From assembly GCA_015183035.1 (NCBI GenBank), contig JACZZP010000016.1, positions 310,001-374,000 of the forward strand: 64,000 bases of DNA. Reading direction: 5' to 3'. The stretch is from Meloidogyne chitwoodi (taxonomy: Eukaryota > Nematoda > Chromadorea > Rhabditida > Meloidogynidae). Positions 1 to 64,000 of this stretch are shown piece by piece; within the stretch, counting starts at the first letter, position 1; each line of letters opens with the position of its first letter. Below the pieces are notes generated by a model. That model was not told the origin of the DNA and made no database searches. It saw only the letters and a program-made list of their open reading frames with translations. The position numbers and the translations under genes were made by a program.

Positions 1-99
1 GCGAGGACAGATGACGAAGGTCAGAGGTCTGTTCCTTCTGAAATGAGTGGTACAGATGGTATGAGTTTGTGGGGACTCGCAAAGCTCAACAGGGTATAA
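1..99 (+). CDS. 3' end of an unrecognised reading frame (cut by window edge)
   Basis: Frame 1 is open from the first base to a TAA at 97-99, giving about 32 residues that end in GLAKLNRV. Base composition is near 50% GC, while the DNA after the stop is strongly AT-rich, which is why I regard it as possibly coding. Nothing identifies a family. It could also be the end of a transposon. Two short hairpins follow (about 114-149). Confidence 0.3.
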   Translation, partial: ARTDDEGQRSVPSEMSGTDGMSLWGLAKLNRV

Positions 100-111
100 A
101 AAATTTCTAGC

Positions 112-149
112 AGCGCGCGAAGCGCGCCCCAAAGCCCGTTAGGGCTTTT
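112..149. repeat. Two short hairpins after the first reading frame
   Basis: GCGCGC-GAA-GCGCGC is followed by AAAGCCC-GTTA-GGGCTTT, two small inverted repeats just downstream of a stop codon. They may be a 3' processing structure or the end of a mobile element; the sequence does not decide. Confidence 0.35.
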
Positions 150-1408
150 CAAAACCCATAAATATTTTTTTACCCTAAATTTTTTTAACTTTCCAAATTT
201 TTCAATACATTATGCTATTCTTACATCCCATGTACTGCACTACTGAGTAGTGCACGCTTCCACTAGTTTAAAAAATATAAATAAATAAATTTTTATAATT
301 TAATAAATTAAAAAAATGTATTTTTATTATATTTTTTCTATTGTCTTAATTTAAACAATTTTAATTACTTTTTTTGTTTAAATTTAAATAAACACCTCAA
401 TTTTTAATAAGGCCATCCTAAATTTATTAATAAATATTTTTTTATTTTTTTTTAAATTTAATCTCCTTTATGCAAGCATATTATTTGAAGAAGGTGCAGT
501 AAGGTTATTAGATTTTTTTTAATAAAAATTATTTAAGAAATACGTAAAAAATCATTTTTTTCAAATTAATAAAAGCTTATTTTGCAGTAATCTTTTCATT
601 AAATATTGGTAATATTCAAAACATAAAACACATAAACTTTTTTTTTAATAACCGTTTATTTCTACAAGAGAAGATTGGCACAAAGTCCTCTTTCATTGTT
701 TTATTTTTAATTATTTATTTATTAATTTAAGGGCAAAGCTCTGTAAAAGAACAAATCGTAACTAAAATGCTGACAACCTAATGGAAAATTTTTTAGTGAA
801 AATAAATTAAAACAATGAAAATAAATAAATCAAATATTAATAAATAAAATAACCAAATTATAAAAAAGTATTTTCAAAATAAAAATTTGTAAATATCCTA
901 AAATAATTAAATAAATAAAAATGCCCAATTTATACGTGAAACATTTATAAAATAAAATAATATTTATATTTTGAATAAAATGTTTAAAAAATAAAGCTTT
1001 GTTTAATGATAGAAGAAATGTATCGATACGATAAAAATGTTTTTTTAAATGATATTTGCATAAGATAAATTTATGCGATGTTTTTTGAAATAAAAAATCA
1101 AAATTACTCTTATTTAATAAATTTTGTTTAATTTAATTAATTAATTTTCATAATTATGTTAGTTTCAATCGTTTCTTTTGTCCAAATTTTTTTAAAATAG
1201 TATGTTAATTTTTAGATTAGTTTGTTTCTGGGCAATCGCTTAATTAAAAAACGGAGGATTTAGTTACTAACAATTCTTAATTTTTTATTTCCTATAAACT
1301 TTTTAAATTAAATAAGAGCAAACGATTAGTCGAAAAATTGAATAAAATTTTCGTTTCAATCCTTTTTTTCTTCGCAATTATTAACTACGTTTGTTAAACT
1401 CATCGTTT
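150..1408. other. AT-rich intergenic DNA; 3' flank of secreted family copy 1
   Basis: No gene seen. About 980-1140 (around the sequence ATGTATCGATACGATAAA) recurs near 39000-39150 and, inverted, near 47590-47760. Each occurrence lies downstream of a member of the secreted six-exon family, so the family's duplication units include 3' flanking DNA. Confidence 0.6.
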
Positions 1409-2437
1409 CTAATTTTTACCATCATTTGGAGGTGGATAAGACTTTAATAAATTTGTAATTTTTTAAATTTATTTTAATAATATCTCTAATGATTTAAAAT
1501 TTTTTTTAAGTTTTTAGTTGATTAAAGACGAAAATATAAATTTATAAAATATTTCAAATAGATAAATATATTTTTTTAAAAATTACTGGAAAATTAAAAT
1601 GAGCAGTAATACGACTATCATTAGCAGTATTATTAGCAGGAGAATTATGTAGAGCATTATTTTGATTAGTTCCCTTAATAGAATAATTTTATTTAAATAT
1701 CTTAGGTTTAATTATTCTTAAACAATATAATAAATACTAATTAATTTCACCTGAGTATGATTTAAATGTTGGGGATCATGGGCAGGCACAGCATGTGGAC
1801 GTTGATTATACTAAATATTAACAATTATTTTTATTTTAAATAAATAAATGAATATTTTTACTCTTTCAATGAGTGTGTTCTCTATGTCATCACGTGTAGG
1901 ATTTAGATCAACCTAAATATTAACTATTATATTTATTTTAAATACTAAATTTTGTTTTTTTATTGATAAGAAAAAAAACAAAATTAGAGAAGAAATGCTT
2001 TACAATAATTTTAAAAATAGATTATTATTTATTTTAATTCATTAACAACTGAAATTAATAGTATTAATTAAGGTTATTATTTCCTGAGTATCAGGAAGAT
2101 GCGCAAACTTAGTTTTATTAAATAATAAAATTTAAATAAAACTTTTCACCCCAGCAGCATGAAGAAGTTCATAAAGATGGTCAGTCACCTTAAATTTTTT
2201 TTAATATAGTTATAATTATTTATTTAGAAATTATACCGTTTGTTGATTGTTTGCTGGTGCATCTTCTTCATTTCTTTCATTTTCAACTCCATTTCTACCT
2301 CTTCCACGATGTGCACGTTCTCCATTTACTCGAGCTTCAGACCCTCCTCTATTTTTTCCAGATGTCAAAACTTCAAATTGACAAATTATAACCATTAAAA
2401 TAGAAGCAATTAAAAAATAATTTCCAAGTGAAATCAT
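1409..2437 (-). CDS. Secreted N/Q-rich protein, six phase-0 exons (family copy 1)
   Basis: A hand-built model on the minus strand has exons 2437-2237, 2188-2150, 1912-1862, 1810-1751, 1673-1587 and 1441-1409, about 156 aa. Exon 1 carries a signal peptide core (GNYFLIASILMVIICQF), nearly identical in copies 2 and 3. The rest is polar, rich in N, Q and H, and probably disordered, and ends PPPNDGKN. Every intron falls between codons (phase 0), and most exons end just before a GT donor after Q, G or P. No known domain is visible. Copies 2 to 4 share exon number, the short PP-N-D type last exon and the leader. Secretion is supported by the leader; a role as a parasitism effector is inference only. 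Exons 3 to 5 are diverged from the other copies, so these borders are the least certain. Confidence 0.7.
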
Positions 2438-4282
2438 TTTTGTTTTTTTTAAATTTCTTTAAATATAAATATATAGGTAACTTTAATTTTTTGCAAAAAC
2501 GAGGGATTAAATAAATAATCAGATAATTTAATATTATGCTAGATTAAGACTCGCAGTCAACCAATAATTAATTAAAAAAACATATTTTAAATTTAGCTAT
2601 TTTTCAGTTTTATTAGACATTATCTTTTTAAATAATTTTTGATTACTAGTTGTTTATTAATTTAAGGGTAATATTAAAAAAACATTATTACGAGTAAGGT
2701 AAAGCTTAAATTTAAATTTATTTAAAAATGTTTACTTAAAAATTGGTTTTACTTATTTTATTAAATATTTATTTTAAATTATAAATTAATAATTATAAGA
2801 AACATTTAAGGGAATTAAATTAATAAATGAAGCTATTATGAGTGAAATCAAGTGGCTATTTACTTAGCCAAATATTCACCTTTACTTACTTTAAATTTAA
2901 ATGTACTTTTAATTTTAATATATTTTAATTGCCATTTCCTCTAAATTTCCTTTGTTCCCTTTAATTTAAATTTGAGGGTAATTATTAGGTGGGAGGAATG
3001 CAAAGAGATATCAGGAAAAGGCATTATCGTCAAATGATATGCAAATAAATTTTTTTATTAAATAAAATTAAAAAAATTAAACTACATAAAATTTTTTTGC
3101 AAGTTTGCTCAAATAGGCATATTTTAAAAGTTTAAGAAAAAATAGTATTATTGCTCTGAATTAATTTTTAAAATTTTTATAAAAGCTCAAAAAATGTCCA
3201 ATTATCAAAATTTTATTAAAATATTCTGCTAAAAATGTTTAAAGTCAATTTTAAATTTTCTGATCTCAAAAAGTCTAATTAACTGCTCACTTTTTTATTT
3301 TAAAATAAAATATAAAATTTTTAAAATAAGTTTTATTAATTATAAATGGCAAAATCGAATCGAAAAAAAAACACAATAAAATATCAACAAACAAATGATT
3401 GATTTTGTGCTATATAAGTATGTGGTGTGGTTAAAAAATTTTTTTACAAAGTTGAATTTAAAAAGAAAAATCTTTCTTCGTGTAAAAACAAAAAGATAAA
3501 AAAATACATAATGCCAAAATTTGACAAAAAAAGAAAGCAACAATAAAACAAAATAATAAAATTTATATTGTGAAAATCACACAAACGTAATTAATTAATT
3601 ATATTAAATTTAAAATTAAATATTCTACATATCGTGTGGTCTCAAAGACCTCGTCAAATAATAAAAATTAAAAAGAAAAGACTTGAAATAATCAAATCAA
3701 AATTGCAAATTGTATATATTTTTAAAAGAAAGCATTTAGGTATTAAAAAAAAATATTAATAGAGAGAAAATTGGCATTTTTATTAAAATATATTGGAAAT
3801 TTTGAAATATTAGGGTACAGAGGGGTTACTTGGTAATATCCTTGACACAAAGAAAAATTGAAATTTCAATTTATAATTTTTTGAAGGTTATTACTTGGCC
3901 TTAGGTGAATACAATATATCCCTTTTCCCCTTCAAAATAAAATAAAAAATAAAAATAATAAAAAATAATAAAATAAAAAGGTTAATTCCAAATAGGAATA
4001 TCGTTGAAAAAAATTAAAAAAAAATAGGGGTCCACCCCTATAGATCGATCCTATAGATCGTTAACCAATTTGTCCAATCGCCAATTCGGTCAAATCTCTT
4101 AAAAACAATTTGTCCCATTTAAACTTGGACCTATTGGGAGTGTTTTATTACTTTACCATTAAAGGGATTTGACCAATTGGCAAATTCGATCAATAGGGTT
4201 TCGGCCTATAGGGGTGATCCCAAAAAGTAGTAATAATATATAGGAAATAAAGAATTCAAAAAAATATTCCCCTAAAATCATT
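2438..4282. other. Intergenic, AT-rich; contains a shared upstream element
   Basis: No gene supported. Between 2829 and 2876 lies a block containing GGCTATTTACTTAGCC that is also found upstream of family copies 2 and 3 and once near 44605-44650. Near 4040-4200 are several imperfect repeats of an ACCAATTTGTCCAATCG-like sequence. Short open frames here are AT-driven and lack homology cues. Confidence 0.55.
2829..2876 (-). promoter_or_regulatory. Conserved upstream block of the secreted family (copy 1)
   Basis: About 390-440 bp before the start codon of copy 1, the minus strand reads as a palindrome-like GGCTAAGTAAATAGCC followed by ACTTGATTTCACTCATAATAGC. The same block lies about 200-250 bp before the starts of copies 2 and 3. 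Conservation where the surrounding AT-rich DNA has drifted suggests a cis element, though shared duplication history is an alternative. Confidence 0.45.
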
Positions 4283-6706
4283 TCATACCAACAAACATTT
4301 ATCATCCAAAACTGAATTTGTTTCTTCTTGTTGTTTTTCCTCTTCTTGTTTAATTTGATCATTTTGTTGTTGTTTTTCTTTAATTTTTTCTTTTTGTTGA
4401 AATTTTAATAAATTTTTTGAATTTTGTTTGGCAGCTAAGGAAGGTTCACTTTTTGCTCTTTTTAAATAATTTTTATAAAATAAATCTTCATCTGTTTCCA
4501 CAATTATTGGAACATCATCTATTATTTTGAAAAAAATATTATTTTAAATTTTATTTTATTTTTTAATTTACCATTTTCCCCATCTGTTTGTTGTTGTTGT
4601 TCTTCTGTTCGTGGGTGCATAGCTCGATAATGATGTTGTTGTAATGAATAACCAAAGCCACCAATATATCCTGCACGTTTTTTGGGTTGTTCTTGTTCAT
4701 GGATAGTTCGTTGTATTTTTGCAGAGAGACGACGGCTAAGACGGAAAAGGCCAGAATTGGATAACTAAAATTTAAATAATTAAATATAAATAATTAAATT
4801 TAAATAATTAATTTACCCGATCTCCATGTCCAACAGATTCACTCATTGCACTAGCACAATGTCTACCTACAGAATGTCCATAAACAGAGGAATCCATTTC
4901 ATCACCACCATTTTCTCCTCTTAATTCCAAATTATCAGTTGTACCACTACAACCATTATGTACACCACCAAAAGTTGCTGCTAATTTTTGTAAATGTTTT
5001 GCACTTAAACGCATAGATTTTGCACTTTCAGCAAATGCATTCTCATTTTCATTAAATGTATCAATTTCTTCTTCATCAGTAGTAGTATTTGTAGGTATTG
5101 TTTCATCAATTTTACGATTTTCTTCAGGTGAAAGTGTTTTTGCACTTTCTGCACAACCAGAATCTGAAGAATCTGCTGATTTGTCCAATTTATGTGAATA
5201 AGCAAATCTTTAAATTAAAAAAATATTTAAAAATTTATATTTGAAGAATATTTTTCTTAATTTAATTTTTCAAATAATTTTTTGATAAATTTCTTTTTGT
5301 TGTGGCAAATTCGACAACTTTTACCCACTAGAAAGAGAAAATAATCCTTCTCTTTATATTTTTAATTTAAAAATAAATAAATAAACATACTGTTCTCCTA
5401 TTTGCACCTTCTGAATGGCATTTTCAACCTCTCCTACAACATTGGTAAGAATACGACTAGACCAACGATGATGACTAATTCTATCAATACTTAAAGACAT
5501 TTTGTCTTCTGGATCTTTTTCTGTTGAAACAACTTTAAAAAAATATGTAAATTAAATTTTTAAATTGTCTAACCAGCAATAGCTTCAACATCAACAGTAA
5601 GTTCTTTTTTAGGAGAACAGCAACGACGAATTGAATAAAATAATTGAATATATGGAGGTCGTTGTTTTGGTTTTCTTGGCAGGACAATAAAAAGAATTAA
5701 CTGGGAAAATGCCAAAAGACTGCCGATTCCATTTGGGGTCTTAAAATAATTTTTTGAAAAATTAAAAAAAATTATTTTAATAGAAATACTCACAATTAAA
5801 TAAAAATCCCATACTAAAAGTCCATAAATAAACCATTCTGTTGATACCAAAAAATTGGCAATACAAAGAGGTAAAGGTAAAGTAGATGTTGCACCACGAC
5901 GAATTACTACTCGCTAAAAAAATAAAAATAAATTTAAAATTATTTAAATTAATTACCAATCCACTTAAAGGTGCAGCAAAATCCATAGTGTTTAATGTCG
6001 TACAAATAATGCCTAGTGGGTGAAAAACTTTTTGTCCAAAGAAATGAACTAATGCTACAAGTGAAAAACAAATAGCCAAAAGAAGAATAACTTTTAATGA
6101 GATCCCAAGCTAAAATTAAAGAATTTTTTAATAAAGTTAAAAACAGAATTAAATATATTTTTTTAATAGAAAGTAATGAATAAACGTAATCAGAATAAGT
6201 TTATTTAAACTTAATCAGAATAAGTTTATTCAAACTTAATCAGAATAAGTTTATTTAAACTTAATCAGAATAAGTTTATTTAAACTTAATCAGAATAAGT
6301 TTATTTAAACTTAAGTTAGTTAAGAAATAGCAAAATTTCAAAAATAATTTAACAAATTAAAATTTACCTTCTTTTTAGACATAAACCAATAAAAAATTGT
6401 ATAAGTAGAATAAAGTCCAATTTGTGTACCGGTAACGTACATTACAGTATGATCATTTTTTAAATAAGCGTAGACAATCCAACAAGTGCCCCCAAGTACA
6501 CCCATTAGGAAAGGGGCACCGCTAATCTCGTCCGTGTCTTTTCGCTTCCATATTTGACGGCATATTGGACTAAATTTTTTTTATTTAATTTTTAAATAAT
6601 TTATAAAATCTGACATTCCACAGAAGAACAGTCCTACTGTCGTGAAAAAAGCGAGAGTTGAAATAAATTTTATGAAAGTAAATTCCCCTTGGAATATGTC
6701 AAGCAT
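4283..6706 (-). CDS. SWEET (MtN3/saliva) sugar transporter with long cytoplasmic tail
   Basis: Nine exons (6706-6615, 6569-6368, 6109-5957, 5913-5794, 5739-5574, 5532-5391, 5207-4817, 4764-4572, 4518-4283) give about 564 aa. Exons 1 and 2 encode the first MtN3 triple-helix bundle, with the family signature around PICRQIWKRKDT and SGAPFLMGVLGG. Exons 3 to 5 encode the linker helix and second bundle (FHPLGIICTTLNTMDFAAPL, then TEWFIYGLLVWD and TPNGIGSLL). SWEETs are facilitative sugar uniporters with seven membrane segments. Exons 6 to 9 add roughly 320 residues of polar, S/E/Q-rich tail with a CAESAKT/FAESAKS repeat. That tail is unusually long beside the typical 210-300 aa length of the whole family. 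Intron 2 contains a five-unit 25-bp repeat. Frames agree across all eight introns. Confidence 0.9.
6188..6316. repeat. Five-unit 25-bp tandem repeat in SWEET intron 2
   Basis: The unit TAATCAGAATAAGTTTATT followed by TAAACT is repeated about five times. It resembles the larger AAATCAGAATTTTT-type satellite at 8215-9100, sharing the AATCAGAAT core and a similar period, so the two probably have a common origin. Confidence 0.85.
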
Positions 6707-8214
6707 GATTAATTTTTTAATTTTTTAGGATCCAAAATTATTTTAAAAAACGAATCCGTCGTCAATAGAAATACTAATAAAATTAATTAAGGCTATTAAA
6801 TAAATGCCTAAAATTTAAATTAAAGTTAAATTTGATATAAAAATTAACGAAAGAAATAATAAAAAACGAATTAAAATAAATAAATACAGATTTTTCAGTT
6901 TTTTTAAATTTTAACAGTTTTTACTTTTTGTTTTTCAACTTTATTATTTTTTATTTTTCAATGTTTTGGTCTGACCTAGATTTTTTTCCCATCATTCACG
7001 TGAAAATTATGATAGATTTACATATTATATTATTATTTTTTGCAATAATAATAATATACAAATTTAATTATTTTAATAGTAAAAAAACAAATTTGAAAAA
7101 AATAAAAATTTAAAAAACTTTTCAAAAATTAAAAATGATTGGGCCTAATCTTATTGAATAATTTTATAGAAATTTTTTTTAAAAGGTATATGATTTTTGA
7201 TAATTAAATACTTGTAATTTTAAAGGAGCAAATTGAAATTAATAAAATATTTAAATATGTGGCCCATTAAATTAATCACAAAAATTTGACAAATTGTCTA
7301 AAATTTTGATATTAGTCAACAAAAATAGGCAATCTTATTTATAAAAATGACCTCTACCATTAAATAAATAGATTAATCATTTTGAAGAAATTTAGTGAAT
7401 AATCTAATGATGACACAAAATAAAAAAATTTAAGAAAGAAGATGAAAAAATGCTAAAAAATGTTAAAAATGAAAATTATGCTTAAAAATAAATAGAAATA
7501 AAATTTAAAATATAATTATAAAAATTTTTTTAAATTAAGAATAATTATTATAAAAAATCCTTTAATTTAAATTTTGAAAGTAAAGATAAGAGTAGAGGTT
7601 TTGATCAAGGTAGACCTCATGGAAATGGTCAAACTCTATAAAAATATTATTGTAATATTTGCATATTTATATTTAACTTATCTACTTATTTCTAGATTTT
7701 ATCAAGTTTCTCATGGCTAGTACTCTCATATAAAAAAATGGACAAATAAAAATGTACCTATAAATGATAAAAATGTACTCAAACCAAGCGGAATGTACCG
7801 AAAATAAAAGGAAAAAAATAATAGGGAAAATAATTCGCTTTCCATATTATGATGATAATTTTCCGTATTGGAGTACATTATTTTTAATATTTTGTGGGAA
7901 TGAAGTTTTGTTTATATAAAAGAAATCTACTCCGCCCATACTATTTTCCCCCTAAAACAAATTTTTCTTTTATTCATAGAAACGCCCCCAAAACATAAAA
8001 ATATTGGAACAAATCTCTAATCCAATGTTATGTATAAAATTATTATTTTAAAATATAATTTAATAAAACTATTTTTCAATTTTAATGTGTTTATTTAATG
8101 ATAATGTTATTTTATATAATAAATGTTTTTTAAAGAATAAATACTAGTTGTATAATTAAGTGTTACTAAATTAAAAGTAAAATTAACTGCTAAAGAATTT
8201 TATAAATAGAAGTT

Positions 8215-9100
8215 AAATCAGAATTTTATAGAAAATTTTAAATCAGAATTTTATAGTTAAATTAAAATTAAAATTTTTTAAATAAACTTAAAATCAACTT
8301 TTTTAAATAAACTTTAAATCAGAATTTTTTAACTAAACTTTAAGGCAGATTTTTTAAATGAACATTAAATCAAAATTTTTTAAATAAACTTTAAATCAGA
8401 ATTTTTCAAATAAACTTTAAATCAGAATTTTTTAAATAAATTTAAATCAGAATTTTTTAAATAAACTTTAAATCAGAATTTTTAAAATAAACTTTAAATC
8501 AAATTTTTCAAATAAACTTAAAATCAGAATTTTTCAAATAAACTTTAAATCAGAATTTTTAAAATAAACTTAAAATCAGAATTTTTTAAATATAAATTTA
8601 AATCAGAATTTTTTAAATAAACTTTAAATCAGAATTTTTCAAATAAACTTAAAATCAGAATTTTTCAAATAAACTTAAAATCAGAATTTTTTAAATATAA
8701 ATTTAAATCAGAATTTTTTAAATAAACTTTAAATCAGAATTTTTCAAATAAACTTAAAATCAGAATTTTTTAAATAAATTTAAATCAGAATTTTTAAATA
8801 TAAATTTAAATCAGAATTTTTTAAATAAACTTTAAATCAGAATTTTTCAAATAAACTTAAAATCAGAATTTTTTAAATAAATTTAAATCAGAATTTTTTA
8901 AATAAACTTAAAATCAGAATTTTTTAAATATAAATTTAAATCAGAATTTTATAGTTAAATTTAAATCAGAATTTTTTAAATAAACAAACAAAAATTTATA
9001 ACTAAATGTTAAAGAAAATTTTAAAAATAAAATCAGAATTTTAAAAACAAACATAAATCAGAATTTTTTAATTTTATAAATAAATTTTGATTAGAATTTT
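8215..9100. repeat. AAATCAGAATTTTT satellite, about 35 units
   Basis: Units of about 22-26 bp on the pattern AAATCAGAATTTTTNAAAT followed by AAACTT run for almost 0.9 kb, with a higher-order alternation of TAAACTT and TATAAATT variants. The edges decay into single diverged units. Confidence 0.9.
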
Positions 9101-10154
9101 TTTTAAATATATCAAATAGAAATATCCTTTATATAGTAAATGATGAACATATTTATACATATGTATTAGACTGTTGAATAAAACAAATAAAAAAGATTAA
9201 GATGAAATTTGGTCTTTTAAATGATTTACTAAAAATAATTGACAACATTTTTAAGAATAAATTCTTTATAACATTGAGCAATTTTTATTTTAAGAATTTT
9301 ATTTAAAATTATAGCTATTTAACTATATTTCCGTTAAAAATGAAAAAATTTTTTGACCGGAAATATTCAGAAATATCCAAGAAAGAATTTTTTACTAAAA
9401 CCCAATTATGACAAAAATGGATGAAATATGATAAAAATTATTATTACATTCTTAAAGTAAATATTTATTTCAGAAAACAAATTAGCAAAAATTTTTGTTA
9501 ATAAAATTGAGATGAACTGAAAGAAATTGAAAATCCTAAAAGAATAATATGTTTAAAAATATTTTTTATTAAAAAATTTTTATCTGAAATATCTAAAAAT
9601 ATTATCACGTGATTTTCATTAAAAAAGTACTACTAATTTTTAAAAATTAATTAATATTCTAAATAATTATTATTTATGTGTGATTCATGTCCTTTTCACG
9701 CTATTTAATTTTTAATCTTTTGCTTAATAATTTTTAATTTGCTCAATAGTTTAAAACACAATTTTATTAAAGTAGCGGAACATTAAATGAATAATACTAA
9801 GAAATACACTAAAACTTTTCCTTTCAAAAATTGAATTAATAAAAATTATTAATTTATTCTGTTTGATTGATTAATGGACAAAAAATTTGCAAAAAAAATC
9901 TAAAAATAAGTAGAATAAAAACGTCTAGTAAATGAACATCACTTTTATAAATCAAAAGAATAAATATTATTTAAATACAAGATTATAAAATAACTTAAGA
10001 AAAATAGCAATTGTATGAAAATCCAATGATCGATTAAAAGAAAATTAATTATCTAACTAAGCGATTGGGAATTACAGGACGGGAAAAGTTGGAAATGTTT
10101 AATAAAAAATAATAATACATTGACGCTAAGATTGATTTGTAATGATTTTACTAA

Positions 10155-10400
10155 TAGTTGCTTCAGAATTTATAGTTTAACATTAAGCAGAATTTTATAT
10201 CTAAAAATTTAAATCAGAATTTTTAGTTAAAAATTAAATCAGAATGTTATACCTCTAAAATTTAAATTAGAATTTTATAGTTACACTTTAAATCAGAATT
10301 TTATATTTAAATCAGAATTTTATATTTATACTTTAAATCAGAATTTTATAGTTAAAAATTAAATCAGACTTTTATAGTTAAACTTTAAATCAGAATAAAA
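10155..10400. repeat. Second, more diverged array of the same satellite
   Basis: AAATCAGAATTTTATAGTTA-type units are repeated about nine times. This matches the first and last units of the 8215-9100 array better than its middle, which suggests it is an older or edge-derived block. Confidence 0.8.
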
Positions 10401-12771
10401 ACAAATGAATAAAATGATTTATTAAAAATGTATTGTTATTTAAAAGACGATATGGTGGTTATTCACGTGAATTAAAATAAAATGATGTTTGTTTAAAATT
10501 AACGATGTAATCTTTAGTTAATAAAAAATATTTGAGACATCCAATAAATTAATAAAATTTTATTTTATTAAAAAGTGTAAATAATACACATTTAAATAAA
10601 TTAATTATATAAACATTTAGTGCAAACATATGATTAAAAAGTTTAAAATTAAATAAATTTGTTTAAAGGTTTAATATTACTACATTATTTTTAATGATGT
10701 TTATTAAAAAATGAAAAAAATAAATAGATCATAAAATATATTTTTATAAAGTATTAAATATTTTTTTAAATAAATTTATTTAATTTTTTCTCTAGATGAG
10801 CAGTATGAAATTTTAGGGTTGAAAAATGTAATAAAATTTAGATTTATTTTATTTAGTTTAAACATCTATTTTATTCTGCATTAATTAAAAAAATATTTCT
10901 TTTATTTTCATTAAACACTTTTAATCATTTCTGACTAATTTTTCAGTACTTTATATCATTGCTTTTAATTGCTAAAGAATTCGCGCTCAAACAATGAAGG
11001 GAGAGCTGACTTTTTTAATTACTTTAGGTTTTTATTATTATTACAGACAATTTATAAAATAAATAAATATTAAAAAAGAGGTCGCGCAGTAAATATTAAA
11101 AATACTAAAACCATTAAGAATGAATTTTTAAATAATTAAAAAAATTAAAATAAAGTCTAACCTTAATTATTTTATATTAAATTTTATTAAAATTTATTTC
11201 AATATTTCTAAATTTTTTAGAATGGGTTTGGACGCTATATTGAATTTTTAACATGTTCTTATAAGAATATTGACAGTATAAATTGTTAATTTCCCCAACC
11301 TAAATATACCAAAAAATCAAATATTGCCGGGATATCTTAAAATATTAATTTATTAATAAAAAATAATTTTTATTAAATACCTATAGATATATTTATATAA
11401 TTATCTATGCAATAAAATAAAAAAGTAAAATATAAATAACAGTAATAATAAAATTAGGAGAGAGGTCGTTGGATGAAAAGAAAAAGGGGGGGGGGAAATA
11501 ATTAAGTCTAAAAAATATTTATATTATTTTATTCTGGTTTGATATTAATTATAATTAATTAATTATTTACTGCGCTTCTCTCTCTTTGGAATGTGCGCGA
11601 ATACAACGGGTAGAGAAAGACTTTTTGTGTTAATTATTTTATTTTATAGTATTTTTGTGATTAATTTTGATTTGTTTTGTGGGTTCCAGTGAGACTATAT
11701 ATTTTATTTTTAACATTAAACTGTGTTGATATAATAATTATAATAATAATTATTATTATTTTGGAAGGATTAGCACTCAGAAAAAAATAAAAATAATTTA
11801 ATATTTTGTTAAATTTATATTTAAAATTTAAAAAAATATATCCAATGGATAAATAAAAATATTTAAATAAAATGTTAATTTTTTCTGAATTTAAAATAAG
11901 CTTAGAAAAGCAAAAGTTTTTTTCTTTGCTTAAACATTTATTTTATTATTATTTATCTCATAAAAAATAAATTTGCTTTAACAATAAAAATTAAGGCTTC
12001 ATTAAATTATTAGCTTTACTATTTCTTTTTTTTATAAAAATATTTGTATAAAAATAAAAATATAAGTAAATAATAATATTAAATTAAACCAAAGATCCGC
12101 ACCCAATGACCTAAAATGTGACGAAATAATTATAAAACAACGGCAAAAATATTATTTTATAAATATTTGTATATAAACAGGTTTAACTTAGAAATATTTA
12201 CATATAATTAAAAAAAGTACCCAATCGTCCTTGAATATTTATTTGCATTAATTTATAGATAAGGATATATAATTATAATAAAAAATAATATCACAAGATA
12301 AATAGCCAGAGGCGATTTATTAGGTAAAATAATTGTTTAAAATAATAAATAAATATATAATAATTTAATTTTGGATAATAGCTTTTTGAGAATTAGATAA
12401 AACCCAATCCTTTCAACTAAATTTATTTTTGAATGGAAATAATTTTAAAAAAAATTATAAAATAATCAGAATAACCACTACCCTTGTTAAACTTAGCTCT
12501 GTAAAGAAATAAAAAAAAATAATTCTTAAAAGATATATTTTAAATAATTAATATAATATTATTTAAAATTTAAATAAAGTGTTTGGTAAATAATAAAATT
12601 TAAATATTTATTAAAAATAAAAAATATTCTATAAATTTAATTAATTTACACTATCCAATTTTATTTATATTAATCTTTCAGTATTTTCAATTTTAAAAAT
12701 AATATTTAATATTAATATTTTAATGTTATATTACTGGTTTTTGACCAAAAACACTTGAAAATATTATTTAT

Positions 12772-13254
12772 TTATTTTTTCTTTGTACCACGTTGTTTAA
12801 ATCCTTTTTGGGCTATCATTTGTTCTTTCATTACTGGATCTAATAAACTAATAAAAATTTTAAAATAATATTTTAAAATTGATTTTTTATTTTTAATCAA
12901 ATTGGGTATAAAACAGTCTAACAGACGTATTTATTTATATAAATAAATAAAATATTTAAATTAATTTATTACAGATGAGGACGACAAAGCCAAATAGGTC
13001 CATATTTTGATAATCCACTATCCAATCCAGAAGAGCCATGTTCTAATATTTTGTCACAAATTGCACATTTAAAACAACTCTTATGTACTAAAAAAATAAA
13101 AATAATTTATTTAAATTTTAAAATAAATAATAAATAATTTACTTGTTTTTCTATCCATTACCAATTTTTCTCCAGTTTTAATTTCTTGTTCACAACGCTC
13201 ACATTTTGGGTTTTGAAATTCTCCAGGTCTATAACTTATTCCAAAAGGTTCCAT
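12772..13254 (-). CDS. Small single LIM-domain protein
   Basis: Three exons (13254-13143, 13087-12973, 12847-12772) give 100 aa with consistent frames. A complete LIM double zinc finger is present: CERC, a 17-residue spacer, HKSC, FKC, AIC, a spacer of about 20, then CRPH. This fits C-x2-C...H-x2-C-x2-C-x2-C...C-x2-H. The LIM domain spans about residues 18-76, followed by a basic tail ending QRGTKKK. Such proteins act as adaptors in actin or adhesion complexes; the exact orthologue is not clear from sequence alone. Without the last splice the frame would stop right after the final zinc ligand, so the tail depends on intron 2 being removed. Confidence 0.85.
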
Positions 13255-14813
13255 TTATTAAATTAATTTTTATTTAAACAAATAATGATGTTTGGACTAA
13301 TTAATTAAAAAACCTTTCCTTTTTGCAAAAAACCAAAAATTATTTTAAATATTTTATTTAAAAAAAACAAAAAAAAATTTATCTAAAAATAAATAAATAA
13401 ATTAGAGTTAAAATAAAGTTTTAGTTTATCGAACAACAAATTTACTACTATTTAAATAAACTTTTTTCTTTTATATTTTAAAAATGAATTTTTTCTGACG
13501 AAAAATCAGCTGTTGTTTTGTCTGTTAAAACTATTATTTACTATAATTTTTAGATCATTAAATAATTGGAACAAAAAATCGAAAAAAAATAAAAACATTA
13601 AAAACATCAAAAATAAATACAAAATAATTTTTTTGTTTTTAATATATTTTTATAATAATCCATTAATGTCTCTTTTTTCACTTGCACAACTTCAATAAAT
13701 CCTCTGACTCGATTCTCGTTATAAGAATACCGTAATATTATAATTTCTTTTAACTGGAGTAAACTCCAGTTAATCAGAATACATTAAAAGTTGATTCACT
13801 TTATAAGTACATTTTTTTATTTAATTTATTTAATTATTAAATAATTATATTTAATTAAAATTTTTATAAATAATTTAATAAATTTATTGTACTATTAAAA
13901 TGATTTTTTTATTATTAAAATTTAAATATTTAATTAAAATTTTACGTTATTCAAATTTAAGGTCCATAATACACTAAATTTTATTTAAATATTTAATTAA
14001 AATTAAAAAACAGGTGTATTCAAAATAAAAAATAAAATTTAATTTTAATTAAATTTTAAATAATTTAAAATAATAAAATTTCACCTGTCCTTAAAAAATA
14101 TTTAATAAAGTACAAATAAATTATTATTCATTTCTTAAATAATTAAATAAAATTTATTTAATTAATTTATAATAAAGGAAATGTTGACTAAAAAAAATAA
14201 ATACTTAAATAATTAAATTAATATTTTTTGAAACTTTATTTTTTCGCTGAAAATGTTATTATAATTAATTTAAATTTTTATAAAATTTATTTCACAACTA
14301 AAAATTAAAAAATATTTTTTTTTAATTTTCTATTTTTTAAAAATAAAAAATATTTTTAAAATTAAAATTATATATATAATTTAATATTTAAATTAATTTA
14401 TTAATAAACACCTGTTTGCTATTTTCGCTTATATAAGTTACTCAGAAAAATGATTATTTAACCCCATTAAAATAAAAAATAAAAATATATGTATTTTATT
14501 TTTTAATAAATACTAAAAATAAATAAAAAAATTTTAGTATTATTATTATTTTTTGTTTTGAAATTTATTTTCTCACACAATAAAATTAATAATAATATTT
14601 TTAATATAAATTGATATTTAAATTAAAAATTAATTTTTTTCCTACTATTAATTTATTAAAATTTTAAAAATACGATTTTATATTTTATTTAAAAAATTGT
14701 ATAATTTTAAATAAATACATTTGTTTATTTTTAAAGTTATTTATTGTGTTAAATTAATTTTTTTTACTCTAAAAATTTAAAATAAATTAATTAAAATTTT
14801 AATTTTTAGAGAA
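13255..14813. other. Intergenic, very AT-rich
   Basis: No gene seen. An open frame at 13513-13698 is K/N-rich low complexity with no splice context. The region is the shared 5' space between the divergent LIM and 7TM receptor genes, so both promoters should lie here, but I cannot point to one. Confidence 0.6.
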
Positions 14814-17004
14814 ATGGGTATAACAGATTTTTTAACAACTTTTGAAGTTATTACTATAATAATTACAATTTATTCAGTTTTTATTTCAACTCCAATTTAT
14901 GTTTCTGTTTTGGTATATATAAGAAGATTTAGTGGTAAACCTCCTTTTAATTCTCCGTTTTTTACTTGTTTCTTTGTACTTGGAATTATTGATTTAATGT
15001 AAATTTAAATTATATTAATTAAAAATTAGTCTTTTAAAAGCCTTATATCTTTACATTGTGTTGGGAAGATCAATAGAGAAAATTAGGAAAAATTAGGAAA
15101 TACTTAAATTCTTCCAAATATATTCTTAAACGATGAACGGGGAAACTTAAACAAATTTAATATTTTTTTTATATTTAACCTTTTGGAATTCTCCACTTTA
15201 GTTGTTTCTTATTTTCCCAATGCAGCAGATTTAAGTTTTAAAAATAAAAAAGAATTAAAAAGTTAAGTCTCTACCCTCTTCTAGGGAGCATAACGGTGGT
15301 CAGATTTTGATCTTGATTTTTTAATCTGATCTTACTAAACCTAAGTTTATGTATTAATATACGTCCTTGACCATCCTTGTAGAGGTAAAAAATAAGAGGA
15401 AAAAGAAAACTGAGAGAGTTAACAAGAAATTACTAATTAAAATATTCTCTCTTTTATAAATCCTAAATTAATTTTTTTTAGTTGTTATTGGCTTTATATA
15501 ATTAAAAAACTTCAATTTTGGGATGTTATTATTCCTTTCTTTCAACCTTATAATATTCCTTCAATTACTTGTTCAATTGTTTATTTTATTATTTGGTTTA
15601 CTGGAATGGCACAATGGGAATTAAATATTTTAATTTCTTTAAATCGTTTTGTGTCTTTAATGTTTCCAAATATTTATTTAAAGGTATTTAAAAAATAATA
15701 AAATAATTTTAATAAAATTATTTTTTAAAATAACTCGGTACTTTTTTCTGTGAGGTGAGTCCGCAAGTTTTGTCCGCAAGTAGACACGCAAAATTAAAAA
15801 AAAATTTTTTTAAATATTTTTAATTTAAAATTTATTTCCAAGTATTGGACAAATAAACATAACAGATTTTATATTGCTTTGGTTTTTGTAATTTGTTTTT
15901 TAACAACATTACAAATTAATTGGCTGCCTGTGCAAATATCTCCCTCAATAATTGTTACATCAACAGGAAATATTACAAAATATACTGGACCAGTGTTTGC
16001 TAATATTTATAATAGTGTAAATAATTTTTTAGAAAATAAATTTTAAATTTAAAAAATAAAATAAATTATTTAATTAATTTAAATTAGTTCCCCTCTCTAG
16101 AGGCTGTCATTTCAATCCTATAGAAAAATGTTTAGTATTTTAGAAAATTAATGATATACCTATACACTTTTAACGTTTAAATCCACTAAATACATCTTTG
16201 TATTATTATATAAATATTAAGTTTTTTAAATTATTAATTTCACTAAAATTGGGTAGGTGAAACATTCTAGGGATTTTAGGCTACTTTTCACCCCAGTTTT
16301 ACCACTTTTTGGATATTTGTTGTTTGCTATTAATATTTTTAATTTTTTAAAATAATTTTTAATATATTTTCAATAAATTTAATTTTATTATTTTTTTTAA
16401 AGAATTTTTATGGTTGGATATGGAAATGTCACATTTATGTATTATTAGGCATTTGTTTTTTCTGTTATATTCCAATGTTTATTAAAATTTTAAATTATGA
16501 TTTAAAAGACAAAACAAAGAAAAAACAATATGAAATTAAAATGTTATATACTTTAATTTCTTTGTTAATTGCTAATTTTTTTTATATTTGTTTTCTTATA
16601 TCAAGAGATTATTTAACTTCGATATATTCTGATTATGGACGTTTTGCTGAATGGTCACTTTATATATTAGCTGATATTTATGACTTACATAATCCTTATA
16701 ATTTGTTGGTTACTTCAAAAAAAGTTAGATGGGTAAGCTTTTTTTTAATATATTTTTTTTTATTTTTTTTAAATTTATAAATTTATTGAGGTAATTTTAT
16801 TTTGCTCCACTACTTTATTTAAAAATTAATTAAAATATTTTTTTAATTTTTTTAAAGGGATCTTTTCCTTTCTTCTTTTTTAAACAAAAATCTCCACAAC
16901 AATCAACACTAAAAATAAGTATTAAAAGTACTAAAGAAAATGTTGGAGGACAAGTTGGAATTTGCCGTCCTTTAAAAATCTGTCCAGCTGTACAGACTAT
17001 GTGA
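14814..17004 (+). CDS. Nematode serpentine 7TM receptor (Srv/Srg-type)
   Basis: Five exons (14814-14998, 15482-15683, 15843-16016, 16403-16732, 16858-17004) give about 345 aa with consistent frames. Seven hydrophobic segments can be placed: VITIIITIYSVFI (TM1), FFTCFFVLGIIDL (TM2), CSIVYFIIWFTGMAQW (TM3) followed by the inner-face NILISLNRFVSLMFP, FYIALVFVICFLTTLQ (TM4), YVLLGICFFCYIPMFI (TM5), LISLLIANFFYICFLI (TM6) and a TM7 ending in LHNPYNLLVTSKKVR. The LNRF and NPY...S..VR signatures fit the nematode Srg superfamily (Srv-like). These are usually G-protein-coupled chemoreceptors of sensory neurons. The assignment between Srv and Srg is uncertain; the ligand cannot be inferred. Confidence 0.85.
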
Positions 17005-17426
17005 TTTAAAAATTTAAAAGTGAAGAAAAAAAATTGAAGAAAATTAAAAATTAGTAATTTAGTAGATAAAAGATAAAATCATTTATTAACTTGTTTAAAA
17101 TAAAAATTATATTTTTGGTATTTTTTGTACATAAATTAATTTAAAAAAATATATTTAAATTTTATTTTTAATTTTAAATAATATATATTTATTATTTTAA
17201 ATTATTTGTACTTTTTTTTATTTATTTAAATTTATTTTAAAAATTATTTCGTAATTTTAGATAAAAGGAAAGAAACAAAAATGGATAAATTTAAAAATAA
17301 AATTTATTGACTAGTAAAATGCTAAATAGACAAAAAGTGCATTTATTTAATTTATTAAATTTTTCTTTCATTTTTTCCCTATTAAAATTGAAAAAAAAAA
17401 TTAAAAAATATTTAATTTAAATTAAA
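17005..17426. other. Intergenic, AT-rich
   Basis: Nothing recognised beyond poly(A/T) runs between two same-strand genes. Confidence 0.6.
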
Positions 17427-19282
17427 ATGTATTTAAAAATTATACAACTTATTTTAATAATTTTTAAATTATCTTCACATTCTTGCTCAGACATTCAAAC
17501 TAATCAACATTTTCTCATTCAAAACACTATAAGCTCATTAAAATTAATAAAAATTGAAGTTAATAAAATTAATAAAGAAATTCTTCAAAAAACTACTGTG
17601 GAACATTTTTTTGATTATTTAAGTATAAAAAGTAAAAGTAGGACACTTGAGTGCCAAAATTAAGAAATATCTTTATGAGCATCAATTTCAATCCTCCTCT
17701 TAAATTTTTTTCTTAAGGCATAATAAGTGTGTTAATTTTTCTTTTTTAAAATTAAAAGAAGGGGTACACTGTCTTTTTTTGCTATGACTCCCGCTAGTAT
17801 CCATAGAGCCATTTTGCCATTTTTTAAATTTGATAAAATGGCAACTTTTACTAATATTATATTTAGTGGTTATTGAAGCTATCTATTGATATATTTTCTG
17901 ATTTTTAAATTTTTTTATCCATTTCGCCCTTATAAGCGGAATTAGAAGATTCTCCGTATATCCATGCGCATGCCTTGGTCTTAAATTTATTTTTCAGAGA
18001 AAAAGAATAAAAACTAGAGCTTTTGATATAAGAATTATACATTTAGTTTTAGTTATATACCAAAAAACATTTGAGAATTTAACACTCAATTTTCTGGCAC
18101 TCAAGTGTCCGAAAATCAAAACAAAACGCCAACAAATACTTTGGAATTATATTTTGAATTTAAAATAAATTCTACAAATTTTACGTTATTTTTGTCTTCA
18201 TACGAAGATGACTGTGGAAAAAAAACATTAAATCAAAAATATTATTATATTAAAAGTAAAAGGTTGTTTACTAAAATACAAAAAATCGAAATTAAAGAAG
18301 AATTTAAAGATAAATATAGAAGAGGAATTTTAATTTGTAGGAAAGTTAGAAAAAATACTTTTGTAAATTTTTTAATTTATAATTTTAAAATTAATATACA
18401 CCTAAATTTCCTATTTATAATAAATTAAAATATTATAAAAATTAGTGGTCTGTAAAATAGATTTTTTTCTTGCTTTGTCCCAATTGCTTTTCTGTCCAGA
18501 ACTTTCGGTTCTAGGTTTAGGTCGAAAAATAGCAAAAATTTTCATTAAAAAATTTTTAATTTTTAAAGAAAGTAATGAAAATTAAACCTCTTTTTCATAA
18601 TAAATTAAATTTCCAACCTTTAAATAAAACTGAAAAAAATATTTTGAAAAATAATAAAGAAAATGAAGGAGAAGATAAATTAACAAAAGTTGAATGGAAT
18701 TTAAATGAACAAAAAAAAGAATTTTATATTGAAATTTGTATAAATTTTAAAAATAAAGGAAATTATTTAATTTTATTAAATGAAGGAAATTTTACTGCTA
18801 ATTCTCTCCAATTATTTTTAAAAAATAAAAAGGGAGGGCAAAGTTGTGTAAATGAAACATTTAAAATTTCTTTTGAAGAAGAAATAAAAATTATAAATGA
18901 ATTAAAAAAGAGAATTTGTATTTTTCTTATAAAAATAGAAGAAAGAGAAGATTATAAAAATGAATTATTTATTAATAATTGGGATTTATTTATTAAATAT
19001 TTTCAACAAATTGGATCACATTTTGCAGTAATTTTGCCTTTAATTGATGATGGAATTTATGAATTTGATGAAGAAAAACAAATTAAATATAATTTTAAAA
19101 ATTCTTCTAATATTTTAAAAAATAATTTAATTCCTAGAGAAATTGGAAAAATGTCTAAAAATAAATTTTTTATTAAAGAAGATTGGCAAAAGTGGTTTTA
19201 TTTTGAAGGGGAATACTTTTTTATGAATGAAAATGGAAAGGCTATAAATGTTTTAGAAGAAGAAGAAGAAGAAGAACACTAG
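17427..19282 (+). CDS. Predicted secreted protein of unknown function, three exons
   Basis: Model exons 17427-17631, 18106-18362 and 18569-19282 join in frame to about 391 aa. The N-terminus (MYLKIIQLILIIFKLSSHSC) is a plausible signal peptide. The rest is rich in K, E, N and I, with NFT and NST sequons, and ends in a run of seven glutamates. I do not recognise a domain. The first intron is almost entirely a 470-bp element with 16-bp terminal inverted repeats, and its AG acceptor lies inside the right repeat. If that intron is not spliced, the first exon instead stops at 17661 as a 78-aa peptide. Exon 3 alone could be expressed from its own ATG at 18575. Confidence is good that the third exon is coding and lower for the join. 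Confidence 0.6.
17641..18110. mobile_element. TIR element forming an intron (introner-like)
   Basis: Perfect 16-bp terminal inverted repeats, GGACACTTGAGTGCCA at 17641-17656 and its complement at 18095-18110, bound 470 bp. The best splice donor (GTAAAAG, 17632) is just outside the left repeat, and the acceptor (CTCAAG, ending 18105) is inside the right repeat. I see no clear target duplication, so the superfamily is open. Confidence 0.65.
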
Positions 19283-19450
19283 AACTTTAAATATAAAAAA
19301 TAATTATTAGGCAAAATTAGTTCCACTAAAATAAAATTAATTTTAAAAATAAAAATAAATATTTTTTTATTAATTATTTAAAAATGTATGATAAATATAT
19401 AAAATTAAAAACATTTTATTTCATTTTTTAATTTTTTAAATCCTCTTTTT

Positions 19451-22400
19451 TTAATCATTTGCAATTACATGAAAGAAAGATACACATTGTTTAGATTCTA
19501 TATTGCTACATTTATTAAATGCTTTATGATTTGGATTTTTGCTAAGTTTGAGATAACCAACCAATGCCATACTTGAACCTTTTTAAAAAAAATTTTTTTT
19601 AATTTTTGGTTTTGATTTTAAAAATAAATTTGTTTAAAAATTGTATAGGACTCTAATGTCCCTAAATTAAAAAATTAAAAATATTAAATAAATTAAATTA
19701 ACTTTTACCTTTTTTATTGGAAAGTTTTAAGTTATCCTCTTCCTTAGCAACATTAATTATTCCTTCTTTAATTTTATTACGTCTATTTTCATAATCTTCA
19801 TTACTTAATTTGCCATTATTTTTTATTATATTTGTTAAGTTGTTTTTTAATTCTCCAACTTTTTTCATTTCTTTATAAATTTTCTTAAAAATTAATTTAT
19901 TTAAAAATTAAAAAAAATTTAGTTTTTATTCTAAAATTTTTTTATTTTAATCTTTTATATAGTAGACACCCTACTAAGTCGAATGATACCAAAATCATCA
20001 CAATTGTTTGAAATTGAGAAGAGTTATAATTTATTGAAATTTAGCTTAGGTGTGAAGGGAGCAGCCGCGGTAATCACTTAAGCTTATTTCCTCTCTTTGA
20101 AATTAAGGAGAGAAAGATAACTTACTCTGCGCTCTCTTCCTTTTACTACCCTTATTTAGTTATTTTGTCATAACTTTTTTTTAAATTTAGATAAAAATAT
20201 GAAAAAATTTAAAAATAAATTTAAATAAAATTATATTTATTTAATAATTAGAGTTTATAAAATTTGATAGATTCTCTGAAATTTATAGGAAAGCATACTT
20301 ATTTAATTTTAATCCTTAGACGTTTATATTTTGAGTCCCGGAATTTGGGTACTGGAAAGTTGGTTCCGGATGAATTTGGGGTTCTATTAAAATAATACTT
20401 CTTTCCTTTTGGCCCATAACGGTTTTTCTTTGCGAAAACTTTGATCTATTGATAGTGTTTTATTACCTATCCGGTTTTCTGTAGTTCTACTCAATATTTA
20501 CTCTAATATGTGGATAAGGTGTTTTCCTCTGGAACCAAAAATTCCTCCGGAACCCTACTTTCTAGTACCCTTATATTCCGTACACCTATATTTTTCCACA
20601 TTTGTTTAGGACACTTAAGTTGATGAACATGGATATATTTAAAAATAAAAAATTTGTTAAATTTATCTTAAGAAAAAATTTATTATTAGCTGAATAAGAA
20701 TATTTTTTTAATTAAATTAATTTTTAATTAAATTTAAAAAATTAATTTAGGCAAATGTACTTTTAAAAATTTAAATTCACTCTCGTAATTGATTAATTTT
20801 TTTATTGCGAAATTATATAATAAATCGGAAATTACTGAGTGGGAAAATGAAGAGGTGAAGGATTTATTAGAGAATGTAATGCCAAAAATTAAAATATAAA
20901 GATAAGATGTTAAATGAATTGTGGCAATTAGATATTTGGTTATACCCTTATCCTCTACTCTCCTCTTAATATCTTTTAATTTAATTTTGCCAATAAAAAT
21001 ATTTAATAATTGGAAAATTGATTTAAAATTTTGCCTTTTCTTTAAATATATTTAAATGTAAAAGGGTAGAGGCGAGCGAGGTACCATAGATGGATATACC
21101 TGGATAGGCATTGGTAAATAAATAGAAAGGCATTTTTCATATTTTATCATTTTTTAATTTTTTTAAAATAATTTTTTATAATTCCATATATATCTAGGCA
21201 GGTAAAAATAAAAAATTTATTTTTAAAAATTTAATTAAAATTTAATTAACATTGAGAGAATCTAAAGAATATATTTAGACCTATCTATTATTTTTAGCCT
21301 TTAACAAAAAGTCTAAAAATAACTTTTTAATTTAGATGAATTTAACAAATTTTCTTGTTTTATTTTTAATTATATCCATGTTTATCAATTTAATGAAATG
21401 TCCAAACCCTGAATGGAGAAATAAGGGAAAAGGGAAAATTGGGGAATCTTCAAGTTTAAATGAATCGGCTCCATTACTAGGAAAATCAAATATGGATGAA
21501 CATCCAATTAGTCAAGGAAGTGGAGGAATATATGATCAACCTGGTTAGTAATTAAATAATTATTCGGATATACTATAGTATACCGGACGCAAAATTTTGT
21601 ATCAAAAGACATACCATTCGATTCGTCTCGACGAGCTGAGTCGAATGGTACAACTCTCATGATGCGGAAATACCTATGAACCGAGATACTGGTCCCTGAA
21701 AATCGAAAAACCATAGAGGGGAGTAAGCTCCTCTATGTGATTACCGCGGCTGCTCATAAATTGTTTTCGCTGAATTAATTATTTTGTTGTAATTATAGCT
21801 GTAGAATAACGCATGTACCAAAAAGCCAACCAGGGATGGGCTCTCACACGAAGAAGTGATAAAACACTCCCTATAGGTCCAAGTTTGGCGTGTTTCCATC
21901 AAACTTCGATCCTTCATAACTTTGTTCATAATCGTTCAATCACGATGATTTTCATCTCATTCGATAGGTCTCGACGAGCTCTTTCGAATGAGCTATTATA
22001 CACATATTTGAAATTTTCACCCCAAAAATGTGCTTACTCCCCCTATGGGTTTTCGAATTTTAGGGGCTTGTATCTCGACTTTTAGGCATTTCCGCATCAT
22101 GAGAGTAGTACCATTCGACTCAGCTCGTCGAGACGAATCGAATGGTATTTCTTTTGATACAAAATTTTGCGTCCGGTATACTATAGTATATCCAATTATT
22201 CTAATTCATAACCTTAAGTCTTATAGATTTTTAGGTTGGGATTTAATAGAGTATCACTTCTGACTTTCTTTAGCTTACTCGCTTTGAAAAGTTAAAGATA
22301 ATGAGGTCATTAAGAAAATAGAAAGAATTGTAGGATTTATATTTTTTCTTCTAATAATTTTAAAGTCTTCTTAACATAATCGAAATATTTAAATATTTTT

Positions 22401-25400
22401 TTATAAAAATATATTGTAAAAACATTTTCTACTTCCGGTACACTAGAATTTATTAATAAAATAAAATTAAGGCAATAAAAGAGATTCTGAAATTTGGAAT
22501 TATTATGACGTTTATATAGATGATAATAATAAAACTGTTTATTGTAAATATATCTATAATAATGGAGAAAAATGTAATGCATATTTTATTATAAATTCTG
22601 AGGATACTGAGGAATTGGAAGAACATATCAACTTTCATTTTCAAAATGAACCAATTGAAGAAGACATAAGCAATAGTAATAATAAAACATTTAATAATTT
22701 TAAATGGCTCACGGAAAATCAGTCAGTGAAGAAACAGTCCATAAACTCATAAAAAAGACTAAAACACATGTAAAACACTAAACTACATAAAAAATTCTGT
22801 GTTTTTAATGTATTTTTGTGTTTTAGTCTTTTTTATGAGCTTATGGACTGTTTCTCCACTGACGCATTTTCTACTGACACAATTTCCGGACACGGTTTAA
22901 ATAAATTTGTCTTATCACATTTTTAAGTGTAATTAAATATTAATTAAATAAATTATTCTAAAATATTTAAGATTTCTAAATTTTAAGGTGCTAAAGATTC
23001 TTAGGGTTACTATTTAATAGACTAACAAAACGACTTTCCTTCTTTGGCCTAACTTAATTTGAAAATTTAATAGTCTTTATAAAAAGTAGATTCTAAGAAA
23101 TTATAATTCAAAATTTAATCATTTAGGTGACAAACAAGATAATGAAGAATATGAGGAACATGAATATCAAGATAATGAAGATAATAAAGAACATCAAGAA
23201 CCTAAAACGCGTGGTGAGTTTTATATTTTTATTTGACTAATCTTAAGGTTCGCTTTCGAATATTAAAACATTCTTAAATCAAAATATCTTTCCAACATTT
23301 GTATAATTAATAAAACTAATTTTAAAAAATTTTCTGCGTCCGGTATACTAAATATTAATAATTAAAATAAAATTAAGCCAACAAGAGAAGTACGCCAGTT
23401 TGGAAGTATTATGTAGTGACTAAAAATGAAGAAGATGAAGAATTTGCTCATTGTAACTGTAATTTAATTAACAATGAAAACTGTAAAAAAATTTATAAAT
23501 TACGCCCTAAACTAGGTACTAAAATGTTAATAGATCATATTAAAAATCATCATACTACAGAATATGAAAAACTTAAAAGCGAAATAATTCAAAGTAATAA
23601 CGCTTTTTAATTAAATAAATAAATTGGTCTTCAATTTTTTAGCCAAAGTGACACCGAAATTAACTCGTGCTTCTTATGAAATAGATACAGTCACAAAAAG
23701 TGCTAAATGCAAAATATGCGAGAATATATTATCATGTAGTAACATTAAAAAAATGTTACATTTAAAAAACCATTTACTTACTCACCTAGAGGCCACCATA
23801 AATTATCATAAAAGAATAAATGAAATTGGACAAAGATCGAATACAAGTGAAAGTAAATTTTTTTAATTATGTAACTGTTTTAATGCATTTACTTCCGTTT
23901 TTAATAATGTGATTTTCTTAGTTTGGAAGTTTATAGTCTCAATTCCTTAGCTTTTATAGACTTGGGGATGAACGCCACCATTATATTAGTTTTGTTAGTA
24001 ACGTTACTTTATAACTTGCCATACCTATTCCCCTAATAATAATAGGTACATATCAGGGATGGGCAACTTTCGTATTTCGTATTATTTCGTATTTTAGACC
24101 AATTTTATTTCGTCTTTCTTATTTTTGGACGAAATACGAAATTTTTGAAATTATAAATTTTTAAAATTTTGAAATTAAAAAAAAATTTTTATGGTAGTTT
24201 CTTATTTCGTAATTTTGTTACTTTCATAATTTCGTATTATTTCGTGTTTTTGAGCCTTTTTATTTCGTATTTTATTTTCCGATTTTGCCCATCCCTGGTA
24301 CATATATAATTGTTATATTATAAGGAAATGTTATATTTCTCCGAGTGTTTTATTTTTCAATAATTAATTAAAATTGGTATTTGAAAAATAGTGTGCATTT
24401 TAATTAAAAAGTGAACAATTAATTCTTATACCTAGAAAATATTTTATAATTTAAAAAACAGTTTAATGTTGTCACTTAGATAAATTAAATATGTTGGTTA
24501 TATTTTTTGAATTATTACTATATATCAGGGATTGGCAAAATTGGAAAATAAAATACGAAATCCGAAACAAAATGTAAAAAATAAAATCGTAAATAAAGAA
24601 AGAATAAAAATACGAATTTCCGAACTTCGAAACTTGCACATCCCTGCTACTATATACCTATATATGCCTTTTAGGGCTAAATTCTCAGCCTTTAAAGAGT
24701 TCTAGCTTGGATTATTTCTCGAAGATTTTATTAAAATTATTTAATAATGTGAGACTTAGTGGTGTAACTTATACATGTTTCATGTTTTTTTACCTATAAA
24801 ATATAGTAATCGTTTATTTCAGATATTTGGAATTATTTTACTTTAAAAAAACAGGATGTCAATGGAGATAATTATAATTTTGCCATTTGTAATAACTGTA
24901 ATAATTATAATTTATTACTACATGCTGAAATAAAAGTAGATATTGAATTAAAAAATCATCTTAAAATTAGACATATTGATATATGTAGGTATTTTGAATT
25001 TAAAAATTTAAATAAACTTTAAGAAAAAAATAATAATAAAACATTAAAATTGATCTAATGGAAAGTTCAAATATTAAAATAATATTCAGTTAACTCTATT
25101 TATTAGTTTATAACAAATAAATAGTTAGGTAAATTTATATATTAATATTTTATTTAATTTAAAGATAAAGAATTGGACAGTGGAACAACAAAAGAAGAAA
25201 GAAGAGATATCTTAAAGAATCTAAGTAAGTTTTTAATTTTTATTAAATTTGTGGATATTTAAAATAATTTTTTCTGGAGATGGAGACATGTCTCGTACCT
25301 TTTTCTGATAAAATAAATTTTTAAAAATTATTCACAAATAATAATGTTTTAATTTTTATTTAAGATTATACATCACCAGTTTATCAATATTTTGATGTTG

Positions 25401-28136
25401 ACTTATCGAAAAAGAAGGCTATTTGTTTATGTAATATTAAAGATATTGGTGAATGTAAAAAAGAATTGAAATTTGAAAGCTCCAGATATTATATTAATTT
25501 AGTAAGACATTTAAAAAGAAAACACAAAGATGTTGCTGAACGGTTAGGTTTAGTTAAGATAACTGATACCAATGAAATTGGACAAGGATCAAATACACGT
25601 AAAATTTAAGTTTAAAGTGAAAATAAATTTGATTTTTGCAGATTTTGATGAACCAACGACAGAAAAATAAACAGACGATTATTTAAAGAAACGACTACGT
25701 AATGGGAAAAATATTTAAAAAATACAAAAAAAAATAAAAAAACATAGTTCCAGCCTTTAAATATAAATTTAGTTTTTTGTTGAGTTAAAGCTGGCATTTT
25801 TTCAAATTCCCCATATACGACACATTTACCAAAAGATTTTTAAAATTATATTTCAATACTTTCGTAATTTAAAAAATTTTCTTTATTATTTTTAATTGTC
25901 TATTTGATTTGTAGAATAAATTTTTTCCAAGGGAAAAAATTTATGAATTATAGAAAAAAAATTTATTTGAGAAATACAGAGAGCAGAATAAGGTTAGTAT
26001 TATTTTTTGCCTTGCACAGCTTTAATTAGAAATTAGAGATGAATATAGCTGACTGGTATCAAAATTTTAATGAAAAATAATTAGTTTCGACAACAAATGC
26101 TGAGTTTAATGATTTTAATTTAGTGATATGGAAATGAATATGAACAAAGATATATGGTTTTGAAAATTGAAAAACCATTCGGAAGAAGGGAGTAATTTAT
26201 GAGGAAAATTTGAAAATGCAAATAATATCTCATTCGAAAGAACTTGAGCTAAGTCAAAATAATCGCTATTGGATGAAATTGTAAAAAGTTATGATTTATT
26301 GAAATTAAGCTGGAGGATATGAAGAGAGCAGCCGCGGTAATCAGTTCAGCTAAATTCCTCTCTTTGAAATTAAGGAGAGAAAGATAACATACTCTGTGCT
26401 CTCTTCCTTTAACATAACTACCCTTATTTAGTTATTTTATCATAACTTTTTTTAAAATTTATATAAAAATATAAACTAAAATTTAAAAAATATATTAAAT
26501 AAAATTAGATTTATTTAAAAATTAGAGTTTATAAAATTTGGCCTATTCTCTGAGCAATTTTTGTCAAAAATATAATTTAATTAATTTAAAAAGTGCGTTA
26601 AATTAATAAAAAATAAATAAAATTAATTTAAAATTAATATTTAAATTAAATTTTAGTACATACATTGTTACCTATCCAAACAGATGTTATTGTTATATAA
26701 ACTTCAGCTTGAGCAGTACGAGAATAACCAGCATATTTTTCTTGAAGTTTACGAGCCATTTGCTAAAAGAAAAATATTTTTTTCTTTTTTAAATTATTTT
26801 TTTTTAATTTAATTAATTTTAATAAAATTAAAAATTCTAATAAATTAACCTGTATGCAATATAATCCTCTAATAAAACGAATTTCTCGTTGAATAAATCC
26901 ACTAATATTTAAAAAATATTGTTTATCTGCTCTTAATAAAATTTGGTAAAGAACAGCTCCATTTTTAGCAATATCTATTAACTCCTCTCTTAATTCATTT
27001 GGGCCTTTAATTGCCAAATTATGATCAACATCTAATTCCTTAAAAAATTAAATTAAATAATAATATTAAAATGACTGATTTTGACTTATTTTTAGTCAAA
27101 AATGTGATTTAGGAATACCTCAACCTAGTGAAAATTAAATAAAAAATTAAGAAGAGGCCTCAATGAAATTTCCTCCTACTTAATTTTTACGATATTTAAA
27201 TATTAAATTAATAAAATAAATTCTAAACAACTCACATTCCATAATTTAGATGATTCTTTATTTACTTCAAAAAGCCCAATTTTATTTCCATCATGAACTA
27301 AAACCTCATTTTCACCATGTAAATTAAACCCAGTAAAATTACAACTTTTTAATTCTTTCTTTTTCTTCGACGATTTATTAAAACAATTTTTATATGAATT
27401 CATCATTTCGCTGACAACTTGATCTATTTCATGAAAATAATATGTTCCATCATCATTTTCAATTGTAGTTATTCTACATATTTTTATTGAATTTTTTATT
27501 AAATTAAGTTCATGTGTAAGATTTCCTTCTTAAATTAAAAAAAAATAAATTTTTTATACTGGAAATAGAGTTGGTCAAACTGTCAATGGCTTCTGTCAAC
27601 CCGTAATCCACAGAGACTAAGAAATCCAATAATTAGACTGTTATCAAAATTTTGCCCCAAGACCGAAATTGAAAACTTAGAAAATCCGAGACTAACAGAA
27701 ATTTTTATTTTAGTTAACAATTATAGGCTGGAAGGAACAATGGTAGGCTGGAAGGAATAGAGGTAGGCTGGATGGAACACAGGTAGGCTGGAGAGAACAA
27801 AGGTAGGCTGGAGAGAACAGAGGTAGCCTGGAGGAAACAGAGGTAGTAATCTACTTCATAATTATATAATCCATTTAATTTTTAATTTATCCATAAAATA
27901 GAATCAGTTTAATAGGCAGAAATTTTATACAAAAATTTTTATATTTTCATTAAAACTACCAACAAAAAATAAATTTAAAATTTTTTAAATTATAATATAA
28001 AAATTTAAAAAATTATTTGATCATATATAATTATGAAACAGAGTTTATTATTTAAAATACCTAAAAATCGAGTTTCTCCATTAGATTCTTTAATTAATAA
28101 AAAAAACAATGAAAATAATATTAAAAATAAAATCAT
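19451..28136 (-). CDS. Secreted protein of unknown family with a 6.8-kb intron (paralogue B)
   Basis: Exons 28136-28061, 27528-27236, 27038-26850, 26762-26664, 19883-19709 and 19578-19451 join in frame to about 319 aa. Exon 1 is a signal peptide (MILFLILFSLFFLLI). The gene matches its neighbour at 29722-31960 exon for exon: the first exon is 76 nt in both, the fourth 99 nt in both, and phases are the same throughout. Shared landmarks are a KIGL-EVN motif in exon 2, NE-R-L...YF-N-SGF in exon 3, SVWIGN ending exon 4, and GSSMALVGY plus NKC in the last exon. Several conserved Cys fit an extracellular protein. Exons 5 and 6 lie beyond a 6780-bp intron that holds an opposite-strand gene. The alternative is that an insertion has split and inactivated the gene. 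Confidence 0.7.
20030..20285. repeat. Left copy of a direct repeat flanking the nested gene
   Basis: About 255 bp (including CCTCTCTTTGAAATTAAGG, then GAGAGAAAGATAAC and CTCTCTTCCTTT) recurs in the same orientation at 26283-26560 with small differences. It could be a pair of LTR-like repeats or a duplicated repeat at the borders of an inserted segment. It also carries the 16-mer AGCAGCCGCGGTAATC (20060-20075). Confidence 0.75.
20335..20582. mobile_element. Fold-back MITE-like inverted repeat
   Basis: The left arm, GGAATTTGGGTACTGGAAAG then TTCCGGATGAATTT, pairs with a right arm reading, on the complement, GGGTACTAGAAAGTAGGG then TTCCGGAGGAATTTTT. The arms are imperfect (about 80%). No target duplication was resolved. 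Confidence 0.5.
21336..25670 (+). CDS. Secreted protein with five BED-like zinc-finger modules, nine phase-1 exons
   Basis: Exons 21336-21543, 22472-22675, 23127-23213, 23378-23593, 23643-23846, 24823-24984, 25165-25224, 25365-25598 and 25642-25670 join in frame to about 467 aa. All eight introns are phase 1. Exon 1 is a signal peptide (NFLVLFLIISMFINLM) followed by a polar segment. Exons 2, 4, 5, 6 and 8 each encode a BED-like module: an aromatic start (IWNYY, VWKYY, SYEID, IWNYF, VYQYF), a Cys pair such as CKIC, ICNNC or CNC, and a final H-x3/5-H helix (HINFH, HIKNHH, HLKNHLLTH, HLKIRH, HLKRKH). Exons 3, 7 and 9 are acidic linkers. BED fingers bind DNA and occur in hAT transposases, so a secretory leader on such a protein is odd and suggests delivery into another cell. 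A TTTAG splice acceptor immediately precedes the ATG. The gene lies inside an intron of the opposite-strand gene. Confidence 0.7.
21566..22193. mobile_element. MITE with long terminal inverted repeats, 8-bp target duplication
   Basis: The ends GGATATACTATAGTATACC continue as an inverted repeat of roughly 110 bp (through TCATGATGCGGAAATACCTA). The 8-bp duplication AATTATTC flanks both ends (21558-21565, 22194-22201). No transposase is encoded. It lies in intron 1 of the secreted BED gene. Related fragments occur near 26150-26290, 38215-38460, 41285-41350 and 42590-42780. Confidence 0.85.
22722..22863. mobile_element. Short palindromic MITE in the BED gene's second intron
   Basis: About 45 bp at each end pair (GTCAGTGAAGAAACAGTCC with GGACTGTTTCTCCACTGAC, continuing through CATAAAAAAGACTAAAACAC), leaving a loop of about 40 bp. 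A target duplication is not evident. Confidence 0.65.
24054..24297. mobile_element. hAT-like MITE (CAGGGATGGGCAA ends, TSD GTACATAT)
   Basis: Terminal repeats CAGGGATGGGCAA and TTGCCCATCCCTG are exact, with the 8-bp duplication GTACATAT at 24046-24053 and 24298-24305. The interior is rich in TTTCGTATTTCGT repeats. It lies in intron 5 of the secreted BED gene. Confidence 0.85.
24536..24646. mobile_element. Diverged 111-bp relative of the 24054 MITE
   Basis: The ends CAGGGATTGGCAA and TTGCACATCCCTG resemble the neighbouring element, and the interior again has ACGAAAT-type repeats. The target duplication is blurred in a TA-rich stretch, so the boundaries are less sure. Confidence 0.55.
26283..26560. 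repeat. Right copy of the direct repeat flanking the nested gene
   Basis: Same orientation as 20030-20285 with small substitutions and indels; carries AGCAGCCGCGGTAATC at 26327-26342. Together the copies bracket about 6.2 kb that interrupts paralogue B. Confidence 0.75.
27723..27846. repeat. Six-unit 20-22-bp minisatellite in an intron
   Basis: Units such as TAGGCTGGAAGGAACAATGG are repeated about six times in intron 1 of paralogue B. A single related unit (TAGGCTGGAAGGAAC) occurs at about 31451 in an intron of the tandem paralogue. Confidence 0.85.
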
Positions 28137-28574
28137 TATTATAAATTTTAAATTAAAGCAGAATTTATAGTGAAAATCGAAATAAATTAATTTATTATGA
28201 TTTTATCTAAAAACAAATAGTTAGTTTAATTATAAATAATTTTAAAATGAATCACTGAGAAATTTATTATTTTTACCAAAATTAAAATTAATTTAATTTA
28301 ATATTAGATACATATTAATCATAAATAATTTTTTATTTAAAAAAACAGAATTAAAAAAATTTTTTTTATCTGAAATAGTTTTAACAATGTGTTTGAAAAT
28401 CGTTAGAAAAATTTAAAAATTATAGAAATGTAATAGAACAAAATTCAATTTTCTTCAACACTAAATCTCATTTTTATTTTCCATTTTTTCAATCTTTGAA
28501 CTCTTAATTCTTTAAAGATATTTAATTAATTAGTTAATTAAACATTTTTTTAAATTAAAATAATACCTTAAAAA

Positions 28575-29042
28575 TTATTTTCCAATTTTAAAATGCTTTA
28601 AACCGTCAACCAATTCAATCATTTCATTTTGTTTATTACAAAGTTCAAAACTTTCTAGTTGTTCAACTGTTAAAAGTTTATTTTTTCCATTTGATTTAAT
28701 TGTACAATTTTGAAATGAACTTGTTAGGTTTTCAATTCCTATATTATTTATTCCATTTTTGTTTACATAATTGCTTTCTGATTTTTTATTTATATTTGGT
28801 GAAGGTTTTAATGTACTAATATCTTTAAATAATAATAAATTAATTAATTTGAAAAAAATTAATTAATTTAATTTAAATCAAGATATTTAACCTTTTTTGT
28901 TATCACTAATAGAAGGTAAATATCCCCCAGCAATACTTTTAAATTTAAGAGGACTTCGAGATTTAATGTTAGTGGGTGCTAGTAAAGAAAGGTTAAAAAA
29001 AATAAAAAATGTTGAAAAAAATAAAATTATTTTTGTTAGCAT
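28575..29042 (-). CDS. Small predicted secreted protein, two exons
   Basis: Exons 29042-28892 and 28822-28575 join in frame to about 132 aa. The N-terminus MLTKIILFFSTFFIFFNLSL is a clear signal peptide. The mature part is K/N/S-rich with two Cys and an NLT and an NCT sequon. No domain is recognised. It lies between, and on the same strand as, the two tandem paralogues but does not resemble them. A TTTTAG acceptor directly precedes the ATG, compatible with SL trans-splicing. Confidence 0.6.
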
Positions 29043-29721
29043 CTAAAATAGTTAACAAAATAATAAATTTTATAAAAATATATAAATATTATTAAAAAAA
29101 AATTTAAGAAGAATTTTAATATAATTTTTAATTAATTAATTTAATTAAATAATATTTAAAAAAAATTTTTTTATTTTATTTTTAAGAATAAATTTAATTT
29201 TAAAATTGAAAGTGGCAAAATGAAGAATTGATTTAAATGTAAATTCCCTCACCTAATTGTTATAGAGACGATAAAAATAATTTTTTGCCAACATTAAAAT
29301 CTCTTAAAATACTTACTATCTTATAAATAAAAATTTTATTTTTCTCTAATTTTAAATTATTTTATTAAATTTTGAAATCAGATATGTACCTAGTACATTA
29401 ATTGCCAATAAATCGTTAAATTTAAAAAATAAAAGTTAATTTCCCAATTATTTGGGCCAAAAACTGCTAACATCAAGTTGGTTTTTCAGATGAATTGAAG
29501 GAAATTACTTTTAATAAATTTATTTTTAAGAATTTTAAGTTTTTTATAAAATGTTTGCTGTCTAAATTTAAAAAATTCAACAGACTAAAATTTAGGCGAA
29601 ATTTTAAAATTAAATAAAAAAATAAAAAGAAGAAATTGTCCTGTAATATTATAAAGCTTTATTATTAAATTTTAAATAATTAGAAGTTAAATAAATATTT
29701 TTTTATTATTTTTTTTGTCTA

Positions 29722-31960
29722 TTATTCTTCCAAATCTGGATCAGAAAAATTAGGCATGCTAAAAAAGATAATATTTTTATTAAAAAAAGTAAAAATACCT
29801 TAAATCATTTCTTGCACTAATATGAAAATAAACAACACAACTAATATTATTTTTAGTGCATTTGCTAAACTCATCACTTTTTGGATTTCTATCTAAGGCA
29901 AAATATCCAACTAATGCCATTGATGAACCTTCAATAAAATTAATTAAATTTTAATTTAATATAAAATTAAAGTGTTGGAATTTGAACAGGACCCATTCCG
30001 AATTTTTCCAAATTTTATATTAAAGTTTAAAAATATTTTTTTTATAAATTTCTGAAAAATACGGTAATTAACCAATTTATAATTTTTTTAATCCAAATTA
30101 ACAAAATTTTCAATTGAGAAATAAAAATACTACTTAAAATTTAATTTTTTTAATAATATTATTTAACGTGAATAAATTAGCATTGGATTAATATAAATAA
30201 TTTTTAATATATTTATATTTACCTTTATTTCCATTCTGCTGCTTAAATTCTTCTTCCTCTACTGCCACATTTTTTATTGCACTAGAAATATCTTCTCTAA
30301 ATTTTTTTAACTCATCTAAAGATGCTGTCGAGGTTCTACATTTTTAAAAATATTTATAAAAGTTAATATTATTTAATTTCAAAAATAGATATAGGTATAC
30401 TCTAAAAAAAGAGATTCTCTCATTACTACCTAAATATTACTCTATAATTATTTAATAATTATTAATGTTAGGGTGGCGAATAGATAGTATAAAAGGCGAA
30501 GCCTTTTACTAGTCGGTGTATTAGTATTCAGTCAGTCAAGTCCCAGTATTCTATTCCTATTATTCCTATTGCCTTCACTTCTATTGTTATTGTCTTTTGT
30601 GATAAAGCGCTTTTGCTAGCTTCTCGACTTCTGTGTTATTCTAGTATTATATCCTACTTGAGGATATAACAATTAACTTACTTTTTGTTTACTTTATCCA
30701 ACAAATCATTTCTCAAATTAACCACGTTTTCCATTGCATTAATAATTTTCTCAATTAAAAAAAAATATTTTGAGGTGAGAACTTCATTTTTAATTTAAAT
30801 ATTATATACCTGATTGCCTATCCAAACACCTGTTATTGAATAATAAAGTATGGCTTCGTCATCATTATACTGATAAATGTAATAATTTTTAAGTTCTTTA
30901 GCCATTTTCTGAAAATTTTTAATTATAAATTTTCTTTTGGAATAAAAAGATAGGTTTTTTGGGTGATTGGGTGAGGTAATAAAAAAATTTCCAAAAATTT
31001 AAATTAAAAAAAAATATTTTTAAAAAATACCTGAACACAATAAAAAGCACGAAGATAGCGTACATTACTCAAAACAAAACCACTTGTATTAGAAAAATAT
31101 TTAGCGTTTGATTTGGTAACTAATAAATTTCTAATAGCTTGACCATTTAATGATAAATCTAATAATTGTCTGCGCATTTCATTAGCTCCTTCAGAAATTA
31201 ATTTTTGGTCTTTGGGTAAGATCTACAAAATTTAAAATAAATGATTAAGAATTTTTATAACTCTTTGGTCAACGAACAACTCTCTTATTAATTGTTTTCC
31301 TATTTAGAATTTAATTTATACCAATAATTTTTTTTTTTTAAATTTTATTAATTTTTCTTTAAAGAGTTCCCAAATAATATTATATTAATTTTACTAAATT
31401 AATTTAACCATCACACGGCGATCGAAAGCTTTTAATTTTAATCTATTAGCTAGGCTGGAAGGAACCGGCCTTAACTATCATTTTTTAAAAATATATTTAT
31501 TAAATTATTTACATACTGTTTCATTGTCAAAAAAATTATTAACTTCATTAAGACCAATTTTACGACCATCCGAATAAAAACTTTCATTCGGGTGATCTAC
31601 TGCTCTGATAAAATTGCATGTTTCATTTTTACTAAGCTCCTCTTTATTATTATTACAATCGAGAACAGAATTTTGAATTAAGTTCGTAGCATCAAAAAAA
31701 TTTTTCTTAAGATCCTTATAGTATGGATCGCTTAAGTTTGCTTCTGTTAATTTAATGTCGCAAATATGCAAACTTTTCATGTTCTTCAATATCCCATCTT
31801 TAAAAAATCCAAGAGATTGTACTTCTAAAATAAAAATTTAAATTAAATTTTAAATTAAATAAATATATATTTTTTAAGATTTACCTGCTTTTACTAAAGA
31901 TTCACTATGAACGAATACAACAATTATTTGCAAAAGAAAACTTTTTAAATTTGTAAACAT
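29722..31960 (-). CDS. Secreted protein of unknown family (tandem paralogue C)
   Basis: Eight exons (31960-31885, 31824-31517, 31222-31031, 30908-30810, 30749-30682, 30335-30223, 29928-29799, 29758-29722) join in frame to about 340 aa. Exon 1 is a signal peptide (MFTNLKSFLLQIIVVFVHS). Later landmarks are KIGLNEVNNFFD, NEMRRQLLDL, KYFSNTSGFV, ITGVWIGNQ and GSSMALVGYF, all shared with the gene at 19451-28136. Cys residues are spaced as in an extracellular protein. Relative to the paralogue, one exon there is split into two here and there is a short extra last exon encoding MPNFSDPDLEE. Function is unknown; a secreted parasitism or body-fluid protein is possible but unproven. Confidence 0.75.
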
Positions 31961-32709
31961 TTTAATAATTTAAATTTTTTAATAAAAATAAATCAATTTT
32001 AATATTAAATTAAATGTTAAAAATAATATAAAATAATTAGATTAGCAAAAAACAAATTTTTAAATAAATTTATTATCTCTCATCCAATCGTTTTTGTATT
32101 AAAATGATTCATTTTGTTTATATCTACACTGCTTTTTTTAATTATTTTTTGTGAGAATTGTTAATTTTTTGAATTTTTAACTTTATTAATTAATTTTAAA
32201 CAAAATTAAAATTTTTAATTATTAAAATTTCCTTTTTTTATTTAATTAACACATTAAGTTTACTTTTTTGTTATTAGATTGCTCTAAATAAATAAATGGG
32301 TAAAATATTTATTAAAATAAGACTTAGATATGCATTTATCAATGTCTTGGATGAAATAAAAATATCCAATAATTGTATAATTTAAATAAAATAAAAGTCG
32401 ATCATATTGTGTTTTTGTCAATTAAATCATTTAAAATATTTTTTAATAATTTGTTTAGGGTAGACTATTTTTAAGCTTAGCTAATAAATGAAAAAGAAAA
32501 CAATCCCTCAGAAAAGGAATGTTTAATTAGATAAGAAAAATTTCTTTGGAAAGCTCCAGGATCAATCCCATCAAATTTTTAATTAAATTGGAATGGGTTT
32601 GGGCCCATTTTTAGTCAAAATAGATCGACTCAGAAATATATAAAAATCAGGATAAAATCACATTTTTCAATCTCTTCTTTGTTTTAATTTTTCTTTTAAC
32701 AAAAGTTCT
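31961..32709. other. Intergenic
   Basis: No gene recognised. AT-rich DNA between paralogue C and family copy 4, presumably holding the promoter of the former and the 3' end of the latter. Confidence 0.6.
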
Positions 32710-33829
32710 TTATTGCTCATCTCCAGCTCCGTCATCATTTTGTGGTGGCTGATCCTTTAAAATTAATTATAATTTCTTATTTTAAATTAAAATTATAATT
32801 AAATTTATAGTTTAATAAAAATGAAAAAAAATTTTAGAATTTAAAAAATATTAAAAAGAAATTCAATATAATCCCTAAACGATTCTTACCTGATTTTGAT
32901 TTTCTGGGTTGTTAGGATTTGGTGCATTTTGTTGATTTATAATTGTCTTTTAAAAATTTAATAAGTAAATAATTTATTTAATTCAAAAATACCTGTAAAT
33001 CCATGTCTGGATTTTCATCAAGTTGATTTGCTAAATTATCTATTGCTTGTACAGTGAAATTTGGATTGTTAGCAAGTTGATGTGTTAAATTTCGAATTTG
33101 TCTTTTAAGGTTTCGAATTTGTCTTGAACGGGAGGACAAAAATCTTTCGATAACACCTTTAGCATGTGTAATCACATTATGATTCTAAGATTATCATAAT
33201 TTTTAAATAGTTTCAATAAATAAATACCTGATAAATAACTTGCTGACTGTTTTGTAATGTTACAAGGCTTCTAATTATTCGTCGGATGTGATTTTGCTTA
33301 ATATAAAAAAATAATAATTTTTTTAATTAATTCAAAATACTCATGTCAGTTAAATTTAAATAAAATACAATAAATATGCAGTAATAATTTTTTAAAATTT
33401 GTTTTTTATTTAATAAAAATACCTGCGAATACTCTGCATTTTGTTCTTCAATAGTTTGAAGTTGATTAATTATAAGCTGAATACTTTCTCTCTTAAAAGT
33501 TTATTTTGAAATTTAAGAAAATTTTTATAAATTTATTCAATCTTTGGTGGTTAATAAGATCTGCTAAAGCACCAAAAAATTTATTATTAAATTTTTTAAG
33601 TGACCATTACAAAGCATTTGTTGATTTAATGAAAACAGCGTTTTTGAATATTCTTTTTTTATAATATATTATGACCGCAGATTATTACTTTTACTCATAT
33701 GCTTACCGTCATTGTTCTTTGTCTTTGTCCTCCTCCTATTCGTCTAGGTGGGGGGGCAATTACACCAAATTGACCAATGATCACCAACATAATGGACATT
33801 ATAACAAAAAGATTGAGAGTCGACTTCAT
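32710..33829 (-). CDS. Secreted N/Q-rich protein, six phase-0 exons (family copy 4)
   Basis: Exons 33829-33707, 33491-33423, 33296-33228, 33184-32993, 32946-32890 and 32748-32710 join in frame to about 182 aa, every intron being phase 0. The leader (MKSTLNLFVIMSIMLVIIGQ, then FGVIAP) is a diverged form of the leader in copies 1 to 3. Exons 2 to 4 are predicted helical with R/Q/N/I patterning (for example IRNLKRQIRNLTHQL), possibly a coiled coil. Exon 5 is N/P/Q-rich and exon 6 begins PPQNDD like the other copies' last exon. No known domain. It is the longest copy, mainly through a 64-codon exon 4. Confidence 0.75.
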
Positions 33830-33916
33830 TTCGTCAAAAAAATAAAATTTTTTTTGGATTACAAACTAAAAAATTAATAATTATGGTTTAATTAGTAAAA
33901 TTTCCGAATTCATAAC

Positions 33917-33967
33917 CAGTGCTTGGAAGGTCATACCAAAATCATAAATCGAAAATTCCAAGCACTG
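33917..33967. mobile_element. 51-bp minimal hAT-like MITE
   Basis: Terminal repeats CAGTGCTTGGAA and TTCCAAGCACTG are exact and separated by only 27 bp. The 8-bp duplication TTCATAAC flanks both sides (33909-33916, 33968-33975). The same ends and duplication length define the 2.55-kb element at 34629-37182, so this is a deletion derivative of that family. Confidence 0.9.
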
Positions 33968-34649
33968 TTCATAACTAATAATGTGAGTTGACCAGAATTC
34001 CAAAAATTCGAAACTATTAGGTCTTTAAAAGTTTTAGGAATATATATTCCTTTTTTATTAAATAGAATGGGAGAGAATTTAGCCAGAAAATGAATTATTT
34101 TGGGGAAATTAAAGGATCTATTTATTTGGCACTTTTATTAGGTGGGCGAATAAATGGCAAATTGAATAATGAAGAGGAGGAATTTTAAATTATTTTATTT
34201 TTCATTGTCTGCCCTAGCTATTCCTTTTCACATGCCAATTTAAAATTAAAAAAAAATTTCCATTGTTTAATTTTTCCATTGTTTAATTAAAAAATTGAGA
34301 GGCGAGGAATTGCGCGAGAAAATTAAAAATTGATTTTTAAAAAATTAACAAAATGGAAATAAAAAATTTAATTTAAAAAAGTTGTTAAATGCTACTTTAA
34401 TAGAATATAAAAATTTAAATTTTGCTAGATTATGTTGCTTTAGAATAGCGGAATATATGAATAAAATTTAAAAAAATCTAAAAAAATTTTCCAAAAACAT
34501 TAACTTCAAAATAGTTTTGAAATATACTTTAATTACTTTATTTCTGCTACATCTAGTATATTAGCAGTAAGATAAAGTTACATACATATCTTTAATAGAA
34601 ATGGCTTGGGTTTTACGAGATTCCGATCCAGTGCTTGGAAATTTTGATT

Positions 34650-35265
34650 TTGCTCGTACTCGTACTCGTACCTCGTAGTACGAGTATTTTTTTCCCTCGT
34701 ACTCGTACCTGACCTCGTAGTACGAGTATTTTTTCACCTCGTACTCGTACTTGTCCTCGTAGTACGAGTTTTTTTTTCCCTCGTACTCGTACCTGACCTC
34801 GTAGTACGAGTATTTTTTCACCTCGTACTCGTACTTGTCCTCGTAGTACGAGTTTTTTTTCCCTCGTACTCGTACCTGACCTCGTAGTACGAGTATTTTT
34901 TCACCTCGTACTCGTACTTGTCCTCGTAGTACGAGTTTTTTTTTCCCTCGTACTCGTACCTGACCTCGTAGTACGAGTATTTTTTCACCTCGTACTCGTA
35001 CTTGTCCTCGTAGTACGAGTTTTTTTTCCCTCGTACTCGTACCTGACCTCGTAGTACGAGTATTTTTTCACCTCGTACTCGTACTTGTCCTCGTAGTACG
35101 AGTTTTTTTTTCCCTCGTACTCGTACCTGACCTCGTAGTACGAGTATTTTTTCACCTCGTACTCGTACTCGTACCTCGTAGTACGAGTATTTTTTTCCCT
35201 CGTACTCGTACCTGACCTCGTAGTACGAGTATTTTTTCCCCTCGTACTCGTACTTATCCTCGTAC
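34650..35265. repeat. CTCGTAC / GTAGTACGAG minisatellite
   Basis: A compound unit of about 73 bp (CTCGTACTCGTACCTGACC then TCGTAGTACGAGTATTTTTT and a partner with CTTGTCC) is repeated about eight times with little divergence, implying recent expansion. Each unit is itself palindrome-rich. Confidence 0.9.
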
Positions 35266-35586
35266 TTTCCTTATATTTTTTCTTGCGTTTTGGATAAATG
35301 TTTATAAATTTAGTTTTTTTATAGCGCCGCAGGCGAAAATTTTGAACCATTATTGGACTTTAGTTGCCAAAAATTCATCATTTTCAGCGCCGCAGGCAAA
35401 AATTTTTAAAATTTTTAAACATCTGTTGCCAAAAATCACACTTTTTTAATGCCGTATACGAAAATTTCTGATTTACTTTTGCTTCTAAAATTTTTAAAAC
35501 AGAAATGACTCTAGCGGCAATTAATATACTCAAAATTTCTCTCCCTTATTAAAAGATTGAAACTCAACCAATTTAATAAAACAGAC

Positions 35587-36818
35587 CAGTGTTTTCGTGA
35601 CCGGCCTTTTCCCGGTCATGAAAATGACCTGACCTGACCGGAAATTTCGGTCATAAAAAATGACCTGACACCATGACCGCGATTTCGGTCAGGTTAGGTC
35701 AGGTCAGGTCATTTTTGGTCATGACCGAAAATGACCGAACATGACCGAAAAATTTTTGAAATATAATGGCTAAAAAAATTTTTTTTCGCATATATTTTAT
35801 TCAATTTTTGTTTTAAATTTATCTATTGGGTTGAAATAAATTAAAAAGAAATACATTTAAAGTAAACTTAACCATTAATGAAAGATTTAAATAAATAAAT
35901 ATTGCTGTCATTCAACACTTTAATCTTTATGCTGCTTATGTTAGATTGGTAGAAAAAGAAGCCTGCGAAAAAACGCGTTCAATCGGTGCAAAATAGAGAC
36001 GGAAAATTCGCATTTCCGGGATCCCGACTTAAGATTTTTAAAACCTATATGAGAAGGATTTTATGGGATAAATCCCGAATCTCAAAAATTTTTCTGGGTA
36101 ATCCCTGTATGTATTATTTTTATTTAAAATTTCAATGTTGTACCAATAAAGTACACACAATGTATAAATCAGGGTGTGCCGGGTTGATGACAAGTGTTTG
36201 GCTAAAATTTCTCGGTTGGGGCTAATTTCATAAATTTTGGGTTGATTTAGCGCCGCAGGCGAAAAATTATAAAAATAATTGCACCTAAGTTGCCAAAAAT
36301 TCACTTTTTTTAACGCCGTAGACAATAATATAGGATTATTTTTCTTCTAAAATGTTTAAAAACGAAAGAAAAATTAAGATAAACAATGTTAACAATAATT
36401 AACAACTTAAAAATAAATTTTAAATATTAAAGGAATCGAACCTAAGTCAAAGTCCTGTCGTAGACTAACACACTACCACTCAACCATACTCACATTGGTG
36501 AGAAGACAATTTAATAAAGATAAATCTTGCTTTTTTCTCTTCTCTCATGCATAAAGGGAAAGAAGGAAAGGAAAAGAGGGAAAAATAGGATTTTGGTCAG
36601 TGACATTTGACGATTTTCGGTCATATGACCGGTCATGACCATTTCAATTTTTGGTCAAAAAATCTGACCTGACCTGACCGGCCTTTTCCCGGTCACCAAA
36701 ATGACCTGACCTGACCAAAAATTTCGGTCAGGTCAGGTCAGGTCAGGTCAGGTCTGGTCAGGTCAGGTCAGGTCAGGTCATTTTTGGTCATGACCGAAAC
36801 CCGGTCACGAAAACACTG
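35587..36818. mobile_element. hAT-like element A (CAGTGTTTTCGTGACCGG ends), 1232 bp
   Basis: Perfect 18-bp terminal inverted repeats and an exact 8-bp duplication AAACAGAC (35579-35586, 36819-36826). Both ends carry arrays of GGTCAGGTCA/TGACCTGACC. The interior has no transposase and contains a SINE copy (36243-36500). Confidence 0.93.
36243..36500 (-). mobile_element. tRNA-derived SINE inside element A
   Basis: On the minus strand, A-box-like TGGTTGAGTGGTAGTGTGTT, B-box GGTTCGATTCC, then an AT-rich body and the tail CGCCTGCGGCGCT. It is not a functional tRNA: no acceptor-stem pairing follows the B box. Confidence 0.7.
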
Positions 36819-37494
36819 AAACAGACTAACGCACTAACCACTAAACCATAGATGCATACTTGGAAAGGTTAAGTAAATTACATATATATAAACATTCCTT
36901 TTCTTTTCTCGCTTGTAAAAATATACTGGGGGAAGAGGAATGGAGTGAAAATTTTATTTCCGTATGGAAAAGAAAGAAAGAAATTTGGCGCAAATTTAAA
37001 CCTAAAGTACGAGGGTACGAGCTCGTACTTATGCCTCGTACCTCGTACTTTAGTCAATTTTTTCCCCTCGTACTCGTACCTCGTAGTACGAGTATTTTTT
37101 CCCCTCGTACTCGTACTTGTCCTCGTAGTACGAGTACGAGACGAGTACGAGTACGAATTTTGGTACGAGCTTCCAAGCACTGTTCCGATCACAAAATTGA
37201 AAATTTTTTGGATTTTCCAATGGAATTCCTCCATATCGGATTCTACCAGTAAATTCCATTAAATATCACGAAACAATAAAAAATTATTTGATAAAATAAA
37301 AGTTAAAAAATTGTCAAAAAATCAAAGAAAACTAAAGTATAAAAATAGAGACCAAGATTTCTGTTTCTCATTGAATACTAAAAAAGCTAGGTATCTCTAA
37401 CTTTTTTCCACTACTAAATTTTTTAAAATTTATATTTCATAAAATGTCTCTTTAAATAAAAATTTAAAATATTTCACAATTTAAATATTTAAAC

Positions 37495-38607
37495 TAGAGA
37501 TCGGACTGGATCTGGATCCAGACCTGGATTTTTCCTGGATCCAGAGTCCAGATCCAGGCATTTTTTAGAAATTCTGGATTATTTCTTGACCTGGATTTTT
37601 CCTGGACTCCAGGTCCAGACTCTGGTCCAGGTCGATAAATTAAAACAAGAGTCCAGATCCAGGTCCAGAGCCATTTTTTACCTGGATTTCCTTGATTAAA
37701 TTTTGTTAAAAGTTGAAATGAAAATTGAAAAAGAGGAAAATTAAAGATTTATCTATAATTAAATTGTTTTTTCTTCTAAAACGAGTATGGTTGGGTGGGT
37801 AGTGCGTTAGTCTAGGATCTGCTTGACGTTGGTTCGACTCCTATGTTATTTACGATATATCTTTGGGACATTAATTATTGTTGAATTGTTTTTTATTTAT
37901 TTTTCTTTCGTTTTAAAAAATTTTAAATCTATTATAAAAATATAATTCCTATATTTTTGATTGCAACAATAAAAATGACGAATTTTTGCAAACTATGTTA
38001 CATTAATTTTTCAAAATTTTCGTCCGCGTAGATAAAAAAGTCTAATTTTTGGCAATAGAGATTTAAAAAATTTTGAAATTTTTCGCCTGCGGCGCTAAAA
38101 ATGGAAATTTGTTTGTATTAGTGAAGTAAAAAATTTTCACTAATGGCATTAAAAAAGGAATTTTTAACAATAGAAGTATAAACTTTTAGAAATTAGGGTT
38201 CATACGGTTTACGGTGTTAAATTATGGTTACAGATAACGAATTACAGTACATTTCTCTTACGGGAATCCCAATCGAATGATACCCTCTCTTGGGGCGGAA
38301 ATTCTATAAATTTTTCCCATTTTCAGAGGCCTATATCTAGGTTCATAGACTTAATCGCATCAAAAGAGTGATACCATTCGACTCAGCTCATCGAAATGAA
38401 TCGAATAGTAATATTTTAATGCTAAATATTCATATTTACACATATTTAAAAAAATCCAGATCCAGGTCTGGATCCAGGTAAAAAAAACCTGGATTATTTC
38501 TTGACCTGGATTTTTCCTGGACTCCAGGTCCAGAGTCTGGTCCAGGTCGTTAAATTAAATCCAGATCCAGAATCCAGATCAAGGATTTTTTAAAATTCCG
38601 ATCTCTA
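37495..38607. mobile_element. hAT-like element C (TAGAGATCGGA ends), 1113 bp
   Basis: Ends TAGAGATCGGA and TCCGATCTCTA, with 8-bp duplication ATTTAAAC (37487-37494, 38608-38615). Subterminal arrays of CTGGATCCAG and CCAGGTCCAGA lie at 37508-37690 and 38455-38590. The interior holds a SINE (37785-38100) and a fragment of the 21566-type MITE (38215-38460). No coding capacity. Confidence 0.9.
37785..38100 (+). mobile_element. tRNA-derived SINE inside element C
   Basis: A-box-like TGGTTGGGTGGGTAGTGCG, B-box TGGTTCGACTCC, AT-rich body, then the tail CGCCTGCGGCGCTAAA shared with the other SINE copies. Confidence 0.7.
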
Positions 38608-38615
38608 ATTTAAAC

Positions 38616-39440
38616 CATTTAATTATTTTATATGCTGTAATGATTCATACAGCTTGATTGCAGCCTAAATAAAATATTTTTAATTTTTTTATGTAAATCC
38701 CAACTCTGAACTTTTTTTAAAACCTTCTTCAAATGGTTCGTTGTTGCGTAAACAAAATAAAAAATGATAAGAATGGTTCGTGATCTATCTATGCTTATTT
38801 AAAATTTACAAGTCTTTAAAAATTGAAAAACAAAAGTGAGGAAACGGTCACATTGCGTAATAAAAGTTCAAATCACATTTTTCAATCTTATTTATTTGTT
38901 TTAAATTTGTCTTTTTAAAATATTCTAAAATAATTAAATAAAATGTCTAATTTACTTTAATCTCTTTTATAAAAATAAAATAATAATATTCATAGAATAA
39001 AATGTTAAAAAAACAGCTTTTTAGTGATAAAAGAAATGTATCGATACGATAAATGTTTTTCTTTTTGATGATATTTGCATAAATTTATGCTATGTTTTTT
39101 AAAATAAAAAATCAATTATACTCTTATTTAATAAAATTTTGTTTAATTTAATTGTTATTTAATACTTAAAATTTAATTTTTGAATTATTTTCAATCGTTT
39201 CTTTTCTTTTTTGTCCGAAATTTTTTTTGAAAAATATGTTAATTTTTAAACGGTTATTTAAATGACTAAAACAGATATATTTATGGATAAAATAAAAAAC
39301 AAAGGATTCACGTTTCATTCCTAATAATCCTTAATTTTTAAACACTTTTTAATTAAATAAGAGTAAATGATTAGTCAGAAAATTGAATAAAATCGTCGTT
39401 TCAAGCTTTGTTTTCTTCACAATTACAGACTTCCTCCTCG
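38616..39440. other. 3' flank of secreted family copy 2
   Basis: No gene. About 38940-39240 matches the downstream flank of copy 1 (around ATGTATCGATACGATAAA) and the inverted downstream flank of copy 3. Confidence 0.6.
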
Positions 39441-40539
39441 TTAATCATCATCGCTGCTTTCGGGAGGTGGTGGCTGATGATTTTAATGGATTTTTAATTT
39501 TTTATTTATTTTAAATAACGTCTCGAATGATTTTTTGTAAATTTTTGGAATAAAAATTTACAAAAAAGATTTTATTTCGTTAAAATTACTTGATTATTAT
39601 AACCATTAGCACGAATTTGAGCATTTGCAATTACTTCTTGAAATTGAGCTCTTCCCTATTAAAAAATTAAATACCTAATTAATTTTATTTAGATATTTAA
39701 GGTTACATGATTTAGATTTAATTGAATGTTTTCCGACATTTCTCCAATCTGTTCATAAATAAAAAAATAAAATATATATAAATAATTTCTTAGTAAATTC
39801 ACCTCTGGATCATTTAAATAATAAAGTCTACTAGCAATCCGATTATTTGGACCATCTAATTCTCTTACAAGCTGATGAACATGATGAATCGATGCATCAA
39901 GATCGCCTACTACAGCTGGACTATTATTAGCCTAAATATTAATAATTGTTTAATTTTAAATAAATTTTGTTTTTTTAATTATTAAGAAATATTAAAAAAA
40001 CAAAAGCAGATTTTTTAAGGAATAATTCTTAAAACAATTTTTAAAATAGATTTAAAAATAGGTGCTTTGTTTTAATACGTATCAATAGCTGAACTTAATA
40101 TAAAACATAGTTTATTAATTAAAACTATTATTTCCTAATTACAGAGCAGCAGGACAAGCAAGCTTATTTGTAATTAATAAAATGTATTTAATTAAAAAAA
40201 ATTTAAATAAAACTTTTCATCACCCTCAATGCAGCCAAATGATCAGTAAGCTGACGTAACTTAAAATTAATAATTAAAAATCCTTTTAACAAATCCTAAT
40301 TATTTATCCAAAAGTTATACATCTTCTCTATGATTTCTTGGTACATTTACTCTTCTTCTATTAAATGGGACCACTCCTCTGTTTCTTATTGCAATTCCTC
40401 TTCTACCAGGTACAGGTGACTCTGCACGAGTTCTTTGAGTTATAGACTCCTCTTCATTTCCAGATGTCAAAACTTCAAATTGACAAATGATAACCATTAA
40501 AATAGAAGCAATTAAAAAATAATTTCCAAATGAATTCAT
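39441..40539 (-). CDS. Secreted N/Q-rich protein, six phase-0 exons (family copy 2)
   Basis: Exons 40539-40321, 40259-40224, 39931-39803, 39748-39707, 39655-39590 and 39473-39441 join in frame to about 174 aa, with every intron in phase 0. The signal peptide core GNYFLIASILMVIICQF is identical to that of copy 1. The mature part begins with an R/N-rich segment. Exons 3 to 5 align by length and pattern with those of copy 3 (43 versus 41, 14 versus 14, 22 versus 21 codons; NAQ-RAN is shared in exon 5). The last exon encodes PPPPESSDDD. No domain recognised. Confidence 0.75.
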
Positions 40540-40734
40540 TTTTGTTTTTTAATTTTTTTTAATTCAAATTTAACTATAATTTAATTTTTTGGAAAAAGAA
40601 AATTTTGGAGATTAAAATAATTTAATCTTATCCTAGGTTGAGGCTCTCATCCAACCAAAACAATTAGTATTAGAAAAACCCTCTTTTAAATTAAAAAAAA
40701 ATAAATAAAATTAAAATAATTAAATTAATAAAAG

Positions 40735-40780
40735 AAGCTATTATGAGTGAAATCAAATGGCTATTTATTTAGTCAAATAT
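40735..40780 (-). promoter_or_regulatory. Conserved upstream block of the secreted family (copy 2)
   Basis: The minus strand reads GACTAAATAAATAGCC then ATTTGATTTCACTCATAATAGC about 200-240 bp before the start codon of copy 2, matching the blocks upstream of copies 1 and 3. Confidence 0.45.
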
Positions 40781-41090
40781 TAAATTAAACTCCTTTAAAT
40801 TTCACGTGAATTCATTTAAATTTATAAAATACGTTTATTAATTAAAAGGTTGAGTGGGATGCCTTTTTGAGAGGAGTAATAGGAAAGGAAAACAATGAGA
40901 AAAAGTCATATGCCAATAAAAAATTTGCAAGAAAATTAAAAAAAAAATAGTCAAAAAATAAAAGAAAAATAAAAACCAAAATTTCTGTTTCTCATTGAAT
41001 ACTAAACTACTAAATTTTATTAAAATTTATGTTTCAAAAAATGTCTCTTTAAATAAAAATTTAAAATATTTCACAATTTAAATTTATTTA

Positions 41091-43707
41091 TTAAAATCTG
41101 CCACCACTATTAACCATTTCATTTACGGTATGTACTGCAGCAGCACGTGCAGCTTGATTTGCAACCTAAACAAAAATTTTTAATTTTTTTTTGATTTTTA
41201 TTAGTATAGGTTCGTTGTGGCATAAAAACAATAAAAAATGCAAAAAATGGTTCGCACTCTATGTTTATTCACAAATTATAGGTACTTGAAAATTGAAAAA
41301 CCATAGGGGGGAGTAAGCTCATTTTAGGTGATTACCGCGGCTGCTCCCCAGATAATTAAATAATTTTTTTTTAATTATAAAACCAACATTTTGAACATTT
41401 CTATCAGACATAATTCCAGTACTAAATTCCTGACGTGCTTTATTAATACTAAATCCATTTGCGGTACCACGGTAAAAACTGTGTACCTAAATTTGAAAAA
41501 TAAATTAAAGAATAAATTCAAAAAAATAAAAAAACCTTAAACAAAGAAAGGCACATTCCAGCAAAAGCTAAAGTAAATGCAAAGGTTGGGATAAGCATTA
41601 AAATGCCAATAAACCAATGCTCTCTAAAAAATTAAAAAACATTTTTTTATAATATTCTCAAAAAAAAATAAACAAACTTAAATGCATCTAATGTGTTTGA
41701 CCATCCACTGAAATATTTAGATAATTTATTTTAAAATAATTAAAAAAAATTTTTTTCTTTACACAGCGTAAGAAATTCCAAGCATTTGAATTAAGCAAAA
41801 AATTGTATGCAAAAAGAGGACAAGAAAGAACATCATAAAATTGAATGAAGAATCGTCTCTTAAAATAAAAAAAATATTTATTTAAGTTAAATCTATTCAA
41901 AAATGCCAAATTTTGGATAAATCAAGTGCAACTCAAGTACTAATTTATTAAATTTTTGAATTATCTTATTAACAAAAAACTCTTATATCTAAAGATATTT
42001 TAGTAATATATTCTAATTTTTAAGTACAAAAAGGAGGGCACTCATATTATTGCTAGAGAGTACAAAACTGATAAAAATGTTTATAAAAATACCGATTATC
42101 GAAAAAGTTTTATGAGAGATAGACAAAATGGAAAAAAGGTAAAGAGCAAAGTCCAAAAATCTTTTTACACAGCCATAAGCTTGGATTTGGCTATGTAAGA
42201 AAATTAAGGAATCCCGTTAAACTAAGTTAATAAGAATAAATAATTTTTAAAAATAAAATTTAAATTAAACCGAAATGCCTTATAAACAGGGCGAAACCAC
42301 AAAAGAAATGCACAGGGCGTAAATAGACCAAGTTGAATAATTGATAAAAGCAATAAACCAAGATGACCTTCGGCAAAAATAAAATAAAGTAGAGCACCCA
42401 TAACATTGCTAGAGAGTGCTAGGACATAAATTAAATAAACATAGTAGACAAGTCGAACAGTTTCCTTAAATAAAAATTAAACATTCGTAGTGGAATATTT
42501 TTTTAATCGCTGGATAGCCTGAAGGTGTCCATTTAGTTTAGTAGATATAAATAGGTTCAAATGGTTCAATCTAGCTAATTTTGGATTAATTCGACTCATA
42601 TTCAGATAGAAGAATTCTTTCGAAAGAGCTATCATTTTATGTTTGAATTTTACACCCCAGAAATGAGTTTGCCCCCCCCCCCTATGATTTTTCGATTTTC
42701 AAGGGCCTATATTTTGACTCATATTTTTAGAAAAATGGGAGTTTATAAACGACTCAACTCTTCGAGAGGAATCGAATAATATATAATTTAAACCCCATTC
42801 TTAATAGCCAAGTAGTCAGTACAGCAAAAAGATTTCTTTAAATTAAAATATAAACCTGAAATTGTGCAGGAATTTCCACATCAATATCTTGATAAAAACA
42901 AGGCTCCAAAGGAATAATTTTAGGTAAAGGAGGCCAGTTATGTGGAGGTCGTTGTCCATTAGTAGCACGTTGCTGCTGACGTTGGCGATTGTCCAATTCT
43001 TGTTGGCGACGAATTAATTCCTTTTTTGAAATAAATAAAATGTTAAATAAAAAATAAAAATAAACTTGTTCACGTCGACGCAATTCTTCTTGTTGACGAA
43101 ACAATTCTTCTTCGTTTATCGGAACAGTCGTTTGAGCCTCAAAAATCATTTTTTATTCTATTTTTATTTTTAAAATTTTTCTTAATTTTTAAATTTTAAT
43201 AATGCGTTGAAAAATAAAATTTTATAAATTTCACTAAAAGCAGCAAGTGCCAAAAAATTAATCCATGCAATTCTTAGATTCTTTTTCCCAATAAATGTGT
43301 ATGAAAAAAACAGCAGGAAAAGAGAAGAAGAAAAGAAAACAAAGTATAGGAATTTCTATTTCTTTTTTCTAATGCTAGCAGCTATGTAGTTTTTTTTATA
43401 TTTTTGGCAAGAGTAATTTAAGCATTTGTATGTACTTATATGGATTGAAAGAATAAAAATTTAGAAAAAATATTCAAAAAATGGAAAAAATTTTACCCAA
43501 ATCCTTATAATTATTTAAAAATATATACCGGTATTACAGGCACACTCTGAGCTGTTCCTCCATAGACACCAGGCTGTTGCGGTTGAACATTATTTGTGGA
43601 TATTTGAATATTTGTTTGCTAAAAATAAAATTAAAACATACTGAATTTCCATTTAATTAAAAAACCTGAAAAGGATCAGCAAAAGGATTGCCTTCAAGTC
43701 CAGCCAT
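41091..43707 (-). CDS. SCAMP (secretory carrier-associated membrane protein)
   Basis: Ten exons (43707-43666, 43618-43529, 43137-43066, 43020-42856, 42464-42271, 41858-41763, 41707-41678, 41623-41536, 41486-41388, 41165-41091) join in frame to about 316 aa. The N-terminus has an NPF motif ([14 protein letters not shown]), then a coiled-coil segment rich in EELRRRE and [10 protein letters not shown]. Next comes the diagnostic linker [19 protein letters not shown] before TM1, and then four membrane spans, with the short [16 protein letters not shown] stretch between TM2 and TM3. SCAMPs recycle through post-Golgi and endosomal membranes, and NPF binds EH-domain proteins. Length fits the family (about 330 aa). 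Intron 9 carries a repeat with AGCAGCCGCGGTAATC, and intron 4 a MITE fragment. Confidence 0.92.
41285..41350. repeat. MITE fragment carrying the 16-mer AGCAGCCGCGGTAATC
   Basis: GAAAAACCATAGG...GGAGTAAGCTC followed by GATTACCGCGGCTGCT matches the left interior of the 21566-22193 element. It lies in SCAMP intron 9. Confidence 0.7.
42590..42785. repeat. Fragment of the 21566-type MITE in SCAMP intron 4
   Basis: Shares CGAAAGAGCTAT, ACACCCCAGAAATG, ATGATTTTTCGATTTTCA and a GAATCGAATA-like end with the 21566-22193 element, and contains a ten-base C run. Confidence 0.55.
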
Positions 43708-43950
43708 GTTTTAATCAATAAAATTTATTTAAAATTTGTAAAATTGACAAACAATATTTAAATAAATCTAAAATAGATTAAATAAAGATAAGAAAAAATA
43801 TTAAAAAATAAAGTAACATAGAAAAATCTTAAAAAAATTAATAAAAAAATTTCTATTACTCATTCTTTAACGATTTTGTTTTTCGTTGCCTAGCTTTTTA
43901 CAGAATATATTTACATAGCTTTCTGCTCGCTTAACTTTTTAGAGTATCTA

Positions 43951-44079
43951 GACATTTCGTCGACAGAAATTGCACGACATTTCGTCCTATCGGCAAAAAA
44001 TAGTGGGCTCGGGTAAGCGAAATGTAGTTTTTTTGCCGTAGAGGCGAAATGTCGTGTAATTTTGTTCGACGAAATGTAC
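43951..44079. mobile_element. Small inverted-repeat MITE
   Basis: About 34-bp ends (ACATTTCGTCGACAGAAATT then GCACGACATTTCG, paired with a near-identical complement) bound 129 bp. The target duplication is unclear. Confidence 0.6.
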
Positions 44080-44601
44080 AAGTCCATTCTTTAGAATTTT
44101 TATTAAATAATATTTCGTTGTGTTTTTCTCTAACTTGCTCTATGACACGAAGTTATTGGCATTATGTAAATAAAATCTAAAGATTTTTTGATTTTTTTAA
44201 ATTTTTGAATAGAAAATTGTCATTACACCGAGTCAAGAATTTTTTTATTTTTGCTAAAATTTTTAAATCCGCAGAAAATCTGTTTTTCACACAACATTTA
44301 CACATTTTTTCTAAAACATCTAAAATATGTCTATTTGGCAAACAACCAAACAACTTTATTTTATTTTTAATTTAATTTTCTTCCATTTTTCTGTCGATTT
44401 TTAATTTATTAAAAAAATTTATTGGCACTTGATCAATGTTGCCCTTTTCCAATATTCTCTATCAAAAAGTGCCATCTCTCTCACACAAGGAAAATCCATT
44501 TCCCTCAAATTTTAATTAAAGAAAAATGGAAATTTAATAAACAAAGGAAATTTAAAAATGGAAATTTATTGGAAATTGAAATTTAAAAGAAATTCACGTG
44601 A

Positions 44602-45070
44602 ATATTTGGCTAAATAAATAGCCACTTGATTGCCCTCACAACAGCTTCATTTATTAATTTAATTCCCTTAAATTTTTCTTATAAAAATTAATTTATATTT
44701 TAATAGTTTTTTAAAATTATTTAAATAAAATAAATAAAACCTATTTGTTAGTTATGGATTTTTTAATTAAAATAAAAAAAATCCATAAATAAAATTTTAT
44801 TTTTACTTTAAAGGGTTACCGCATGCTATCAATGTTTTAATATTGCCCTTAAATTAATAAACATTTCTAAAATAATTTGAGGCGTTAAATTTAATTTTAC
44901 ATTAAAGCTTTACCGCCTGCGTAATTATGTTTTAATAATGCACTTAAATTAATAAACAACTTATCACGTGAATTTAAATTATTTTTTAAGAAAATGGGGC
45001 CTTATAAAACTAAAAAATATTTATTTAAATTTTATTTATTTGATTTAATAGAGGTTTTTCTAATACTGAT
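44602..45070 (+). pseudogene. Orphan 5' flank of the secreted family (gene body absent)
   Basis: TATTTGGCTAAATAAATAGC at about 44603 and GAGGTTTTTCTAATACTGATT at about 45050 occur in the same order as upstream of copy 3, but no signal-peptide exon follows. A different inverted-repeat element begins at 45341. I interpret this as the remnant of a fifth copy. Confidence 0.4.
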
Positions 45071-45340
45071 TAAATGCGTGGAGGGTTGATCAATAGGGTT
45101 GACTCGTAAAATTAACAGTAATTCCAAACAGGATCTGGCATCCAATATCCGCAATGGTAACCTCAAAAATTAAAAGAATGACCAAATAATCGATTTTTGG
45201 TTAATTTGGCATAATATATTCGATTTTTGGTTATGAGCGCAAATTTCCAATTTAGAGCGCAATTTTCTGCTAGAGCGCAGAATTCTGCCTTGGAACGCAA
45301 TTTCCAGAGCGCAACATTCCGTGAGCCTGTTTTTTTGGGG

Positions 45341-45866
45341 GTGCGTCACTTGCGGCTCTCCATTTGCGGTCCGACATTAGAGTAAAAAATTTTTGGGAAA
45401 AAATTTTAAAAATAAACAATCAAATTACTAGTGTCCGGTAAATCAGATTTCCGGGTCTAATTGAGTAGAGATTTTAAATTTGAGCCGGGCCGAACCAATC
45501 CAAATTTTTTGAGATTTAGCCCGGGTCTGAATTAATCGAGACTTTTAAAATTCAGACTACGAGTGAATTTATCCGGATAAGGAGCCAGGTTTGGGTACAA
45601 GTAACGGGGGAGAGTTTATATTGATAAATCATATCGATAAACTCGAAAAAATTAAAATAAAAAATAAATCCTTAAAAAATTTTGAATACCTGATACTCAG
45701 TAAACATAGGTACCTTCCCTCGTGTTCAACAACTTTACTCCTTTATTCCAAGACTTAATCCTAATATTTGATTTTTTTTATTTTTAAAATTTTTTCCCAA
45801 AATTTTTTTACTCTAATATCCGTCCGCAAATGGAGAGCCGCAAGTGTCGTGGTGCCGTTTTTTCAC
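45341..45866. mobile_element. Fold-back element with about 65-bp inverted repeats
   Basis: CACTTGCGGCTCTCCATTTG then CGGTCCGACATTAGAGTAAA at the left is mirrored at the right with a few differences. The interior contains a CCGGGTC/GGGCC-rich stretch. No coding capacity or clear target duplication. Confidence 0.65.
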
Positions 45867-46149
45867 TTTAATTTACTTTTATTTCTTGACGATTTTTTAA
45901 TTTTTATTAAAAAAATTTATTGACATATGACATTTGTCAATATTTCACCTTTCTTTTCTCAATAAATGCCCTCCTCTTAACAATTGAAAATCATACCCCT
46001 CAAATTTAAATTAATGAATAATGGGAATTTAAAGGAAATGGAAATTTAAAGTACATTTAAATTTGACTGAAATGGACTTTTAAAGGGAAATTAAAGATAA
46101 ATGGAAATTTTAAAAAATTCACATGAAATTTAAAGGAGTTTAATGTGAA

Positions 46150-46200
46150 TATTTGGCTAAATAAATAGCCACTTGATTTCCCTCATAATAGCTTCATTTA
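46150..46200 (+). promoter_or_regulatory. Conserved upstream block of the secreted family (copy 3)
   Basis: TATTTGGCTAAATAAATAGC followed by CACTTGATTTCCCTCATAAT lies about 190-240 bp before the ATG of copy 3, in the same relative orientation as for copies 1 and 2. Confidence 0.5.
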
Positions 46201-46392
46201 TTAATTCCTTTAATTGTATTATTTTAATTTTATTTAAAAGAGGTTTTTCTAATACTAATTAATTGTTTTGGTTGGATGAGAGCCTCAACTTAGTATAAGA
46301 CTAAATTATTTTAATTATTTATTTATTTAATCCCAAAACTTAAAAAAAATGTTAAGATATAAATTTAAATTTAAAAAAGTTAAAAAACAAAA

Positions 46393-47350
46393 ATGATTTC
46401 ACCTGGAAATTATTTTTTAATTGCTTCTATTCTAATGGTCATCATTTGTCAATTTGGAGTTTTTGCACCTAGAAATGGAAGAGGTTCACGTCGTGGAGGA
46501 GGAAATGGACATGGAAATCAAATAACTCAAGAACAGGCAAGTTAAATAATTAAAATTAATTAAAAGATATTTATTTAAAAATTTTAAGGTGGATCAGCTT
46601 CTTAGTAATTTGTCTGCAGTAGTGGGGGTAAAAAGTTTTATTTAAATATTTTAAATTAAATGCTTTTTATTAATTAAAAATAAGGCTGTCGGTCTTTGAT
46701 AATTTTTAATAGGAAATAATAGTTTTAATTAATAAACTATGTTTTATATTAATTTTAGAAATGAATGACATTATAATCAACAACCTATTTTAAATTGAAT
46801 TTTATAATTCGTTTTCTTACAAGTATTATTCTTTAAAAATCGATAACTTTGTTTTTTAATATTTTCTAATAATTAAAAAACAAAATTTAACTAAAATAAA
46901 ATAATAATATTTAGACTAATAATCGTTCAGCTGTAGGGACACTTAATACTGCGAGTAATCATATTCGAAACCTTCATGGACAAAGAGATATTCTAAGTGA
47001 GATAATTGCTAATATGAGCATTTTAAATAATCAAGAGGTTTATAACTAGAAATTATTTATACATAATAAGAATTTTTTTAGCTTGTTAATCAAATACTGG
47101 AAAACAATCAATTAGATCAAAATGTGATAATATTAATATATTTAATAAAATTATATATTAAATTTTGAATAGACAATAGCTCAAGTTCGACGTATCATTC
47201 AAAATGCTCAAAATCGTGCAAATGCTAATAATCAAGTAATTTTATTAAAAATAAATAATTTCTAACATTCTTTGAGATATTTAAAAATATTTAAAAATTA
47301 TAAATTTATTAAAGAATCAGCAACCTCCAAACGACGGTGGCAATCAGTAA
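46393..47350 (+). CDS. Secreted N/Q-rich protein, six phase-0 exons (family copy 3)
   Basis: Exons 46393-46536, 46589-46627, 46915-47037, 47082-47123, 47173-47235 and 47321-47350 join in frame to about 146 aa, with every intron in phase 0. The signal peptide core GNYFLIASILMVIICQF is shared with copies 1 and 2, followed by a G/R/N-rich segment. The last exon encodes QPPNDGGNQ. Intron 1 needs a GC-AG donor (CAG|GCAAGT). If it is not spliced, the frame stops two codons later as a 50-aa peptide. Function unknown. Confidence 0.75.
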
Positions 47351-47866
47351 AAGAGAGGAGCAATAATTGAAGCAAAAATGCGTGAAACGAACGATTTATT
47401 TATTTTGGACAAATCATTTACTCTTATTTAATTTAAAATTTTGTTTAAAAATTAAGGATTTGCATGAACTGAAATCCTTCGATTATTAATTTATCCATAC
47501 AACTGTTTTAGTCATTTAAATAACATATTGACCAAAACTAAAAATTAATATATTTTTTCGGACAAAAAGGAAACGCTAGAAAATTTTTCAAATAAACAAA
47601 TTATTTAACTAGCAAATAAATTAAATAGTTTATTAAATAAGAGTATTTGAATATTTTCAAAAAAAAAATCGCATAAATTTATCTTATGCAAATATCTTCA
47701 AAAAACAATTTTATCGTATCGATACATTTCTATATCAGTAAACAAAGCTTTTTTTTTAAATTTTATTTTATATTATTTTTGATAAAAGATTAAATTGGAT
47801 ATTTTTATTTATTTAATTTTTTTTTAGAAATTTTTTTTCCGTGTTAATTTCCCCAAAAATTTATAT
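47351..47866. other. 3' flank of secreted family copy 3
   Basis: No gene. 47590-47760 is the inverted counterpart of the flank blocks at 980-1140 and 39000-39150 (TTTATCGTATCGATACAT is its core). Confidence 0.6.
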
Positions 47867-48410
47867 TGTAAGGCAGACTTTGATCCTGCCAGGCCAAAGA
47901 TGGAAAGATAAGAAAGGGGATGAACAAAGTCCCAGCATATAAGGAAATAGAAGCAGGGAAAATAAGTCACTCTGAAAAAGTCACTTTGCAAAGTCACTCT
48001 GTGAGAACTCCGCTGATCAATTGCAAGCGTAGAGTAAACATCCAAGCGCTTCCCGGGAAGTCGGCCTCGACGCCGACCAACTAATATATAACAGAAAGGC
48101 CTCCCTTCCACGCTCCCTCTAGCTTATATGCCTGCATCGACCTTGGGGATATTAACACCTTTGGGAACAACAATAAACAGCACCTTTGGGGCCCCAAACA
48201 TCGGGGATACTTTATACAACATCGCACGCCACAACGGGACCTATAACATCATTCCATCAAGGGCCCAACAAGCTTTACTGGTAGCACCTCAACTTTTCCT
48301 GGGTATGGGCCCGTACCTTGGGAAAGGGGGATCCAGGCGCGAGAGGAGTTGGAGGATGAAAGCCGCCTTCGGGCGCAGAAAACACTCAGGTGTTAAATAA
48401 AACTAATTCT
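47867..48410 (+). mobile_element. GC-rich block, possibly an LTR or leader of the retroelement
   Basis: The block starts TGTAAGG and can be read to end in CA, is far richer in G+C than its flanks, has a TATA-like CTAATATATAACAG near 48080, and ends with a hairpin plus AATAAA (48381-48401). That hairpin is related to those inside the downstream retroelement's genes. An open frame (48128-48400, 90 aa) crosses it but resembles no known protein. A second copy that would prove an LTR is not in the window. Confidence 0.35.
48381..48401 (+). promoter_or_regulatory. Hairpin plus AATAAA, non-coding version
   Basis: AACACTCAGGTGTT folds as AACAC-TCAG-GTGTT and is followed by AAATAAA. Compared with the coding copies (GACAC...GTGTC), the outer G-C pair is replaced by A-T on both sides, a paired change. 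This could be a polyadenylation hairpin. Confidence 0.55.
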
Positions 48411-50150
48411 TCAAAAAAATTATTATTTTAAAACTAATTATTTAAATAAATTCTTCAAGAATTGTTATTATTAAATAAAATTAATTCTTCAAAAAATTTT
48501 TTTTTTAAATTATAATTAATTAAATGAAATTGAATTTTTTAAATTTAAATAAAATAATTTTTTTTTACTTTTTACTCAAAACTTTTTATTTTTCTTTTTA
48601 ATATTCATATTAATATTGCAACATTTTTCTTATTATTTTTATTCTCAAAAAAATAAATATATTGTTCTTTTCTCTCGTTAGTCATATGAATAACATTTTA
48701 TTTTGATCTCTCTCTCAAAAAAAAAAATCGTTCTCACATAAAAGAAATTTTTTTTTTTATTGTCGAAAAATCAAAGTTCATCCATTAAATGAAAAAAAAG
48801 AATAAAATATTTTTTTATTATTTTTAAAATAATGGCGGCTGTAGGGAACACATATAAAATTTTTTTATATATTACTAATCCTTAAACTTTATTAACATCT
48901 GTCTCAAACATCTGTCTAAAATTTTTTTTTAAATGTCAATCTATAAAAATAATTCTCTATTATTCACAAATTTAAATAAATCTTTTATTTCTGTTATATC
49001 TACACAAATTGCATTTCAAAAGAAATGACTCATTTCTTCACTACACGAATATGAATTTATTCCATCATTACAGTTAAAAAATAAAAATAATATATTCGCA
49101 ATAATTTCACTAAAGTGTTTTCTTTTCTTTAACTAACTAGGACAAAATTTTAATAATCTTAGATTCTTTATCAAAATTAAATATTTATTTTAAAATAATT
49201 TTAGATTCTTTATTAAAATTAAATACTCATTTTAGAACAACTCTCACTCAAACTCTTAAATAAATAAATAAATTAATTAATTTTTCGCTCTTCTTCTCAA
49301 ATCATTTAAACCGTAATTTAAAGACCAATCAAAATTTTTTTTTAATCCCTTTCCTCTTTTAAATTAAATTTTTTTTTATTATTATTCAAAAATCACAATT
49401 CAAAAAATACAAACATTTCATCTTCAATGTCTTTATAATAATAAAAGTTTTTATTATTCTATTTGAAAACAGGTGCACACTGGTCAATCCCAGAAATTTC
49501 GAAAAGGTCAATGTTATAAATCTCAAAATGGTCAATCTTATAAATTTTCGAAAGGGTCAATCCAAAAAAATAGATTCATTTTTAGATAAAAATACCAAAT
49601 CAATTTATCAAAAGTTAGTTTTATATTTTTATTTTGTTTTATTGACATCCTTGGTAATTAGCCTAATTAAAATTTATTTAAAAATTGCCTTATTAGATTC
49701 TATATATTTTCTATTGTGTTAGTTTTTGGCTCATTGACAAAATTTATTTTTTAAATAATAAACTTTTAAATTTATTTTAATTAAAACTAATTAATCCTTT
49801 TTAATTCCTTTTTTTTTACTAAAATAAAACTAATTATTCAAGAAACTCATCAAAAATCTATTATTAATATAAATAAAATAATTCTTCAATCATAATTAAT
49901 TAAATAAAATTAACTTATCAAAAATTTTTAAATTTAAATAAAATTTAATTCTTCAATTTTTAAATTTAAATAAAATTTAATTCTTCAATTTTTAAATTTA
50001 AATAAAATAATCTGTCTAAAATCAACTAATTAAATTCTTAAATAAATTTTAATTTAAATAATTAATTTAAATAAAATATTTTTTTTTGTACTTTTTACTC
50101 AAAACTTTTTATTTTTCTTTCTTATATTCATATTAATATTGAAAAAAAAT
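48411..50150. other. AT-rich non-coding stretch with direct repeats
   Basis: No gene. About 65 bp at 48557-48622 (containing ACTTTTTACTCAAAACTTTT) recurs at 50080-50145 in direct orientation, and AATTCTTCAA motifs recur through both ends. Near 49465-49560 a GGTCAATCTTATAAAT-like unit is repeated three times. Open frames here are AT-driven. Confidence 0.55.
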
Positions 50151-50159
50151 AAAAATAAC

Positions 50160-50690
50160 TCTAACAGTAATTAACATACTCAGAATTATTAAAGGATTCA
50201 AACTAGACGTGTGCGAAACGTCTTGTTTCGTTGTTTCGTTAGTTTCGTTATTTTTTTTTCTTCGTTTCGTTTCATGACGAAACACTCAAATTTATCACGA
50301 AACGTACGAAACAAAATTTATTAAAAAAAAAAAAAATTTCCAGTTTTGAGTAAAATTTTTGAGATTTTTACTAGAAAATGCCATGTTTATCTTATTTGTT
50401 GAATTATTAAAATACATTTCCCTTTATAAATAATTTTCAGAATATTTTAGCATAAAGAAAATTTTATAATGTCAAATAAACGTTTCGTTTCGTTTCGCTG
50501 TTTCGTTAGTTTCGTTACTTTTTCTTCAATTCGTTTTGTTAACGAAACACTTTTAAAAAATTTTTTTTTGTTCGTTTCGTTGGAAAAAATTTCGGTGTTT
50601 CGCACAGGTCTGATTCGAACCAAAAGCAATTTAACAAAATAGGCTAACGCTATAACCATTAAACCAAAAGTGCACAAGCCTGTTTTAAAT
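50160..50690 (-). mobile_element. tRNA-derived SINE interrupted in its B box
   Basis: The minus strand from 50688 reads an A-box-like TGGTTTAATGGTTATAGCG, then GGTTCGAAT where a MITE (50206-50612) intervenes. It resumes as GTTTGAATCC and an AT-rich body. It resembles a tRNA only over the two promoter boxes, so it is not called as a tRNA gene. Confidence 0.6.
50206..50612. mobile_element. hAT-like MITE E (TAGAC.TGTGCGAAAC ends)
   Basis: The ends TAGACGTGTGCGAAAC and (complement) CAGACCTGTGCGAAAC are flanked by ATTCAAAC (50198-50205) and ATTCGAAC (50613-50620), an 8-bp duplication with one change. Both ends have TTTCGTTTCG arrays. No coding capacity. Confidence 0.8.
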
Positions 50691-50832
50691 AATAAATTTT
50701 TAATTAAAATTTTAATTTTTTCCCTTTCTCGGAAAATTTATTTTCTCTTTCTCAAAAATTTTATTTTCTCTTTCTACCTCTTTATCTCTAATTCTAATAT
50801 ACAATTATGTAAATGTGTGAGTTCAAAAAATA

Positions 50833-51157
50833 AGGGGCAAAGGGCATGATTCGAAGAGAAGTAATCTCTGAAAAAGAAAAGAGCAAAGGGCGAAATTCGA
50901 AGAGAGTTAATCTCTGAAAAAAAAAGGGACAAAGGGCAATATGCAAAGAGATTTAATCCTTTTTTTTTTAAAAAAAATAATAATAATGGGAAAAAGGGGC
51001 AAAAGGGCAAGATTCAAAGAAATTAATCTCTGAAAAAGAAAAGAGCAAAGGGCGAAATTCGAAGAGAGTTAATCTCTGTAAAAAAGGGACAAAGGGCAAT
51101 ATGCACAGAGATTTAATCTTTTTTTTTTTTTTTAAAAATAGTAATAATGGGAAAGCG
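50833..51157. repeat. Two tandem 162-bp units upstream of gag
   Basis: The units start at about 50834 and 50996, each containing AGCAAAGGGCGAAATTCGAA then GAGAGTTAATCTCTG and GGGACAAAGGGCAATATGCA, and end with a T-run and AATAATGGGAAA. Lying between the presumed left end and gag, they may be a leader or enhancer repeat of the retroelement. Confidence 0.8.
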
Positions 51158-51368
51158 GAAATGGACTATGATTCCTTTCTGTCCACAAATCACTTAAAAG
51201 CAACAATGGGAATCATTTTATCAACATTCAGGATCTTGGACAATTTAGCTTAGGACTTAAGGGATAAATACACCAGCATTTAGCTAACCTTGAATCATTC
51301 AAAAATATTTTTGATTTTCTAATTTTTAATTTTTCAATTAAAATTTTTTTTGCGTTCTAACTTCTAAA

Positions 51369-51375
51369 TTTTCAG
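51369..51375 (+). promoter_or_regulatory. Splice acceptor upstream of gag
   Basis: TTTTCAG, the nematode 3' splice consensus, lies 74 bp before the gag ATG after a T-rich run. It could accept a cis-spliced leader or an SL trans-splice. Confidence 0.4.
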
Positions 51376-51448
51376 ATTTTTCAAAAAAAAATTCTTTCAA
51401 AGCAAACAAGCAACTCAAAGAAAAACAACGATTCAAGAACCTGTCTTC

Positions 51449-52922
51449 ATGTCTACAACGGAAGGCAACGCTCAGGGCACGCCCATGGACACCCAGGTGT
51501 CAAATAAAAGCTCGTCTACTCCCATCATGGAGGAGTCGCTAATCAACGTGGTTGACAAGAAACTTCTCATGTCGAAGGCCAACACGGCACAAGTGAAGAT
51601 GCAGGATCTCGAATTGGTCTTTGGTGAAACAATACGACTTGAAGAAGGGGTAAATCGATCTCTTCGAGTAATCAACAGAAAGGTAAACCAAAACTTATCG
51701 GGATTAAGCAATCTCACTGAGGAAGTTAATGAAGGATTTACCACGTTTGGTGAGAAAATAACAAGTTGTGAAAAAGAAATTTTAGAACTGTCAAAAAGAA
51801 AGGCAAGATCAGTCTCGCCTTCTAACAGAACCAAAATTGCGAAAACATTAATGAATCGTCAAATTCATGAACTAAACTTTTCGAATATTTCAGAAAACAA
51901 CTGGGCAGAAGAGTCTCAAGTTGATGGAAGTCATCTTCATCCAATCAATGATGAAGGCACTCATACACTGAACATGATCAGCCATGAAGGAATTCCGACT
52001 CTTGAGGTATATTCGGATGATAATATAATTTCGTTTGACAGGTGGGGAAAAAGATTCTTAGAAAGAATGGAAGTATTTGGGTCAAGACTTTCAGAAAAAG
52101 AGAAACTTGCTCGACTGTCATTATTTTTGGAAGATACACCCAAACGCATCTTTGAAGATTTAACTGAGATACAGAGAAGCTCGTGTGACTAGCTTTACAG
52201 AACATAAGAAGCGAACTAGACTCTCCGCAACGACGTGCTCTCTCAAGGAGAGCATTGCTAGTATGTAGACAACATGAAAGTGAGTCAGTAAAAGAGTTTC
52301 TGTCGCGCTTCAGACCACTAGCTTTGGCATCTGCAGCTGATATTACAGGTACAAACAAAGAGCGTTACTTATGTGAGTTACTCTTAGAACGCTTGCGACC
52401 TAATATTGCGTTTTGCATGAAATTACTAAATATTTCTCAAACAGATCGGGGGTTCGAACAGCTTTGTTTAGATCTTCGAGAATTGGAAATAATGCTGGCT
52501 GGAGGCATGGGATCGATGTTTGGTACGACCAAGGAAGACTCACAGACTCATAAAGAAGTCAATGTGTACAATGTACCAGGGAAGTTTCAATCCTTGAACC
52601 CTACTAATCCAAACAAAATAAAAATTGGTCAAAATTCAGAACAAAATTTTAACAGAAATGATTATTTTTCGAACAAAAATATTTCTCTTAACTTTAGAAA
52701 TAATCAGAGAAACAGAAATCAAATTCGCACTCCAACAAATGAGCGTCGTTGGAATAACAGACCAGTGTGCAACTATTGTTCAAAAGTGGGCCACTTCGCA
52801 AGTGTCTGTAGATCAAGAATTGCAGACTTTCAAATACAGCGAGGTGATCAAGGACGTAGAACATTCGGAACAGGATCATCAAATCAAAATCAGAACTCAA
52901 CTCAAGAAAATCGTATGCTAAG
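51449..52922 (+). pseudogene. gag: gag (capsid-like region and nucleocapsid zinc knuckle), frameshifted
   Basis: Two open segments, 51449-52192 (about 247 aa) and 52255-53007, lie in different frames. The reading frame slips near 52185-52255 and stop codons separate them. The first begins with a low-complexity N-terminus containing MDTQVSNK (residues 13-20) and a coiled-coil-like stretch, and ends in a capsid-like helical region (FDRWGKRFLERMEVF). The second continues with VKEFLSRFRPLA and RYLCELLLERL, typical of retrotransposon gag. It ends with the zinc knuckle CNYCSKVGHFASVC (C-x2-C-x4-H-x4-C) near 52768-52809, flanked by R/N-rich sequence. Gag would form the particle shell and bind genomic RNA. 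The hAT insertion at 52923 cuts the frame. Confidence 0.85.
51488..51508 (+). repeat. Hairpin copy 1 (gag)
   Basis: GACACCCAGGTGTC folds as GACAC-CCAG-GTGTC and is followed by AATAAA. In frame it encodes part of MDTQVSNK. It is identical over 24 nt to the copy at 57863-57886. Confidence 0.9.
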
Positions 52923-55750
52923 TAGAGATGGGAACGGGTCCGGGACCCGGTCCCGTTTCCCGGTTTCCGGGTCCCTTTACCCGGTTTTTTTTGAGTCACC
53001 GGGTTGAAATCGGGACCCGGAATTCCGGGTTTACCCGGTTCGGGTCCCGGCCGGTCAACTTTCAATTCCCGTTTCCCGTTCCCGGTCCCGGACATTTTTG
53101 CACCGGGAAACCGGGTAAAAATATTTTAAGAAAATTGTTTTAATTTGGCGCAATTTTTAGTTTGGCGATACGTTTCTACATAAAAAAATAAATTAGAGTC
53201 TAGCATAAATATACATTTTTTTAAAAATTAAAAATAAAATCAACTATTATTCGTTAACATAACCTAAACATCATGCCTTTCCTAAAATTAATTTTGTTAT
53301 CTAGTAATATGTCTAACAAACATCCAATTTGGAGTGTTGAACGAGAAGACGGTGAAAAATTGTTTCAACGTGTTGATGGCGAGATTAAATGCAGCGATTG
53401 CAATAAAGTATTAAAAATTTCTGATCACAGTGTCTCAGCATTCATTCGCCATTTATCTTCATCATTACACAAGAATTCCAATTATCTTAAAAAGTATCAA
53501 GAATTGATTGATAGCAAAGGAAAATCAAAAGATGAAAAAATTACCAATTTTATGAATATCAAAAGTTCAGGTTTTAATTTTACTTTTAAAAATAAAATAA
53601 TCATTAAATCTAATAGGTAATATTACTGCTCAGGATAAAAAGGTGCTAAATTTCATAGTCTGTTGTAATCTACCTTTCAACATCATAAATAACATAACGT
53701 TTAAAGTTTTATTAAAAGAAAAGCCAAAGGAACGAACAACATTTACAAAAGAAATTTTACCTGAGATATACATTAAAGTAAAAAGTAAAATCAAGGAAGA
53801 ATTGAAAAACTGTCTTGCTTTAAGTTTTAGTACTGACATATGGACAGCTGATACAACCAAAGATTCGTTTATTAGGTTGTTAATATTTTATAATTAATTA
53901 TTGTTAATATTTAAGTTTGACATGTGACGGTATTACTAAAAATTGGAATAAAAAAAGGCACATTTTATCTATAAGAAAATTTAATGGTAGTCACACTTCA
54001 GAGAGAATAGCAGGTATAATTAAATAATACTATTAAATATAAAAGTTAATTATAGATAAACTAGAAGAGCTGATTTTGGAGTGGGGAGTGCAGGATAAAT
54101 GTCATTCATTCCTCAGGGATTCGGCAGCAAACCTGAAAAAAGGTATTTCAATGATACGTATTTGGAATGATGATGGTGAGAACTCATTGACTGAAATTAA
54201 GCATGCCAATTGTTCCTGTCATGACTTAAATTTATGCGTAAAAGACGCTTTTGGAAAACAAAAAAATGCAGTTTCTGATACATTTGAGAAATGTAGACGT
54301 ATTGTTGGCCACATGAAGCACTCATCCAAAACTTTAAATGAATTTAAAACTATTCAAATGGAGTTAGGTCTTGCGCGTCACAAACTGTTACAAGTAAGTG
54401 AAATTGGGATTTATAATATATAATGCTAAGTATTTTAGGATATCACGACGCGTTGGAATAGTTTATTGATTATGCTGCGAAGATTGTTGGAGCAGAAATC
54501 AGCAGTTGATGAACTTATGTTTCAAAAGAGAGAATTTGAGCTTGTTTTGACTGAACGTGAATGGCATTTACTTAGTTTAATAGAGGTTAAGTTAATAGAA
54601 ACTAATTAGCATAAAATTAATTTTAGAAACTTTTAATCCCAACCGAAGAAATGTCTCTTTGTTTCTGCGAGTCATTGCTTTCTACGAAAATTCCATATGC
54701 ACAAATTCTCATAATAAAACTACAAAAAATTGATGTTAGAGTCGAAATCAATGGGGTGATAAATGAATTAGTCGAAATTGAGGAAATTAAAATGCGATTA
54801 ATTAATGGCTTAAAAAAAAGATTTCTTTCTATGGAAACAGATAAGTAAGTCCGTTGGATAAGTATAGTATATTTAAATTAAATATTTTTAAATAGGCTTC
54901 ACGCTGTATCGACGTTCGTTGATCCAAGATTCAAACATTTTTTTGCAAGGGACAGAATTACATTTCTTGCGAAAGTTACTACTTGGCTTTTGGAGGAAGA
55001 GGATGATGTAAGAAAATTACTATTAAAAATAGTTTCACATTTAGGATGTTCTATTTGAGAATGAGCCTGAGATTTCTAGTCCAATTTCAAAAAAACATTT
55101 TACATTTCTTGATGAAGTTGAGGAATTTGCATGTACCAGCAAAGATAATGGTAAATTATCTTTCATTTATATTATAATTTAAAATAATAAACAGAACCAC
55201 AAGCAAAAAAAGCATTGGAACAAGAAATAAAACTTTATTCGGAGCAGCCGAATTTGGAACAAAGAAAAGATCCATTAGATTGGTGGCGAGAGAATGAAAA
55301 AAATTTTCCTAAACTGGCTTCAATTGCTCGGCGATTTCTGACGGCACAAGCCACTAGCGTTGCTAGTGAACAATTGTTCAGTACCGCACGTGATACTTAT
55401 AACTTTAAAAGATCAAATTTGACACCTGAAACTGCTGAAATGGTTATATTTTTGAACAAAGCAATCCCGTCACTTAATTACATTTATTAAATTTTATGTT
55501 TATCTGAATAATAAATTTATTTAATTGAATAACACTACATATTAACAATCGTTTCAAACAATTTTGAATTTTTACACGTATTTTAACAAATTTAAAATTA
55601 CCCGGAACCCGGCCGGGACCCGGTCATTTTTTCACCGGGTTGAAAACGTGACCCGGAATTCCGGGTTTTCCCGGTTCGGGTCCCGGCCGGTCATTTCATA
55701 TTTCAAATACCCGGAACCCGGACCCGGTTTTTTCAAAATTCCCAACACTA
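52923..55750 (+). mobile_element. Autonomous hAT transposon (element D), exact 8-bp TSD
   Basis: The ends TAGAGATGGGAA and (complement) TAGTGTTGGGAA, and the exact duplication ATGCTAAG (52915-52922, 55751-55758), define a 2828-bp insertion. The duplication fits the hAT preference nTnnnnAn. Both ends have CCCGG/ACCCGG-rich arrays. A complete-looking transposase gene lies inside. The retroelement's reading frame is the same on both sides of the duplication, so the insertion itself is the only break at this point. Confidence 0.95.
53273..55490 (+). CDS. hAT transposase (BED finger and hAT dimerisation domain)
   Basis: About nine exons with short introns; clear coding segments are 53273-53570, 53617-53875, 53909-54002, 54055-54393, 54440-54585, 54628-54848, 54897-55008, 55047-55150 and 55195-55490. 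The N-terminus is a BED zinc finger (a Trp, then IKCSDC and [10 protein letters not shown]). The middle has the RNase-H-like core with SFSTDIWTA and TCDGITKNW. The C-terminus is the hAT dimerisation domain ([20 protein letters not shown], then [12 protein letters not shown]). hAT transposases cut and paste DNA and generate 8-bp duplications, as seen here. I found no internal stop when introns were chosen in frame, so the gene may be functional; small exon-boundary errors are possible. Confidence 0.85.
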
Positions 55751-58700
55751 ATGCTAAGTGAAATCTTAACCACTTTAAGGAATCTTCAGGTGGGTAATTT
55801 TAAAAATAATGAAACTCAAAATGTAAATGTCTTGCATGGAGAATCAAAAATGGAACAAAGTACAAGTAAAACCCAGGAACCTAAAATTAACAAAACTGAA
55901 AAACATTCCATTTCGGCGTGGGAATCGTTCAAAATTAGTCCAAAATTACTTCCAATGATTATGCTTTTACTAGCGATTATAGCTCCTTCGCACGCTATAG
56001 AAAGACTTTCAATTCCGCAGTATCCAATGATATGCCAAACTGAAAAACAATCAACATTATGGTCCCTCCCAACTATGTCAGAATGTCCAATACCGGCTCC
56101 CAGCGTATCTCATGTACCAATCTCTCAAACTAGGGACGTATATATGCTAAATGATTTAGAATACACTACGGAAGGATGGGCTTGTAGAAAAATTAGAAAA
56201 ACCGTAAGAAAATTTACAACTTTGTCTAATGTACCAGTTAATGAACCCGTAGGCTCTGAAATGCTCCCAATGGGAAAAGAGGAGTGCTCTCGAATGATTA
56301 AGCATAAGGAATGTAGCCTAGGTAAACTTTCTGAAGAAAATGAATTATGGACTACCTCAAACAAAATAGACATAAGTCCCAAAATGTGGCTTATAGGGTC
56401 ATTTTGGTGGTCCACAGTACAAGCTGAAAATTGTTTACTGTTCAAAATACAAATTAACTCGCACTGGGGTGAAAAAGGAATAGGAACATCCCTAGGGGAA
56501 AGCAATAACTGCTCCTATGCCACAGGAAACTGTGAACTAAGTGAAAACACTTTACTAATTTGGCAACCTGATAATAACCGAATGTGTAGGTATATGCCAA
56601 TTGGATCCTGGGAAGGTAAAATTTTAGATAACACATGGCTATCTGATGATGCACAACTCGCATTACACTTTGAAAAACCAACTCCAAAATTTATTGACTG
56701 TGGGAAAATTTTGGAAATTTCTGAACAAGGGTTGGCAACTGTAACTCGCAGGCGTACAAAGCGTAGCTATACGGATCAAAAGCTTGCTTTAGTAACATCT
56801 CCAGAGATGGCAGCTAAGCTTACATATTTAGACAAAGAATGGGCTAATACTTTAACATTTACTTTTACGCACTCATTAAAAACATTTTGCCAACATTTAG
56901 ATTTAGTAAAAGAATGGGCCATTGCAGCATATCTGTCTAATCCAACTGGACTTGCAAGAATGATCTTCAACAACGACTATCTAATTGCAAAAAGAGAAGG
57001 TTCTACACTTCTTCGAATATGGCCATGCATACCACTCAAAGATGAAGAATACAAGTTTGCTGCGACTCAAATGGACGAATGTTTTGATTTACTCCCAATT
57101 CAATTCAAAACAGAACAAAAGGATCAGCTAGCGTTCCTCAATCCTCTAACAATGATTGTTGAGCCAACAGCACGAAAAGCACCCTGTTTGCAGGTAGGTA
57201 AAATTACTTTAGAAATTAATCATACAGTTCTAGAGGTAAATCAAACTTCAGGGGAGTATAAAATAATACATCCTCGACCAATAAATCTCATGGAAATAAA
57301 ATCCTATAGCATTCCAGAAATAAAATCGCACTCATTTCATCAATTAATACTAGTAAATCTAACTGATTTAAAAACACATGCATTTATGACTAATTGGGTA
57401 AAGGCAAGCGAAATCTCGTATCGCATAGAACAAAAAGACATGCTAATTACTAAAACGCTTTCAGAACAATGGAAAGACGCTGGGAAAAGCCTGTTTTCGG
57501 AAATTATAGGTGATTATACATGGGTATGGAAACTAGTCATCACACTTATAGTAGCTATTTTAACCTTGGACCTTTTTCTAAGATGGGGGGTCAAAGCAGC
57601 CGAAAATTACCTGGGGCAAGGACAACTAGGTAACATGCTATTTGGTAGAAATACCAGGCCTTTTAGCAGAAATTTATCTAAAACGCCAAGGGCACCCAAG
57701 ATAATAGAAACCAACATCTGTGAAACCAAGGAAGAAATTCCAATGATAAAAATAGATAAGAAAGAAACAACTTGGATTCCAAGGGTATCTAAGTTTCCAA
57801 CCTCGGAAACAGAAAAACATACAATCAATGTTATGTCTCTAAGTGAAAACTCTGATTCGTCAATGGACACCCAGGTGTCAAATAAAATTTTAGTTAACGC
57901 ATTTAAACTTGGACCCACAATTACTGAGGTATCAATAAACAATAAGTCAGTAAAATGCCTTATTGACACTGGGGCTAGCATCTCCATAGCACCACTCTCT
58001 ATAGCAAACACCTTAGGACTAAGTCTATATCCAGCAACCCTTAGTATCACTTCAGCCTCAGGGCAGGAAATAGCAGTACACTCTCAAGCTGAGGTATGGT
58101 TAGAGATTGCAGGGGTTAAATTACTAGTAACACTAAGATTTGTTAGTGATAACAAAATAACCGGAAGTAGAAATTATCAAATAATAATTGGATGCGATAT
58201 ATTAAAAATGTTACCTCCGATTACATTCGACTTTAACAAGAAATCCATAAAGATAGGAAATAAACCTGAATGTCTAAGTATAACCAGGGCACCTTCAGAA
58301 AATATGCGCGTCGCTGCGGTTGAATCTAAAACAATTTTCCCAGGAAAACATGCACTCGTTTCAGTAAAAGTTCAAACAGAAGGGGCTGAAAAATTTGCTC
58401 TAATACATAAACTCGACTACAGACTAGAGAAGGACCATCTGACACTCATTGAAACAGTGGTCTTGCCTAGTGAACAGACAAAAATACTGATTGCAAACCC
58501 AACAACTGCGCCAAAGCATATATGTAAGGGAATGCATGTTGCTTTAGCTGATGAATTATGGTCATGTGAGGAACGACCATGGCTATCACAGGTGAAAAAC
58601 CCAGAAATATGCGAACATGTCAACACATTAGAGGTAAACCCTTCATTTAAAATAGATTTTTCGAAAAGTGCAGTGCAAGGGGAAGATAAATTAAAATTAG

Positions 58701-59104
58701 AAAAGCTCTGCGAAGAATTTTCAGACATATTCAGTAAGTCTCAGTATGATTTAGGCTCATGTCTAGCATGGGAATATGATATAATCACTACAACTGAAGA
58801 TCCCATAAGTTCTAGACCACACAGAGTTCCATTTAAATATCAGGAAGAACTTCAAAAACATATAGAAGCTCTCATGAAATCAGGGGTAATGGTAAAATCA
58901 GACACACCATGGGTCTCAAATATTGTTCTAGTACAAAAGAAGGATGGGGGATTAAGACCATGTATTGACTTTAGAAAACTCAATGAGATAACAGTACCGG
59001 ATCACTTCCCATTACCAAGATTAGAATCAATAATGGAGAAAATAGGAAATGTCACTATTACTCATCTCTGGACCTTTCAAGTGGGTACCTACAAATTAGA
59101 CTAA
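55751..59104 (+). CDS. Env-like glycoprotein fused ahead of protease and reverse transcriptase
   Basis: One open frame of 1117 codons. Residues 67-82 are a hydrophobic signal or first membrane segment (LPMIMLLLAIIAPSHA). A Cys-rich ectodomain follows, with a WWSTVQAENC segment and NCS, NHT, NQT and NLT glycosylation sites. A furin-type site, RRRTKR, sits at 333-338, and a membrane anchor (WVWKLVITLIVAILTLDLFL) at 591-610. This surface-cleavage-anchor layout is that of a viral fusion glycoprotein; its source family is not evident to me. Residues 705-712 are MDTQVSNK. Next is a retropepsin-like protease with DTGAS at 739-743 and then IIGCDIL, followed by the RT N-terminus (WVSNIVLVQKKDGGLRPCID, then FRKLNE). 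The frame is lost inside RT at about 59060-59104. Env between gag and protease, rather than after integrase, is unusual. Confidence 0.85.
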   Translation: MLSEILTTLRNLQVGNFKNNETQNVNVLHGESKMEQSTSKTQEPKINKTEKHSISAWESFKISPKLLPMIMLLLAIIAPSHAIERLSIPQYPMICQTEKQSTLWSLPTMSECPIPAPSVSHVPISQTRDVYMLNDLEYTTEGWACRKIRKTVRKFTTLSNVPVNEPVGSEMLPMGKEECSRMIKHKECSLGKLSEENELWTTSNKIDISPKMWLIGSFWWSTVQAENCLLFKIQINSHWGEKGIGTSLGESNNCSYATGNCELSENTLLIWQPDNNRMCRYMPIGSWEGKILDNTWLSDDAQLALHFEKPTPKFIDCGKILEISEQGLATVTRRRTKRSYTDQKLALVTSPEMAAKLTYLDKEWANTLTFTFTHSLKTFCQHLDLVKEWAIAAYLSNPTGLARMIFNNDYLIAKREGSTLLRIWPCIPLKDEEYKFAATQMDECFDLLPIQFKTEQKDQLAFLNPLTMIVEPTARKAPCLQVGKITLEINHTVLEVNQTSGEYKIIHPRPINLMEIKSYSIPEIKSHSFHQLILVNLTDLKTHAFMTNWVKASEISYRIEQKDMLITKTLSEQWKDAGKSLFSEIIGDYTWVWKLVITLIVAILTLDLFLRWGVKAAENYLGQGQLGNMLFGRNTRPFSRNLSKTPRAPKIIETNICETKEEIPMIKIDKKETTWIPRVSKFPTSETEKHTINVMSLSENSDSSMDTQVSNKILVNAFKLGPTITEVSINNKSVKCLIDTGASISIAPLSIANTLGLSLYPATLSITSASGQEIAVHSQAEVWLEIAGVKLLVTLRFVSDNKITGSRNYQIIIGCDILKMLPPITFDFNKKSIKIGNKPECLSITRAPSENMRVAAVESKTIFPGKHALVSVKVQTEGAEKFALIHKLDYRLEKDHLTLIETVVLPSEQTKILIANPTTAPKHICKGMHVALADELWSCEERPWLSQVKNPEICEHVNTLEVNPSFKIDFSKSAVQGEDKLKLEKLCEEFSDIFSKSQYDLGSCLAWEYDIITTTEDPISSRPHRVPFKYQEELQKHIEALMKSGVMVKSDTPWVSNIVLVQKKDGGLRPCIDFRKLNEITVPDHFPLPRLESIMEKIGNVTITHLWTFQVGTYKLD
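57866..57886 (+). repeat. Hairpin copy 2 (before protease)
   Basis: GACACCCAGGTGTC followed by AATAAA, identical to the gag copy over 24 nt, although the surrounding coding sequences are unrelated. Confidence 0.9.
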
Positions 59105-61685
59105 CCGATAAAGCTTCAAGAAAATGTGGTGTAATTATGGAAAATGAAATATACCAAATGACACACATGCCTTTTGGGCTAAGAAACGCAACAAGCGCAT
59201 TCGCAAGGATCATGGCGCACGTAATAAGCGGCTTAGATGACTGCGTCCTGGATACGTAGATGACTTTTTAGTATTTACAAAAGCACCAGACTTTGAAGAA
59301 CATTTAGTAGCTCTAAGACAAGTATTTACAAGATTAAGAAAGTATTTTCTAAAAATAAGTCCGAAAAAGTGCATACTTGCATCAAAAGAAATGAACTTTC
59401 TAGGGTATACCATCAACGCAAATGGGTACACACCCAGTCTGTCAAAGGTAGAAATAATTAAAAATTTACCGGCACCCACTACAGTAAAAGAAGTCAGACA
59501 AGCAATAGGAATGGCTTCATTTTTCAGAAAACATATAAAAAACTTTTCACTAATTACTGAACCGCTAACAAAATTAACTAGAAAAGAAATAGAATTTAAT
59601 TGGGCTGAAGATCAAGAGCAGGCGTTTAACAAAATAAAACAAATACTAACAAGCAAACCTGTTTTAGTGTTTCCTGAGTACTCAAAACCATTTCATGTTT
59701 TCACAGACGCCTCACTAACTGGACAAGGAGGGGCTCTAATGCAAAAAGATGAAGAAGGTAACGTATTTAACGCAATAGCATACTGTAGTCGTACGCTAAC
59801 AGCATCAGAACGCAAATGGGCACCCGTACAAATTGAATTAGGGGCTATAATATATTCTTTAAGACAATTTAGACCATTTATTTACATGGCAGAAATTGAA
59901 CTACATACCGATCACAAACCTCTTGCATACTTACTCAAGAAAGCAGAAGTAAGTCCAAATTTGGCTCGATGGCTTATTGAACTTCAGAACTACAATATCA
60001 AAATTGTACATGTATCAGGTAAGGAAAATCTTCTTGCAGATGCACTGTCAAGACTACAAAGACAACCAGACCAGGAACAAACCGAATTGGATGACATCGC
60101 AGAATTCCCAATATGCTTCATGCTACCCATCAAAGATGGACTAATAGATGAACATTCTGCTTCTGTACTCACTCTGAGAAAGGAAGATGAACACTATGCA
60201 ATTGACATGAAACAAGAACAAAAGGATGACGTAGAAGCCGCAGGGTATATTAAATTTATAAAAACGGGAGAAATTCCTGAGGACATATCACCTCTTGAAC
60301 ATGAAAAATTTGTATTAAATGCCGAAAATTTACTAATTATAGGGGACGTACTCTGTCAAAAAATCCCAAATTTAAAACCAAGGGTATTTGTACCTGCCTC
60401 GTTAAGAGCTCTCATTTTTGACTCATTTCACTCATCACAATTAGGGGGTGGTCACATGAATCTTAAAAAGACACTCAAAAAATGTAGGAAATATTATTGG
60501 CCAAGAATGCATGCAGATATTTAAACCTGGACACGCAATTGCATAACATGCCAACTCAGACATTCACCTAACCCTCCTTATAGGGCAGAAATGCAAATGG
60601 CACCAACCGCAACACTATTTGCAAAAGTAGGGCTAGACCTAGCAGGACCTTTTCCCTTAACGCAAAATGGCAATAGACACATAATGAACATAATATGCTG
60701 GTTTACCAAGTATGTAATATTTGTTCCGGTACCAGACACAAAAGCAATGACTCTTGCGAAAGCATTCCTTTCAAACTGTTACTTAAAATTTGGGGGATGT
60801 GTTGAACTCTTAACTGATAATGCGACCGCATTTACAAGCGAATTCTTTAAAAATTTCTGTTCAATGCTTTACATAAATAAAAGTTATGCCACTCCACATT
60901 GGTCACAAGGGAATTCAGTAACTGAAAGATCTTTTAGAACTTTTCATAACATTCTCTCAAAATACATAAGCAAAGATCAACCAGATTTTGATGAATTTTT
61001 AGATTGCGCATGCTTCTGTTATAACACATCCATTCATGCGTCCACAGGTGAAACACCATTCTTTTTAATGTTTGGTAGGGATCCAATATTTTGCATTGAT
61101 CAAATACTGGACCCTTCAGTACAAAGTCCAATAGCACTAACTGATATTTCTGAATTTAAGCAAAAACTAGTAACGTCCCTCAGATGCGCCTGGGAGGCAG
61201 CAGATGAGGCAAACAAACAGGCTCTTTTAAAATCTAAAACTCAATATGACAAGTTAATTAGAAATCCTACAATCACAGTAGGGGATAGAGTACTACTAAG
61301 AAATTACACCGGGAAAATAGGAACTTCCAAAAAATTTAACATGCCATGGAAAGGGGTTTTTAGAGTAATAAAGATTGAAGGGATACACGTAACAATAACA
61401 AGTTGCAATTCGCCCCAGGGCATATCCAAAAAAGTCCATATAAACCAGCTCAAAAAATGTTTTGAACCTCTTACTCCTGCGTGTACAGCACCAGAAATAT
61501 CACATGAAGAAGAAGAAGCTCTAAGAGAAGCTGAAGAAAATCAAGAACCAGAAAACGTAAGTTTGAAATCCGCTCCCGAACTCCTGACTGACGATCCGCT
61601 CCCTCAGACAAATCAGGTAGCTCAAGATAATAAAAATAAATATAACCTTAGGAAAAACCCTCGGAGGAAAAAGTTTTCAGTTTAA
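59105..61685 (+). pseudogene. pol: RT C-terminal half, RNase H and integrase, with frame lesions
   Basis: RT continues in another frame (MPFGLRNATSAFARIMAHVI) and slips again just before the catalytic YVDD at 59253-59264. From there one frame runs to 60524: the RT thumb, then RNase H (VFTDASLTGQGGALMQ; an ELGAIIYSLRQF region; HTDHKPL; LADALSR). It then enters the integrase zinc-binding domain, whose HH part precedes, and whose CITC part follows, an in-frame TAA at 60522-60524. From 60591 the same frame encodes the integrase core with a D in GLDLAGPFP, a D in LLTDNATAF and the E in GNSVTERSF. A C-terminal SH3/GPY-type module ends in KKVHINQLKKCF. The order RT-RH-IN marks the Ty3/gypsy lineage. 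Confidence 0.88.
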
Positions 61686-61959
61686 AGTCAAAAAAAAAAA
61701 CCAGAAAATTAGGTTAGAGTCGCATATCTACATATCTATTCTAATCTTTCAAAAATTCTATCATTTCTATCTCCAAAATTTCATACATTTTTCTCGAACA
61801 TCATATATCTCTTTTTCTATCATCACATTTTCAAACATTTTTCCATAACCATTAACTTTTCCATATTACATCTATTCATTTTACGCGTATCACACAATTT
61901 ATTTCACATTTCGCGTTTTAATTTAAAATTTCACTAAAATTAATTTTTTTTCTTTTCAG
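61686..61959 (+). promoter_or_regulatory. Spacer ending in a splice acceptor before the helicase ORF
   Basis: A pyrimidine-rich, C/T/A-biased spacer (CATTTTTC-like repeats) leads to TTTTTTTTCTTTTCAG at 61944-61959, three bases before the helicase ATG (61963). This is a strong nematode 3' splice site, so the helicase is probably read from a spliced or trans-spliced subgenomic RNA. Confidence 0.6.
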
Positions 61960-61962
61960 ATA

Positions 61963-64000
61963 ATGGACGAAAAATCAATTAAAAAGAAAGGTCGTGGAAC
62001 TTTCAGCTCTTTAAAGAAATTGGGGCTGGACGACAATGGTGAATCTGGTGGGTCAAACAACATGTCTTCAACATCGATATCGGCTTCGGCCATGGACACT
62101 CCGGTGTCAAATAAAATATCGAAATCGGCTTCCGCCATGGACACTCCGGTGTCAAACAAAAAATCGGCTTCGGCCATGGACACTCCGGTGTCAAACAAAA
62201 CAAAAATAAATTATGTAGAAGATCCAGTAGTTAAAATACTCTTAAAGGAAGCAGAAGAAGAAGAACGAATGGTAATAACAAAAAGTATGGAAGAATTACT
62301 TTTAGATGCTTCTTAAGAAGAAATGGAATTAGATTATAATGAAGAAGAAAAAGAAGACAAAACTAATGAAGAATGGTCTCAACAACCATCAAATTGGTCT
62401 AATTTAAATGAAGAAAAAGATGCTAATCCAAAAGAACAATTCGCAAATAATCCTTGGGAAGAAGTAAAGAAGAAACCAAGAAAAGAATTCTCAGAAAAAT
62501 CAAAAGAAGTTGTGGAAGAAAAAAGGACTAAACGATACGTCATCTCACAAATTCAAGAGAAGAAAACTATTGCTGTGGTGCCTAATCCTGACAAACTCAC
62601 AAATTGGCCGTTCTTGATTGAAGTGCCAAATGAACTCACGGATGATCTCGAAAGACCTCTCTTTCCAGGTGATTCGATCTTCATATCAGATTTTAAGTGG
62701 CTTGAGGGAAAGAGGCAATTGACGAACGACACATGGTACAGAAAAGAAACGGGTCTTTTAGGATACCAAGCAACAACTCTATTCATTAAAAATGCAAGAT
62801 TTGCTGAGTGGAAAACAAAAACAGGATTTGTAGTTGATTTTAAAAAGAAAGGAAGTAAATCAATGAAAATGAAAATTGCCGCCTATGGACTTGAAAGAAC
62901 TTCTGCTCTGTATTCTGCACAGTGCTGGGAAGGTTTAAACATGGACAACTTGCGACAATCGGAATTTATAACAACAAAATTGGCGTCCATTCCAGCAGGA
63001 TGGATGATAGGTACTAATTATGTAGTCCCGCCTGGCAGCTCCTTTAGACTTGGAACTGAAATAATGGCGAGGGAAGAGGCGCATATACTCGCATGTGCAA
63101 CACCATTCAAAGAAAAATGGCTTTGGCTCACTCAGTCCAAATTGCCAAAAGTCTTTCCAATTGAGAAAGAATACACCTTAAAGGAAATGCAACTGGCTGA
63201 AGATATAATAGCAGCAGCACTAATGACAGCAGCAGAAAATGAAGAAGTCACAAGAATGGAAACGAGTTATATTGGAAAAGTAAAGAAATTAAAAGATGAA
63301 AAAGGAAAATTATTCTTAATTAACCACATACATAATGAGAAGGCTCATATTGCAAAAGTTCTGTCAATATGGACGAGGGACACTCCAGTTACAGCGAAAA
63401 CTGGTTTTGAAAGGAAGTCTTTTGCAAATGGATATATAAAAGAAGTCAAAAAATGTGAAAGAGATGATGGCCTACTACAAATTGAAATTCAACTAATTTT
63501 AGTAGCAAATGAAGGTCTCTACGACCATGATGAAGACTATGAAGCAATGAGCCATGACACAACAACAATAATACAAGTTGCGGAGAATGCAGGTGGATAC
63601 CGTGATCAAGCGGATACATTTGGAAAGCATATCCCGACTCAATTGATAAAAGAAGAAAAAACACCAAGAACTGAAATATTAAAGGGATTACTTGGACGTC
63701 CAGGGTCGGACGACCCCGCGGTTGGAGGCGCGATACCTAATGAGCTAGACTGCGTCAAAACTTTAAATGAAGAACAACAAAATACACTGGCCAACTTTCT
63801 GAATGAAGGCCGGGGGCGCCTGCACTTTCAGCAGGCACCCCCGGGAACCGGGAAGACACGGCTCGCATCAGTTTGCATCGCTGCAGCAGTACACAAGAAT
63901 CCTGAAACACACATACTTGCGACGGCAATGGCTAATCTTCCGATTCTAAAATAATTGAAGAAACTGAGAAAATTGAATTAGGGACTGATATGCTCGCTTT
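61963..64000 (+). pseudogene. SF1 (UPF1-like) helicase ORF of the retroelement, 3' end beyond window
   Basis: Two open segments in the same frame, 61963-62316 and 62323-63954, are separated only by a TAA (62314-62316). The first is low-complexity and contains MDTPVSNK three times. The second has an acidic start, a domain of about 400 residues I do not recognise (PNPDKLTNWPFLIEVP, later FPGDSIFISDFKWLEG), then LNEEQQNTLANFLNEGRG and a Walker A motif APPGTGKT at residues 505-512. The Q-motif-like region followed by this Walker A fits SF1 RNA/DNA helicases of the UPF1/DNA2/ZNFX1 group. The frame shifts at about 63945 and continues open to the edge, where the remaining motifs should lie. Membership in the element is inferred from the shared hairpin repeat and contiguity. 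A readthrough stop is possible in place of decay. Confidence 0.75.
62095..62192 (+). repeat. Three tandem hairpin copies in the helicase ORF
   Basis: GACACTCCGGTGTC occurs at 62095-62108, 62140-62153 and 62179-62192, each inside a unit encoding SAMDTPVSNK. The stem GACAC/GTGTC is unchanged from the gag copy; only the loop differs (TCCG instead of CCAG). UCCG closed by C-G is a UNCG-type tetraloop. AATAAA follows only the first; the others have AACAAA. Confidence 0.9.

What the first reader, a model, noticed from the sequence alone, without database searches (positions are those of the whole stretch)
51449..64000. Retroelement with env between gag and protease, plus its own SF1 helicase ORF
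Seen in sequence: a zinc-knuckle gag, then a glycoprotein-like domain with a signal segment, furin-type RRRTKR and a membrane anchor, then DTGAS protease, RT, RNase H and integrase in gypsy order, then a helicase ORF with Walker A. Established: retroviruses and env-bearing gypsy elements normally place env after integrase, and I know of no well-described Ty3/gypsy element with a UPF1-like helicase. Inference: this may be a distinct lineage of nematode endogenous virus-like elements that acquired a fusion protein upstream of pol and a helicase that could help replication or evade host RNA surveillance.
Basis: partly seen in the sequence, partly recalled or inferred. Interest (0 to 1): 0.92.

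Follow-up and report, generated by a model that had tools for sequence, protein, structure and literature searches.

The report
Nematode retroelement with env mid-polyprotein plus helicase
A root-knot nematode genome carries a virus-like mobile element whose membrane-fusion protein sits in the middle of its main polyprotein instead of at the end, and which also carries its own helicase gene; relatives with the same layout show that this is a real lineage and not a one-off rearrangement.

Summary
This is a Ty3/gypsy-type LTR retroelement, window 47867 to about 1.9 kb past the window end, with 413-bp LTRs 100% identical. Order: gag with zinc knuckle, class III (gB/rhabdo-type) fusion glycoprotein, protease, RT, RNase H, integrase, then a UPF1-like SF1 helicase before the 3' LTR. 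Three diverged families in the genome (A, B, C) share the order with helicase; two more (D, E) have internal env and no helicase detected. Predicted proteins of M. incognita, M. enterolobii, M. hapla and Globodera rostochiensis repeat the internal env. Nine internal-env RTs fall on one side of a branch (98/95); six element helicases do too (100/100). Homologous env genes in this genome's BEL/Pao elements sit at the usual 3' end (7 of 7 found). One pair of family-C helicases gives dN/dS 0.155. Inferred mechanism: Env is threaded through the ER membrane from inside Gag-Env-Pol; the helicase comes from a spliced mRNA and acts on element RNA.

The parts
47867..48279 (+). 5' LTR (413 bp); the 3' LTR lies 1460-1872 bases beyond the window end
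   Evidence: 100% identical pair; flanking ATAT on both sides
48280..51448 (+). long AT-rich leader with PBS-like start GGTAGCACC (primer tRNA not identified) and a TTTTCAG acceptor-like site at 51369
51449..52192 (+). gag, N-terminal part (frame closed at 52192 in this copy)
   Evidence: relatives carry gag in one frame with env
52255..52922 (+). gag, C-terminal part with CCHC zinc knuckle; cut by the hAT insertion
52923..55750 (+). hAT DNA transposon inserted in gag (not part of the element); 8-bp target duplication ATGCTAAG on both sides, empty site in the second copy
   Evidence: zf-BED and Dimer_Tnp_hAT
55928..55996 (+). internal hydrophobic signal segment of env
   Evidence: (residues 257-275 of P0001), window coordinates by arithmetic
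55997..57649 (+). class III fusion glycoprotein (env): furin-type RRRTKR at about 56747-56764, membrane anchor about 57515-57592 (by arithmetic)
   Evidence: Pfam PF24664 E 5.2e-5 here, under its cut-off; over cut-off in C, D and P0011; fold gB-like
57926..58207 (+). aspartic protease, DTGAS
   Evidence: PF13975 E 3e-8
58847..59657 (+). reverse transcriptase (frame changes in this copy)
   Evidence: copy 2 RT against PDB
59601..59993 (+). RNase H
   Evidence: PF17919 E 8.1e-31, PF17917 E 7.2e-30
60390..61685 (+). integrase: H2C2 zinc-binding, catalytic core, C-terminal part (a stop closes the frame at 60524 in this copy)
61944..61959 (+). splice-acceptor-like TTTTTTTTCTTTTCAG ending three bases before the helicase ATG
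   Evidence: 8 of 20000 mononucleotide shuffles of the spacer place TTTTCAG in the last 12 bases
61963..64000 (+). SF1 (UPF1-like) helicase ORF, interrupted at 62316 and about 63954, continuing to 1312 bases beyond the window end with a C-terminal CCHC knuckle
51485..51507 (+). repeat coding MDTQVSNK in gag (also 57863-57885 before the protease; MDTPVSNK at 62092, 62137, 62176 in the helicase N-terminus)

Best explanation
This is an LTR retroelement / endogenous retrovirus-like element of the Ty3/gypsy type, of a lineage of plant-parasitic (tylenchid) nematodes in which a class III fusion glycoprotein lies inside the Gag-Pol frame, between the gag zinc knuckle and the protease, and in which one sub-lineage carries a UPF1-like SF1 helicase before the 3' LTR. 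Shown by sequence: the order, its conservation, the RT grouping, the grouping of the helicases, and low dN/dS in one helicase pair. Inferred mechanism: Gag stays in the cytosol; the internal hydrophobic segment threads the Env ectodomain into the ER; furin cuts at the R-x-K/R-R site; a second membrane segment returns the chain to the cytosol, where protease-RT-RNase H-integrase follow and protease frees the parts. The helicase is made from a shorter mRNA through the acceptor just before its ATG, and acts on element RNA: most likely unwinding structured or double-stranded RNA, protecting it from silencing or decay and helping export or reverse transcription.
For: Order in the second copy, LTRs 99.75% identical, no hAT; family B between 352-bp 100% identical LTRs; family C. 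Env search of the genome (15 matches = 14 places, a lower bound by the tool's note): 7 places internal, with gag seen before env in 7 of 7 and protease after it in the 6 of 7 that reach so far; the other 7 lie 4.1-5.0 kb (start to start) after a BEL/Pao Peptidase_A17 match on the same strand. Seven predicted proteins found with the env region: knuckle before env in 6 of 7 (P0006 begins at the signal segment), furin motif and later DTGA in 7 of 7. RT tree split 98/95, 9 internal-env rows against 6. Helicases 100/100, 6 of 13 rows. Family-C helicase pair: 54 synonymous, 29 nonsynonymous changes, dN/dS 0.155. TTTTCAG three bases before the helicase ATG; in Cer1 of C. elegans the exon 5 acceptor TTTCAG is experimentally verified (PMC10309623, passages).
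Against: No expression, topology or processing data. Env might be made from spliced RNA and not as a polyprotein. Charge differences around the membrane segments are weak, and P0011 shows only one hydrophobic segment. TTTTCAG occurs six times in the window part of the element. Only family A has the strong acceptor at the helicase ATG; B has TTTTTAG about 20 bases upstream, C none clear. No AG-GTAAGT donor in the window part of the element. Two B derivatives (C4; C29 as judged from its ORFs) lost pol and kept gag plus all or part of the helicase. No Globodera helicase was found, in searches that scored only about 8000 capped candidates. No host nematode helicase was in the helicase tree, so one acquisition is likely but not proven.
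Confidence: 0.62

Rival explanations
1. The env stretch behaves as an alternative exon: Gag-Pol is made from RNA with env spliced out, and Env from a separate spliced mRNA, so env is in the middle of the DNA but not of the protein.
For: Nematode elements use splicing: Cer1's cerv is made from spliced RNA (PMC10309623, passages). M. enterolobii P0006 is annotated from the env signal segment onward. Acceptor-like TTTTCAG sites occur upstream of gag and of the helicase.
Against: The frame is open through env from the gag knuckle to the protease in copy 2, C, D, E, P0005, P0007, P0008, P0009, P0010 and P0011, which an excised exon need not keep. No AG-GTAAGT donor in the window part of the element.
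Confidence: 0.3
2. The order is a local rearrangement or a misassembly of an ordinary gypsy element next to a host helicase gene.
For: The window copy is damaged and carries a foreign hAT transposon.
Against: Two LTR-bounded copies of A, one of B, the C arrangement, and internal env in predicted proteins of four other species.
Confidence: 0.02
3. The helicase is a captured passenger gene without a role in the element's cycle.
For: Deletion derivatives exist, and D and E have internal env without a detected helicase. Both A copies have damaged helicases: interruptions in the window copy, a 219-bp in-frame deletion covering the YRSHP motif in the second.
Against: One group across A, B and C and in two other Meloidogyne species, core motifs kept in P0002, B and C, dN/dS 0.155 in one C pair, splice acceptor at its ATG and CCHC knuckle in A.
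Confidence: 0.1
4. The helicase is chiefly a suppressor of host RNA silencing (unwinding dsRNA), as proposed for SF1 helicases in insect LINEs.
For: PMC5563155 (abstract and passages) reports virus-derived SF1 helicases in TRAS and Jockey LINEs and refers to an earlier report of silencing suppression by the TRAS one.
Against: Those helicases come from plus-strand RNA viruses; this one is nearest NAM7/UPF1 among solved structures by sequence. Not tested.
Confidence: 0.35

Closest known systems
Ty3/gypsy (Metaviridae) LTR retroelements
   Same: protease-RT-RNase H-integrase order; RT-RNase H nearest Ty3 in the PDB (E 6.8e-78, next non-Ty3 1e-35); LTRs
   Different: env lies between gag and protease; a separate helicase ORF precedes the 3' LTR
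Errantiviruses (env-bearing gypsy elements of insects)
   Same: gypsy-type element with an env
   Different: env likely of baculovirus origin there (PMC12440569, passages) and after pol (recalled); here internal, class III, with helicase
BEL/Pao elements with env (Roo, Tas, Cer7; Anakin)
   Same: a homologous env occurs in this genome's own Pao elements; Cer env attributed to herpesvirus and Anakin's to chuvirus (PMC7642597, passages)
   Different: in Roo, Tas and Cer7 env is downstream of the polyprotein; pol here is gypsy, with no Peptidase_A17 match at A-E
Glycoproteins of Mononegavirales/Jingchuvirales, among them that of Socyvirus heteroderae, and herpesvirus gB
   Same: best Foldseek matches (viral E 7e-26; gB E 5.4e-17); PF24664 over cut-off in C, D and P0011
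   Different: here inside a retroelement polyprotein; 10-20% identity in the listed rows; TM-scores only about 0.17-0.30
UPF1/NAM7 and SMUBP-2 SF1 helicases
   Same: helicase core and motif set
   Different: no UPF1 zinc-binding (CH) domain match; CCHC retroviral-type knuckle at the C-terminus in family A
SF1 helicases in insect LINEs (TRAS, Jockey)
   Same: a retrotransposon carrying an SF1 helicase (PMC5563155, abstract and passages)
   Different: non-LTR elements, plus-strand virus helicase type, inside ORF1 or ORF2

Membership tests
Ty3/gypsy LTR retroelement | LTRs bounding the element and a target duplication | tested here: met
   413-bp LTRs 100%, second copy 99.75%, B 352 bp 100%; ATAT flanks in both A copies, but in AT-rich surroundings
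Ty3/gypsy LTR retroelement | protease-RT-RNase H-integrase order and Ty3-type RT | tested here: met
Ty3/gypsy LTR retroelement | place within named gypsy clades by phylogeny | not tested
   no reference gypsy sequences held; the tree used this genome and database hits only
Errantivirus | env 3' of integrase (recalled) | tested here: not met
   env between gag knuckle and protease in A-E and in predicted relatives
Errantivirus | baculovirus F-type env | tested here: inconclusive
   all 50 PDB rows shown are herpesvirus gB; F proteins not tested directly
BEL/Pao | Peptidase_A17 domain | tested here: not met
   none of the 32 PF05380 places listed lies at A-E; all 7 terminal-env elements have one
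Class III fusion glycoprotein | profile and fold match | tested here: met
Class III fusion glycoprotein | fusion activity | not testable with these tools
   -
SF1 UPF1-like helicase | motifs I, II, III, IV, V, VI | tested here: met
   P0002, B and C carry them in alignment A1 (motif names recalled); window copy interrupted, copy 2 lacks the YRSHP motif
UPF1 proper | UPF1 zinc-binding (CH) domain | tested here: not met
   no PF09416 match up to E 0.01 in 4 helicases scanned (A copy 2, C, P0002, B)
Anakin-type BEL/Pao with chuvirus glycoprotein | Pao-type pol | tested here: not met

The most novel reading that the evidence does not exclude
A recently active lineage of enveloped retroviruses of tylenchid nematodes in which a single Gag-Env-Pol chain is threaded twice through the membrane, so that each Gag and Pol is born tethered to its fusion protein at a fixed ratio, and in which a captured UPF1-like helicase shields the genomic RNA from host surveillance; its fusion protein has been exchanged between gypsy and BEL/Pao elements in the same worms.
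Probability: 0.33. Interest if true: 0.92.

Novelty: new variant of a known kind. Interest (0 to 1): 0.78.

Why it matters
Roo, Tas and Cer7 carry env downstream of the polyprotein (PMC7642597, passages), as retroviruses do (recalled). A conserved group with env inside the polyprotein poses a direct question of membrane topology and of how Gag, Env and Pol are separated and counted. None of the papers that my ten searches listed describes, as far as titles, abstracts and the passages I saw show, an LTR element with this order or with such a helicase. The homologous env, terminal in Pao and internal in gypsy, makes env exchange between two superfamilies testable in one genome.

Tried and rejected
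Local rearrangement or misassembly: rejected by the second copy, other families and other species. Helicase as a flanking host gene: rejected, it lies inside the LTRs in both A copies and in B. The C12 and C8:450 helicases as host genes (my first reading): rejected when they proved to lie 3' of family-C integrase matches. BEL/Pao membership: rejected. The MDTxVSNK repeat as a conserved motif of the lineage: not found in P0002-P0011 (one unrelated pattern match in P0012), so a feature of this family only. Env of C12 by sequence against the PDB: nothing up to E 1. P0009 (gag to protease) against the PDB: only a weak match to an entry called OR280. Helicase relatives in IMG/VR: none of 26 pattern matches confirmed; env scan there not possible. 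Integrases of D and E were not among the matches at E 1e-10, so their 3' ends and lack of helicase are less sure. The paper library lacks most subscription journals.

Full report
Host. The window lies in G000:C8:310001-374000 of a 47.48-Mb assembly in 30 contigs. The nearest named proteins are from Meloidogyne, so the host is a root-knot nematode; that size and contig number fit a published M. chitwoodi assembly is recall and comes from no call.

Extent and anatomy. The element runs from 47867 in the window to 1872 bases past its end (C8:357867-375872, 18.0 kb) with 413-bp LTRs 100% identical. Between them: an AT-rich leader, gag with a CCHC knuckle, env, aspartic protease, RT, RNase H, integrase and a helicase ORF ending in a second CCHC knuckle about 150 bases before the 3' LTR. 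A hAT transposon (52923-55750) with an 8-bp target duplication is lodged in gag; the second copy has the empty site. The ATG at 55751, which looks like the start of env, is the duplicated target. The window copy has stops or frame changes in gag, RT, integrase and helicase. The second copy (C8:1618721-1633910, minus strand, 15.2 kb, about 1.24 Mb away, LTRs 99.75% over 400 bases) holds a 296-aa gag ORF, a 2175-aa frame from the gag knuckle to integrase, and a helicase ORF with a 219-bp in-frame deletion covering the YRSHP motif.

Same order in other families. Family B (C3:658219-676082, LTRs 352 bp, 100%) has gag, env, protease, RT, RNase H, integrase and helicase in the same order; its helicase is 27% identical to the window's, and the frame changes near the start of its env. 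In family C (C12) the env, RT and integrase matches each report a 2692-aa open frame, and a 1277-aa helicase starts about 1.3 kb after it; its LTRs were not seen. A second C helicase follows a partial integrase at C8:447329-453154. D (C11) and E (C7, and a partial copy at C8:280612) have gag-env; D and E at C7 go on to protease and RT. No helicase profile match lies beside D or E among 25 listed, but their integrases were not found and their 3' ends not read. Genome-search counts are lower bounds by the tool's own note.

Other species. With the env words of the second copy, seven proteins came back among 3721 candidates: one of M. incognita, three of M. enterolobii, one of M. hapla, one of G. 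rostochiensis and one from an unnamed source (P0011, lgn). Knuckle before env in 6 of 7, furin-type motif and then DTGA in 7 of 7; RT follows in the 4 of 7 that are long enough. The Globodera RT-RNase H is 75% identical to the window family's, closer than B (59%) or C (61%). Helicase relatives: M. enterolobii (51% over the full length; a second at 42% over 69%) and M. hapla (39% over 77%); the M. hapla helicase (ACQ4LE_005285) and env protein (ACQ4LE_005279) bear tags six apart and the same longest-contig length. No Globodera helicase came back, but those searches scored only the best-sharing 7992 and 7986 candidates.

Trees. RT, 15 rows: the nine internal-env rows are split from six other gypsy-type elements of this genome at 98/95, and A, B, C and Globodera are together at 99/99. 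Cautions: D is 46% complete, P0011 and some outer rows have long branches, and the order of B, C, D and P0011 is partly open. My two label groups (with and without helicase) gave 2 changes each, because Globodera, whose helicase state is unknown, was put in the second. Helicases, 13 rows: the six element helicases are one side of a branch at 100/100; two outer rows are long, C has an odd make-up, and no host nematode helicase was included. With D and E lacking a detected helicase, the simplest history is internal env first, helicase later.

Helicase. The P0002 core is nearest NAM7/UPF1 (E 7.3e-17) and then SMUBP-2 among solved structures. AAA_11 and AAA_12 are over cut-off in A copy 2, B, C and P0002; no UPF1 CH domain is listed; A and P0002 end in a CCHC knuckle, while the B and C tails have none. 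The two C helicases differ by 54 synonymous and 29 nonsynonymous changes, dN/dS 0.155, which points to selection on the protein. Env comparisons were too close or saturated to be strong (E copies, knuckle and env part, ratio 0.254 from 8 changes; A copies 0.549 from 3; D against E 0.46 by uncorrected proportions).

Mechanism. The open frame through gag-env-protease in copy 2, C, D, E and six predicted relatives suggests one translated chain. Two or more hydrophobic segments lie between knuckle and protease in 9 of 10 sequences examined, which would leave Gag and Pol in the cytosol and the furin site in the secretory path; charge asymmetry is weak. TTTTTTTTCTTTTCAG ends three bases before the helicase ATG of A; TTTTCAG occurs six times in the window part of the element, one of them starting 80 bases before the gag ATG. 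Cer1 is the precedent for splicing and for an accessory protein needed for genomic RNA export (PMC10309623, passages). SF1 helicases in insect LINEs, with silencing suppression cited for one, are the precedent for a helicase in a retrotransposon (PMC5563155, abstract and passages). The role of this helicase stays inferred.

Verdict. A new variant of env-bearing LTR retroelement: gypsy pol, internal class III env, helicase.

Noticed in passing
window 51485, 57863, 62092, 62137, 62176: A 23-base repeat with a palindromic core codes MDTQVSNK or MDTPVSNK in gag, before the protease and in tandem in the helicase N-terminus (three copies here, five in the second copy). It may be a processing or interaction motif, or a small spreading repeat; not found in P0002-P0011.
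   Followed up: partly
window 52923-55750: hAT transposon with CCGGG-rich direct repeats near both ends, inserted in gag.
   Followed up: partly
L021, frame 1, residues about 1185-1325: Family C has two DTG protease motifs in tandem, which could make a protease pair within one chain.
   Followed up: no
L015 (C4:371001-381000) and L050 (C29): Deletion derivatives of family B that keep gag and helicase, or part of it, and have lost env to integrase (C29 judged from ORFs).
   Followed up: partly
L028, L029, L027, L031: BEL/Pao elements with a domain before env that looks SGNH-hydrolase-like by eye; no Pfam match in L028 up to E 0.01.
   Followed up: no
L013 2058-7141: About 5 kb (26% GC) without a listed ORF of 150 aa between integrase and helicase in family B.
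   Followed up: no
window 48280-51448: A 3.2-kb AT-rich leader with direct repeats between the 5' LTR and gag, intron-like in make-up.
   Followed up: no
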